From the NCBI RefSeq assembly GCF_000226095.1, contig NC_016474.1, forward strand, positions 4,030,001-4,094,000: DNA of 64,000 nt, read 5' to 3'. The notes below the pieces were generated by a model, which was given only the letters and a program-made list of their open reading frames with translations, did no database searches and had not been told where the DNA came from. Of this stretch, positions 1 to 64,000 are shown piece after piece. A program made the translations under genes and the position numbers. Each line of letters starts with the position of its first letter. Positions within the stretch are counted from its first letter, which is position 1. This DNA is from Thermothelomyces thermophilus ATCC 42464 (taxonomy: Eukaryota > Ascomycota > Sordariomycetes > Sordariales > Chaetomiaceae).

Positions 1-1539
1 GTCTAGTTATAGTCCTAAGGGTACGTATAGTAGGTAAACTAATCTACTCGATTCTAAGCTTCTAGTATATTCTCTTATTAATAGCGCTATAACTAGAACA
101 TTTACCATCTACTTGAGCATTTATAAAGCCAATAGAGTTAAGGAAGATTAGAATAAGAAAAGAAGGTCTATTTATTCTTTTGCTAATTTCTATAAACTTA
201 TCTTCTAGGTAGTTATAGTTTTCTAGCCCCCTTGTAAGACTTTGCTCGGGGGCTACTCTTTTCCCTACTCCCTGTCTTCTTTGTTAGACAGGTCGTCGTC
301 TTCCTTCTAATCCTTAGCCTCTAAGGTATTAATGTCGGTTCTCGACTAGTTCTACCATACCGGCCTTAAAGCAAAGGCGAAGTTATATTTAGTAATAAAG
401 TAACCCTTCTACCTATACTAGATATATACTCTAGCTACCTATTAGGCTATATATACTTCTAGATTAACCTATTTTGCCTATAGGGCGTTACCCCTACATT
501 TTCCTACCCTATCCTTATTAGGTCCCTTTCTCTATAGGTTAGTATACGATAAGTTAATTCTAGTTATTAATATATCTCTATTTACGTCCTTTTCTCTCTA
601 GAGTTTAGATACTACCTGCCACCCTTATATCTACTAATACTTGTTACTAAGCTAAAGAGCCTTAAGATCTATAGTAATCTTACGGTATTTCTTGACTACT
701 ATTATATAGTTATCCTAAGGAATTCCTTGTCCGACCGTTATATATTTGAGTTTCGGAGAGAGGTATTATTGTAATTTAATTAGGTATGACTCGTTACCCT
801 AAAGGAGGCCGCCTACCCTTAATAGCTTAGCCTTAAACCAAATAATGAAGGCAGTAAACGGTTTATCGTCTCTCTATTATAAGAATTCTAGTTCCGATAA
901 GGCTATCGTCTTCTTATAGGGGTTAGAGAAGATACTCTCGAGATATTAGAGAAACTAAGTTAGGTCGTACCTAACTTTCGGACCTATAGATTTATAATAG
1001 GCCGTAACTCGGGTCTATACCTAGCGTGTAAGGTTTCCTTGGATAAAGACCTATTGGTTATAATTAGAGCTAATGAAATCTCCATTAATTATAAAGATAT
1101 GTTCTATTATACTCTTCTATACTATAAAGAGTTCCTTTTTACCATTGAAAGGTTATCCGGTTAGGAGACGCTTCTACTACGGCTGTTAAGCTTTAAAGGG
1201 CACCCTAGCCGACTTAGGGGTTGGGACAGGTTACATTTAGGATGCCCGGAAAGTATCAATCGTAATATTCTACTATTCTACTACTACTTAAAGGGAGCAG
1301 ATAAGCTTCTATAATTCTACTAACCCTAAAGGCCTATATACTCCCGAATCTACTATAACTACATTATTAATAACTCCTTTAAGGAGTTACTACTAGTAAA
1401 AAGGTAGTTAAAATATGATATACTAGCTTTATAGTATCTATAGATAAGCGTATAATGTTTTATTCGACTATCTTAGGGAGGAAAAAGAAGAAAAATACAA
1501 GAGTTATACAGAGGAGTGCCTTTTAACCAATATATACGT

Positions 1540-1740
1540 ATGTGACCTAGGTAGGGCCTGGTTAGGCTCCGGGTTGGGCGCTAACCGGGCGTTGGCCGTG
1601 TATTTACCAGACGAGTTACGAACGAGTAACGAATGCTCTATAGACCCGTAGGGCGTACGTAAGTAGAGTAGGGTAGGTCCATTTTAGTGCCTAGGTAAAG
1701 CCTAGGCATTGTCTAGCCCGGGTGTAGCCTGGGCCTATAA
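1540..1740. repeat. GC-richer patch with short inverted repeats inside family 2
   Basis: About 200 bp is visibly richer in GC and CA/TG than its surroundings and contains a perfect 8-bp inverted repeat (TGCCTAGG at 1,688-1,695 and CCTAGGCA at 1,701-1,708), plus other GGGC/GCCC-type repeats. Recognisable integrase similarity stops just before it, so it may be a small insertion or a hypervariable end of the element. No coding potential is seen. Confidence 0.35.
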
Positions 1741-4700
1741 TAACTATAACTATTAGGAGTCCCTAACGAAGGAGGATATTACGGTTAATGAAGTTCTTTA
1801 CCGCTTTAGCTAATTTATTAGGTAGGACTTCGGCTTCTATAAATTCTAAAAGATCGTTATATGCCTCGAGGAGGAAATAGGGCTTCCCCCTCCAGTTAGA
1901 GGGCATGAACTAGATATCTAAGTACCATTTTGCAAATGGGATTAAAGAAGGTTCCGAATGTAAATATACCTTCCTAAATCTTTTGGTATCCTATACCTAG
2001 CACTCTAGGTGGGTATAAATCTAATCTACTACGTTAGTATATATTCCCTTCTAGTAATAGTAGTTAGTAACCCTCTAGTAAGTAGCTTCTCTGCCTTTAT
2101 GGCCTATCTCATTGTGGTAAGCCTAGAAAATTTGTTACCTTTCTTCTAGGGTATCTACTATATAACAAGGATTCTAGGTATCGTTTACTAGCTAAAGGAA
2201 TAGATAGCTCTTATCTACTAAATATTTAAGTACTTCCTTCTTAAATAGATATCGCTACTAGTATAGTCAGATAGCTATAGGTTCTTCTAGAGTGGTCAAG
2301 TACCGTGCGATAGCTCTAGAGTGTTTAAAGTATCCTTCTTTAAGGTTTAGGTCTATAGGTTTAGGAGGATCGCTAACGCGGTTAGTATAGATTTACATAT
2401 TAACCTAATCGTTAATATCCTCTTCGTTTGCTTTCTCTATCTAGTTAGATAGACTAGGAGGCTTTTATAAAAGTCTATTAGTAATAGCATTTTTAGAACC
2501 TGGAATATACTTAACCTTAAAGTCAAATAGCCGAATCTATACGATCTACTATATTATCAAGGCTCTAGGTATATTACTAGCCGTGCTATTTAACTAGTAA
2601 ACTAGGACAAGAGCGTCTATCTCTATAATGAAGTGAATACTAAAGAGGTACCGTTAGAAACGTTTTAATAGAAAAAGTAGTCTATAGAGCTCCTATTTAG
2701 TAGGGTCGTACCATTTCTCTGCCTTAGACTATATCTTACTCTTAAACCGGTATAGGTGCCTCTTCTTATTAGGGCTAACTTATTTAATGACTCCTCCTTA
2801 GCCGAAAAGATTTATATCGGTCATTAGGTATATCTAACTATACCTAAGGTTATCGAAAACAAGTAATATAAGGACCAGGGTAGTGGTTATTCGAGTTTAA
2901 AGTTTCTTTATAGCCTGCTATTAAGTAGGGCCTTATTCCTAATAGATATTCTTCTTTATTAGGTTATATAGTAGCCAAGCAATCGTAGTAAAGTGCTTTA
3001 TCTAGATCTAGTAGTAGCTAATAATCCCTAGAAAGGTATAAACATTCTTTAAATCTAAATAGGAAGTCTACTTAAGGATTTTCGTAACTTTGGCATTATT
3101 AGGTAGTCACCCTTTAGGTATATAGAGGTAGCCAAGTAACATCACTTATAGGCGGTACTACTAGGATTTCCTAGCTATAATAATAGCTCTGGCAAGTTTA
3201 GCGTTTAGGAGAACTATATTAACGTTTTAGAGGTATTTGACTATAAACTTCCGTAACTTAGGGGTAACTTCTTCCCTATTATGGTCAGACCGTGGCCCCT
3301 TTATATAGATATTATCTAGGTAAACGCGGCAGATATCCGGAATCAGGTTCTAGAAGATCTAGGTCATCGCTCGTTAAAACTAGGCAATAGAGTTTATTCT
3401 ACCTATAGGGAGGGTATATATCCAGAAGAGGCTAATAGGCATTTAAAAGGTTATAAGGTCCTAGCTCTATTTATTAAGGCTGACTTAGTTATACCTAGAA
3501 AATGGGTCTAAAAGAGAGATAACTTCATAATTACTAAAGTCTTTACTAAATTCCTCTATAGCTAGTAATATAAATATATCCTATATAGTTATAGCGTTAG
3601 CTTTCTAGGTATCATTAATTAGCCGGAGACCGTTATCCTTTTTAAGGACTAGAAACTAGTTATTATAATAGCTCCTATAGCTAGGCTTAATAATCCTACG
3701 CTAGATCTGCTATTTTAGGAGGTTAATAACCTTTGGCATTAATAGCTTCAGGATAGGGATACTCTTTAATTACTATACTATATAAGGAATAGTCTAGATA
3801 ACCTAAGGAAGGATAATGTTAGGGTAAATCTACCTATATTTAGTGAAATCCTACGCTAGGGCGGCCTCTCGGTTCTATAAGACCTATACAAAGAGTTCCT
3901 TTTCCTAGTTAGATAGAAAGCTTTCTATAGATGTAAGTAGTGCCTTAAGCCATTTGGCTATAAGCCGTGTCCTAGGCTCTAGGTCCGAAAACCGTAGTAT
4001 AATAAGGCTATCCTACTCTAACCTAAACTTTATCTTTTTAATGGCTTCCCCTAGGCGCCGTTCCTACTAGTTAGGGTCACCGTTAGGTATCGAACTATTG
4101 CTAATAGCTATATCTATAGGGTAAACTTTTCTAGCTATAGACTTTTATATAGTAAACGTCCGTACCTCCTATAACCCTTTTCTAACCTCTGATGTAAGTT
4201 TCCTAAACGTTTTCCGTCTATCTAGATAGCTAGGCTCGTCCGTTTCGCCCTCTATTTCCTAATATCTCCGTTTTAAAGTGTCCTATCTAGTAAGACAAAA
4301 TGTCGAAACTTTAGTAAGTATATTAATAAGAGGTAGACAAGAAATCCTTAGTATTATATTAAAAATAGCTTTACTAGCCTAATTATTAAGAAATCTAAGT
4401 AGAATTTTACTATTCTAAATGTTAGTAAATGTAGGGGTAGTAGTAGTTATTATAACTAGATGCTAAAGTTCGTCCCTTATAAGTTAATATTTTCTTTCGA
4501 ACGTCGTTTTAGCTATAATATCTAAGATAACCGACACTTTAATTAATTTATTCTTGGCGATAATGTTTACTATGACTAGATAGTTAGCTTTATAATTGAA
4601 CGTTAGGCTTGTATTATAGATAAATGGTATACCTAGTAAGATTTGGTAATTATTAGTATCTCTATCTAAAACGAAGAAATGCTTATAGATCGAGATAGCC

Positions 4701-5605
4701 CTTAAGATAATTATATTAACTATTTCCCTAGTAAATGGCCTATTATTATAAAGACCTCAGGAAATTATTATCGTTATCTATATAGGGAGACGGTATCTTT
4801 ATACTAAGCTAAGGGTAATTATATTATACTTAGATCTAGTGTCGATTAGAGTAAGTACCTTTTTACCCCTTAGATCTTTAAAGTTATAATGGAGCGTTAG
4901 TAATATATATATCTATATAAGTATACCTATCTAGATCTTTTAGCTAGTAGAAAGCGTATAGATCGGAGCCTAGAAGGATATTTCGATTTCTTCTAAATTT
5001 AGCTAGTCTCGTTATCTAATAAGGTAGTTATTCTGGAAACCGTCTATTATGATAGCCTACTAACTATTACTAATAACCCTTAGAAATACTAGAACTATAA
5101 TTATAGACTCTTCTTCCTTAATACTACTCTATCTACCTAGATGGCTAAGGTATGTCTTAACCTCTTATAGCACTCTCCCTCTTGTTTGTAAAGCTAGCTT
5201 ATTAGGGAAAGGAATAGCTAAGCCTTTATATTTAATTACCTCCTAAGAACTTTTATAATCCTGCTTAAGGAATATAAGTAGCGCGTTCTTAAACGCTAAG
5301 GAGATCCCTAAGACCTTATTAATAATAAGTATCTTTGCTTAAAGAGCTTTACTAACTAGAGAGACTATATTATAAGTTATATTTTCCTTGGTCGATTTCT
5401 CCAATTCCTTAAAGCGAATAGTTCGTTTCTATCTAGCTAGGGGGAAAGCTCCCTTACTACCTAGATCGGCAGCCCTCTTAGTAGTAACTATAACCCCTTA
5501 GCTTATAGCTAGAGGGTAAGCTCCTCTTACTTCTATATTCCTTTTTAGTAATTAAATAGTCTTTACTTTATTAGTCCCTTCTTACTAGATAGAATCCTAT
5601 ATTAG

Positions 5606-5610
5606 CTTAT
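5606..5610. repeat. Target-site duplication CTTAT (left) of outer family-1 element
   Basis: CTTAT directly precedes the left LTR and is repeated at 20,786-20,790 directly after the right LTR. Confidence 0.95.
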
Positions 5611-6058
5611 TGTGACGAACCCAACTTAGACTTCTTCTAAAAGGGTCCAGACGGAGGTAGGTGAAGCGGGACAAGCAGGCAGGTCGTCTAAGGGATTCGG
5701 TAAAGCCAAAGGGTTCATAACAACACTTAGAGTTGTCTCTTACAGTAATCAGCAATACTTGGTATAAGTACTGTGATTATAATTATTACCACTAGCAAAC
5801 TCCTAGAGTCTACTATAACGAGTGACTAGCTAGCTATATATATATAATAGTCTATCCTTCTTCAATAGTTATTACTAGTACCACTTCTCCTTTCACTTCG
5901 TAATCCTACGTTATTGACGGTGACATGTTATTATCACTAGTGAAGACCTTAGTCTTGGCAGTAATAATCTTCTGATTGGTCCGTCGAGTGATTAGCTATC
6001 GGAATGTCCCGTGTCCTAGCTACAGCCTGCCAGGCCGTCTATATGCTTATCCGTGACA
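5611..6058 (-). repeat. 3' LTR of outer family-1 element
   Basis: The 448-bp LTR starts TGTGACGAAC and ends CCGTGACA. Its termini match the inner LTR, but the middle (about 5,840-6,045) is a different sequence, shared with the third element at 54,294: LTR subfamily A. Confidence 0.93.
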
Positions 6059-6185
6059 CGATGCCCTTCCTTTGAGGCTTTTAACCTAAAAGCCCTCTTA
6101 GGTTGTTTCAAATAGCGCTAACAACCCTTTGCTTATAAGTACTACATTCTCCCTATTTCTGTATCGTGGTTGCCATGCTGATAAA

Positions 6186-6404
6186 ATGCCGATAGAGAAA
6201 CGGAAGTCGTATTCTGCACGTTACCGTGCTTCCCTTGCTTAGAACATCGCTAAGAACGGTTTTATTGTTATGCCTTGCTCTTGGTACGCATCGTAAGGCC
6301 TTGTCTGTAAAATGATCGTATATATAAAGCGTTACGAGGCCTGTGTTTATTAAGGTCGTTCTTATGATGGCTCTGGCATCCTGCTTTCTTCCTATAAGCT
6401 TATC

Positions 6405-6459
<55 letters not shown>

Positions 6460-6865
6460 ATGATTCCTAATGTTTGTTCTAGTGGATCGTATTCTTTAGG
6501 AGCAGCATTATATCAAAGATGCTAAACGTCATGCCGAACTTGAGCTAGATAAATCCTAATGCTGTCTAGAAGAGGCCTAGCGTAAGTTATCTAAAAAGCT
6601 TACATAGCTCCGGCGTCTTCGTCAGTAGAAGGAGTTTTTAGTAGAGAAAGGTGCTAATATAGTAGCACGTGGTCTATTGACCTTAGACAAGTTAGAGGAG
6701 GTTAAGCGGCAAGAGACGCCTACTATACCCTTGTCACAGATTAATGATGCCGTCGATGCTGTTGACTAGGGCGCTATCTTTGGTTCTATCCCGGGTTTTC
6801 CTTTGGTCGATCCGGGTTCTGCCGGTAGAACTATTCTAGTTTCTCAGGGCAGTTCAAATTCTTGA
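6186..6865 (+). pseudogene. Antisense Zn2Cys6/coiled-coil ORF of outer family-1 copy (degraded)
   Basis: Read on the plus strand, opposite to pol, this is the counterpart of the ORF at 12,715. The ATG at 6,186 is followed by a cysteine-cluster region in which the six expected ligand positions read C, Y, C, Y, C, Y at the same spacing as the inner copy. The tyrosines are TAY codons, as expected from RIP of TGY. Several TAG/TAA stops break the frame. The downstream part (about 6,505-6,740, another frame) encodes an acidic/basic helical segment with an LRRLRQ-type motif, matching the inner coiled coil. The last codons keep CAG where the inner copy has TAG, so the frame runs on to TGA at 6,863-6,865, overlapping the pol stop at 6,831. 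A 47-nt T tract lies between the two parts. Confidence 0.65.
6410..6456. repeat. Poly(T) tract of 47 nt
   Basis: An uninterrupted T run sits inside the antisense gene of the outer element, at the position of the inner copy's putative intron. The third element has only a short broken T tract near 55,088-55,103, so this is a local expansion. Confidence 0.95.
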
Positions 6866-9800
6866 CTAGTTCCTATAAATTGTCTTCTAGTCTGAAATCA
6901 AGCTATTTAACTAGGTACTATAGTTCTCTATTAATAATATATAAATCTAGAATTTCTTTGACGTCCTATTCTTCCTCTTTGTCCTTTGCTTCGATATATA
7001 TAGCAACCTTAGCGTTCTTTAGTACTGGTTCGAGAAGCGAAATATGAAAAACATCTATCTATAGTTATATAGATAATAGTAACGATAGTTAGTAGTTAGA
7101 TGTCGAAATTCGTTCTTTGATAACGAAGGGTCTAACCTTCTTAAAGTCTAGCTTCGTACTTAGTCATTTAGTTCGTAAGTTCCATATAATCAAGTAGACT
7201 TTGTCTCCCTTCTCTAGGTAAGGTCCCTTAAGCCTATATTTATCATAGTAGCTCTTTATTCTAGTCTTGACAAACTCGAGTTCCTTTTTAAGCTTTTTAT
7301 ATAATGTGTATATTTGTTCCGCTTTGACTGCTGCTCTTAGCACTATGACCTCTGGTCCTTGCCTAAGGTCTGCTTTATATCTGTAGTTTACGAAGAACGA
7401 TATGACTTTGGTCGTTTCCGTTGGTGTCGTGTTATAAGCGAGTTATACTATTAGCAATAGCATGACTTAGTCGTTTTACTAGTAGTTAACATAAGAGCGG
7501 AGGTACTGCTTAATAACTTGGTTTAGTCGCTCTGTTTGTCTATTAGTCTGTAGGTAATATGCCGTTGACAGCTTACTATTAATGCCTAATCGTTGTATTA
7601 ACGCTTGCTAGAACTTCGACACGAACTTGGTGTCTCTGTCGGTGATCTATTCTTACGGCCAAGTATATACTAATATAACTTGCCGATAGATTATATCTAC
7701 TAACTGTTCCGCTGTCTAGGACTCCTTATAGGGAAAGAAGTATGCCTACTTAGTCAGGCAATCTACTATAGTAAGAATACTATCGTAGGTTACTCCTATA
7801 GCTATGTCCTTAGATTCTAGCAGCTTTGTAATAAAGTCTATTATGACTAAACTCTATAGTTTGTCAGCTATTAGTAGTAGCTAAAGTAGCCTATACAGCT
7901 TGTGTCATGCCGTTTTGCTCTGATTACAGATGTCGTAGTTCTGTATGACTTCCTTAACTCGTGCTGTCAACTATAGGAAGTCATAGTATTTCTTGACTTG
8001 TACGACAGTCTTTATAACTCCTTTATATCCTCCGAGTTTTGACTTATAGAGTTCTCGAATCATCCGTAGCTATTAATCTTTGTCGTAGATATACGCTTTG
8101 CCTTAGTACTAGAGTTTCCTATCTCTTTCTTCCACTCCGTTAGGTACTAGTGGTCTAGGTGCTGCTTAATACTATGCCTCGTTGATCCTTTCTTCTCGAA
8201 AGATTATATAGCATTCTAGGAACGAGTCAAGTAGATTATCTTCTATAGGTGTCTACGTTTTATGATGTAGCGTTCCGTCTGTTTGTTCCTTAAATAATAG
8301 TAGTGTTATTCCCGTTCGTCCTTTTATATAATCTATTCGTCGGCTTAAGATGTCCGCTTATACGTTTTCTTTGCCCTTCTTATAGCAAATCTTAAAGTTA
8401 AATTCCGTGAGGAATTCTACCTATTATATTTATCGTCCATTAAGCTCCTTCGTCGTCATAAAGTATTGTAGGTTCTTATAATCTATATATACTTATACCG
8501 GTTTAATCGTACTACTAAGGTATAGTCGCTATTCCTTAAAAGCTTTGATAATCACAAGTAGTTCCTTGTTATAGATTAGATAATTAAGACGTGGTCTATC
8601 AAGCTTCTTTAAAAAGAAGGCTATAGGATATAGCTTTCCTTATCTATCTCGTTATCCTAATTGTCCTCTAATAGCGTAGTCTAAAGCGTCCGTTTCTACC
8701 TTAAATGGCTTCTTAGGGTCTAGTAGTACTAGTACTAGATCTTTAGTAATAGCGTTACGGATCTACGTAAATGCTTGCTCGTGTCGCTCTTCCTATTGGA
8801 ATTTAGTGTTCTTCTTGGTAAGTTCGTATAAAGGTCGTACGATCGCTCTAAAGTTCCTAATAAATATTCGGTAGAAGTTCGTAAATCCGATAAAGCTTTA
8901 TACTTCTATAACTAACGTCGGTTATAGCCAATTCTTAATGGCTTTAATCTTTAAAGGTTCTATCTAGATTTATCCTAGGGATATTTCGTATCCTAAAAAG
9001 ACTGTCTTCTTAATATAGAATTTGCTCTTTTCCTTATTAACTAATAGCTTATATATGTATAGCGTGTCTAGTACTACTTTTACGTGCCTCCGGTGTTTGT
9101 CTATTGTCTTAGAGAAGATAAGTATATTGTCAAGATAATATACTATAAATTTGTCGAGAAAGGGTTGGATAGCTTGATTAATTAGGGCTTAGAACGTTAC
9201 TAGCGCGTTCGTAAGTCCGAATGGCATGACGAGGTACTTATAGTAGCCATAGGGTATCCTAAAGGCCGTTTTCCACTTGTTGCCTTCTTTGATCTATATA
9301 TAGTTATAGGCCGATGGCAAGTTAAGACATATAAAATATTAGGCTCCTACTAACTAATCTCGGAGCCATAAGATTAGCGGTAACAGGTATCGGTTTTTCA
9401 CAGTCTGTTCGTTAAGTTGCCGATAGTCAATATATAACTATAGCTTTCTATCTTTCTTAGGCACAAACAGGATTAGGTAGCCTGCTAGTGATGTTAACAG
9501 GCAGATATATCCTCTTCGAAGGTTTTCCTCTAAATATCGCTTAAGTTCTTCGTTCTATATCTAGCTTATATAGTAAATCTTAAAGAACTTTAGTCATGCT
9601 CCTTTCTTAAGCTTAATCTCGTAATCCTATAGGCCATATTCTAGTAGTCCTTCTAGATATTTCGGTTCGAATGCTAGGTATCTTTCGTATTCCTTTGGTA
9701 CTTCCCTAGTCTTGTCTCGTCTCTCGGTTTTCTAGTAGTATACGAACTTGGTTCCGTCTATAGCGATGCTAGCAATTTCTCCTATCCTAACCTACTACTC

Positions 9801-12159
9801 TAATTACAATGCTCCGCATTTGTCAATAGAGAGAATAGCTATCGGCGATTTAGCTCGTTCCTCCTGTCGCGATATCGATATCATTATACCGCCTCTTCTA
9901 GAGTCCGTAGTGGTCTGCCTGCTACTATCTGTCTCTTGTAGTAGATCTGTAGGATATGCCTTTCCTTAAGTATCGTCTGCTCGTGATCCTTGTATACTCC
10001 CTATCTTACTAGTCGAATACGACTCCGTTCGGGGTTGTAGGTAGCTACCATTCTTCTAGCTAATATCTAGGTTATAGTCTTTATACTATAATAACCCTAA
10101 TATTATATCTTTATCATTACCTATATCTATAATACTAAATATAACTACTATAGTCTTTCCTACTATAGTAATATTAATTAGTTTGGTCTCCTTATATACC
10201 TATTACGTTAGAAATAGCCCTTTGACTATACTATGCTTCTGCTTCATTCTCTAGGGTATCTATAGCTAATTTATAAGTGTTAGCGAAATTAGATTTATCT
10301 CTGCTCTACTATCTATTAGTACGAGCATTTCGTACTGTTTCTACTATGCTGTTATCTATAATCGCTTGTCTTGCTGCCGTCGTCTAAAGATTATAGCGAT
10401 TTCCTATATTTCTGCTAGGAGGTCTCGATATAGTAGTCTCTTACGCTAGTCCCTCCTATACTATGCTACCACTCGCCGCTATACGGGCGTTAATGGTTTC
10501 CGGGCCCCTTAAAGGGCCCTAACCTGTTTCCTAGGTTAGTGCTAACCTCTTCGATTGTTTGGCTAATAGCAGCTTCGTCAATTGTGCTTATTTCTATAAG
10601 CCATTAAGTGCTTATAGCCTTCTACCATTAGGTCTATTCTACTTTCCGTTATACGTACCATAGCTTTATCTAAAGCTCCCGAATTTGTAATTTCTTTTCT
10701 TCCGTATAATAGAGGCAATTATTGCTCTAGTACGAGTCTTATATATCTTGTCCGGTTCCGTAGTACCTAGGCTAGGCTCGTCTTAGAACTATCGTAATGC
10801 TTTCTAAATTGCAGGCTTCGATCTTCTAGAGCAATTCGGCCGCTCTATTTCCTATATCGTAGACCTATTCTACAGGGCGTAAGCTTCTGTCCTCATTTCC
10901 TTATCAGGTCGGCCAGTAATTGTTTTCGAATTTGTCGCGGAAGTAGTATTAGCATTCGTATACCACACACTAGAACTAGGGCACTTATATATATGCCTCG
11001 TGTTAAGGGTATAGTCGTGTAGCGTTACCTAGGAGGTATTAGAATTCTTTCCTAAATCCTTCCTATTATATATAGACTATAGGTACTCTAGTGCTAATAT
11101 AGGAATATTTCTTCTAGTAGCTTTCCTATATACGCTCGTCTTTTCCACGGTTCGCGTATATAAACTGGTATTCTAGGTTCTATACGTCGTTATTAAGTTA
11201 TTAGCCGTCAAGATACTTAGTATAGCTATTAGGCCTATCGTATATCATAGGCTATTCTCCTTTAATAGTTTCTACGATATATTAGAGTTCCCTTATTTTG
11301 TCCCTCATTCTATCACTCTACTAGGCAAGTCAAATCAAGCGCCCATCCCGTTCGTATAGTTCCGTATTAAGCCGAAAAACTTTATTATAGTACTATTCGA
11401 TTCGTTCCTAGAGGAATAGAACATTAGGTCTAGGTCTTTCGATTCCTTAGGTATCGGTTATCTACGATCCATCCCGCCTCTACGTAACCGTAAAACCCTA
11501 CTACCTCAAGACTAGGAGAATCGAAGCTAGCAGTACATATTCTCCTGCTATGTCCCATTCGGCAAGACTTGTCTCTAGGTCTATAGTGACCAGTTTAGAG
11601 TATGGTGCTTGTTCGTCTTTACTATTGTCATTATATCCGAGACTATCCGTATCACTGCCCCTGTCTTTGTAGCTTATAGCTACTACTTCGATAACATCCT
11701 TAGTAGTTTTGTTAATAGTTATAATTTCCCTTCTAGGGACTATCTTTTACTCTTTCTTTAGGCTATAACATTCTTACTTATAGTGCCCTTTCTTTCTGTA
11801 GTTATAGTAGGTAACATTAGACTTGTCTTTAGTTATCTTCTTCTAGTCCTACTTCTACGTTATATCTATATCTATAGCTCTAGGGTACATCCTATATAAG
11901 GTACTAATATACGCTCGCTTTTTCTTGTCGTTAGCCTTAACTATAGTTCCGTTTATTCGACCTCGTTTCTACTACTCTTATATATAGAGTCGATTATCGA
12001 TTCTAATAGCCTATATAATATATTTATCTAGGGTCTTAGGCTGATTATACTTATATAGCTTGTCCTTAACCTTTTCCTTTAAGCCATTATAGAACAATTA
12101 TATTAATGCCTTGTCGTTAAGCTAAGACTTAAGCATGTCCTATCTAAACTATATAACGT
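6831..12159 (-). pseudogene. Gag-pol of outer family-1 element, pol-side part (RIP-degraded)
   Basis: This is the minus-strand gag-pol relic of the outer copy, continuing upstream at 19,714-20,310. Domain order matches the inner copy. The pol stop is near 6,831, with the integrase C-terminal and chromodomain region about 6,850-7,200 and the integrase core about 7,350-7,850. RNase H lies about 8,600-8,720, the RT box near 9,121-9,140 (YLDN instead of YLDD), and the CCHC knuckle region about 11,770-11,815. Numerous TAG/TAA codons and Trp/Gln/Cys losses fit C-to-T and G-to-A changes. It is not translatable. Confidence 0.8.
12155..12159. repeat. Target-site duplication AACGT (left) of inner family-1 element
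   Basis: AACGT lies directly before the inner left LTR and recurs at 19,714-19,718. Joining the flanks through one copy restores the outer gag sequence, matching the uninterrupted inner gag around 18,653-18,670. Confidence 0.95.
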
Positions 12160-12587
12160 TGTGACGAACCCAACTCAGACTTCTTCTGAAAGGGTCCAGA
12201 CGGAGGTGGATTGAGCAGGACAAGCAGGCGGGTCGTCTGAGGGATTCGGTGAAGCCAAAGGGTTCACAACAACACTTAGAGTTGTCTCTCACAGTAATCA
12301 ACAATGCTCGGTATGAGTACTGTGATTGTGATTGTTACTACTGGTGAACTCCCAGAGTCCACTATAACGAGTGACTATTTACATGCATATATACTCCTAG
12401 GATCACTAGCAGTCGTGGTGATCATTCATACTGGCTCACCTGGCTCATATCGTGAGCCAGTGATCCTCTGTTGGGATCATTTCTTGCCAAGCGTGATCCT
12501 GTCCTGATTGGTCCATCATTCCTTCGGCTTGATTGGCCCGTTCGTGCCAGTGGCTCAGGCGGCATCTGTATACATATTTCCGTGACA
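12160..12587 (-). repeat. 3' LTR of inner family-1 element
   Basis: The 428-bp LTR runs from TGTGACGAAC to CCGTGACA. The same length is found at 19,286-19,713. The internal part (about 12,370-12,570) is unrelated to subfamily A, so this is LTR subfamily B. Confidence 0.95.
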
Positions 12588-12592
12588 CGATG

Positions 12593-12602
12593 CCCTCCCT
12601 CC
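12593..12602 (-). promoter_or_regulatory. Polypurine tract of inner element
   Basis: On the element strand this reads GGAGGGAGGG, five bases from the 3' LTR, the expected place for the plus-strand DNA primer of reverse transcription. Confidence 0.7.
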
Positions 12603-12714
12603 GAGGCTTTCGACCTAAAAGCCCTCTTTTAGGCCGTTTCAAATAGCGCTAACATCCTTTCCACATATACCTTGTAATTTTTTCCCTTTTCCTGTACTAC
12701 TGGTGACTGACAAG

Positions 12715-13357
12715 ATGGTAGATCGTGTTTCTAAGCGCCGATCTTCGAAATCCCAATAGTGCGCCGCGCTTGCTTCTTTTATTGATTCTTCTGGCGTGGA
12801 CGTCATGCCGTGTTCGTGGTGTTTTAAGCGGAACTTGGCTTGTCGTATGGCGTCAGGCTCTTCTTGCTGTAGCGAGTGCGTGCGTCGGGGTCGTTCTTGC
12901 GATGGTTCCGACGTAGCGTCTGCTTGTTCGTGACCTGGTTTATTGCCTTAATGTTTGTAGCTGATTCTTTATAGTAACGAAGATTATGTCCAAACAAAAG
13001 CGTGTAGAATAAGAAGAGGCCGATGCTAAAGAGGCCCTTTTTGTCCTTCAGACTCAACTTCAGACGGCTGTCGGTCGATTAGCTCGTCTTCGTCGCCAGA
13101 AACGTTTCTTGAAGGAGCGGGGTTCCGAGCTGTTTCGTCGAGGCATGCAGTCTCTAGAGGAAATAGAGGCGGAAGAACGGAGGGTGCGGGAGTCCGAAGC
13201 ACGCGTTATTAGTAATGTATGGTCCTGGGGTGCTAACGTCCCGTTTGACTGGTCTTCTTTGGGCCTGGATTTGTCGGAGGCCGACTTGGCCGTTTTGTCC
13301 GAGCCAGTGCCTACGGTCGATCCGGGTTCTGCCGGTGGAACTATTCCAGTTTCTTAG
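12715..13357 (+). CDS. Antisense-encoded Zn2Cys6 cluster plus coiled-coil protein inside chromovirus
   Basis: This plus-strand gene lies between pol and the 3' LTR, opposite to the element's own transcript. From ATG 12,715, exon 1 (to 12,925) encodes a basic N-terminus and cysteines 33, 36, 43, 52, 55 and 62. The spacing C-X2-C-X6-C-X8-C-X2-C-X6-C is exactly that of fungal Gal4-type binuclear zinc clusters. A probable 49-bp intron (12,926-12,974, GTTCGT..TAG, CTGAT branch-like) joins in frame to exon 2 (12,975-13,357). Exon 2 encodes a long Leu/Arg/Glu-rich coiled coil, then an acidic Trp/Asp-rich tail ending in GSAGG. Two in-frame stops (TAG 12,757; TAA 13,010) look like RIP of CAG and CAA. 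The stop at 13,355 is probably also RIP-made, since the outer copy has CAG there and reads on to TGA (here 13,373-13,375). About 197 residues. I infer a nuclear DNA-binding dimer; its function is unknown. Confidence 0.72.
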
Positions 13358-16300
13358 GGCAGTTCAAATTCTTGACTGGTTCCTATAAGTTGTCTTCTGG
13401 TCCAAAATCAAGCCATTTGACTAGGTACTACAGTTCCCCGTTGATGATGCGTGAATCTAGAATTTCTTCGATGTCCTATTCTTCTTCCTCGTCTTCTGCT
13501 TCGATGTACGTGGCAACCTTGGCGTTTTTCGGTGCTGGTTCAAGAAGCGAAATATAAAAAACATCCGTCCGTAGGCGCATAGATAACGGTAACGATAGTC
13601 GGTAGTTAGATGTCGAAATTCGTTCTTTGATAACGAAGGGTCCGACCTTCTTGAAGTCCAGCTTCGTGCTTGGTCGTTTAGTTCGTAAGTTTCGTACGAT
13701 TAGGTAGACTTTGTCTCCCCTCTCTAGGCAAGGTCCCTCGAGCCTGTATTTGTCGTAGTAGTTCTTCATTCTGGTTTTGACAAACCTAAGTTCCTTCTTA
13801 AGCTTCTCATACAGTGCGTGTATCTATTCTGCTTTGACTGCTGCTCTCGGCACTGTGACCTCTGGTCCTTACCTAAGGTCTGCTTTATATCCGTAGTTCG
13901 CGAAGAACGGTGTGACTTTGGTCGTTTCTGTTGGCATCGTGTTGTAGGCGAGTTGTGCTACTGGTAATAGCATGACCTAGTTGTCTTGCTAGTAGTTGAC
14001 GTAAGAACGGAGATACTACTCGATAACTTAGTTTAGTCACTCCGTTTGTCCGTCAGTCTGTAGGTAATATGCCGTTGACAGCTTGCTGTTGACGCCCAAT
14101 CGTTGCATTAACGCTTGCCAGAACTTCGATGCGAACTTGGTGTCTCTGTCGGTGATCCATTCTTGCGGCCAAGCATGCACTAATGCAACTTGCTGATAGA
14201 TCACGTCTGCCAACTGTTCCGCTGTCTAGGACTCCTTATAGGGAAAGAAGTATGCCCATTTAGTCAGGCGATCTACTATAGTAAGAATACTGTCGTAGGT
14301 CACTCCTGTGGCTGTGTCCTTAGATTCTGGTAGCTTTATAACGAAGTCTATTGTAACTAAACTCTATAGTTTGTTAGCTGTTAGTAGTGGCTAAAGTAGC
14401 CCGTACGGCTTGTGTCGTGCTGTTTTGCTCCGATTGCAGATGTCGTAGTTCCATACGACTTCCTTGACTCGTGTCGTTAACTATGGAAAGTCGTAGTGTT
14501 TCTTGACTTGTATGACAGTCTTCGTAACTCCTTTGTATCCTCCGAGTTTCGACTCGTAGAGTTCTCGAATCATCCGCAGCTATTGATCTTTGTCGTAGAT
14601 ATACGCTTTGCCTCGGTACTAGAGTTTCCTATCTTTTTCTTCTACTCCGTCAGGTACCACTGGTCCGGGTGCTACTTGATACTATGCCTCGTTGATCCTT
14701 TCCTCTCGAAAGATTGTACAGCATTCTAGGAACGAGTTAAGTAGATCATCTTCTACGGGTGTCTACGTTTCGTGATGCAGCGTTCCGTCTATTCGTTCCT
14801 TGAACAACAGTAGTGTTGTTCCCGTTCGTCCTTTCGTGTGATCCGTTCGTCGGCTTAAGATGTCCGCTTGTGCGTTCTCTTTGCCCTTCTTGTAGCGGAT
14901 CTCAAAGTTGAATTCCGCGAGGAATTCTGCCCATCGTATTTGTCGTCTATTGAGTTCCTTTGTCGTCGTAAAGTATCGTAGGTTCTTGTGATCCGTATAT
15001 ACTTGTACCGGTTTAATCGTGCCACTGAGGTATAGTCGCCATTCCTTGAAGGCTTCGACAATCGCAAGTAGTTCCTTGTCGTGAATCGGATAATTGAGAC
15101 GTGGTCCGTCGAGCTTCTTTAAAAAGAAGGCTATAGGATGTAGCTTCCCTTGTTCGTCTCGTTGTCCTAATTGTCCTCCGATGGCGTAGTCTAAAGCGTC
15201 CGTTTCTACCTCGAATGGCTTCTTAGGGTCTGACAGTACCAGTATTAGGTCTTCGGTAATGGCGTTCCGGATCTGCGTAAATGCTTGCTCGTGTTATTCT
15301 TCCCATTGGAATTTAGCATTCTTCTTGGTAAGTTCGTATAAAGGTCGTGCAATCGCTCCAAAGTTCCTGATGAACATCTAGTAGAAGTTTGCAAATCCGA
15401 TGAAGCTTCGTACTTCTGTAACTGACGTCGGTTGTAGCCAATTCTTGATAGCTTCAACCTTTGAAGGTTCCATCCGGATTTGTCCTAGGGATATCTTGTA
15501 TCCTAGAAATACCGTTTTCCTGATGTGGAATTCGCTCTTTTCCTTGTTAACTGATAGCTTGTACGTATATAGCGCGTCTAGCACTGCTTTTACGTGCTTC
15601 CGGTATTCGTCCATTGTCTTGGAGAAGATGAGTATGTCGTCGAGATAATATACCGTAAATTTGTCGAGAAAGGGTCGGATAGCTTGATCAATCAGGGCTT
15701 GGAACGTTGCCGGCGCGTTCGTAAGTCCGAATGGCATGACAAGGTACTTATAGTGGCCATAGGGTGTCCTAAAAGCCGTTTTCCACTCGTCGCCTTCTTT
15801 GATCCGTATATAGTTGTAGGCCGATGGCAAGTCAAGACGCGTAAAATATTAGGCTCCTGCCAACTGATCTCGGAGCCGTGAGATCAGCGGTAACGGGTAT
15901 CGGTTTTTCACGGTCTGTTCGTTGAGTTGCCGATAGTCGACGTATAACCGTAGCTTTCCGTCTTTCTTGGGCATAAACAGGATTGGGTAGCCTGCTGGCG
16001 ATGTCGACAGGCGGATATGTCCTCTTCGAAGGTTCTCCTCCAAATATCGCTTAAGTTCTTCGTTCTGTGTCTGGCTCGTATGGTAAATCTTGAAGAACTT
16101 CAGTCGTGCTCCTTCCTTGAGCTTGATCTCGTGATCCTATGGGCCGTGTTCTGGTAGTCCTTCTAGATATTTTGGTTCGAATGCTAAGTGTCCTTCGTAT
16201 TCCTTCGGTACTTCCCTAGTCTTGTCTTGTCTCTCGGTTTTCTAGTAGTATACGAACTTGGTTCCGTCTATGGCGATACTGGCGATTTCTCCTATCTCAA

Positions 16301-19258
16301 CCCACTACTCCTATTGTAGTGCTCCGTATTCGTCAACGGAGAGAACAGCTATCGGCGATTCAGCTCGTTCCTCCTGTCGCGATATCGATGTCGTTATGCC
16401 GCCTCTTCCAGAGTCTATAGTGGTCTGCCTGCCACTGTCTATCTCTTGCGGTGGATCCGTAGGACATGCCTTTCCTCGAGCATCGTCCTCTCGCGATCCT
16501 TGCGTGCTCCCTATCTCGCTGGTCGAATATAACTCCATTCGGGGTCGCAGGTAGCTACCATTCTTCTAGCTAATGTCTAGGTCGTAATCTTTATGCCATA
16601 GTAACCCTAATATCATGTCTTTGTCGTTACCTATATCTATAATGCTAAATACGACTACTATAGTCTTCCCTGCCACAGTGATATCGATCGGTTCGGTCTC
16701 TCTACGTACCTATTGCGTCGGAAATGGCCCTTTGACTATACCATGCTTCTGCTTCATTCTCTAGGGTATCCGTAGCTAATTTACAAGTGTCGGCGAAATC
16801 AGGTTCATCTCTGCTCCACTATCCACTAGTACGAGCATTTCGTGCCGTTTCCATTATGCTATTATCTATAGTCGCTTATCTTGCCGCCGTCGTCCAAAGA
16901 TTACGGCGATTTCCTATGTTTCTGCCGGGAGGTCTTGGTATAGTGGTCTCTTGCGCTAGTTCCTCCTATACTACGCTACCACTCGCCGCTACACAGGCGT
17001 TAATGGTTTTCGGGCCCCTCGAAGGGCCCTGACCCGTTTCCCAGGTCAGTACTAACCTCTTTAGTTATTCGGCTAATAGCGGCTTCGTCAATCGTGCTCA
17101 TTTCCGTAAGCCATTAGGTGCTTACAGCTTCCCACCATTAGGTCCGTTCTGCTTTCCGTCGTACGTGCTATAGCTTCGTCTAAAGCTCCCGAATTCGCAA
17201 TTTCTTTTCGTCCGCGTGATAGAGGCAATCGTTGCTCCAGCACGAGTCCCATATGTCTTGTCCGGTTCCGTAGTACCTAGGCCAGGCTCGTCTTGGAACT
17301 ATCGTGATGCTTTCTAGATCGCGGGCTTCGATCTTCTAGAGCAATTCGGCCGCTCTGTTTCCTGTATCGTAGACCCATTCCACAGGGTATAAGCCTCCGT
17401 CCCTGTTTTCCTGTCGGGTCGGCCAGTGATTATTTTCGAATTTGTCGCGGAAGTGATATCGGCATTCGTGTGCCACACACTGGAACTAGGGCACTTACGC
17501 ATGTGCCTCGTGTCGCGGGTATAGTCGCGTGGCGTCGCCTAGAAGGTATTAGAACTCTTTCCCGAATCCTTCCCATTGTACGTAGACTGTAGGTACTCTA
17601 GTGCTAAGATAGGAGTGTTTCTTCTAGTAACTTTCCCATATACGCTTGTCTTTCCTGCGATTCGCTTGTATAAACTAGTATTCTAGGTTCCGTACGTCGT
17701 TGCTAAGTTACTGGCCGTCAAGATACTTAATGTAGCTATCGGGCCTATCATATGTCACAGGCTATTCTCCTTTAATGGTTTCCACGATACGTCGGAGTTC
17801 CCTCATTTCGTCCTTCATCTCATTGCTCTGCTAGGCGAGTCAAGTCAAGCGCCCATCCCGTTCGCGTAGTTCCGTGTTAAGTCGGAAAACTTCGTTACGA
17901 TACTATTCGATTCGTTCCTAGAGGAATAGAGCATTGGGTCCGGGTCTTTCGATTCCTTGGGTGTCGGTTGTCTACGATCCATCCCGCCTCTACGTGATTG
18001 TAAAACCCCACTGCCTCAAGGCTAGGAGAATCGAAATTAGCGGTGCATACTCTCCTGCCGTGTCCCATTCGGCGAGACCTGTCTCTGGATCCATAGTGAC
18101 CAGTTCGGAGTACGGTGCTTCGTCTTTACCGTTGCCGTCGTGTCCGAGACTGTCCGTGTTACTGCCCTTGTCTTCGTAGCTTGTGGCCGCTACTTCGATA
18201 ACGTCCTTGGTGGTTTCGTCGATAGCCGTAATTTCCTTCCCAGGGGTTGGTTTCCATTCTTTCTTCGGGCTCCGGCATTCTCGCTTGTAGTGCCCTTTCT
18301 TTCTGCAGTTGTAGTAGGTGACATTGGACTTGTCTTTGGTTGTCTTCTTCTGATCCTGCTTCTACGCTGCGTCTACATCTATAGCTCTAGGGTGCGTCCC
18401 GTACGAGGTACTGACGTACGCTCGCTTTTTCTTGTCGTTGGCCTTAACCGTGGTTCCGTTTATTCGACCTCGTTTCTGCTACTCTTGTGTGTAGAGTCGA
18501 TCATCGATTCTAATGGCCTGTGCGATGTATTCGTCTAGGGTCTTAGGCCGGTCATACTTATATAGCTCGTCCTTAACCTTTTCCTTTAGGCCATTATAGA
18601 ACAATTATATTAGCGCCTTATCATTAAGCTAAGACTTAAGTATATCCTGTCTAAACTATATAGCGTAGGAGGCTACTAACTTGGTCTGTCGAAGATTAGC
18701 GAGTCTTTCTTACGTATAAATCTTCTTATCTTTATCGCCGAAAACCTTTCAAAGCTCTTCTTCGAAACGGTCGTAAGATCGGAAGACTACCTATATAAAC
18801 GTGTCTCGGTCATCTTCGTCTTCCTTAGTGAGATAGTCGTTCCACGTAGGCTCGAACCATCTAAGTGCCTTGCCCTCTAGTCTCGTGGCTACGTAGAGGA
18901 CTTTGGCTTTGTCGTCCGGAAACTTGTCGTTATTAAGCCGGAAGTAGGATCAGAGGTTTGTCAGGAATCCTACAAGATCCTCCTTGGTTCCTCCGTATTT
19001 ACCAGGTGGTTCGATCTTGATGCGGCTTGCCTTGGCGGTCTCGAGCGCTTCGATTTTGGCGTAAGCCTCGTTGACCAACTTCTGCGAGTACTTTTCGCGA
19101 TTCTCGAGTTCCTTAATTCGAGCTTGAGCAGCCTTGTCTCTCTGGTCTAACTCCTGGATCCGCTGCTAGAGTTGACTAAGCTGAGTGAGCAGCTGTTCGG
19201 CCGTGACGTCGGTAGCCATGTCGATGTCGAGGTCGAAGTCTCCTCCGTTCTGAACCAT
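13341..19258 (-). pseudogene. Gag-pol of inner family-1 chromovirus
   Basis: Gag starts at ATG 19,258, 28 bp from the 5' LTR, with a coiled-coil N-terminus and a retrotransposon capsid region (18,600-19,050). The CCHC knuckle is at 18,275-18,316, its first Cys changed to Tyr. The retropepsin motif DSGA is at 16,812-16,823. RT spans about 15,380-16,040 with YLDD at 15,636-15,647. RNase H (ETDALDYAIGG) is at about 15,166-15,228. The integrase core includes TDRD near 14,150, and the integrase C-terminal domain is at 13,476-13,769. A chromodomain lies at about 13,360-13,490 (DIEEILDSR, YLVKWLDFGPEDN), and the frame ends at TAG 13,341. Stops such as TAG for Trp or Gln occur throughout gag and pol, so the copy is inactive though nearly intact. 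Domain order (integrase after RT/RNase H) is Ty3/gypsy; the chromodomain places it among chromoviruses. Confidence 0.9.
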
Positions 19259-19272
19259 GACAAAACAAAGGG

Positions 19273-19283
19273 AGTGGTAACAA
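19273..19283 (-). promoter_or_regulatory. Self-priming primer-binding site
   Basis: Two bases inside the 5' LTR boundary, the element strand reads TTGTTACCACT, the exact reverse complement of AGTGGTAACAA in the LTR (19,458-19,468). It does not begin with the TGG expected of a tRNA 3'-CCA primer site. The same PBS is kept in the outer (left of 20,338) and third (left of 61,437) elements. Confidence 0.75.
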
Positions 19284-19285
19284 CG

Positions 19286-19713
19286 TGTGACGAACCTAAC
19301 TTAGACTTCTTCTGAAAGGGTCCAGACGGAGGTAGATTGAGCGGGACAAGCAGGCGGGTCGTCTGAGGGATTCGGTGAAGCCAAAGGGTTCACAACAACA
19401 CTTAGAGTTGTCTCTCACAGTAATTAACAATGCTCGGTATGAGTACTGTGATTGTGATTGTTACCACTGGTGAACTCCCAGAGTCCACCATAACGAGTGA
19501 CTATTTATATGCATATATACTCCTAGGATCACTAGCAGTCGTGGTGATCATTCATACTGGCTTACCTGGCTCATATCGTGAGCCAGTGATCCTCTGTTGG
19601 GATCATTTCTTGCCAAGCGTGATCCCGTCCTGATTAGTCCATCATTCCTTCGGCTTGATTGGCCCGTTCGTGCCAGTGGCTCAGGCGGCATCTGCATGCA
19701 TATTTCCGTGACA
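19286..19713 (-). repeat. 5' LTR of inner family-1 element
   Basis: The 428-bp LTR is directly repeated at 12,160-12,587 and contains the promoter and self-primer elements annotated separately. Confidence 0.95.
19458..19509 (-). promoter_or_regulatory. LTR promoter: TATA box and predicted 5' end acting as primer
   Basis: On the element strand TATAAATA lies at 19,509-19,502. About 41 nt further on, AGTGGTAACAA (19,468-19,458) is the natural position for the RNA 5' end. This 11-mer is exactly complementary to the PBS at 19,273-19,283, as in Tf1-like elements whose cleaved mRNA 5' end primes reverse transcription. The start site is inferred from spacing, not observed. Confidence 0.65.
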
Positions 19714-19718
19714 AACGT
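19714..19718. repeat. Target-site duplication AACGT (right) of inner element
   Basis: Matches 12,155-12,159. Confidence 0.95.
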
Positions 19719-20310
19719 AAGAGGCTACTAACTTAGTCTATCAGAGATTGGCAAGTCTTTCTTATATATAAATCTTCTTATCTTTATCGCTAAAAACCTT
19801 TCGAAGCTCTTCTTTAAAACGGTTGTAAGATCGGAAAACTGCCTATATAAACACGTCTTAGTCGTCTTTGTCTTCCTTAGTAAGATAGTCATTCCACATC
19901 AGCTCAAACCATCTAAGTGCCTTGCCCTCTAGTCTCGTAGCTATATAAAGGACTTTGGCTTTTTCGTCTAAAAACTTGTTATTATTAAGCTAGAAGTAGG
20001 ATCAGAGATTTGTCAAGAATCCTACGAGATCCTCCTTAGTTCCTCCGTATTTGCCAGGTAGTTCGATCTTAATACGCTTCACTTTAGCGCCCTTAAGTGC
20101 CTTGATTTTAGCGTAAGCCTTGTTAACTAACTTCTATAAGTACTTTTCATAGTTCTCGAGTTCCTTGATTTAAGCTTAAGTAGCCTTGTCTCTCTAGTCT
20201 AACTCCTAGATCCGCTACTAGAGTTGACCAAGCTAAGCGAGCAGTTGTTCGGCCGTGACGTCGGTAGCTATGTCGGTATCGAGGTCGAAGTCACCTCTAT
20301 TCTAAACCAT
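19719..20310 (-). pseudogene. Gag N-terminal part of outer family-1 element
   Basis: This is the 5' part of the outer gag, cut off by the nested insertion. The ATG survives at 20,308-20,310 and the coiled-coil and capsid regions parallel 18,660-19,258 of the inner copy, with many more TAG/TAA codons. The frame continues at 12,159 on the far side of the insertion. Confidence 0.8.
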
Positions 20311-20337
20311 GATAGAACAAAGGGAGTGGTAACAACG

Positions 20338-20785
20338 TGTAACGAACCTAACTTAGACTTCTTCTAAAAGGGTCTAAACGGAGGTAGGTAAAGTAGGACA
20401 AGTAGGTAGGTCGTCTAAGGGATTTGGTAAAGTTAAAGGGTTTATAATAACACTTAGAGTTGTCTCTTATAGTAATTAGCAATGCTTAGTATAAGTATTA
20501 TAATTGTAATTATTACTACTAGCAAACTCCTAGAGTCTACTATAATGAGTAACTAGCTAGTTATATATATACAATGGTCTATCCTTCTTTAATAGTTATC
20601 ACTAGTACCACTTCTCCTTTTACTTTGTAATCCTATGTTGTCAACGGTGACATGTTATTATCACTAGTGAAGACCTTAGTCTTGGCGGTGATAATCTTCT
20701 GATTGGTCTGTCGAGTGATTGGCTGTCGGAATGTCCCGTGTCCTAGCTGCAGCCTGCCAGGCTATCTATATGCTTATCCGTGACA
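20338..20785 (-). repeat. 5' LTR of outer family-1 element
   Basis: The 448-bp LTR pairs with 5,611-6,058 and ends CCGTGACA. It is followed by the CTTAT duplication. Confidence 0.93.
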
Positions 20786-20790
20786 CTTAT
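20786..20790. repeat. Target-site duplication CTTAT (right) of outer element
   Basis: Matches 5,606-5,610. Confidence 0.95.
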
Positions 20791-23700
20791 CTTCTGTTTC
20801 TATAAAATAGTACTTTATAAGGGTAGTACTCTATATTATAGTCACTATATTACTATCCCTATTGAAAATATCTTTACTATTAACCTCTAATTCGATAGTA
20901 TTAAAAGCTTATGTTGCTATCTAGTCAGACTATAACGCGTCTGTTAGTAAGCCTTTATAGTCGATAGCAAAGATAGGGTTATCTATTTAAGATGCTATCT
21001 ATTTTACCTATTAGACAAGAGTATATCTACCTTACTTATGATCTATCCAGAAATTAATCTCTCTAGCCTTAGTATAGTTATAGTTTAACTCTAGGAAAAC
21101 TCTTTTAATGTTAGTAAGACGATTAAGGGAGGTTATAACCACTTTTAGTAGATCTAAACCTTTAATATATTAAAGGAAGGCCTTATTAGTAATAAGGTTT
21201 AGATTTAAATGATATTCCTAATTATACTCCTTTCAGTAACTTCTTATAAACCGTTAGTATAGCTTCTAATTAGGAAGATCTAGCTAGAGAGAGGTATAAA
21301 TACAAATAATATACTACTAGGTCCCTTAATTAGCTATAGTAACTATATCCTTACTAAGGATCTTAACTTATTAGTTTTCTAGAAGACTAGGATCTCTCTT
21401 ACCTAAGATCTATTTAAAACCGAGCTAATAGATAAGACTATTATAGATATCCTCTACTAGGACTAGATACCTATAAGCAAAGTATATCTAGTTACTATAG
21501 TAGTAGTAATTATAAGGTATAGCCAAGGTTAAACTTAGCTAGAACCTATTATTCTTCTTCATCTACTAAGACTCTTAAGTAGCCAATAGGTAGGTTCAGA
21601 TCTCCTTAATCTCGTCGTTACTTAGGTTATCTATCTAGTCATAGGAATACCTACCTCTATCTAAGGATTTGCGGCTAACTTTGCCTTTATTGATCTAAAG
21701 CTTATATAAGGCGTCTGTAAGCCCGTTAACAATCTTATTAAAGGTAATATCTCTCCAGGTAGATGAACCTAAAGGACTCTCCTATATCTAGGGAGCCAAA
21801 GGACTTTTCTCAATAGTCTAGCTTACCTATAGTTTAACCTCTCCTCCTTTTAGATCTAGTTTATAATAGACTAACCTAGCATTAACTCCTTTATATAAAT
21901 ACTCCTATATAAAGTTATAGAAGTCTTCCTACTTTATATTATTAACCTATAAGTTACCCTTCTTATAGACCTAAAGACTAGTCCAGAGAGTAAGGAGAAA
22001 TCTATTCTATACCTTCTAGATAGCTAATAACTAGTAAATAGCTTTCTTCTTCTTTAGCACTTAGGTAAGTAGGATATTAACGTACTCTAGGTAGTTATAG
22101 ATAGACTTAGCCGAATCTATATACTAGGAATCTAGAAAACGCTCTAGCTCTTAAGTAGAGGTTTCCTAACGAGAGTCGTTTTACTTCTAGCGTTCCTTAA
22201 TAGTAGCTTCGAAAGTAGCCTAGTCCTTTTTCTTTAACTCTAGCTACTAGTCAAGGATTTCCTAAAGGTTATCTATATATTACTATTTGAAATAGGAGAT
22301 CTTGTCGTTATTATCCTTACTAAAGATCTTATAAGCTTTTTCGAAACGCTCGAGGTATTTAGTAGTATTATAACTAGAGAAGAGACTAGGTAATCTCTTA
22401 TCTATTAATAAAGAGAATATAACCTAAATAACTTTAGTAAGTTTATCTATTATAATATCTACTTAAGTATAACGCTTGACTTCTAAGTCTAAAGTAAGGT
22501 TTCTAAACTCTAGTAATTAAGGTAATTCTAATAGCATCTTTCCTAATAAGGTTTCGGTATACCTGGATATAAGAGGTATTAAGAGTAGTGATTCTAATTA
22601 AGGTATTTACTAAATCGATAAGAAGAGTAGTACCTAAGGTTATTATCCTTAATTATATCTTTCTATTTAGGTAACTTCCTTAAAGATAACTCTTCTATCT
22701 AAGTAGTTAATCCAGGAAGCCTTCCTTTTCTCCTTTAAGTCTTCCTATAACTAGTAGAATTAAATATAAACTTGGTCTACTGCTTTTACTCCTTTAAAGT
22801 ATACCTAGTAAAGCTATTCCTAAACCTTCTAATAAGGGATACCCTATAATAATAGTACTCTAACCCCTAAAATCAGAACTCCTAGAATAATAAGACATAT
22901 CTATACTAGACTATTAAAGAGTAATAATATATAGGTAGATATACCCTTACTAATAAGCGCTAATACTAAGGTAACCAGGGCTAGGATAGCTATAAAGCTC
23001 TCCTCTAGTATCTACGTAACTCTAAAATCTCATTTCTAAATCCTAAATAGTTCTAATATTACTAATCCGTATTTCAGAGTTTCTATCCCTCTAAATAGAT
23101 ATTAAACTCCTTTAAACTTATTATCCTACGATTCCTACCGTCTCTACTAGCAGTATTATTACATTAGGGTAAGAGTAGTTCCCTAGCCTACTACTAGATA
23201 TACCGATCTCTTAGTACCTATATTTACTCTTCTTACTTTCTTAATAGTCTTACTATATACGCCTCTATATATATATCTTCGTTCCTCTATTACAAATATT
23301 ACTATCCTACTACACTCGAAGTCTAATAGTCTAATTTAGACTTAGAGCTAAGCTCTTCCCTAATTAAGCCCCTAAAAATATAAGCTAATACTAACTCTCT
23401 AAGGCACTACTTAGCACCTCTAGAACTAAACCTCTGTCTAGTCAGATAGGGAGGAGCTTCGGCTTAAGATGTCTAGGGCATCCAAGTATTCGCGGTTATA
23501 GTAGGCAAGTCCGACTATCTAGACGGAAACGACAATAAGGGCAAAGACGGCGATAGTAATGTCCCTCAAGATAGACGTAGAAGAGTCTACTTACGTAGAG
23601 AAAGATATCTCTAACTTACAAAAGAAAGAAGAACTATATCCTATTACTTAGATCTATTAGAGCAAACGAGTGTCGAAAGCCATCTATTATTCTTGTCTAT

Positions 23701-23860
23701 CTGTCTAGAGCCCCTAGATAGGTAACCCCTGTTTATGCCTATTATGTATAATAACGCTTAATAGAACCGGAAAAACAAAATTGCACCTTGTGCCCTTCTG
23801 GTCATATTAAGAACTTCTAGCCTTAGTCTAATACTTCCTATATCCTCTAACTATTAGATT
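20791..23860 (-). mobile_element. Family-2 element, left copy, 5' part including gag-like region
   Basis: This continues 1-5,610 after the insertion and is the inverted counterpart of 53,300-54,293 plus 61,883-63,957. On the minus strand it should carry the 5' untranslated and gag-like part: basic/acidic helical stretches are seen but the frames are destroyed. The right copy has a TATAAATAGG promoter-like box near 53,410; here the matching site near 23,745 is altered. Similarity to the right copy fades at about 23,860, presumably the end of the element. No clear LTR boundary could be fixed. Confidence 0.7.
22856..22860. other. Empty site corresponding to third family-1 insertion
   Basis: The left family-2 copy reads straight through here (TACTC, the complement of GAGTA). 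The right copy has a 7.6-kb element between GAGTG duplications at the matching position. Confidence 0.88.
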
Positions 23861-24537
23861 TATTAGTCTTCTCCTCCCTAAAATATATCTACTAGAAGCT
23901 CCTTAATAATATAACTTCCTAGACTAAGTTATTAGTAATTGGTGAGTAATTAATGATTAAATATATTATAAGGGCTTAGAAGGAGGCTATTATATCCTAG
24001 AATATCAAAGTAAGATAGAGGGTATCTAGATTATAGCTAGTTAATATAGCTAAACCCCTAATAAATGGACTTCTATTAGAAAATTCTAATAATATAGTTA
24101 ATACCGATAAATAGCTAGCTTCTATATAGACTCTAGAACCTATTTAATACTCCTAGCCTTTGAAAGGAGCCGTTAACCTAGTTTTTAATATACTATAGAG
24201 GAAGTTAGACTTACATAATTAGCTGACTAACCTGGCTACTAAGACTTAGTACCTCTCTATACGTAGGCTCCTATTTAGGAAGGTTGAAAAAGCGTTCGAC
24301 CGGAAGAACTTCGAATTGGCTTAGCTACGTCAGGAAAACGAAGCTCTGAAGGTACAGTTAGAAGCAGTTCGGCCGTCAAAGAGGAAGAGGGTAATTATAG
24401 ATCCGAACGAGCAGTTCGCTACGATTGAACAGATCTACCAGGCGCAGATTGAAGCCGGCCGTATAGAGGGCTCTATAGCTGAAGAGAGCGGGTCAGAAAG
24501 TACGGAATCAGAGGCTTCCTGTATTGTGGTGGGTTGA
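23860..24537 (+). pseudogene. pogo/Fot1-like DDE transposase, C-terminal part
   Basis: The plus-strand frame ending at TGA 24,535 resembles the 3' part of fungal pogo-type transposases. It has a segment like the last catalytic Asp region (LLDLLVFSSLKY, about 23,855-23,890), then a GLW.VN.AKPL segment (about 24,020-24,060). The distal third (24,285-24,537) is well preserved: RKVEKAF, an ENEALK coiled coil, KRKR, an FATIEQI..AQIEAGRI stretch and an acidic Ser-rich end. The upstream half is full of TAG/TAA while the distal 250 bp has a single stop (24,331), so RIP fades within the gene. The N-terminal HTH and first catalytic residues are absent, apparently cut by family 2. Confidence 0.7.
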
Positions 24538-25251
24538 ACAGACTGTTATATAGAAGGTTGAAGAAGATGGGTGGGTGTGTAAGCCAAGAAATGCCAAGTG
24601 TACGAAAGGTGGGGTGTTCCGAGTCCGACTTATCGACTGCCTCCGGGCTACTGGCGACAACTGATCGGTGGCCTGCTACTTGGACCGGTTCACCTAGTAA
24701 TTAGCTGCAGTCAAAGCGCGGAAGGAAAGTGGTTGTATTGGCAAGGAAAGGTGTTCAAGGCGCCGTCTCGCCACCTGAGCGATGACTTGTCGTGCGAGCA
24801 TGAGATGGTTGATCGCTCATGCATGTGGTACCCGTAGGGTAACACGTTGCCAACGACCCCAGGAAACAGGATATGATAGGCATTAAAGCAGTAAAGACAA
24901 CACCAGCAGGGTATTGGACCGCCTTATTCGTAAGGCTACGCTCATCATAGCGCCTGTGAGTAGACGATTAGTTCTGTGGATGGTATCTGAGCCGCTCATC
25001 GCCAACCTGGGCAGGCCGAATGGAGCGCGCAGGTGTCCCGCGCAGTCTGAGACAACCGGCGAGCTAAATGCGTCACGCCCATGGGGGCCTTGACGGTGGC
25101 AACCCGGGTGAGAGTGTTCAGTTATTACATAGGACGGGGCCGCGACGAGAGACCCTTTTTGAGAAGCATAGCAAATTGAGGAGAAAGCCAGTCGTGCTCG
25201 GATGTTGGGCAGTCATCTAGCACTGGCGATGTGATGCACAATCTTTTGCCC
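24538..25251. other. Intergenic, no gene recognised
   Basis: Moderate-GC DNA between the transposase remnant and the PIP-kinase-like gene. A short open frame at 24,598-24,837 has no recognisable features and I do not call it. It should contain the 3' region of the minus-strand gene. Confidence 0.6.
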
Positions 25252-26437
25252 TCAATCGTCGATAATTTCAACTATCTCCCTGCACATCCTGAGGAATCGC
25301 TGGCGGTACTCATCCGGTGTGGTGGTGATGCTCATGTCCCCGTGCCTGCTTATCAACACATTCCATAGCTTGATCAGTATCGTCATCGCCTTCGCACGCA
25401 CCTTGTGCTTGGCCCAGAAGAAGTCCAGGATCGAGGCTCGGAAGATGTGCTTGCCATCCGCCGAGGCAACTCCCGTTCTCCAAGATGGCAGAGTTGGTGG
25501 CCCCGATGGCGGCCGAGCGGGAACCGTGGCTGGATCAGATTCTGTCTGGCGAGGACGCATCGGGGCTGCGTCTTGGTGCGGCGCTTTCATCCGCACCAGG
25601 AAGAGGGAGTAATCCACAGCATTGTGTTCTGCAAGCAATCTGGTGTCCTGTTCGAGGCTCGAAAAGAAGTCTTCGGCCTGCTCTCGGCGGAGGACAATCT
25701 TGTCGTGAAACTCGTCTGCGAGTTGCTTTTTGGTTGCCTCACTCGTAAGCGCACCACCAGCAATGTCACGCTCAGGGTAGAAGTACGAGGCGGGTTTGAG
25801 GTCCCAGTTCTCCCAGTCGGCCTCGCCTTTCCTCTTGGCTTCTTCCCGGCCGTGCATGATGTTATCCATGACAATGTGGTGAGATGGTGCGGATCGCAAC
25901 ACTCGCCCTATGGAGGGACCTGTGGCTGCGAGAAAGTCGCAGATGCGGACCAAGAGAGCGCGGGGATGGGATGCCATGTATTGGACGTATGGCGTCAGAA
26001 GGTCCTCGCTGAAGAACGAGTGCTCGGAGTGGCGGGGGAGGGACTTGACGAGATACTTCTGATCGGCAGTGGAATAGAAAGTCTGAGATGAACGTAAGCT
26101 GCAAATTCTCACGTCTGAATGGTTGAGTGCATGCGCAACCTACCGAGCCCGAAAAGCCCATGTCTCCTATCGCTTTGAGAGGCGGCTCCCGGGCCTCGTA
26201 ACCATCCTCTTGCTGGAACGACTGCACATAATTATTATCGTTGATGTCCCAGTGGTGCCGACGTAATTTCGCAAAGTCTGCGGGCCGTATCTTGCGGAGA
26301 ACTAGATGATACAGCGAGAAAAGCGTCGAGAAGAGAGCGAGGATCGAGGCCAACGGGCTGCCAGGCCGTTTGCGCACTTCGTTGATCTCGGTGATTGCCC
26401 GGACGATAGACCGGGCGATTTTTTCTTTTCTGCCCAT
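25252..26437 (-). CDS. Phosphatidylinositol-phosphate kinase-like (PIPK fold) protein
   Basis: Two exons: 26,437-26,144 and 26,082-25,252, with intron 26,083-26,143 (GTAGGT..CAG, 61 bp), giving 374 residues. The splice joins GFSGS to TFYSTADQKYLVKSLPR, the glycine-rich loop and ATP-binding lysine of PIP kinases. Further on come SHHIVMDNI (about 165) and DLKPASYFYPERDI (about 190), which includes the conserved catalytic DLK and matches PIP4P 5-kinase-like domains. AVDYSLFLVR follows (about 250). The N-terminus has a short hydrophobic stretch (residues about 30-48). The protein is much shorter than MSS4-type kinases and has a proline-rich linker before the last segment, so substrate and activity are uncertain. 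I chose the ATG at 26,437 because upstream sequence opens only with non-ATG codons. Confidence 0.82.
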
Positions 26438-28766
26438 CGGAATGATGCTGTGGATCTCAATGTTTTCTTTCTTCTGAGCTATGATGGAGCAATCACTCAC
26501 AAACCATGTCTGGGAAGGTCAGGCTCGATAACGGCGCTGAGAAGCAGGCACGGCAGGTTGAAACATGGCACCGATGACGTCAGTTGCTGGCTCTCGAACT
26601 GACTAGACCCTGGAGCAGAGGCGCATGCAATTTTACCGGGGCAAGAACAGAGTGCGGCCACATATTCTGGGTATATCATTAGTTACTAGGAGAATAACGT
26701 TCTTTTTGATCAGGCGGCTGATCGACTCGGCGTTCGCCTCGCATCATCTAGGCACGACAAGCATCGGTCAAATACCTAATACACTGATCACCACCATGGG
26801 ATGGCTCTTGACTGGCAGTCAGGCCCTTCCCCATATTCTAAAACTCGAGGATTTTAGGCTCATCTCTAGCTTTGGTACCTAGATTTCAAACTTTTGTCCA
26901 TTTTCATCGAGTCCCTGGTGTTCTTCAACGAAGATGATAACGCAACGGATCCATCACAACATCGCGAGACTCTACCACTATTGACTCCGCGAGTCTTCTA
27001 GTTTTCTCGGGAACTGACAATCGCTTGTCCTTTCGCGAATTATTAACCTGATATTGGTTCTTATCCTCCATTTCATAGCTACTTCAGTGGATTGGGCGTC
27101 GTTGTCTCCGCGACCGACCAGTTCGGCAGAAACAAGGCTCGTGCAGCGCACGTGGCTGTACGGTTTTCATGCCATTACCCAGAACTGGTAATATAATTAA
27201 TTATATCTTCGCGAACTTTTGTCCATTCGAGGATGTTGATCAGGCGCTTTGCTATGTCTCGAATGACAGAAGAACTCTGGTGAGTTCGGTAATTTTGACT
27301 TTAGGCTCCATCACTCTCTTAAAAAAAAAAAAAAATTATGATTGTCACGCTGCATTGAAGCTTCTGATCTCCCTTTGGATTATCAGTTGTATTGCTGATA
27401 TGGCTGCATGAGACTCGTTCAACTCACAAGATGCATCGAGAAATGATCATGCCGTTGTCATCAATGCTCGCTGCCGGGGAGTTGCTCAATTTCCGCGGAT
27501 TGGTCCAGTTCAGGGATAGGAGACTTCCTCGACTCAGCATAGTCGCCAGGGCACTGCTGAGAATGGCCTGTTTTTCTCCGTAGTCTTGTCAATCGAGCAG
27601 CTGCCTTCACCTCGTCGAGCTCCTCTGTTAATAATGGGAACACAAATCCCCCCTGTTCCTTTTGGGCCATGTTTCCAGAGGATTGGGAGATTGAAATTCC
27701 GTTTCAACGCCTAGATTGTGACACTGCACACCTCCTCCATTAAGAAGAAAGACCATGATAGATCTTTTGTTCCTTGTGTGCCTCTGGTGCAACATTTTGT
27801 CGCGTCCGCCCTGCAGCAAAACAGGCCTTTCCTGAGTTCTTACACCTTGTCTAGCAAGAGCCGAAGCTTTTGCACTACATGCCTTACGCCGTACGTAGGA
27901 CGGCGGCCCGGAGAAACAGTGGTGTGAGGCCCAAGTCCTCAGGGCAGTGGGGGTCTGTCAGAAGCTTACAAGCCCCTGGCGCACCAGCCGCGAGCTACTC
28001 AACTAACTAGGCACGTTCGCTAAATGCATTGGCCATTTCCTTTGTCTATATATACGGAGTAGCGCTCTTCTACTCTCTTAGGTAGTCTACAAGGCACTTT
28101 GTTGAACCTTCGAAGCCACCGCTGCAAAGCCTCCTTCTGCTGTTCGGGTCTTCCAACTGCCTTACACAGGTTCCTTCCCTAACAGTTTCTATGACTGCTT
28201 TGTTTCCTTCTTGGCTACAGCTCATCACGAAACGTAATTACAGCGTTGAAGCAGATAAGCATGAACCCGGCGTTGTGCGACTAAACTCGGCACGTTGAAT
28301 GCTGGGCAGCTCTCAGAACTGGATCTGTTCTAGAAGATGGTTGCATGGTGCAGGTGCGCTCTGGCCATTTAGCCTTGAGCGAGAGAGGTGGAAGTACCCG
28401 AGTTAGACCTGATGTAGGGAAAGTGGAGGAGCCCACCAGTAATTCCTTGTATAAAGTTCCTGGTATCTTGCTGCGCTTGGAAGTTTTCTCACGTACATAC
28501 ATAATTACATTACATAGAGGTAGATACCTCCGTAGCATGCACTACTTGGTTTCCAGTCCGCTGAGATATCGCCCCCTGGATCACGCTGATAAGCGCTAGA
28601 TCTATTGCTTTCGCATTCCCCACGATACCGAGAGCTGGGAGGCAGATCGGACTCATCTGCTTGGTACAATTACTTGGGGGCAGATCTTGAGCCACACGAG
28701 CATGGAATCCACGCCACTTTGGTCTTGCCCGTCGAAATCCCAAGGGAGACCTGGAACAGCAGCACC
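26438..28766. other. Intergenic, no gene recognised
   Basis: About 2.3 kb of mixed-composition DNA between divergently oriented genes. I found only short unrelated frames on both strands, an A tract at 27,321-27,334 and AT-richer patches (for example 26,880-27,060). Promoters of both neighbours should lie here; no specific element can be assigned. Confidence 0.6.
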
Positions 28767-30070
28767 ATGGCTTACAGGGACGAGGCAGTCTCGCACACCG
28801 GAGCGCTGGCGGCTCCCACTGACCCTACCGTCATACGCCTCCAGAGCCTGGTCATTGCCGTCACCGCAATCCTGTCAATCCTCGGGGCAGCATGGATCAT
28901 TGCCAGCTTCTCGGTGTGTCTATGGTCTCCACAAACTCCACGTCGACGAACGACACGGAGCATCGGACCCCCCTCACAATTAACAGACGTTCCCCGCCCT
29001 TCGGAGTTTCCGACATTCACTCATTCTCGGCCTGGCTATTAGTGATTGCGTAATGGCAATCAACTTCCTCGTGTCGTCGTCGATGAACGTGAACAGGCGC
29101 TGGATTGGCGTGCCCGAGCAAGCTCGATTCTGCAGCTTCAACGGTTTCATGACGCAGGTCTTTGTTATCCAAACTGACGACTATTGGGCCTTAACCATCG
29201 TCATCGGCACATATTTCATCCTCGCCGACCACAGGCGCTGCTCGGCATGGACACAGGGACATCCGGCGGTCCTCTGGACATTGCCGTGGCTGCTTTCAAT
29301 AACTTGGGCAGCCGTTGGGATCGGCATTGCCGGCTATGGCGACATCGGAGCCTGGTGTTGGTTCGCGTCGGACCGGACTCGACTCCTGGTACGGGACTGC
29401 GAACTCCCGAGAAGGTTGCACGGCCGGTTCATCTGACAGATACCAGGTCAACTTCGTGCCCCGTTGTGCGTTTCACCTGAAGTACTGTATGTCCTGAGCT
29501 GACTCAAGTTGATCTTGCCATCCGACAGGGGTAATCATCGCTGCCATGTTCCTGATGTATGCCAGGCTGTATTTCGTTCTCTTCCACGCCTATCGGCATA
29601 TCCTGTCGCTCAATGCCGGAGATTCTGGAAGCCTGAGTTGGCCTATTGCGCCATCCGGCCAGGTCCCATCCCGCGGTGCTAGCCAGCAAGATGCAGGTGT
29701 GGTTCCTTTTAGACTCACGAGAAAGTTGAAGAAGGTACCGTACGAAACGAAGGCTTTCTTCTACTCTACCTGGAGGGATCATTGTTATGCTGACTTATGG
29801 TCAACCATACTTCTCCGGGGGCCGGCAGGATATTTATCCTGCTCTCTCATGAGGCGGCTGGTGATCACTTCATCTGCTGCGTATGGATATGTGCTCGATA
29901 GAGTTTCGTTTGCTATAATGCCGCTGCAAGGGAAAACAAAAATAAAACGAAAACGAGAAGAAAAGAGGAAGAAAAAGAAAGTCCGAGTAATTAATAACTT
30001 GTCAGAATACCTACTTAGGTGCAATTGCTGGAAGCAGCAACTGCGGCGTCGCTTTTGCAGTTTCACATAA
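28767..30070 (+). CDS. Git3/cAMP-receptor-like GPCR, 3' end unclear
   Basis: Exons 28,767-28,913, 28,987-29,388, 29,447-29,465 and 29,529 onward follow from good splice signals: GTGTGT..CAG, GTACGG..CAG, GTGCGT..CAG. Together they give a receptor with TM1 (LVIAVTAILSILGAAWI), TM2 (LILGLAISDCVMAINFLV), TM3 (around VFVIQTDDYWALTIVIGTY), TM4 (VLWTLPWLLSITWAAVGIGI), a GDIGAWCWF second loop and TM5 (VPRWVIIAAMFLMYARLYFVLF). This is the Dicty-CAR/Git3-like fungal receptor class of the plasma membrane. Past the third loop (LTRKLKK, about 29,730) no TM6 or TM7 can be recognised. The open frame runs to 30,068 into a lysine-rich low-quality tail. A possible further intron (29,735-29,828) leads to IYPALS and then TGA. 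Either the gene is truncated or its last exons are mutated. The start codon follows from the exon frame. Confidence 0.75.
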
Positions 30071-30944
30071 CTGGACAAATTTGTCGAGGGGGGCACAATA
30101 TGTATTGTACCTTTAATAACTTCAAACAATAATTACCCAAGGTACTCTTCTAAAGGGTCGATGGCTGCGCCCAAGACTCTGCCGAGCGTACGGATTAGTT
30201 AATGCGATATGCCAGGTACGTAATGTGTGTATGTACATACCTACTCAACCGGCGTTTGTCTCGGTTCGAATAGTTCCTGGTTCCTGCAGCAGAAAGGACC
30301 GTGTGTCACCAAAGCATCTCCGCCGCTGTATTTGCTGGGCGTGAGGTGAATGATTGTGATACAGGCAAGTCTGTTGATGAGTTTGGAAGTTAAGTACATC
30401 ACCGGTTATGACGGACGCTCTGATTAGAATAATGGAGAAGATTTGCCTCGAGGGATGTGATGACGTGAAATCGGCGAAAAATATTAACTACCGAAAGTTG
30501 GGGGTTGGTTCCAGAAGGGGTAGCCGATGACCACAAACGTACTGTACGTCCGTACTACAGAACGATCTGGAACGCCAAGTGAAAACACGAGTAGTGTAGT
30601 TATAGGGCCAAAGAACCCCCGTAAGCGGCCAGACCCGACACCTCGGGCGAGTGCTGGGTGGCGCATATCGTCGGCATTTGTGGAGCCAAGAGACCATCCC
30701 GCATTCCACGCCGTTTTTCATACCCCCACGAACAGCGTATTGCTCACCTCGGCCCATTCTCTCGCCATTGTACAAAAGGTTGGCTTAAAAAGCCTCGCTG
30801 CTTTCGAGAACCACGACGAGCCCTACTCCAACGACAGGCCACGTTTCCCGCGACATCTTTCGTCAGATACCCACTGCAGACTTCTATAGAGCAACTTCAT
30901 CCGAGCCCCGCCCCCGCCGAATACTACTGAGGACCGCGCGCAAC
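30071..30944. other. Upstream region of cystathionine beta-synthase
   Basis: No gene is recognised. It contains the promoter and 5' leader of the gene starting at 30,945. Open frames on both strands around 30,480-30,930 lack protein-like composition and conflict with each other. Confidence 0.55.
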
Positions 30945-32615
30945 ATGGCTGCCACCAACGGTCAAGGATCGCAAGATGAAGCCCGGCTGCCGGCGCCAAT
31001 TCTTGAAGCTCCTAAGCTGAGCGTCAAGTTGTCGGCGACCGAGCTGATCGGCAATACACCCCTCGTTCGCCTGAACAAGATTCCGCAATCCCTCGGGATC
31101 GAAGCCGAGGTCTACGCCAAGGTTGAGCTCTTCAACGCTGGCGGGAGCGTCAAGGACAGGATAGCGCTGCGCATGATTGAAGAGGCCGAGAGGAGTGGGA
31201 GAATCAAGCCTGGTGACACCCTGATTGAGCCCACCAGCGGCAATACGTGAGTCAGCCCCCTTCCTCTTCGCTTGTTCATCCTTCCTTTGGCCCCGCCATT
31301 TGCTGACCATACCAGCGGCATTGGCCTCGCTCTGGTCGGCGCGATAAAAGGATACAAGACGATCATTACCCTGCCCGAGAAGATGTCCGCCGAGAAGGTG
31401 TCCGTCCTCCGTGCTCTCGGCGCTACCATTATCCGCACGCCCACCCAAGCAGCTTGGGACTCCCCCGAGAGCCACATCGGTGTCGCAAAGCGGCTTCTCA
31501 AGGAAATTCCCAATTCCCATATCCTCGACCAGTACAGCAACGAGAACAACCCGCTCGCACACGAGTTCGGCACTGCGGAGGAGATCTGGGCGCAGAGCGG
31601 CGGCAAGGTTACGGCTGTTGTCGCCGGGGCCGGCACTGGTGGCACCATTACGGGTATCGCCAGGGGCCTTAGGAAGCACGACAAGAACGTCAAGGTCATT
31701 GCGGCGGACCCCCACGGCAGTATTCTCGCCCTGCCTGAGTCCCTGAACGAGGAGAAGGCCAATGTCCCGTACAAGGTGGAAGGCATTGGCTACGACTTCG
31801 TCCCCGATGTTCTAGACCGGGAGCTCGTGGACAAGTGGTACAAGACGGATGATGAGGAGTCATTCCATCTCGCCAGGCGTTTGATTGCCGAGGAGGGCCT
31901 GCTGGTTGGCGGCTCCTCGGGCAGCGCGATGGCGGCCATGCTCAAGGCGGTGAAGGATTTTGGCTTCGGCAAGGGCGACGTGATCGTCGTTGTCCTCCCG
32001 GACAGCATCCGCTCTTACCTGACCAAGTTTGCCGACGACGACTGGCTCGCCGCCAACGGCCTCTTGCCCGACGATTCGGAGAAGGCTGACGGCAAAGACG
32101 AGGCGGCGCAGCCCAAGACCCTCGGCCAGTATGCGGCCGACTCCTACGGCGGTGCCACCGTCCGCTCTCTCCGTCTCAAGCCCGTCACTTCAGTCCTCAC
32201 TACCAGCCCCTGCTCGGAAGCGATCGAGACGATGCGCGACAAGGGCTTCGACCAGCTGCCCGTCCTCAGCCCCACGGGCGGCAAGCTCGCCGGTCTGGTG
32301 ACGCTGGGCAACCTGCTTAGCTATATCTCGCGCGGCCGTGCCACGCCCCAGAGTCCCGTTCGCGACGTCATGTTCGACTTTAGCCGCATGGACGAGGTGG
32401 TAACGGACCCACGGAAGTTCGGATCGGATCTCAAGGGCAAGAAGCGCAAGTTTGTCGAGATCACCATGGACACTCCCTTGTCCGCGCTGAGCCGGTTCCT
32501 CGAGTGGAACAGCGCCGCGGTCGTGACGGAGAAGACCGAGGGCGGGGGGTCGAAGCCGGTGGCGGTCGTGACCAAGGTGGACCTGTTGACTTGGATGGTG
32601 AGGCAAAAGTCGTGA
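30945..32615 (+). CDS. CYS4: Cystathionine beta-synthase
   Basis: Two exons: 30,945-31,246 and 31,316-32,615, with intron 31,247-31,315 (GTGAGT..CAG, GCTGAC branch point), giving 533 residues. The enzyme condenses serine and homocysteine to cystathionine in cytosolic transsulfuration using PLP. The N-terminal fold-type II core has the PLP lysine in SVKDR (K70), the substrate loop TSGNTGIG across the splice junction (about 97-104), the phosphate-binding GAGTGGT loop and the GGSSGS serine motif. A tandem CBS-domain regulatory region follows (about 375-530; [15 protein letters not shown]). No N-terminal haem segment is seen, as in yeast. It converges with the SRP receptor gene 349 bp downstream. 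Start choice is supported by the family's usual N-terminal length. Confidence 0.96.
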
Positions 32616-32964
32616 TCGCCAAAATGATCCAGGCTATTTTTCTTTCTTTCTTTTTTCTTTCTCTGTTTGCATGAGCATTTAAAGGTTGTTAGAAGAACGG
32701 GCGAAGAACCTTAGACTCAACATCTGTGGTTGGTTTCGACTGCGCCGGACGTAGCATGCAACATTTATCAGACAGGGCTCAACCCGTGCAAACGGGGAGG
32801 TCTCTTGAAGTTGATACCCATCGATAGATAGGCATTGTCATTATCATCTTACTCACAAAATGGGACAATGATTTACACGAAGCGTTGTTGGCGATGCAAC
32901 CTTTGCCCGGCAGTCCGCAAAACCAACAAAAGTTCCCAACACCCCGCCTACTTTGCTTGATTTT
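32616..32964. other. Convergent 3' intergenic region
   Basis: This 349-bp space between two converging genes has pyrimidine-rich stretches near 32,637-32,665. It should hold both polyadenylation regions; no gene is seen. Confidence 0.6.
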
Positions 32965-34044
32965 TTAAGCATAAATCCTCTCCCCGATCCACTTCCACCA
33001 CTTGTCCGCCCCGGGCCCCTCCCCGAGCACGTTGCCCCCGATGACGTCGACCTCGATGTCGAACTCGAGCATCTCCTTGAAGTTGAACTTGTCGCTGCCG
33101 TAGGCGCCGAGCCACGAGTCGGCTTCCTCGCCGCCGCCGGGGCCGAGCAGGTCGCCGCCGTCCGCCTCGCCCGAGTCCAGGAGGCCCTTGCTCCTGGCCT
33201 TGCGGATCCGCCCGAGCTCGGCTTCGAGCTGGCTCTTGACGAGCGCCGCCGGCAGCGCGGTGAACAGGTCCAGCTTGTTGGCCGCCACCAGGACGGGGAT
33301 GCTCGAAGGGGCGCGCGACCCGCCCCCGCGGCGGTGCCGCCTCTGCAGCGCCAGGAGCACCTCGTACAGGTACTCGGCCGCGGCGGCCAGCGCGGGGCCG
33401 TCGCTCCCCTCGGCGAGCGCGGCGGCGTCGACGAGGAAGACGAGCGCCTTGAGAGTGGACTTGCTGTTGTTCCCGTTGTTGTTGTTGTTGCTGTTTTGCT
33501 CGGCCGATCCGGGCGCCGATAGCGACGACAGCCGGATGGTGCCCGTGCTCGAGACCGAGGCCAGCTGCGCCAGCGCGCTCGTGCGCAGCTTCGGGTGGCC
33601 CGGCGTGTCGATCAGCAGGAACTTCTTGGCCGTCGCGCCCGCCGCGTCGAGGTCGACGCGGTAACTGACCAGGCCGCTGCCGCCGCTGCCGCTGCCGGCC
33701 GCGGCGCTCGTCCCGACGGCGAGCTCGACGGTGCAGGGCGTCTGGGAGGTGTGCGTCTGGGCGACGGGCTCCGCCACCGTCGGGCTATTGGGGGAAGGAG
33801 AGAAGGCTTGGTCCGGGCGGTAGAACGGTCCGCGCTCGAAGAGGGTGAGCAGGGCGGTCTTGCCGGAGCCGGAAGGGCCGAGGAGCAGGACCGAAGGGAG
33901 GGTGGCGTAGGGCGTGGTGGCCGTGTAGAGGAAGTGGAGGATGGCGGGGATGAGGAGGACGATGGCCAGCCCGACCGCGATGACGGTCGGCGAAGGGGTC
34001 AGAGACGCCTCGAGGGCGGCCTTGAGGGTTTCGAGGACCGTCAT
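32965..34044 (-). CDS. SRP102: Signal recognition particle receptor subunit beta
   Basis: A single exon of 359 residues encodes the membrane-anchored small GTPase of the ER that holds SRP receptor alpha and regulates docking of ribosome-nascent chain complexes. It has one N-terminal transmembrane segment (about 20-40), the P-loop GPSGSGKT (56-63), a DTPGH switch II motif (about 148-152), ANKLD for guanine specificity and a C-terminal WWKWIGERIY. An Asn-rich repeat (33,472-33,498, GTT/GCT on the plus strand) and Gly/Ala-rich loops lengthen it compared with yeast. Family assignment is firm. It shares the divergent upstream region with the DHHC gene at 35,217. Confidence 0.92.
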   Translation of the reverse strand: MTVLETLKAALEASLTPSPTVIAVGLAIVLLIPAILHFLYTATTPYATLPSVLLLGPSGSGKTALLTLFERGPFYRPDQAFSPSPNSPTVAEPVAQTHTSQTPCTVELAVGTSAAAGSGSGGSGLVSYRVDLDAAGATAKKFLLIDTPGHPKLRTSALAQLASVSSTGTIRLSSLSAPGSAEQNSNNNNNGNNSKSTLKALVFLVDAAALAEGSDGPALAAAAEYLYEVLLALQRRHRRGGGSRAPSSIPVLVAANKLDLFTALPAALVKSQLEAELGRIRKARSKGLLDSGEADGGDLLGPGGGEEADSWLGAYGSDKFNFKEMLEFDIEVDVIGGNVLGEGPGADKWWKWIGERIYA

Positions 34045-35216
34045 CGTGGGCCGCCGATCGATGGTATGGTTTTGTTGGCGGAGAGCCAGAGCGATGCTGA
34101 GGAGCGGAGGATGATATACTCGGTAGTCGTCTAGTCAAAGTCGGTTTATTCGAATCTTCTCTTGTGCCGCCCGAGCTGCGATTCTTATAGTGCAACGCTG
34201 CTCACTCTGCGGTCGGCCGGGTCGTGCTTTGTCCGGCAGTCTATTTATCGGGCCATTGTCATTCGATCGTCGCCGGGGATAGAGAAGCCGAACCTAATTA
34301 GCTGATCGGTTCGACGAGGTTGGGATCCGCTTGTGGGCTCCTGTGCAATTCTGGTTTGCTTAGTCCTGTATGGATTACGGAGGGTAACGAAAATACCTAG
34401 GTAGGCGCACTAACCTGCCAAGACGTGAAAGCGGTTGGTGGCTGGGCCGTAACGATGTTGTCAACATTGCTGACACGCATATATGATCTACACCATATGA
34501 CTTTGCCTCGGTTGTTTCGTCAATATATTCTACCAAAAGGTTGATACTAATGGAATAGAACGTATGTAGAGCTGTCTCGAACGCCTGCTTCGAAATGTCC
34601 CCTCCTATTACACTAGTTACTTCAGTGGTATGGATTACGGATTACACTGCCCCAGCCAGAGTTACGCTTGTATGTATTTCAAGAGACCCACACTCCGCAG
34701 GTCACTAAAAGTGGGCCTTCAGCCCTGCAGCGGGTGCACTGGTCAGCCTCTGAGCGAATCAGGAGTCCTCCAACATGGCAATTGGTAGCTCAGCCTCGCT
34801 CTGCACACTCGTTCGAGGCTTGTTGACTGCGTAAGCCGGCGCTGGATCTTTTTTGGTTCAGGAACCTGACCTGAAAATACGGTGCGGACAGTCCCGCCGC
34901 AAGGTCGCGCCTCAAAGTCCAACGGTTTTCCAACGCCGGGCGTTTCGTCGCCGCAGTGAAGCAGCAGCAGCAGGAGCAACGGCAGTTGGCGCAGATTCAG
35001 TTCCGCGTCTCGCCATGCTGTGATCGTTGTGCAATCGATTCCCTCTTTACTCTCTCCCTGCTTAAAATCAAGTCTTTTACGTTTCCCCTCTTATTTTTTT
35101 TAAAAAATTCTAATCTCGCCCATTGCCATACCCGCGCCTCATCCTAACGGGGAACGCACGACGCCGTCGCCGCCGCTGCATTAATCATCCCAACCGGCCT
35201 CACGCGCGAACCGACG
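34045..35216. other. Divergent promoter region between SRP102 and AKR1-like genes
   Basis: A 1.17-kb region between two divergently transcribed housekeeping genes. A CT-rich tract followed by T/A runs (about 35,050-35,110) precedes the plus-strand gene, as in many fungal promoters. Short frames here look non-coding. Confidence 0.6.
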
Positions 35217-37815
35217 ATGGCGCAACACCGCGATGGCTCCGGACCACCTGCCGCCAACGGCGCACCGACGCAGCCGCTCTCCAAGTCGGACACCGCAGCG
35301 CCGAAGTTGAATAACGAGGTTGAACTGGGGAACATGCCGAAGGAGACGCCCCAGCCCGACATCATGCAGATGGCGAGAATAGGGGACATTGCCGGCATGG
35401 AGAAGCTCTTCGAGACGGGCGACTACGACGCGACCTACGCAGACGACGAGGGCATCACGCCGCTCCATGTGCGTATTCTTCCTAGCTCCTGCGTGACGGG
35501 ATTCCTGGTCCGGATCTTTGGCTGACCAACGTGCGATGCTCTACTATAGTGGGCCGCGATCAACAACCAGTACGCCATGTGCAAGTTCCTGATCGCGCGC
35601 GGCGCCCCGGTGAATAAAAAGGGCGGGGAGAGCGTCGCTACACCCCTCCAGTGGGCCGCGCAGCGATGCCACTACTACACCGTCCACCTGCTCCTCCAGC
35701 ACGGCGCCGACCCGCTGATCACCGACGCCCAGGGCTACAACACGCTCCACATCAGCACCTTCAACGGAAACCTCCTCCTCATCATCCTGCTCCTCCACCA
35801 GGGCATTCCGGTCGACGTCGAGGACGCCTACGGCCACACGGCCCTGATGTGGGCCGCCTACAAGGGGTATCCGGCCTGCGTCGACGCCTTCCTGCGGTGG
35901 GGGGCCAGCGTGCACGCCAAGGACGAGCAGGGCTTCACGGCGCTGCACTGGGCCCTGGTCAAGGGCAGCGCCGGGTGCATCCAGAAGATCATCGAGTACG
36001 GCGCGGACCGGTTCGCCGAGACGTCGACGGGCAAGACGCCCGCCATCACCGCCCGGGAGCTCAACACGACGGCCGCCTGGCACAAGGCGCTGTACGACTG
36101 CGGCTACGACGAGGACGGCAACCCGATCGTGCCCAGCTGGCCGGGAGCGAGCTACCTGCTCAAGGACCGCCGCGCCTTCACCACAAAGTTCTTCTTCCTC
36201 TGGCCCTTTGTCCTGGTCTGGGCCACCCTCGTCATCTTTGCCGGCATGCCCGTCTACGCCGGCGTCCCCTTTGGCCTGCTGGCTGCCTATACGGTCCAAT
36301 GGGTTGGCAGGCAGCTGCTTCACTATGCGCCGCCAGATATGAGGCAGTTTGAGAAGACGGTGTGTTTCTCTTTTTTTTTTCTCTTTTTTTGTTATTTTTT
36401 GTTTTTTTTTTGTTCTTTGTTTCCGTTTGAATGCTAACCATTCTCTCTTTCCAGCCTTGGATGGCCGGCATCTTTGCTGCTTCTCTCACTCTGGTGGGGT
36501 TAAACTGGTTCTTCACCATCCTCCCGGCTACGGCTTTCGGCGATGGTGGGTTTTTTTTTCCCTATAATGTCCATCTTGGCGTCTCAGTGAGCTAACCTCG
36601 CATCAGCCGGCACATGGTTTTGGAACTTTTTGTTTGCCCTTTACTTTGGCCTTACTGCCTTCTTCTACACCAGGGCCATGGTTGACGACCCGGGCTTCGT
36701 GCCCAAGCTCAACGGCATTGCCGAGCAAAAAGCCGTCATCGATGAGCTGATTAGCCAGTGGAAGTACGACGAGGGGCACTTTTGTGTGACATGCATGATC
36801 CGAACACCGCTCCGAAGCAAGCACTGCCGGAGGTGCCAGCGTTGCGTGGCCAAGCATGATCAGTGAGTCTTTTGCCCGAGACAGAGCCTCTCCCGCCCGT
36901 GTACTGAACTAAACTCTTGTCAACAGCCACTGCCCGTGGGTTTACAACTGCATTGGTGTCAACAACCACCGGCACTTCATCATATACCTTGTCAACCTGA
37001 CCGTTGGCGTCCTGGTCTACGACGTCCTCGTTGCTCGCTGTTCGTTCTCCTTCCCCCACACACTCTTCTTTTCTCTCCACCCCTCTTTTCCTCTCCCCAT
37101 TTCTCCTGCAATCCCTTGCTGACACGTCAAACCCGAACAAAATACAGACTTTTCCGCTCTGACACCCATGGCGTCGGAAGAGTGCAACGTGCTCGCCCCC
37201 AACCTGTGCCGCGTGATCAATGCGGACGCCTACACCCTGCTCCTGGCCATCTGGGCCTCGCTGCAGCTAACCTGGGTCTCGATGCTGTTGTTTGTGCAGT
37301 TCCTGCAGGTGTCGCGCGGCATGACAACGTACGAGAACATGTTTGGCGTCAACACGCGGCCCCCGGCCTCTCTCGCCTCCGCCTTCACGTCGACTGGCAC
37401 CCCGCTCGACCCGTCGGTCGCGCCGCCGGCCGGATCCGACGTGGGCCCGCACGCGCCCGGCGGCGGGCGGCACGGACACCACCACCACGGCGGCGGCTTC
37501 CTACGCCACTGGGGCCGGCTGCTCGGCGTCGACACCTTCATCCAGACGGCCAGGGGCCGGGGCGCGGCCAGCGGGGCGGCCGGCAGGAGGCGCGGCGCGG
37601 AGCGGAATCCGTTCAACAGGGGCTGCGTGACCAACTGGAAGGACTTTTACTGGGATCAGGCCCCGCTCTTTGGCCGCAGGGAGACGGGCGCCGCGGTCCT
37701 GGGCGGCCGGCCGGTCAACTACACCGAGTTGTACGAGATCCCAACGGACATCCCCAGGGCCGGCGGCGGCAGGAGATCCGGCGGGTACGAGGCCGTCGCC
37801 GGGGAAGAGGTGTGA
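35217..37815 (+). CDS. AKR1: Ankyrin-repeat DHHC palmitoyltransferase, AKR1 type
   Basis: Six exons: 35,217-35,468; 35,550-36,359; 36,455-36,545; 36,607-36,862; 36,927-37,039; 37,148-37,815. All introns are GT..AG, several with GCTAAC/GCTGAC branch points, and the sum is 729 residues in one frame. The N-terminal half holds about six ankyrin repeats (for example [46 protein letters not shown]). Several transmembrane segments follow, then the cysteine-rich domain with HFC.TC, RSKHC..C and DHHC at 469-472 (split by the 36,862/36,927 junction), then [15 protein letters not shown] and two further TM segments. It S-acylates cargo proteins at the Golgi/endosome; yeast Akr1 modifies Yck1/2. The C-terminal tail is Gly/Arg-rich with a His run. 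The fifth intron uses an unusual GTTCGT donor. The second intron has long T tracts. Confidence 0.95.
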
Positions 37816-39929
37816 TTTCAGCTGTATACACTCGAAGCGAAGGAAAAGAAAGTTGGGGGAGGCCGCCCCGGGGGGGGGGGGGGGTTGTCCTTGGGGTTCG
37901 GCTGCTCTACTTTGATGACGTGTATCCATGCTCGGTATTTTGGGATGTGCCTCGATCGATCAAGGCGAGCGTGTACTGCATGTGCATTTGAGTTGGTCTA
38001 TGTCCTCTCTGACGTTTTGGGCGGCCTCGGAGTCTCTGGGACAGGGGAAGCGTTGTTGATATGTTTACGGTAGACGGGACGGCACCGTGGTTATGGTATG
38101 TGTTCACTGGCCGGCGTTCCACCTAATATAAAACAATTCTTTTGAATGACGCCATTCGAGACGGACCCTCGCTTGGTTTCGAGGGACCGGTTCGTTGTCT
38201 CTCTTTAGATTCCACGAGCCAGAACTGCTTGGTGAAGGAAGGGGTAATCAATTAGTATTAGTATAGTATGTAGATACATATCAGGGCCGTTGTGACGGAA
38301 ACGAGGTTCAGGTGAGAGTACCTCATGTATGTACATGTACAAGCAGCACTCAAGATGCAATGAAACGTAACAATCGCACTATGGGAAGAGGATCTCAGCT
38401 TCGTTCACCGTTTTCTGTAATCGCAGACGGGCGGTTTCACCGCATGTTACTTGCAGTGAGAGGGTCGTAGGGTCCTGCCATTCCGTGATAGATGGCTCCT
38501 GAAAACAGAGCTATGAATGAACTAGTGGGAAGAGGGAGGTGGGTGAGGCATATGGTTATAATTATAGCATGGCTTGGGAGAGCCCCTGGGCGACAGAGAC
38601 AGATGTTGGAGGTTTCTCAGTGAGAGCCTTCTCCTTGTTAGTTTGTCTGGATCATGCAAGTTTCAGAAGCAGAAACCGGTCTCCCCCCTTCGTTCTCCCT
38701 TCTCTCAGCGACGCTGCTCATCATCGGAGGGGCGGTGTCCAGAAGCCACGGCAGGGCCAGCGACTGCCTCGACGCGTCAATCGTCACCCACATCGGCGAG
38801 CCGGCCGGGGAGGAGGTCGGCGGAGATCATTGCCGCGCGGGCCATCGACGACTGAGCCTCGGTTGAAGGTTAAAGGTCTCTCAAGTGCGCAAGTTGTGTC
38901 AGATACTACAGGTAGGTAATTAGTCATGAGCTGTGTGGGCACACGACCATTATATCTCTTTTTTGAAGTTCCGGTGCAAAATGAAGCGAGGCGGTTCGAA
39001 AAGCAGGAATCGTATTTCAGCTACAACAAGCGAAGGATACCAATTTGCCCCGTGCTGCCATACAAAACCAACTTAATTAATATTGTGCGCCCGCAAACAA
39101 AGAACCTGTTTGAACCAACAAAGAAAGAGCGGCAGTCAAGGGGCCCAACCACGTCCTTCACTCAGGGTACCCGAGGCTTGAGGTCTTGAACAGAGGTGAG
39201 TGAAGACCAAGCAAGCCGTAACCGGGAAGTTACCGATTCAGGAATGGCGGTTTCATGTTGAGTTGGAATCGTCTAGGACGGCGTTTTGTGCAGCAGCACA
39301 AGTCAGGAGTCGGACACCACTCACAAGTTCTCGTCTTGAAGACCGATCCCCCGTTCGAGATTGAAGGTGCGAGTTGGTGCGTGAGCAAGAACAACTAACC
39401 AAAATAAAGAGGAAAATTAAAAAAAATAAAAGAAAGAAAAAAACCCATTATCAAATGACATCAGTCACTCCGATTGCTAATTATCGTGCAAACGGTGCTG
39501 AGGGCTGCGGGCAGGCGGACCGGACAACCTGCAAAAGTACCTGCAAAATCCCGGCATAACGCCTAGCACTTACAGTGTCGCACAGTGTAACCGTAGAGTC
39601 GGTAACCAATCGAAGCAATCTTAGGACTAGCCTCCGTCTAATTGGCTGGGAGTCCAATCTATCCCCGCTAAGTGTTGAGGGAGTGTGATTCAGCGGTTCC
39701 CTTTAGCCCCGAGGCAAGTTCCTTAATCCGTCATATATCTAATGTACAAGCAAGCAACTGCCTGCTCCAATGCGCTTACTTAGTGTCTCGGCTCCGCGTT
39801 CTATTGGGAGAGGAAAGCAGGGCAACCATTTCAATTATCATATATAGACTACGTCGGTAAACGCCGATAGAAATACATACAAGCTATAAGTTATATAACA
39901 GCAATACCAAGAAATCCTTGTATCGTCCT
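37816..39929. other. Intergenic, no gene recognised
   Basis: About 2.1 kb after the DHHC gene. A run of 15 G (37,870-37,884) lies in its 3' region. Short frames such as 38,539-38,919 have no recognisable protein character. AT-richer stretches (38,230-38,300, 39,820-39,920) may be old repeat remnants. Confidence 0.55.
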
Positions 39930-40491
39930 TCAGTCGAACCACTTCCTCCGGGACCTAGACGGGGTGCGTATTTTCAAGACGCGGTCCGGAGACTGGGGGC
40001 GGGACCGGCCGCTCGCAGAGGGCGTGGGCGTTGTCGTGCGAACGGGGCGCGAAGAAGGAAGAGGCCGACGTGCGGTTCTGTCCGGAAACGGTACGTCGCT
40101 AGCCGCTGGCCAGGAGTCGAGATTCAGGAGGTCTGAGGTGTCCATAGCAGGAGACGTGGGAAGGGAAAATTCGGGCATGAAGGTGGGGTTTACACCTGTG
40201 TTCAGAAAAGAAAGACTCGCCCTCCGGCGGGGACGGCGACGAGTGCCCCTAACGGCCCCGCAGGGGCGACATGGAATTGATGGAGGGGCACGCGAGAACG
40301 GGGCCCCGAAAAAGGCTTTCGACGTCCCGTGGTCTGAACCGGTTTTCTGGCAGGTTGGTGTCGAAATTGCGGACCATGCCGTCCTCGGACTCGTAGGTAA
40401 ATTCGACGTAGGGGGTCTTGATGAGGAGGGCGACCTCGACCCCGAAGTCACATAAGGCCGTTGTAAGGGTGTGTATTTTCCTCATGATCAA
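39930..40491 (-). CDS. Possible small gene with MADS-box-like segment
   Basis: Two overlapping minus-strand frames occur here. One (40,491-40,249) contains ALCDFGVEVALLIKTP followed by VEFTYESEDG, which resembles the second half of a MADS/SRF domain (the LCD..VALII strand region); the basic first half is not visible. The other (40,451-39,930) encodes a Ser/Pro/Arg-rich tail ending in SRSRRKWFD. A spliced gene joining the first to the second is plausible, for example through an acceptor ending in CAG near 40,190, but I could not fix the junction or the 5' exon. It may be a relic. It lies tail-side of the glycosyltransferase gene. Low confidence. Confidence 0.3.
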
Positions 40492-40771
40492 CGCCAGATA
40501 TGTTTGATTCCATTGAATTGAGCTACCTATTTACCGTAGGTATATTGCTACTGTTTGAGTTGTAAAGACCCGGGGTTCACCAGGTGCCACCGTGCCACCT
40601 TCCGTTTCCAGCTCCGTACGCCATCCCTGGATCTAATGCCAAACAAGTCATTTCCCACATACATAGTACAGGTGAGTCCCTGCTTTAGCTCCGATTTACG
40701 ATCCAACTCATATGACCCCACCAGGCAACGACGACCTCACCATACTGACCGTCCAAATACGCTACCTAAGC

Positions 40772-42174
40772 TCACCCTCTTCGCCTCAATCGGTGCGATC
40801 GTTCCCCAGGAACGGATCCGCACACCCGCTGAAAAGTGCACAGCGTTGGTCAGCGACACTCAACGCGACGATTTCCGTGGAATGGAATAGATTGTAGGTA
40901 CATACCTTCCGTCTTTCCGCGAAGTCTTGGTAAAAACCATTCCACAGATCCCTCTCGGCACAGGACTCAACGCCGTTCCTCATATGACACTTTGGCTCGC
41001 GATCCAACCTCGCCTTTTCTGGTATGTCGAGCCACGGCTTTGGCAGGGGCCAGTCGGACCAGTGCAAGTATTTGGCCTCATTGAAAACGGCGACTGCGTC
41101 CCACTCCTCGCGGTCGTTGCCGAGGTAAGCGGCATGCTGATCGGGCTCACGGACATACTCCCCCACCAGCAGCTGGTAGATCCGGTGGGGGAGCACCATC
41201 GCGCTGTCGGCGTACAGGTAGTTGATGATCTCCATGTCGTAGTCACTGCGCGCCGCCTGCGAGACTCTCTCCATCACGCGCGCGAACTCGGCCGCGCTCG
41301 GCTGCAGCAGCATGAGCGACGACGTCAGCATCTTGGTCTCCGGGTACAGCCAGTACGCGCGCGGCATCGCCATCGGGCAGGGCGGTAGCAGGAAGAGCTC
41401 GTCCATGTTCTGCAGGACCACCGAGTCCGAGTCGAGCGAGAGCACCCGGTCGTACTGCGTCTGGTTGAAGGCAAGAAGCTTGGTGAAAGACTCGGCCCAT
41501 GTTTCTGATGGACACGGGTTCGGTCAGCAAAGGCGGAAGCACCACGGCCTTTATTCGTTCTGCGGAAGAGAACAGAACATACTGTCACCAACGTCCCGGT
41601 GTTGCACCTCGATAGGCACCAGCTGCGCGCCATACTCATCACGGGCCTTCATCACCAAGCGGGCGTTATCGCTGACGACACCGTCCCACGCCGCATTCGG
41701 GTCATACATGTACGACGGGTACATCAGCACACGGTCCGCTCGGCTTCCGACGTGCTGCAAGCGTTCGAAGAGCATGACCGAGTTACATAGATAATGGCTG
41801 TCGGTGACGTATTGCGTATAAGCGAACCGCGACCAGTCGACCTTGCTCGCATCTACGATCGAATCCACCGCCGGCGCCGGCGCCGTCGTCTGTTCGTTCG
41901 AGGAGGCTCCCCCCTTGGCCCAGCCGGAGGGGATGCGAGCGAGCGCATCGTAACGGTGGCCAGAGACAACCAGAATCAACAAGATCACCGCAATCGGCAG
42001 ACATATGCGCAGTCGTCGCGAAGACAGGATGTCAGCGACGGTGGGGCAGTTCCTCGCGGCAGTCTTGCGTGGGCCAGACCGGTTATCATCTGTGACAGGT
42101 GGAACATTCCCATTGACAGGAGAGTAGGAGGAGAACCGCTGCCAGGAGGAGCTGAAGTACCTGGCAAGCATCAT
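40772..42174 (-). CDS. GT8-type glycosyltransferase, type II membrane protein (Gnt1/glycogenin-like)
   Basis: Three exons: 42,174-41,583, 41,504-40,906 and 40,828-40,772. Introns are 41,505-41,582 (GTATGT..CAG) and 40,829-40,905 (GTATGT..CAG with a GCTGAC branch). The product has 415 residues. A short cytoplasmic N-terminus leads to one membrane anchor (about 57-71), then a lumenal domain with YVTDSHYLCNSVMLFERL and the metal/nucleotide-sugar DXD motif in LSLDSDS (222-224). NM.ELFLLP, a WLYPE segment and DMEIINYLY follow, as in fungal Gnt1-like GT8 enzymes that add GlcNAc or glucose in the Golgi. The sugar specificity is not determinable. I start at the first ATG after the upstream stop in this frame, just before the membrane anchor. 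Confidence 0.85.
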
Positions 42175-43123
42175 GAGCGGCCGTCGGAACCGAAGCGTGG
42201 TTTGCTTTTCGACATCAGAGAACACGATAACTACGATGAGGAGAGAACTCCAGGTTTGTCGGCGGGCTCAACCGTCAGCTTTTGACAGGGCACTTGCGGA
42301 GACGCTGCGCCTTGGACAGGGGGTTGATGGGGCTCTCCAGTCAGCGGCACGACGATCAATACGACAAGGGCGTTGACAAATCAGGACAAAATCACACGCT
42401 AAAGCAGCCGAGGGCGGCAAGGATGGGGCTCGGCTCCAACGGCTTGGTTCGTTAGCGCCCGAGTTTGGCGCCGGCAAGACTTCCGTGTTTCTGCGCCCGA
42501 CTGTCCACACTGTGTAATTAGTGCGTTTGGGGTATCAGCGGATGCGGGCACAATGGACAGCTAATATACTGTACCTGATGTTACCGCCCGACAATTCGGT
42601 TACAGGCTGCTGAAAGTCAGCAGCCCATGAGCGTCGAGAAATTCCGGCGCCAAGGCTCACAACACAACCAACAGCAGAACCTGGAACACAGAAGTTGAGG
42701 AGACACACTGTGTGTTCAACGGCCTCCCAGGCCTGCGAGATGAGGTCGGTGAGCCCAAAGTGCCCATTACACGTGCTGCTATGGGCATGCCTGGTAGAAT
42801 CGTCGATGTTGATACGCTATGCCACGAAAGACCCCTTGTCTATGGATGGAGCAAGCCTGCAAGTTGAAGACGCGTATGAGGGTTTGTTTGTTGTGTGGTT
42901 CTTGCGGCAGGGCTGGAGGTAGTAAATGATTCAAATGACCAATGTCGAAATTCACGGAACTGCACGGGCTTTCCCTTCCTTTGAGCTTGCCCAACCCTCG
43001 CTAATGCGCTCGTTCACTTCCCGTCCCGACGTTCTTTTCTTCACATATACCATTTTCCCTGTTCTCACTGCCACTAGATCTCTCAGCAGGACGACTTGAG
43101 ACCGAAGAGGCAGGCAGGAGATC
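42175..43123. other. Divergent upstream region
   Basis: About 950 bp between the minus-strand GT8 gene and the plus-strand protease-like gene, probably both promoters. No open frame here looks coding. Confidence 0.6.
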
Positions 43124-44935
43124 ATGATCCCCCCTTCCAGCCTCCTGGCACCCTTTACCATCGGCCTCGTGCCCTATGCGTTGGGTGCCGTGGAACCGAG
43201 GCAGGCAGTCTGGTCCAGCGAGACATTTGGGCCGGACGGGCCCTGGAACGCCGTCGAGGTCTCTCTCGGTACGCAGTCCAAAATCGCCCTCTTTCCTGGC
43301 CGCATGTGGAACACGTTCGTCACCACGACCGATTACTGCACCGTCAACAGCTCTGTTGCCCATTGCGCATCGGGAGCCTACAACAAGGATGAGGCGGTTG
43401 AGAGATCCAGGGCCCGCCCGGCCCAGAGTATCGCCTTCAAGCAGCCGACCCAGGAATTGTACGCCGGTCTTGAGGCAGGTGGGGACTCTAGCCTGTATCT
43501 GGAGTCGATCAACATGCTTTTCAAGGACGGTATCATCCAGAACCACTCGCTGTCCTTGATTGACTCGGCACAACAGATGTTCGTCTATCCGGGCGGGACG
43601 TGGTACCCCATCTTTACGGGCTGTCTCAGCGTCGGAGCACCCGAGCGGTTCCAGGTCTTCACCGGAGACGGCGCTAGCAGGCCAACCCTCAACGCAAGCA
43701 TGATTCCCTGGGCCCTCAAGGACCAAAACATGACGACGTCTAGCTCGTTCGGCCTGCACTACGGCTCGGCCGCATCAGCCGCAAAAATGACAGGATCCCT
43801 CCTCTACGGCGGCTACGACCGCAACCGCGTTGTGGGCAAAATGCTCTCCATCGACGGCGACTTGTTTAAGCCCGTCACGTTGCAGGACATCAGCATTCTC
43901 GTGATCCAAGGCAGCTCCCCCTTTAACAGCGCGACCGCCATATCGGGTCTCCTCGCCCAAGGCAATTCCTCCATCAGCTCGGCCGGTCTCCCCGTCATCC
44001 TCGACCCCTGCAGCCCCTACCTAACGCTGCCAAAATCCACCTGCGACAGCATCGCCGCCCACCTGCCCGTCTCCTACAACGCCTCCCTCGGCCTCTACCT
44101 CTGGAACACCTCGTCCCCGCGCTACGCCCCGGTCGTCACCTCCGCCTCGACCCTGTCCTTCACCCTCATGGGCGCGAGCAACACCGAGTCGCTCACTATC
44201 CATGTGCCCTTTCGCCACTTGAGCCTAAACCTTACAGCTCCATTCACCGCCACTTTCGAACCTGTACCATACCTTCCCTGCTTCACGGGCGGCGTCGGTG
44301 CCTACGCGCTGGGGCGTGCCTTCTTCCAAGACGCCTTCGTCGGCGCCAACTGGGAGAAGCGCAAAGTCTGGCTCGCCCAGGCGCCCGGGCCCAACATACC
44401 CGCGGGTGTGGACGCGGTGAGCATACAGCCCGACCAGGATGCGGTTGTGGCCGGGGGCAACGACTAGGAGAGGTCGTGGGACGGCTTCTGGAAAGCGCTG
44501 AGTGCCGAGGAGGCGGACGGAACGGAGCCGGTTGATACTACTAGCATCGATATTACTGGGACAGGGACAGGCACCAATGGTAGTAGCGGTGGTGACGGTA
44601 CTGCGCCCGGAACCGACGAGAGAGGTTCTCAAGGCCTTTCGACTACTGCGGCGGCGGGAATTGCGGTTGGCGCGGCTGTCGGGGGCATGGCTGTGGTTGC
44701 GGCCGGCGTGCTGTTCTGGTGCCGGAGAAGGAAGGCGAGGGAGACGAGGCAGTCGCTTGCTCCTCCCACAGAGCCCGAGGCTGCGCTCTCCCCGGTTCAC
44801 GGTGACAATTATGATGGTGCGAAATGGGAGCCTTGGGTTGGAGGCTTGTATGAAGCGCCGGACTCGCGAAACAGGGTCCACGAGATGCCTGGCGATCAAC
44901 CGATAGGCGCGGTTGGTTTGGGGCTGGCGCAGTAA
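43124..44935 (+). pseudogene. Aspartic-protease-like membrane protein with internal TAG
   Basis: The frame opens at ATG 43,124 with a signal peptide (first about 25 residues), followed by a secreted peptidase A1-like fold. The segments resemble pepsin-family lobes (SLGTQSKIALFPGR near the first lobe, GSLLYGGYD in the middle, GLPVILDPCSPYLTLP for the second lobe). Both DTG/DSG catalytic motifs are replaced: no Asp in the first, DPC in the second. It is therefore probably a non-peptidase member. TAG at 44,465-44,467 (codon 448) stops the frame, yet the same frame continues open for 155 codons. That part gives a Gly/Thr-rich stalk, one TM segment (about 509-532, GIAVGAAVGGMAVVAAGVLFW), a CRRRK stop-transfer signal and a cytoplasmic tail to TAA 44,933. 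The TAG probably replaced TGG (Trp), a single G-to-A change. Without it the protein would be a 603-residue type I membrane protein; with it, a soluble secreted form. Confidence 0.8.
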
Positions 44936-45816
44936 TTCTTTTCCAGATAATTTACCTATCTTGTTTACGTTGTTTTCCCTACATGTACTTGGCGTTACTG
45001 TCGCTATCTACCTGTTTCGTAATATTGGATCATTAGCAGCAGATAAAATTGCTGGCGTCGCTTCGTTCGTCAGTCGCGACGGCCCTCCGCTTCGCTACGG
45101 CGCGCTTCCTTCCTCACTCTCGCTCCTGGCAATTTTGGGCGGGGCATTCGGCTTATTTGGACACTGTGTTTTACATACCGGAACTACCCAGCCTAAACCT
45201 CAACGTCTGAACTGTCGGTTATATACCCGCTAATGCTGCTCAACTCAACCCAAAATGAAAGTGTCGGCCTTAAAGCCACATGCCTTGCGCCATGGAAAAA
45301 GTAGGAGTTGTGCTGGCTATAATTTTACCTCGCATGCCCAGTTATCAACTCAGCTACTGAGCCTTACAATTTGCTAAGACGTATAGAGTTAGGGTCGTAA
45401 ACACGTTTACTTGGCTAGGAATGAGATCTACGACACGTTGGCGGAACTTATAGTCACAAGGCGAATATTAGAATCACACCCACGATATTAATAAGAAATG
45501 GAACTAAGAAACGGAATAGTAAAACTAAGCGGGTACGCGTTCTTAACCATTTGATTCTTTAACACGTGACCAAGGCTTGCTAAGTCAGCAATCTCGACCT
45601 AAAAAGAAAGTGAACTACCGGGTCTAGATACACGTTTTCGCCCTCCCTATAAAAGCGATAGCTTCTAGGCTTCGTTACTATTCAAAGGGTGCGGTTTCTT
45701 GTCCCTATAGCTACCAGTTTTGGACCCTTTTGAGCAGATAGACAACTTTTATAGGCAAAACGGCGCACGACAGGTTTGGGTTCCCTCAGTTCAGTACTCG
45801 ACTTTGATAACTGCAT
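44936..45816. other. Intergenic, partly AT-rich, no gene recognised
   Basis: The 3' flanks of two converging genes. Sequence about 45,360-45,720 is AT-rich with TAG/CTA-type words like the RIP blocks but too short and diverged to assign to a repeat family. Confidence 0.5.
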
Positions 45817-47493
45817 CTAGGGGATGACTTCGCGTTTCCCATCCTCATAGACCTTAATGGTTGGAGTCTGTCAAACACAAGTCAGCAGCAACTCTAATAA
45901 TACCATACCAGGCGATCGGAGGATTTGAAGACTTAATTACAATATCCATGCCGTGGGTCTCAAAGAAACGGCAGTCGATATCATAGCGGCACGACCCCGG
46001 GTTCGTGCAATGGTGGCCGTAAATGCAGGAGACGTCACGGCACCGCAGACCAGAGTTACAGCGCGTCTTGCGCACTTTATGCCGGAGTGCGAGCATTCCG
46101 GCGGCGTTCAGGCGCTCTCCGTGGTAGTGGCGGCAATTGGGAATATCGCAATGGCCGATTAAGTGATAGCGGTTGCAAAGGTTGATACCGCCGTTTATAT
46201 TCTTTCGGTTCTCGAGCGCCTGAACCACCTGGGGGTCCGGGCGGGCCAAGGGGACATCCACGCGCTCGTCGTTCTTATTGAGCTGGTAGTACGGACGCGG
46301 GGACGCTGGTCTCCTTTGACTCGCGATATTGATCACCGGAGCCGCCGCGGTTTGCCCCACGGTAGCATAGCTGGTCTGCTGCCGGGGCCCGGGCCTGCTC
46401 TCCGCAGCCTGCGGGGAAGATGCTGCTGGTCTAGGGGACTCGGTTGCCGAGGGACTAGCTCTAATAGGTGGGTTGTTCGTCCCGTCGCCGGAAGGGTTGA
46501 AGGTTGTTGGTATTATCGGATCATGCGGCGGAGCAGCCAGAGCTTCAACAGGTTCCGGACGCTTGGACGGCAAGGGGTCCGATCGAAAGACCGAGGGGCA
46601 GCTAATCCAACTGAAGGAAAGCTTTCTGAAATCGGCAGCGGGGGGAGTGGTCTTCAGGAGGCAAATCTTTTCGTTGCCGCGGAAGGATTCGAGGAAGGTA
46701 GCGTAGCCGTTATCGTGACAGCCGGCCAAAACAAGACGTTTACACTGTATGTTTCTCTCCATGACTTCAAAGAGTTTGCGCACTTTATGGTCGGCCTGCT
46801 CCTTGCCGTGACCGACGTCGGTAAAGGTGAAGAGGGGCTGGGCGCGGCAGAAACCGCGAGCAAACTTGGTCAAGGCTGCATGGTCGTTAACAGGGAGAAG
46901 AACACCGGAATCATGGAGGGTGCGGGATAGGTCCTTCATATTAAGGACGACGTGTACGAAAATGTTGTCAATGTTCGAGAAGGACGAGCTATCATGAAAG
47001 TAGGCCTTTAGTTGTTTATGCAGCTCATGAGCGGCTTGTCCGCCGCCCTCTTCCCCCAGGGCGATCAGGTCTTCGCGGAATATGGCTCCATCGCCGTCGA
47101 TAACGACAAAGGCAAAGGGCGCGGATTCCTGTGGCTCGGGTTATCAGTCCGTGTCGAAGACGGCGGGAGGAAAGATGAGGTCCGGCCGTGCCACAGCATG
47201 TCATCTCCCTCCTCTCTCCGAAGGCAACGGGCGTAAAAAAAGAAACTTACGGTATCAGCTCTAAGTCTATTCAGCTCCTGGTCTGCCTTACGATGTTGCT
47301 CTCCCAAGACCTTGGTGAGATGCTTTTGATATTCGCACTCGGCACATTTCTTGTCGTACTCCTTAAGCAACTCCATGTATTTCTTCTCCAACTCTCCCTC
47401 AAGGGTCTTCCGTTCGTCGGCATGGTTTAACCATGCCTTCAAGGGATGGAGATAAGACCGAGCGGCTTCTGATAACTCCTCGTCGCGGCTCAT
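45817..47493 (-). CDS. CCCH zinc-finger protein with N-terminal coiled coil and conserved DGDG domain
   Basis: Three exons: 47,493-47,251, 47,128-45,941 and 45,867-45,817. Introns are 47,129-47,250 (GTAAGT..CAG) and 45,868-45,940 (GTAATT..CAG, GCTGAC branch). The exon lengths of 81, 396 and 17 codons give 493 residues. Residues 1-81 form a Glu/Lys-rich coiled coil. The next domain starts PFAFVVIDGDGAIFREDLI and continues through IDNIFVHVVLNMKDLSRTL and GVLLPVNDHAAL to a TDVGHGKEQADHKVRKLFE helix; it occurs in many ascomycete CCCH proteins (DUF7923-type, from memory). A Pro/Ser-rich linker follows. Next come LCNRYHLIGHCDIPNCRHYH (C-X8-C-X4-C-X3-H) and a second Cys/His cluster (CRDVSCIYGHHC..C). 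The last exon restores the expected tail TPTIKVYEDGKREVIP. It is likely an RNA-binding nuclear or cytoplasmic protein; targets are unknown. An upstream in-frame ATG-like extension was not used because it is low-complexity. Confidence 0.88.
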
Positions 47494-48963
47494 GGTGGCG
47501 TTCGAGAGTCCTTTTCTTTCCTCGTTCTCTTTTTTTTTTGATCGTGGACGACGAGCAATATTGGTAAATACGTGGTAGCGTGCTGGCAAGATACGAGCAG
47601 CGAGGGATGTTGGTGTCCGAAATCCTTAGGAAAAAAAAAAAAGTAGGTACTGTCAAAGCTTATAAGAGACGAAGGATGTTGTCAAGAGTTTGATCGAGAA
47701 AAGAGAAACTGGAAATCAACGACGCGCACGTTGCTGCCTTTCTGAACGAGGGAAGGGGCACTGTACGAAATGATGCCGCAGGAGCTTCTGCGAGCCGCTC
47801 ATGTCCATGATTGGGCACATCGTCTGACAATGGTTAGAGTTGGCTTCTACACGTACGTGGAAGCCACGTCCACGTGTAGGATCGTTACTCGGCCCACGGT
47901 GCAAGGCGCGGCTGCATCAAATGTCAGGCGGGCGTTGCCAGAAGCCTTCCTCTGTGTCATCGACACCCAGCTGCCTCAGCCTGCCGTGGCGCTAAAACAG
48001 CGACGTCCAGTCGAATTACACAGCAGGTGCTACTGTGTATGTGAAACAAGTAGCATGCAGGGATTAATTAGTCATTCCTCGGAACGCACCAATCTCCTCC
48101 TTGCTCAGTCCCCACCATCAACTTGTACAGTGGGGTCAGAAAAGTGTTTGCCCACTTCAACTGTCACGAACGCAAGCCGACCCGCGCCCGCCGCCGGGCC
48201 GTGGCGGCCGGAGGGCCCGCGCCAGGGCACTGATAGGCACAACCCCAGGCCTCGGCGTGGCGGGTTGAATAAGTGTCGAAAAGCAAAAGCGACACCGCAA
48301 TTGCCCGCCAGCAATTGCACCTTAAGTATGGGTATTCTGACAATAGGTAATTACAGGTTGGATATTTTGTAGCAATATGATGGCTATATAGATGATAGAA
48401 GATGGTTTCCAATAGATGGAAGATGGTTTCAATTGATAGAAGAAAGTTGGTAAGTTGTAAATAGTTCAAAAGTGCGATGTCTTCTTCCTACGTTTGCTGG
48501 CCCTGTGGCTCTGGTATAAGTAGAGGATTAGGAACAAAGAACCCTCCGTTTGCTAGCCCGTTTGCCAGATCTATAGGTCTTATCTTATCTAACCTTATAT
48601 AATAGACACATCTATAGACAACATACTGCATTAATAGAGTATAATTAATGAATTGCGAGTAATTATATATATATATATAATATAAGGTATACTAAACAAG
48701 GTCGTATCTAGGTAATTATACTCTAATAATAATAAATAATATGCCGCTCCCCTCTTTTGTTATTTTTTTCTTTTCCTTTGCCTACGCCGGTACAAAGAAC
48801 AACCATGACATTAATACACGTAGCTTCGAAAGGAAAAAAAAGCCGTACCCTAGTCACGAGAGACCGCCCAGACAGTCTGGGAAATAATTGCCCAGGACGC
48901 ACGAGGCGATCGTCCCCCATCAGCCAGGAGAAACATATGACTCTTGTTTTGTATTTAATCACA
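47494..48963. other. Intergenic, no gene recognised
   Basis: About 1.5 kb. It includes T/A homopolymers near the CCCH gene (47,530-47,539 and 47,632-47,642), an imperfect hairpin at 47,842-47,879, and an AT-rich, RIP-like stretch (48,340-48,740) with an AT dinucleotide run near 48,667-48,680. Frames on both strands lack protein character. Confidence 0.55.
47842..47879. repeat. Imperfect hairpin
   Basis: GGCTTC and GAAGCC flank a CACGTACGTG core, followed by a second CCACGTCCACGTGTAG half that pairs with the start (CTACACGT). It could be a small cruciform or a transcription-factor palindrome; function unknown. Confidence 0.4.
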
Positions 48964-50436
48964 TCACGCAGGCAGCCCTGCTGGCGGCGGGGCCGAAGCG
49001 ACCTTGTTATACAGCCAGTGGGCGAACCGCACGCTGGGCTCGTCGACGGCCTTGGTGACCAGCTCGGCCAGGTAGAGGGTGATGGGGAGGAGGATGAGGT
49101 GCGGGGCCAGGAAGGCGAGCTCGAGGCCTATGGGGCCGGACATGGGCAGGGGGAAGAGGTTGACCCATCCGGGGAGGTTGTAGGAGCGGCCGGCGCCGGG
49201 CCAGCCGACGGCGGCGTAGAGGCGGTCGCCGAGGGTGCTGAGGACGGGCCCGTGGACGAGATAGAGCGCGTACGAGACGCGGCCGAGGTGCTGGCAGAAG
49301 GGCGTCTCGAAGAAGCGCCGGAGCCGGGGCAGGTGCGGCAGCGAGCCGACGAGGAGGACGGCGGCCCAGAAGAGGAAGAACCACTTGGCGTCCGAGAGCG
49401 GGGCCGGGACGAGGAAGGAGAGCAGGTACCAGCCCGGGTTCCTCCTCATGTCGGCGACGTCGGCGATGCGGGCGGGGCAGCCGCCGAGGTAGACGGAGAG
49501 GGCCAGCAGCAGCAGCGGGGCCCACGAGAGGCCCAAGGGGCGGCGCGGCCGGCGGAGGAGGTCGTCTAGGAAGGGCGGCAGGTCGTCGGCGGCGGCCAGC
49601 TGGTCGAGGTCGCGGAGCAGCATGCCGGCAGCGAAGAGGGCGTAGTGGGCGTCGTCGACGAGGCAGAGCAGGTAGAAGACCAGCGCGGCCTCGCACCACA
49701 GGCGGGTGTTCCGGCCGCAGCGCGAGAAGGCGAGGAGGGCGGTGTAGATGACGAGGGAGCCGCGGAACTCGACGGGGATGGACCACAGGTGGAAGTTGTG
49801 GCTCAGCACCGCCGACTTGTCGGCGCGGAAGACGAAGCTGAAGCGCATCATCTCGGCAGACCAGTCTAAGACGGCGCGGAGATAGCTGGGCCGAAGCGGG
49901 AGGCCGTCGATCCAGATGCCCAATGCTTGGTGCAGGGTCATGTAGACGAAGGTGGTGCAGATGATGGGGAGGAAGAGGCGGAACCAGCGGCGGAACAGGG
50001 CGGATGCGAGGGAGTCGGCCAGCCCGGCCTGGTCGCCGGCGTGGATGAGGCTCAGGGGCTTGGCCGACAGGACGTAACCCGAGATGACAAAGAAGGCGGC
50101 GACGGCAAAATGGCCGCCGTTGAACAGGATGCGGATGCCGGGGAGGGTGGCGAAGTAGTGGCGCCCGTTGAAGCCGAAGCTCGACTCGAGGGCGGCGGCT
50201 TGGGGAGGCAGGTGGGCCCAGAGCTGGTGGTGGTGCCAGTAGACCAGGAAGGCGGCAAACCCTCTTAGGCCGTCGAGGTACGCCGTCGGCCTGAGCTGCT
50301 CGGGAGAGGTGCCGGACAGACGGGAGCCCCGAGCGGTATTAGCCATCGAGTCGGATGACTGCAGGGCCCCGCTGTCCCACCGCCGCTCATCAAATCCCCG
50401 TTTGAGCTCGATGGACTCTCCTACGTCGCTCGGCAT
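48964..50436 (-). CDS. Acyltransferase-3 family multi-pass membrane protein
   Basis: Single exon, 490 residues from ATG 50,436 to TGA 48,964. It belongs to the acyltransferase_3 (OafA/NodX-like) family, integral membrane enzymes that O-acylate sugars, lipids or small molecules. It shows the N-terminal YLDGLRGFAAFLVYWHHH motif (about 55-75) with the putative catalytic histidine, HFAVAAFFVISGYVLS, RRWFRLFLPI, LWSIPVEFRGSLVIY and the C-terminal LGRVSYALYLVHGPV motif. About ten hydrophobic segments are present. The acceptor is not predictable. Neighbour genes suggest no pathway. An opposite-strand frame over the same stretch is a GC-driven shadow. Confidence 0.9.
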   Translation of the reverse strand: MPSDVGESIELKRGFDERRWDSGALQSSDSMANTARGSRLSGTSPEQLRPTAYLDGLRGFAAFLVYWHHHQLWAHLPPQAAALESSFGFNGRHYFATLPGIRILFNGGHFAVAAFFVISGYVLSAKPLSLIHAGDQAGLADSLASALFRRWFRLFLPIICTTFVYMTLHQALGIWIDGLPLRPSYLRAVLDWSAEMMRFSFVFRADKSAVLSHNFHLWSIPVEFRGSLVIYTALLAFSRCGRNTRLWCEAALVFYLLCLVDDAHYALFAAGMLLRDLDQLAAADDLPPFLDDLLRRPRRPLGLSWAPLLLLALSVYLGGCPARIADVADMRRNPGWYLLSFLVPAPLSDAKWFFLFWAAVLLVGSLPHLPRLRRFFETPFCQHLGRVSYALYLVHGPVLSTLGDRLYAAVGWPGAGRSYNLPGWVNLFPLPMSGPIGLELAFLAPHLILLPITLYLAELVTKAVDEPSVRFAHWLYNKVASAPPPAGLPA

Positions 50437-51007
50437 CGTCAACCTACATCTCGTCGTAGCAGGTAATTATGCAAAGACGAAACGCGCGGCAGGATGTACT
50501 TGCGATACACGGGTTGTTGTGTGGTGCAGTGTGATACGTACCACTATTTTTTTCCTCCCTCTTTTTATCCTTTCTTTTCACAGAGAGAGAGAGGGAAAGA
50601 GAGAGAGGAAATGAAAATGAGAAAGAAAGGTGTCTCGCCTTGACCGTTAAGCGATCTGCATACCTTTGTTTCTACTTGTATGAATAATACCTGTATGGAT
50701 ACGGAGTACACTATGGAATAAATTCCATACTCTGGTCTGTGCTAGCTGCGGTTAAGTTGGCGTTCAAATGCAGCTCAGGGGCTATCCGTTCTCATTAGAT
50801 CGTCTGACACGTGTGCGGAATATTCCTTGGCATAGTTACTATATAGTGTATTGTGTATATACCCGGTGGTTAGTTGCTGACTAATTAGTTCAGGACTACT
50901 ACCTGTCTCCCGACAGGTAGGGCCAAAACCCCCAGACATGCTAATATAGCCAGACACATCGCCACCAAATTTCCTATACATTCGTATCTTTACAAAAGGG
51001 GCCATCA
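50437..51007. other. Upstream region and edge of gene island
   Basis: The promoter side of the acyltransferase gene, with a GA-rich run at 50,580-50,630. Composition changes sharply to AT-rich at about 51,008. No gene is seen. Confidence 0.6.
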
Positions 51008-53300
51008 AGTTTAATTTAAGTTTAATTGCCCTTATAACAATAGCCTTAAATAGCTATAAATAGTTTAATTATAAACTAGGCTCTAAAAAGCTTAAAAATG
51101 TAGTAAAATTTAATTCTACCTAGTTATAACTAGTCAAATAATTAGTTATATAACTTATATTTATCTCCCTCTCCCTCTATATTATACCCCCTATCCTTAT
51201 CGCTCTTAACGCTCTTAATTATAGTAGTACCTTCTCTTTTAGCCTCCTAGTAATAGTTATTATCTTCTATCCCTAGCGTTACTACTATAGACTTATAGGT
51301 ATGTTACTTCTTAAACCTCCTAATGTCCTTGATAATGGCTATCTATAGAGACTCCTTCTTACCCCTAGATAGAGATAGTAACTTGATATCCTCTTCCTAC
51401 CTATCTTTACTATCTATAAAGTTAAATCTATTATTATCGTTATCGTTAATTGATATTATAGTCATATTACTAATTTATATCCTAGGATGCTTAAGGGATA
51501 GAAGTTTGACTTCTAATAATGGCTTCTTTACTAACTAAGGGATTAGGACTTCCTTTCTATCTCCTAAGTTAAAAAACGCTAGTAGCTAATGCTCCTTTAG
51601 TAGAACCTAAAGAGGGTGATTATTATTAAGAGGAAGATAGTTATTCTTATTAGTCTTTTCTGGGAATTTAGTAAAGGTTGCTATATAAAGGTAATACCGA
51701 TTAATATTGGGAATCTTATTTTCTAGGTACCTTTTCTAGACTTTATATTCCTCCTTATACTTTTATTTAATCTATTTAATAGTAATATAGGTAGCTTTTT
51801 AGCTAGTATCTTAAATTGCCTTAGTGCTCTTCTAAGCTTAGATTTCCTGAAACCGTCGAATCTATTAGATAGTTATACTTATTATAACTTCTCTTATTAG
51901 CTTAATAAGTTGGCCTTATATTTTCTTAGTAGATAGTATAGCTAGATAGGCTCTCTTATCTTTAGTAAAGTTATTTAGATATTTATATATTAGCTAACCC
52001 TTATTAACTATTAATATAATATTCTAAAAGTATTCTTATATTAATAAACTAAAAAGCTTAAGATATTACTTTTAAATACGGTTAATACCTTTTTTTACGT
52101 ATATCCATTACTTGTTATTAGGAATCATTATAGGATGTCTAATGCTTATATTAGATAATACTTTCTCCTTAATCTAGTCTATTATAATATATTAGTTTAA
52201 TAGAAAAAGACTAGTCTTTTCGAATCTTGCTATAATATTTCGGTATTTAAAACTAACCTCCTAGATTTCCTAGAATCCTCTAACAAAGTCTGCCTAGGTA
52301 AATGTAAAATCGCCGTTTCGAACTACCTACTAAAGATATTATTAATATACTTTCTTAAGATAGTAAAAGACTCTTATATCTATTAGCTAGATAAAGTATA
52401 TTAAATAGAGAGGGAGGAAGATAATAATAATATTAAATAAGAGGTAGTATTTATAAAGCTTAAGGTTATAATATCCCATAAAGTTATCCAGGATAAGTAA
52501 TTAGTATATATATTCTTCTAATAGTATAGATATATAGATTAAATCTTTAAGGGTAACGTTATCTAGGTTAATAAAGTATATACTAAGAGTAGGACTATAG
52601 TTATAATAGTTATAACCAAACTATTTCTTAAAGCTTATATTATATCGTTAGAACTTAATATAGATAGTAAAGGAGTATTTATTAAAATATTATATCTAAT
52701 CCATTATAATCTTAGTATTATTGAATACTATCTCTAACTTATAGAATTATATTTCCTTATTAATACCTTTAATATTCTAATCTTCTAATAGCTATTATTT
52801 AAAGATATAGAATATTAGGATAGTATCGCTAATAGCATTTCTAATACTAATTATACTTATTAACTCTTGGTTATAAAGGTCTAGAATCTCTAGTTAATAA
52901 AATACTATAGTTAGTATTCTAAACTAACACTTAGAAAAGAGAAAGATACTAACCTTCTTCTTTTTATCTATCTTAACTATTAAGATCTTAAACTACCTAT
53001 TTAATATTATAAGTATATATCTAGTTTTATTTATATTCTAATAGCTAGATATGGTAATCTTAAAGCTTTTAATAATATCCTTAAACTTGTTAAAGAATAT
53101 CTCTAGTTCTTCTACCTACTACTTAGCTAAGAGTTAGTTTACTTTGACTAGTTTAAAGAATATTAGCTAAAACTATAGATAATCCTATTTCCAATACGAC
53201 TACTAGTACTTATTAATAGGAAGGTAGGGAGGATCGCAATATACCTATAAACGATTAGTAGTATCTTAAAGAAGATCTTTAGTAATAAGAGAACTAAATT
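51008..53300 (-). mobile_element. Unidentified RIP-degraded AT-rich element
   Basis: About 2.3 kb of extreme AT-rich sequence rich in TAG/CTA words, beginning abruptly at 51,008. The minus strand has the better open stretches (for example about 52,450-52,590, where 40-odd residues lack a stop) and helical, Lys/Gln-like composition after allowing for TAG. I recognise no transposase or polymerase motif. It borders the family-2 right copy. A degraded transposon is the likeliest reading. Confidence 0.45.
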
Positions 53301-54293
53301 TAATAAGCTAGTATATATTGGACTAGGGCTAAGAGTTCTTAATATAACCAGAGGGACATAGGGTACAGTTTTGTTTTTCCGGTTCTATAGAGCTTTACTA
53401 TATACGATAGGTATAAATAGGGGTTACCTATCCAGGGGCACCAGACAGATAGACAAGGACAATAGATAGCTTTTAACACTTGTTTACTCTAATAGATTAG
53501 AGTAGCAGGATATAGTTCTTCTTTCTTTTGTAAGTTAGGGATATCTTTTTCTACGTAAGTAGACTCTTTTACGTCTGTCTAGAGGGATATTACTATCGCC
53601 GCCTTCGCCTCTATCGTTGTTGCCGTCCAGATGGTCGGACTTGCCTACTATGACCATAAACACTCGGACGCCCTAGATATTTTAAGCCGAGGCTCCTCCC
53701 TATCTGACTAGATAGAGGTTTAGTTCTAGAGGTACTAAGTAGTGCCCTAGAGGGTTAGTGCTAGCTTATATTTTTAGGGGCTTAATTAGGGAAGAGCTTA
53801 GCTCTAAGTCTAAACTGGACTATTAGACTTTGAGTATAGTAGGATAGTAATATTTGTAATAAAGGAACGAAGATATATATATAGAGGCATGTATAATAAG
53901 ACTGTTAGGAAAGTAAGAAGAGCGAATATAGGTACTAAGAGATCGGTATATCTAGTAGTAGGCTAGGGAACCACTCTTACCCTAATATAATAATATTGCT
54001 AGTAGAGACGGTAGGAATCGTAAGATGATGAGTTTAAAGGAGTTCGACATCTATCTAGAGGGATAGAAACTCCGAAATATAGATTAGTAATACTAGAACT
54101 ATTTAGGGTTCAGAAACGAGATTTTAGAGTTATATAAGTACTAGAGGAAAGCTTTATAACTATCTTAGCCCTAGTTACCTTAGTACTAGCGCTTGCTAGT
54201 AAGGGTATATCTACCTATATATTATTATTCTTTAGCGGTCTAGTATAGATTTATCTTATTATTTTAGGAATTCTAACCTTAGGGGTTAGAGTG
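53300..54293 (+). mobile_element. Family-2 element, right copy, 5' part
   Basis: Inverted copy of 22,861-23,860. A TATAAATAGG box near 53,410 could be its LTR promoter. A GC-richer stretch (53,595-53,665) keeps CA/TG dinucleotides. The element is cut at 54,293 by a family-1 insertion and resumes at 61,883. Confidence 0.7.
54289..54293. repeat. Target-site duplication GAGTG (left) of third family-1 element
   Basis: Repeated at 61,883-61,887. Confidence 0.95.
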
Positions 54294-54739
54294 TGTGACA
54301 AACCTAACTTAGACTTCTTCTAAAAGGGTTCAGACGGAGGTAGGTAAAGCGGGACAAGTATACAGGTCGTCTAAGGGATTCGGTAAAGCCAAAGGGTTTA
54401 TAACAACACTAGAGTTATCTCTTACAGTAATCAGCGATGCTTAGTATAAGTACTATGATTGTGATTGTTACCACTAGTAAACTCTTAGAGTCCACCTAAC
54501 GAGTGACTAGCTAGCTATTTATATACAATTGTCTATCCCTCTTCAATAGTTATCACTAGTACCATTTCTCCTTTTACTCCGTGATTCCGCATTGTCGATG
54601 GTGATATGTTATTATTACTAGTGAAGACCTTAGTCTTAGCGGTAATAATCTTCTAATTGGTCTATTAAGTGATTGGCTGTCGGAATGTCCTACGTCCTAG
54701 CTACAGCCTGCCAGGCTATCTATATACTTATCTGTAATA
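54294..54739 (-). repeat. 3' LTR of third family-1 element
   Basis: 446 bp, subfamily A. The terminal CA has mutated (ends GTAATA). Confidence 0.92.
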
Positions 54740-54864
54740 CGATGTCCCTCCTCTAAGGCTTTCGACCTGAAAGCCCTCTTAGGCCGTTTTAAATAGTGCT
54801 AACACCCTTTGCTTATAAGTACTATATTCTTCCTATTTCTACGTTGCGGTTGCTATGTTGATAA

Positions 54865-55510
54865 GATGCTAGTAGAGAAACGGAAGTCGTATTCCATACG
54901 TTACCGTGCTTCCCTTGCTTAGAACATTGCTAAGAATGGTTTTATCGTTATGCCTTGCTCTTGGTGCGTATTATAAGGTCTTGTCTGTAAAATGATTGCG
55001 TATATAAAGCATTATAAGGCCTATATTCGTCAAGGTCATTCTTGCAATGGCTTGGGCATCCTGCTTTCTTCCTATAAGCTTATCTCCTTTTTTCTTTTTT
55101 TTTGAGTGTAATTCCTAATGTTTGTTCTAGTAGATTACATTCTCTAGGAGTAGCATCGTATTAAGGATGCTAAACGTTATACCGAGCTTAAGCTAGATAA
55201 ATCCTAATACCGTCTAGAAGAAGCTTAGCACGAGTTATCCGAAAAGCTTACGCGGCTCCGGCGTCTTCGTTAGTAGAAGGAGTTTTTAGTAGAGAAAGGT
55301 GCCGATATGGTAGTGCGTGGTCTATCGACCTTAGACAAGTTAAAGGCAGTTGAGCGGCAAGAGCGACAAGAGGCGCCTACTATACCCTCGTCAGAGATTA
55401 ATGATGCTACCGATGCTATTAACTAAGGCGTTGTCTTTGGTTCTGTCCTAGGTTTTCCTTTAGTTGATCCGGGTTCTACTGGTAGAACTATTCTAGTTTT
55501 CTTAGGGTAG
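54865..55510 (+). pseudogene. Antisense Zn2Cys6/coiled-coil ORF of third family-1 copy (degraded)
   Basis: Counterpart of 12,715-13,357. The ATG at 54,865 opens a frame whose six ligand positions read C, C, C, Y, Y, C at the same C-X2-C-X6-C-X8-C-X2-C-X6-C spacing; the first Cys codon is at 54,956-54,958. TAG/TAA stops and a frame change near the end disable it. The coiled-coil part (about 55,160-55,370) matches the outer copy more closely than the inner. Confidence 0.6.
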
Positions 55511-58500
55511 TTTAAATTCTTAACTAGTTCCTATAAGTTGTCTTCTAGTCTGAAATCAAGCTATTTGACTAGGTACTATAGTTCTTTATTAATAATACGT
55601 GAATCTAGAATTTCTTTGACGTCCTATTCTTCTTTCTTATCTTTTACTTAAATATATATAGTAACCTTAGCGTTTTTCGGTGCTAGTTTAAGAAGCGAAA
55701 TATAAAAAACATCTGTCTGTAGCTATATAGATAATAGTAACAATAGTCGGTAGTTAGATGTCGAAATTCGTTCTTTGATAACGAAGGGTCCGACCTTCTT
55801 AAAGTCTGGCTTTGTGCTTAGTCGTTTGGTTTATAAGTTTCGTATAACTAGGTAGACTTTATCTCCCCTCTCTAGGTAAGGTCTCTTAAGCCTGTGTTTA
55901 TCGTAATAGTTCTTTATTCTAGTCTTGATAAACTCGAGTTCCTTTTTGAGCTTTTCATATAGTGTATATATTTGTTCTGCTTTAACCGCTGCTCTTGGCA
56001 CTATAACCTCTGGTCCTTGCCTAAGGTCTGCTTTATATCTGTAGTTTGCGAAGAATAGTGTGACTTTGGTTGTTTCCGTTAGCGTCATATTATAAGCGAG
56101 TTATACTATTGGCAATAGTATAACCTAATCGTTTTGCTAGTAGTTGACGTAAGAACGGAGATATTGCTTGACAACTTAGTTTAGTCGCTCCGTTTGTCTG
56201 TTAGTCTGTAGGTAATATGCTATTAATAGCTTGCTATTGACGCTTAATCGTTGTATTAACGCTTGCTAGAACTTTGATACGAACTTGGTATCTCTATCGG
56301 TGATCTATTCTTATGGCTAAGCATATACTAATGTAACTTGCTAATAGATTACGTCTGCTAACTATTCCGCTATCTAGGACTCCTTATAGGGAAAGAAGTA
56401 TACCCATTTAGTTAGGCAATCTACTATAGTAAAAATACTATTATAGGTTACTCCTATAGCTATGTCCTTAGATTCTAGTAGCTTTGTAATAAAGTCTATT
56501 ATAACCGAACTCTATAGTTTATTAGCTGTTAGTAATGGCTAAAGTAGTCTATATGGCTTATATTGTACTGTTTTGCTTCGATTGTAAATGTCGTAGTTCT
56601 ATACGACTTCCTTTACTCGTACCGTTAACTATAAAAAGTCGTAGTGTTTCCTAACTTGTATAATAGTCTTTGTAACTCCTTTATATCCTCCGAGTTTCGA
56701 CTTGTAGAGTTCTTAAATCATCTATAGCTATTAATCTTTATTGTAGATATATGCTTTGCCTCGGTACTAGAATTTCCTATCTCTTTCTTCCACTTCGTTA
56801 GGTACTAGTAGTCCGGGTGCTACTTGATACTATGTCTTGTTAATCCTTTCTTCTTGAAAGATCGCGTAACATTCTAGGAACAAGTCAAGTAGATCATCTT
56901 CTATAGGTGTCTACATTTTATAATGTAGCGTTCTGTCTGTTTATTCCTTAAATAACAGTGGTATTATTTCCGTTCGTCCTTTCGTATGATCTATTTATCG
57001 GCTTAAGATGTCCGCTTATATGTTCTCTTTGCCTTTCTTATAGCAGATCTCGAAGTTAAATTCTACAAGGAATTCTGCCTATTGTATTTGTTGTCCGTTA
57101 AGCTCCTTTATTATTATAAAGTATTATAAATTCTTATAATCCATATATACTTATACTAGTTTAATCGTGCTACTAAGGTATAATCGCTATTCCTTAAAAG
57201 CTTTGATAATCGTAAGTAGTTCCTTGTTATAGATTAGATAATTAAGATATAGTCTATTGAGCTTCTTTGAAAAGAAGGCTATAGGATGTAGCTTTCCTTG
57301 TCTGTCTTGTTATCCTAATTATCCTCCGATGGCGTAGTCTGAAGCGTCCGTTTCTACCTCGAATGGTTTCTTAGGGTCTGGTAGTACTAGTATTAGATCT
57401 TTAGTAATAGCGTTACGGATTTACATAAATGCTTACTTATGTTACTCTTCCCATTGGAATTTAGTATTCTTCTTAGTAAGTTCGTATAAAGGTCGTACGA
57501 TCGCTCTAAAGTTCCTAATGAACATCTGGTAGAAGTTTGTAAATCTAATAAAGCTTCGTACTTCCGTGACTAACGTCGGTTGTAGCTAATTCCTAATAGC
57601 TTTAACCTTTAAAGGTTCTATCCGGATTTGCCCTAGGGATATTTCGTATCCTAAAAAGACTATCTTCCTAATATAGAATTCGCTCTTTTCCTTGTTAATT
57701 AATAGCTTGTACGTATATAGCGTGTCTAATACTACTTTTACGTGCTTCTAGTATTTGTCTATCGTCTTAGAGAAGATAAGTATATTATTAAGATAATATA
57801 CTGTAAATTTGTTAAGAAAGGGTTAGATAGCTTGATCAATCAGGGCTTAGAACGTTACTAGCGCGTTTATAAGTCCGAATAGTATGACGAGGTACTTATA
57901 GTAGCTATAGGGTGTCCTAAAGGCCGTTTTCTACTCGTCGCTTTCTTTAATCTATATATAGTTATAGGCCGATAGTAAGTCAAGATACGTAAAATATTAG
58001 GCTCCTACTAACTAATCTTAGAGCTATAAGATTAGTAATAACAGGTATTGGTTCTTTACAGTCTGTTCATTAGGTTACTAATAGTCAATATATAACTATA
58101 GCTTTCTATCTTTCTTAGGCATAAATAGGATTAGGTAGCCTACTAGCAATATTAATAGGTAGATATATCCTCTTTGAAGGTTCTCCTCTAAATATCGCTT
58201 AAGTTCTTCATTCTATATCTAGCTTATATAGTAAATCTTAAAGAACTTTAGTCGTGCTCCTTCCTTAAGCTTGATCTCGTAATTCTATAGGCCGTGTTCT
58301 AGTAGTCCTTCTAGATGTTTCGGTTCGAATGCTAGGTATCCTTCGTATTCCTTTGGTACTTCCCTAGTCTTGTCTCGCCTTTCGGTTTTCTGATAGTATA
58401 CGAACTTAGTTCCGTCTATGGCGATACTAGTGATTTCTCCTATCTCAGCCTACTACTCCTATTGCAGTGCTCTGCATTCGTTAACGGAGAGAATAGCTAT

Positions 58501-61420
58501 CGGCGGTTTAGCTTGTTCCTCCTATTGTAATATCGATGTCGTTATACTGCCTCTTCTAGAGTCCGTAGTAGTCTGCCTGCTACTGTCTGTCTCTTATGGT
58601 AGATCTGTAGGATATGCCTTTCCTTAAGCATCGTCTATTTATGATCCTTATATACTCCCTATCTCACTAGTCGAATACGACTCTATTTAGGGTTATAGGT
58701 AGCTACTATTCTTCTAGCTAATATCTAAGTTATAGTCTTTATATTATAGTAACCCTAATATCATGTCCTTATTATTACCTATATCTACGATACTAAATAT
58801 AACTATTATAGTCTTCCCTACTATAGTAATGTTAATCGGTTTGGTCTCCCTATATACTTATTATATCGGAAATGGCCCTTTAACTATACTATACTTCCGT
58901 TTCATTCTCTAGGGTATCTATAGCTAATTTACAAGTGTCGGTGAAATCAGGTTTATCTCTGCTCTATTATCTACTAGTACAAGCATTTCGTGCTGTTTCT
59001 ACTATGCTGTTATTTATAATCGCTTGTCTTGCTACCGTCGTCTAAAGATTACGGCGATTTCTATTATTTCTACCAAGAGGTCTCGATATAGTAGTCTCTT
59101 ACGCTAGTTCCTCCTATACTACGTTACTACCCGCTACTATATAGACGTTAATGGCTTCCGGGCCCCTCGAAAGGCCCTAACCCGTTTCCTAGGTTAGTGC
59201 TAACCTCTTTAATTATTTGGCTAATAGCGGCTTTATCGATTATACTCATTTCCATAAGCCATTAAGTGCTTATAGCTTCCTACTATTAGGTCCGTTCTGC
59301 TTTCTATCGTACGTGCTATAGCTTTATCTAAAGCTCCCGAATTCGCGATTTCTTTTCGTCTGTATAATAGAGGTAATCGTTACTCTAGTACGAGTCCTAT
59401 ATGTCTCGTCCTGTTCCGTAGTACCTGGGCTAGGCTCGTCTTAGAACTATCGTAATGCCTTCTAGATCGTAGGCTTTGATCTTCTAGAGCAATTTGGCCG
59501 CTCTATTTCCTATATTGTAGACCTATTCTATAGGGTATAAACTTTTATCCTCATTTCCTTATCAGGTTGGCTAGTAATTGTTTTCGAATTTGTCATAGAA
59601 GTGGTATCGGCATTTGTATGCTATATACTAGAACTAGGGCACTTATATATATGCCTTATGTCAAGGGTATAGTTATGTAGCGTCGCCTAGGAGGTATTGG
59701 AATTCTTTCCCAAATCCTTCCCATTATATATAGACTATAGGTACTCTAGTACTAATATAGGAGTATTTCTTCTAGTAGCTTTCCTATATACGCTTGTCTT
59801 TTCTACGGTTTGTATATATAAACTAGTATTCTAGGTTCTATATATTATTACTAAGTTACTAGCTGTTAAGATACTTAATATAGCTATTAGGCCTATTATA
59901 TATCATAGGCTGTTCTCCTTTAATAGTTTCTACGATACGTCGGAGTTCCCTTATTTCATTCCTTATTCTATTACTCTACTAGGCAAGTCAAATCAAGCAT
60001 CTATCCCGTTCGTATAGTTTTATATTAAGCCGAAAAACTTCGTTATAATACCATTTGATTTGTTCCTAGAGGAATAAAACATTAGGTCCGGGTCTTTCGA
60101 TTCCTTAGGTATCGGTTATCTATAATCTATCCTGCCTCTATATAACCGTAAAACCCTATTGCCTTAAGGCTAGGAGAATCGAAATTGGTGGTACGTATTC
60201 TCCTGCCATGTCCTATTCGGCAAGACCTGTCTTTAGGTCTATAGTGACCAGTTCAGAGTACGGTGCTTGTTCGTCTTTACTATTATCGTCATATTCGAGA
60301 CTATCTGTATTACTGCCCCTATCTTTATAGCTTGTAGCCGCTACTTCGATGACGTCCTTGGTGGTTTCGTCGATAGCCGTAATTTCCTTTCTAGGGACTA
60401 TCTTCTACTCTTTCTTTAGGCCTTGACATTCTTACTTATAGTGCCCTTTCTTTTTATAGTTATAGTAGATAATATTAGACTTATCTTTGGTTATCTTCTT
60501 CTAGTCTTACTTCTATGTTATATCTATATCTATAGCTCCGGGGTACGTCCCGTACAAGGTACTAATATATATTTGCTTTTCCTTATCATTAGCCTTAGCT
60601 ATAGTTCTGTTTATTTAGCCCTATTTTTACTACTCTTATATATAGAGTCGATTATTAATTTTAATAGCCTATATAATATATTTGTCTAGGGTCTTAGGCC
60701 GATTATACTTATATAGCTTGTCTTTAACCTTTTCCTTTAAGCTATTATAGAACAGTTATATTAATGTCTTGTCATTAAGCTAAGACTTAAGTATGTCCTA
60801 TCTAAACTATATAGCATAGGAGGCTGTTGACTTGGTCTATCGGAGATTGGCAAGTCTTTCTTATATATAAATCATCTCGTCTTTGTCGCTAAAAACCTTC
60901 CAAAGCTCTTCTTCGAAACGGTTATAGGATCGAAAGACTACTTACGTAAACGTATCTCGGTCGTCTTCGTCTTCCTTAGTAAGATAGTCATTCTATATAG
61001 GCTTAAACTATCTAAGTGCCTTGCCCTCTAGTCTTATAGCTATATAGAGGACTTTAGCTTTGTTGTCCGGAAACTTGTCGTCATTAAGCTAGAAGTAAGA
61101 TCGGAGGTTTATTAGAAATCCTACGAGATCCTCCTTAGTTCCTCTATATTTGCTAGGTAGTTCGATCTTAATACGGCTCACTTTGGCAGTCTTAAGCGCC
61201 TCGATTTTGGTATAGGCCTTATTAACCAGTTTCTATAAGTACTTTTTGCCATGCTCAAGTTCCTTAATTTAGGCTTAAGTAGCCTTATCTCTCTAGTCTA
61301 ACTCCTAGATCTACTACTAGAGTTAACCAAGCTAAGTAAGTAGCTATTCGGCCGTAACGTTAGTAGCTATGTCGATGTCGAGGTCGAAGTTACCTCCGTT
61401 CTAAACTATAATAGAACAAA
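55488..61420 (-). pseudogene. Gag-pol of third family-1 element
   Basis: A RIP-damaged minus-strand gag-pol. The gag start codon has become ATA near 61,408. The CCHC region is near 60,425-60,475 and the protease near 58,960. RT spans about 57,500-58,100 with its catalytic box mutated (reads YLNN near 57,785). The integrase C-terminal region is at 55,831-56,088, and the pol end is near 55,488. Not functional. Confidence 0.8.
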
Positions 61421-61436
61421 GGGAGTGGTAACAACG

Positions 61437-61882
61437 TATAACAAACCTAACTTAGACTTCTTCTAAAAGGGTTTAGACGGAGGTAGGTGAAGCGGGACAA
61501 GTGTACGGGTCGTCTAAGGGATTCGGTAAAGCCAAAGGGTTTATAATAACACTAGAGTTGTCTCTTATAGTAATTAGCGATGCTTAGTATAAGTACTGTA
61601 ATTGTAATTGTTACCATTGGTAAACTCTTAGAGTCTACCTAATGAGTGACTGGCTAGCTATTTATATACAATTGTCTGTCCCTCTTTAATAATTATCACT
61701 AGTACTATTTCTCCTTTTACTCTGTAATTCCGTATTGTTGATGGTGACATGTTATTATCACTAGTGAAGACCTTAGTCCTGGCGGTGATAATCTTCTGAT
61801 TGGTCCGTCAAGTGATTGGCTGTCGGAATGTCTTGCGTCCTGGCTGTAGCCTGCCAGGCCGTCTATATGCTTATCCGTGACA
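61437..61882 (-). repeat. 5' LTR of third family-1 element
   Basis: 446 bp, ends CCGTGACA; the 5' TGTGAC is mutated to TATAAC. Confidence 0.92.
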
Positions 61883-64000
61883 GAGTGCTATTATTATAGG
61901 GTATCCCTTATTAGAAGGTTTAGGAATAGCTTTACTAGGTATACTCTAAAGGAGTAAAAATGGTAGACTAAGTTTATATTTAATCTTATTAGTTATAAGA
62001 AGACTTAAAGGAAGGGAGGAAGGCTTCCTAGATTAGCTACTTAAATAGAAGAGTTATCCTTAAGGAAGTTACTTAAATAGAAAGGCGTAATTAAGGATAG
62101 TAACCTTAGGTACTACTCTTCTTATTAGTTTAGTAAATACCTTAATTAGAATTACTACTCTTAATACCTCTTACGTCTAGGTATACTAAAACCTTATTAG
62201 GAAGGATACTATTAGAATTGCCTTAATTACTAGAGTTTAGAAACCTTACTTTAGACTCGGAAGTTAAGTGTTATATTTAAGCGGACATTATAGTAGACAA
62301 GCTTACTAAAGTTATTTAGGTTATATTCTCTTTGCTAACAGATAAGGGATTACCTAGTCTCTTCTCTAGTTATAATGCTACTAAATATCTTAAGTGTTTT
62401 AAAAAAGCTTATAAGATCTTTAGTAGAGATAATAGTAATAAGATCTCCTACTTTAAGTAATAGTATATAGATAACCTTTAGGAAATCCTAGACTAGTAGC
62501 TAAAGTTAAAGAAAAAGGACTAGGCTACTTTCGAAGCTGCTGTCAAGGAACGTTAGAAGTGGAATGACTCTTACTAGGAAACCTCTACTCGAGAGCTAGA
62601 GCGTCTTCTAGATTCCTAGTATACGGATTCGGCCAAGTCTATCTATAACTACCTAGAGCATGTTAATATCCTGCTTACCTAAGTGCTAAAGAAGAAGAAA
62701 GTGGTCTATTAGTTATTAGCTATCTAGAAGGTGTAAGACAAGTTTCCCTTTACTCTCTAGACTAGTCTTCGGGTCTATAAGAAAGGTAACTTATAGGTCG
62801 ATAATATAGAGTAGGAGGACTTCTATAACTTTATATAGGAGTATCTATATAAGGGAGTTAATACTAGGTTAGTATATTATAAATTAGATCCGAAAGGAAG
62901 AGAAGTTAAACTATAGGTAAGCTAGACTAACGAGAAAAGTCCTTTAGCTCCCTAGATATAAGAAAGTCCTTTAGGTTTATCTGCTTAGAGAGATATTACC
63001 TTTGATAAGATCGTTAACAGGCTTATAAATGCCTTATATAAGCTTCGGATTAACAAGGGCAAAGTTAGCTATAAATCTTTAGATAGAGGTAGGCGTTCCT
63101 ATAACCAGATAAATGACCTAAGTAACAATAAGATTAAGGAAATCCGAACCCACCTATTAGCTACTTAGGAGTCTTAGTAAAAGAAGAAAAGCGGTAGGTT
63201 CTGGCTAAGTTCGACCTTAGCTATACCTTATAGCTATTACTACTATAGTGACCAGACGTACTTTACCTATAGGTACCTAGTCCTAGCAGAGGATATCTAT
63301 AATAGTCTTGTCCATCGGCTTAGTTTTAAGTAGATCTTAGGTAAGAGAGATCCTACTCTTCTAGAAAGCTAGTAAGTTAAAATCCTTAGTAAGGATATAG
63401 CTACTATAGCTAATTAAGGGACCTAGTAACATATTATTTACGCTTATACCTCTCTTTAGCTAGATCTTCCTAGCTAGGAGCCGTACTAACAGTTTATAGA
63501 GAGCTACCAAAAGGAATATAGTTAGGAATACTATCTAGATCTAAACCTTATTACTAATAAGGCCTTCCTTTGGTATAGCAAAGGTTTATATCTATTAGAA
63601 GTGGTTATAACTTCCCTTAATCGCCTTACTAATACTAAGAGAGTTTCTCTAGAGTTAATCTATAACTATACTAAGGCCAAGAAGATTAATTTCTAGATAG
63701 ATCGTAAGTAAGGTAGATATACTCTTGTCTAATAGGTGAAACGGACAGTGTCTTGGACGGATAACCCCGTTTTTGCCACCGATTACAAAGGCTTACCGAC
63801 GGACGTGTCATAGTCTAACTAGACGGCGATATAAGCTTTTAATGCTATCAAGTCAGAGGTTAATAGTAAAGATATTTCTAATAGGGATAGCGATATAGTA
63901 ATTATAGTATGAAGTATTACCCTTATAAAGCACTATTTTATAGAAATAGAGGATAAGCTAATATAGAATCCTATTAGATAAGAGGGAACCGATAAAGTAA
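61883..64000 (+). mobile_element. Family-2 element, right copy, gag-like part
   Basis: The inverted counterpart of 20,791-22,860 and, after 63,957, of 5,568-5,610. The plus strand has helical gag-like stretches (for example 62,520-62,720, KERxKWNDSY and RELERLLDS) with many stops. It runs out of the window before pol. A short unmutated stretch lies at about 63,736-63,830. The first five bases are the right GAGTG duplication. Confidence 0.7.
63953..63957. other. Empty site corresponding to outer family-1 insertion
   Basis: ATAAG (complement CTTAT) is present once here within sequence matching 5,568-5,610 joined directly to 20,791 onward, showing the pre-insertion state. Confidence 0.88.

What the first reader, a model, noticed from the sequence alone, without database searches (positions are those of the whole stretch)
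12715..13375. Chromovirus carries an oppositely oriented Zn2Cys6 cluster/coiled-coil gene
Between pol and the 3' LTR, on the strand opposite to the element's genes, a frame encodes C-X2-C-X6-C-X8-C-X2-C-X6-C, the exact fungal Gal4-type zinc-cluster spacing. A probable 49-bp intron and a long coiled coil follow. That is the DNA-binding plus dimerisation layout of fungal transcription factors. The same six positions recur at the same spacing in the other two copies (6,186 and 54,865), altered only by TGY-to-TAY changes of the RIP type. Retroelements with a separate antisense DNA-binding protein are not something I know to be functionally described. It could control LTR or host promoters, target integration, or oppose silencing. 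I have seen similar cysteine-rich hypothetical proteins in fungal genomes, but cannot check them here.
Basis: partly seen in the sequence, partly recalled or inferred. Interest (0 to 1): 0.88.

Follow-up and report, generated by a model that had tools for sequence, protein, structure and literature searches.

The report
Swappable antisense regulator-like gene in retrotransposons
A fungal jumping gene carries, on its opposite strand, a spliced gene for a zinc-cluster-like, coiled-coil protein; copies with nearly the same replication genes carry strikingly different versions of it together with the neighbouring promoter, which hints at a replaceable self-regulation module.

Summary
The window copy is dead (RIP-type changes; three in-frame stops). 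In 18 recent copies, selected for lack of stops, the second version of the gene is intact and encodes one identical 196-aa protein. Relatives occur in several orders of Sordariomycetes: 86 of 149 retrieved proteins keep exact C-X2-C-X6-C-X8-C-X2-C-X6-C, and a heptad coiled coil follows. Codon-position tests support coding constraint.

The unexpected part: the window's element and the element at 54-62 kb have almost the same R-U5-gag-pol (20 transversions in 6.1 kb), but the block [U3 - antisense gene] is heavily diverged (antisense protein 43% identical). A third version sits on the same pol end, a fourth on a pol about 92% identical. So antisense gene plus U3 behaves as an exchangeable module.

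Best reading: an accessory DNA-binding-type regulator of the element's own LTR, working like HTLV-1 HBZ; binding and regulation are inferred, not shown. Antisense genes in LTR elements are already known (plants; Botrytis brtn): a new variant of a known kind. Pfam's Zn_clus cut-off was not reached.

The parts
12715..12925 (+). antisense gene, exon 1 (module I); broken in this copy
12811..12900 (+). six-cysteine stretch C-X2-C-X6-C-X8-C-X2-C-X6-C
   Evidence: each Cys at least 90% conserved in 53 aligned relatives
12926..12974 (+). intron, 49 bp, phase 1, same site in modules I, II and III
   Evidence: relatives P0001 and P0004 cross the junction
12975..13375 (+). antisense gene, exon 2, stop TGA 13373-13375; in intact module II copies the last 125 bp overlap the 3' end of pol tail to tail
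12977..13220 (+). coiled-coil region (heptad period 3.5), limits approximate
   Evidence: on relatives
12588..12660 (-). polypurine tract and a conserved island with an inverted repeat, kept in modules I, II and III
12155..12587 (-). 3' LTR (TGTCACG... start at 12587); R-U5 about 12155-12377 shared, U3 12378-12587 module-specific
19282..19713 (-). 5' LTR; U3 part (above about 19500) module-specific
13314..19490 (-). gag-pol backbone shared with the module II element at 54-62 kb (20 transversions in 6098 aligned columns, windows 13400-19499)
   Evidence: RNase H, integrase zinc and Chromo domains from Pfam on an intact copy
6186..6862 (+). antisense gene, module II, decayed copy (exon 2 hit at 6482-6862)
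54866..55507 (+). antisense gene, module II, decayed copy (exon 2 hit at 55130-55507)

Best explanation
The feature is an accessory gene of a fungal chromodomain LTR element. [quoted passage not shown] It most likely makes a spliced mRNA; its intron would survive retrotransposition because on the sense genomic RNA it is not an intron. SHOWN by sequence: an intact two-exon frame in recent copies, a six-cysteine N-terminal motif, a heptad coiled coil, coding constraint, and relatives in several orders of Sordariomycetes. SHOWN by sequence: gene and U3 form one block that differs between elements with otherwise near-identical R-U5-gag-pol; one reverse-transcriptase template switch near the end of pol explains it (U3 is then copied to both LTRs). 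INFERRED: the protein is a dimeric, zinc-stabilised nuclear DNA-binding protein that acts on its own element's U3, most likely to set the level of sense (gag-pol) transcription, as HBZ does for HTLV-1. Estimated likelihoods: real expressed gene 0.95; module exchange 0.9; nuclear DNA-binding regulator 0.6; acts on its own U3 0.45; repressor rather than activator about 0.6 given that.
For: Intact in 18 of 18 selected copies, one protein, equal to P0009; unspliced reading meets an early stop in 18 of 18, intron length varies 66-80 bp while exon 1 is identical and exon 2 differs by at most 1 base. Relatives: 13, 104 and 73 rows in three searches, 149 distinct; exact spacing in 86 of 149, a looser six-Cys pattern in 100 of 149; each Cys at least 90% conserved in 53 chosen longer members. 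Heptad power at 3.5 residues reached by 0 of 300 shuffles, 75 sequences. The Cys profile's weak PDB matches are Zn2Cys6 factors in 14 of 17 rows (about six proteins; which rows are of that kind is recalled), best of them LEU3 E 0.034. Purine/pyrimidine differences at codon positions 1/2/3 without the last 43 codons: II-III 43/27/68 of 153, I-III 40/20/45 of 146, I-II 43/35/53 of 145. Gene-frame similarity above other frames (168 vs 78; 127 vs 73). Exchange: 40 module I vs 18 module II copies show 0 fixed differences in about 1225 columns of pol and 178 in 12378-13313; 1 transversion in 1075 pol sites vs 53/205 exon 1, 85/299 exon 2, 60/206 U3; the 5' LTR U3 differs too. The tree puts module I with Parathielavia/Canariomyces proteins and module II with Chaetomium.
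Against: Pfam Zn_clus stays below its cut-off of 21 bits wherever bits were shown (best 13.3); the intact module II protein P0009 and five others of the ten have no Zn_clus row at E<=10, and the module IV protein and P0017 none at E<=1. The best PDB row for the Cys profile is an unrelated cysteine-rich eggshell protein, E 0.0094. CGG triplets, the usual Gal4-type half-site (recalled), are not enriched in either U3. The link of gene and U3 does not prove co-adaptation: a single crossover upstream of the gene must carry U3 along. Transversion divergence is about as high in the exons as in U3, so constraint is modest and the protein evolves fast; the position test for I-II alone is weak (p=0.015). 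Seven of 40 module I copies are one base longer within the gene stretch.
Confidence: 0.55

Rival explanations
1. The protein is an accessory factor for the particle or the integration complex (nuclear import, nucleic-acid chaperone or target choice), not a transcription regulator; the zinc motif and coiled coil bind RNA, cDNA or chromatin.
For: Vicient and Casacuberta propose retroviral-accessory-like roles for plant antisense ORFs and cite a nuclear protein. Net basic N-terminus (15 K+R vs 6 D+E in the first 75 residues of P0001).
Against: It is encoded on the opposite strand, uncoupled from the gag-pol message. It lies next to U3 and differs together with U3 while gag and pol stay the same, which is odd for a partner of Gag or integrase.
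Confidence: 0.25
2. The antisense RNA, not the protein, is what matters (double-stranded RNA silencing or transcript interference); the frame is a by-product.
For: Discussed for plant elements. Gene and pol overlap tail to tail by 125 bp.
Against: Cysteines conserved across genera, codon-position bias, frame-specific similarity, splice site kept, one identical protein in 18 of 18 selected copies.
Confidence: 0.07
3. The protein conservation is only a shadow of pol read on the other strand.
For: The C-terminal tail GGTxPVSQGSSNS lies opposite pol's end, in the shared backbone.
Against: In 18 of 18 intact copies pol stops 125 bp inside the gene, so exon 1 and most of exon 2 lie outside pol; the conserved Cys and coiled coil are in that part, and the position test holds without the last 43 codons.
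Confidence: 0.02
4. Modules I and II did not swap; one gene-U3 block evolved at extreme speed on one backbone.
For: U3 and accessory genes can evolve fast (general knowledge).
Against: Boundaries are sharp at about 13313 and 12378; intron and third positions are also far diverged; the window's protein is nearer to P0001 (79%) and to Parathielavia and Canariomyces proteins than to module II of the same genome.
Confidence: 0.04
5. It is a recently captured host transcription-factor gene without a role in the element.
For: Zinc-cluster plus coiled-coil layout resembles host factors.
Against: Four versions sit at the same place beside related pol genes in one genome; four annotated relatives of other genera run into the complement of a chromodomain.
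Confidence: 0.05

Closest known systems
brtn, antisense gene of Boty-like elements, Botrytis cinerea (Zhao et al. 2011, Virology 417:248; paper not held; seen in passages of PMC8365987 and PMC4227169 and described in PMC7264820)
   Different: sequence not available here, so homology is untested; no Botrytis or Sclerotinia among the relatives that bear an organism name (most of the 149 bear none); no zinc motif, intron or exchange is mentioned for brtn in the passages that I saw
Plant antisense extra ORFs (Grande gene23, RIRE2, Retand, PvRetro13; review PMC7264820, parts 1 and 2 of 3 read)
   Same: position and orientation; nuclear protein and own promoter for Grande
   Different: the review reports no clear similarity to known proteins apart from an SMC and a transposase-28 domain; functions unknown; no zinc cluster mentioned
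HTLV-1 HBZ (PMC3185765, abstract and passages)
   Same: antisense, spliced, about 206 aa, leucine-zipper dimeriser, inhibits Tax-driven activation of the provirus's own LTR
   Different: HBZ is a bZIP whose transcript starts in the 3' LTR; no zinc motif or homology known to me
Gal4-type Zn2Cys6 transcription factors (PF00172; LEU3, LAC9, GAL4, HAP1 in the PDB)
   Same: six-Cys spacing within the family range (range recalled), followed by a coiled coil
   Different: below the Pfam cut-off; no CGG enrichment in U3; no fungal transcription-factor domain above cut-off in the tables
Ty1 copy number control by p22, with gag exchange between subfamilies (PMC7055915, abstract and outline)
   Same: a self-encoded control region exchanged between element subfamilies by recombination
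   Different: p22 is a piece of Gag acting on particles; here a separate antisense gene together with U3

Membership tests
Ty3-type chromodomain LTR element (chromovirus) | LTRs, RNase H, integrase and a chromodomain at the end of pol | tested here: met
   LTR pair 12155-12587 / 19282-19713; RT_RNaseH, Integrase_H2C2, Tf2-1-like SH3 and Chromo (49.5 bits, cut-off 25.1) above cut-off on an intact copy; rve 31.3 bits, just under its 32.6
Antisense extra ORF between pol and 3' LTR (review class) | opposite strand, between pol and 3' LTR, present in many copies of the family | tested here: met
   40 scored copies of version I; 18 of 18 selected intact copies of version II
Zn2Cys6 (PF00172) | six cysteines in C-X2-C-X6-C-X5..12-C-X2-C-X6..8-C (range recalled) | tested here: met
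   exact 2-6-8-2-6 in the window and in 86 of 149 relatives; module IV has 2-7-9-2-7, slightly outside
Zn2Cys6 (PF00172) | score above Pfam's curated cut-off (21 bits) | tested here: not met
   best 13.3 bits where bits were shown, none at all for P0009; 41 of 53 members match at E<=10, best E 0.001 (bits not shown)
Zn2Cys6 (PF00172) | binds two zinc ions and DNA | not testable with these tools
   needs a purified protein; structure prediction switched off
HBZ-like antisense retroviral regulator (functional analogy) | spliced antisense mRNA that codes a dimerising nuclear factor | tested here: inconclusive
   intron and coiled coil met; transcription and location not testable
HBZ | bZIP domain | tested here: not met
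   no bZIP family in the Pfam tables
BRTN of Boty | sequence homology | not tested
   BRTN sequence not at hand; paper not held

The most novel reading that the evidence does not exclude
A eukaryotic counterpart of phage immunity modules (phage comparison recalled): the antisense gene encodes a self-specific repressor that recognises sites in its own U3, so resident copies shut down newcomers with the same module, and elements escape by template-switching to another gene-plus-U3 module while they keep gag-pol. In this genome three modules sit on the same pol end and a fourth on a related pol. Module I has at least two stops in each of the 40 copies scored, while module II has 18 intact copies and module IV shows 7 listed gene hits without stops and 12 pol frames of 1287 open codons.
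Probability: 0.25. Interest if true: 0.93.

Novelty: new variant of a known kind. Interest (0 to 1): 0.76.

Why it matters
Antisense extra genes of LTR elements are known from plants and one fungus, with function undetermined according to the review that I read. Here such a gene has a protein family with recognisable parts, wide fungal distribution, intact recent copies, and a natural experiment: different gene-plus-U3 blocks on near-identical gag-pol. That turns the open question 'what do antisense genes of LTR elements do' into a direct test, whether each protein recognises its own U3 and not the others. If so, retrotransposons evolve replaceable self-control modules. It would also put a name on a number of 'hypothetical' or 'Zn(2)-C6 domain' proteins in fungal annotations that probably belong to mobile elements.

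Tried and rejected
Selection inside module I: no power; of 591 gene sites (exons, pol overlap included) 3 show any transversion among 40 copies, the rest of the variation is transitions. In the same alignment 82 of 1094 pol sites show a transversion; 71 of the 126 cells come from one copy, L083, and most cells lie at 14200-14400, probably a break in that copy; not pursued. Between-module comparison was used instead. In one search I left out only the last 26 codons, too few for the 125-bp pol overlap; one search repeats it with 43 and gives the numbers used here. A group first called 'sub3' (L009, L010, L012) turned out to be module I with heavier decay. Pfam and NCBIfam hits to coiled-coil families (HAUS1, HOOK, SMC) are below cut-off and were taken as coiled-coil noise. 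U3 motifs: the window's U3 has 8 inverted pairs against 1.0 in shuffles (0 of 500 reach it), but in the 25 of 39 other module I copies whose LTR start my pattern found the count is 1-8, median 4, and the three longest palindromes are intact in 3, 8 and 8 of 25; U3 II has 1 inverted pair (218 of 500 shuffles reach it) but 8 repeated 7-mers against 2.1 (4 of 500). Suggestive only; several patterns were tried without correction. The promoter/terminator scan uses a bacterial consensus and says nothing here. A regular-expression count of spliced versus unspliced relatives was confounded by early matches in 16 of 86 rows, so no count is claimed. Papers: 0 hits for 'antisense ORF'+'LTR retrotransposon'+'fungi' and for 'gypsy'+'opposite orientation'+'additional ORF'+'fungal'+'LTR'; 5 for 'retrotransposon'+'antisense'+'zinc cluster'+'fungal', 1 with 'Zn2Cys6', 6 for Myceliophthora and 10 of 249 listed, all seen as listings only. 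The survey 'LTR Retrotransposons in Fungi' (PMC3248453) holds neither 'zinc' nor 'antisense' in its main text. So I found no report of this gene family within these searches and this open-licence library.
Full report
What was checked. The frame given at 12715-13375 on the + strand was read directly. The cysteines are spaced 2-6-8-2-6. The copy carries three in-frame stops. The host element runs on the minus strand with LTRs at 12155-12587 and 19282-19713; an intact relative's pol shows RNase H, integrase zinc domain, Tf2-1-like SH3 and a chromodomain above Pfam cut-offs, and the integrase core just below its own.

The genome. The window's assembly has 38.7 Mb in 7 contigs. Contigs C2, C4, C6 and C7 have the lengths of the contigs that hold four Thermothelomyces thermophilus ATCC 42464 proteins in the protein database, so this is almost surely that strain.

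Copies. DNA of exon 2 finds 40 copies at 90-100% identity, the window included (40 scored of 382 candidates). I fetched the other 39. In these 40 the ATG is kept in 29, a GT donor in 21 and the acceptor TAG in 32; each copy has 2-14 in-frame stops; no codon of 198 is a stop in all copies, and 368 of 368 stop cells differ from a sense codon of another copy by C>T/G>A only, the RIP type. A relative protein (P0009) gives 217 matching pieces (150 of 985 candidates scored; exons match apart, so pieces are not copies); 18 listed exon-2 rows have no stop. All 18 have the full spliced frame and the same 196-aa protein, equal to P0009, pol open for 746 codons to the edge of the fetched stretch (18 frames of 1264 codons), and a 125-bp tail-to-tail overlap of gene and pol. 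They differ by at most 8 bases in 2065 bp of pol, hence 'recent'. They were selected for the absence of stops, so they show that intact copies exist, not how common they are; two more fetched copies (L043, L044) are decayed.

Splicing. The intron of the 18 copies varies from 66 to 80 bp by a T-run, 9 of 18 lengths are not multiples of three, and unspliced reading meets an early stop in 18 of 18. Site and phase are the same in modules I, II and III. Two relatives on contigs of 901 and 1436 bases (P0001, P0004) read straight across the junction, as spliced transcripts would; that these contigs are transcripts is a guess.

Protein family. Three searches gave 13, 104 and 73 rows (the last two scored only the 8000 candidates or so that share most words), 149 distinct proteins. 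Named rows include Canariomyces, Parathielavia, Chaetomium globosum, Corynascus, Staphylotrichum, Verticillium, Fusarium, Metarhizium, Cordyceps, Colletotrichum, Trichoderma, Sarocladium, Apiospora, Xylariaceae, Thyridium and Neoarthrinium; five looked up fall in five orders of Sordariomycetes. UniRef calls several 'Zn(2)-C6 fungal-type domain'. Exact spacing is in 86 of 149, a looser six-Cys pattern in 100 of 149; a number of the rest are short pieces. In 53 longer members that I picked from the 105 then in hand, each Cys is at least 90% conserved at 33-74% identity to the first. Hydrophobic residues repeat every 3.5 residues (0 of 300 shuffles; 75 sequences with exact spacing). Zn_clus matches 41 of 53 members at E<=10, best 0.001, but stays below its cut-off wherever bits were shown (best 13.3 against 21), and P0009 itself has no Zn_clus row. 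A profile of the 36-residue Cys stretch (15 members) matches the PDB weakly: 14 of 17 rows, from about six proteins, are Zn2Cys6 factors as I know them, the best LEU3 at E 0.034, several aligning to half a cluster only; the top row is an unrelated eggshell protein at 0.0094. So it looks and may work like a zinc cluster plus coiled coil, but I do not file it in PF00172.

In other genera the gene also sits beside a chromodomain: the annotated C-terminal tails of P0021 (Staphylotrichum), P0022 (Chaetomium; weak, E 8e-4), P0023 and P0085 (Corynascus) match the complement of the chromodomain region (4 of 149 proteins).

The exchange. Element A (12155-19713) and element B (about 54.3-61.9 kb) were aligned and differences split into transitions (RIP type) and transversions. 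Windows 13400-19499 hold 20 transversions in 6098 columns; windows 12400-13299 hold 10-32 per 100, and the U3 of the 5' LTR beyond 19500 about 20-30. The third element (6186) was compared only over its 3' part: R-U5 3/223 and pol 1/1075 against the window, exons 54/205 and 85/299. With 40 module I and 18 module II copies, fixed purine/pyrimidine differences number 178 in 12378-13313, 0 in about 1225 columns of pol beyond, 1 in the 190 columns of windows 12150-12349, and 0 in 48 columns at 12600-12649. A module II copy against the window: pol 1/1075, exon 1 53/205, exon 2 85/299, U3 60/206, PPT stretch 0/61. Protein identity is 79 of 185 over the whole gene. A single template switch near the end of pol explains it: everything 3' of it on the genomic RNA (gene, PPT, U3) changes, and reverse transcription copies U3 to both ends. 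The tree agrees: module I groups with P0001, Parathielavia and one Canariomyces protein (96/89), module II with Chaetomium inside a 27-row lineage (95/96); 78 rows, the bootstrap had not settled.

More modules. P0023 finds a third version (77% in exon 1 at C6:26676) next to a pol end 94% identical, and at C4:323588 next to one 92% identical (both pol pieces with a stop). The C4 sequence (L085) has 0 transversions in 167 columns of overlap plus pol against II, 0 in 71 at the PPT island, but 61/211 and 76/320 in the exons. A fourth version (L084) reads as one open frame without an intron, spacing 2-7-9-2-7, beside pol frames of 1287 open codons that are about 92% identical over 195 residues. A possible fifth (C2:3051745, 30% to P0116, pol 89%) was seen only in tables.

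Constraint. Purine/pyrimidine differences by codon position 1/2/3, last 43 codons (pol overlap) left out: I-II 43/35/53 of 145 (pos3>pos2 p=0.015), I-III 40/20/45 of 146 (p=0.0003), II-III 43/27/68 of 153 (p=3e-7). Similarity is strongest in the gene's own frame. It is a fast but constrained coding gene.

U3. The window's and module II's U3 both hold two CCAATCA words and a TATATA box (18 of 18 in II; in 25 other module I copies CCAATCA is in 21 and TATATA in 25), but different repeated words. Module II has CTGGTGATAA twice and TTATCACC once in 18 of 18. CGG is not enriched. These are leads for binding sites, not evidence of binding.

How it most likely works. From the anatomy, the protein should be a dimer with a basic Cys-rich head; the closest functional picture is HBZ, which is antisense, spliced, 206 aa in its main form and inhibits activation of its provirus's LTR (PMC3185765, abstract and passages). 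Regulation of the element's own U3 is my inference. Exchange of a self-control region between LTR subfamilies has a precedent in Ty1 gag and p22 (PMC7055915, abstract), and recombination between LTR elements is documented (PMC5668417, listing only; insect rover elements PMC12992720, passages).

Novelty. [quoted passage not shown]). I found no report of this zinc-cluster-like family or of its exchange with U3 in my searches. Hence a new variant of a known kind.

Noticed in passing
12588-12660: An island of about 72 bp between the LTR edge and the antisense ATG is kept among modules I, II and III (0-2 transversions in 71-72 columns) although the stretch between it and pol differs; it holds the polypurine tract and an inverted repeat (GGCTTTCGACCTAAAAGCC). 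A possible RNA element or crossover aid.
   Followed up: partly
L084 (C6:2159150-2160300) and C2:3051745: Further antisense-gene versions (IV, open in 7 listed hits and without an intron; perhaps V) beside closely related pol genes.
   Followed up: partly
G000 C2, C4, C6, C7: Annotated T. thermophilus proteins MYCTH_71551, 69995, 105130 and 79143 (P0084, P0086, P0089, P0098) look like decayed pieces of this retroelement gene, not host genes.
   Followed up: partly
20786-22861 and 61882-63957: A 2076-bp inverted repeat, 86% complementary, plus 22857-23840/53309-54292; repeats flank the gene-rich middle of the window.
   Followed up: no
12155-20840: The module I element may sit within the 5' end of a module II element (LTR-like stretches at 5611, 12160, 19286 and 20338), a nested insertion.
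   Followed up: no
17990-18361: The minus-strand frame reads like a Gag zinc knuckle whose first Cys is Tyr (YYNCRKKGHYKREC).
   Followed up: no
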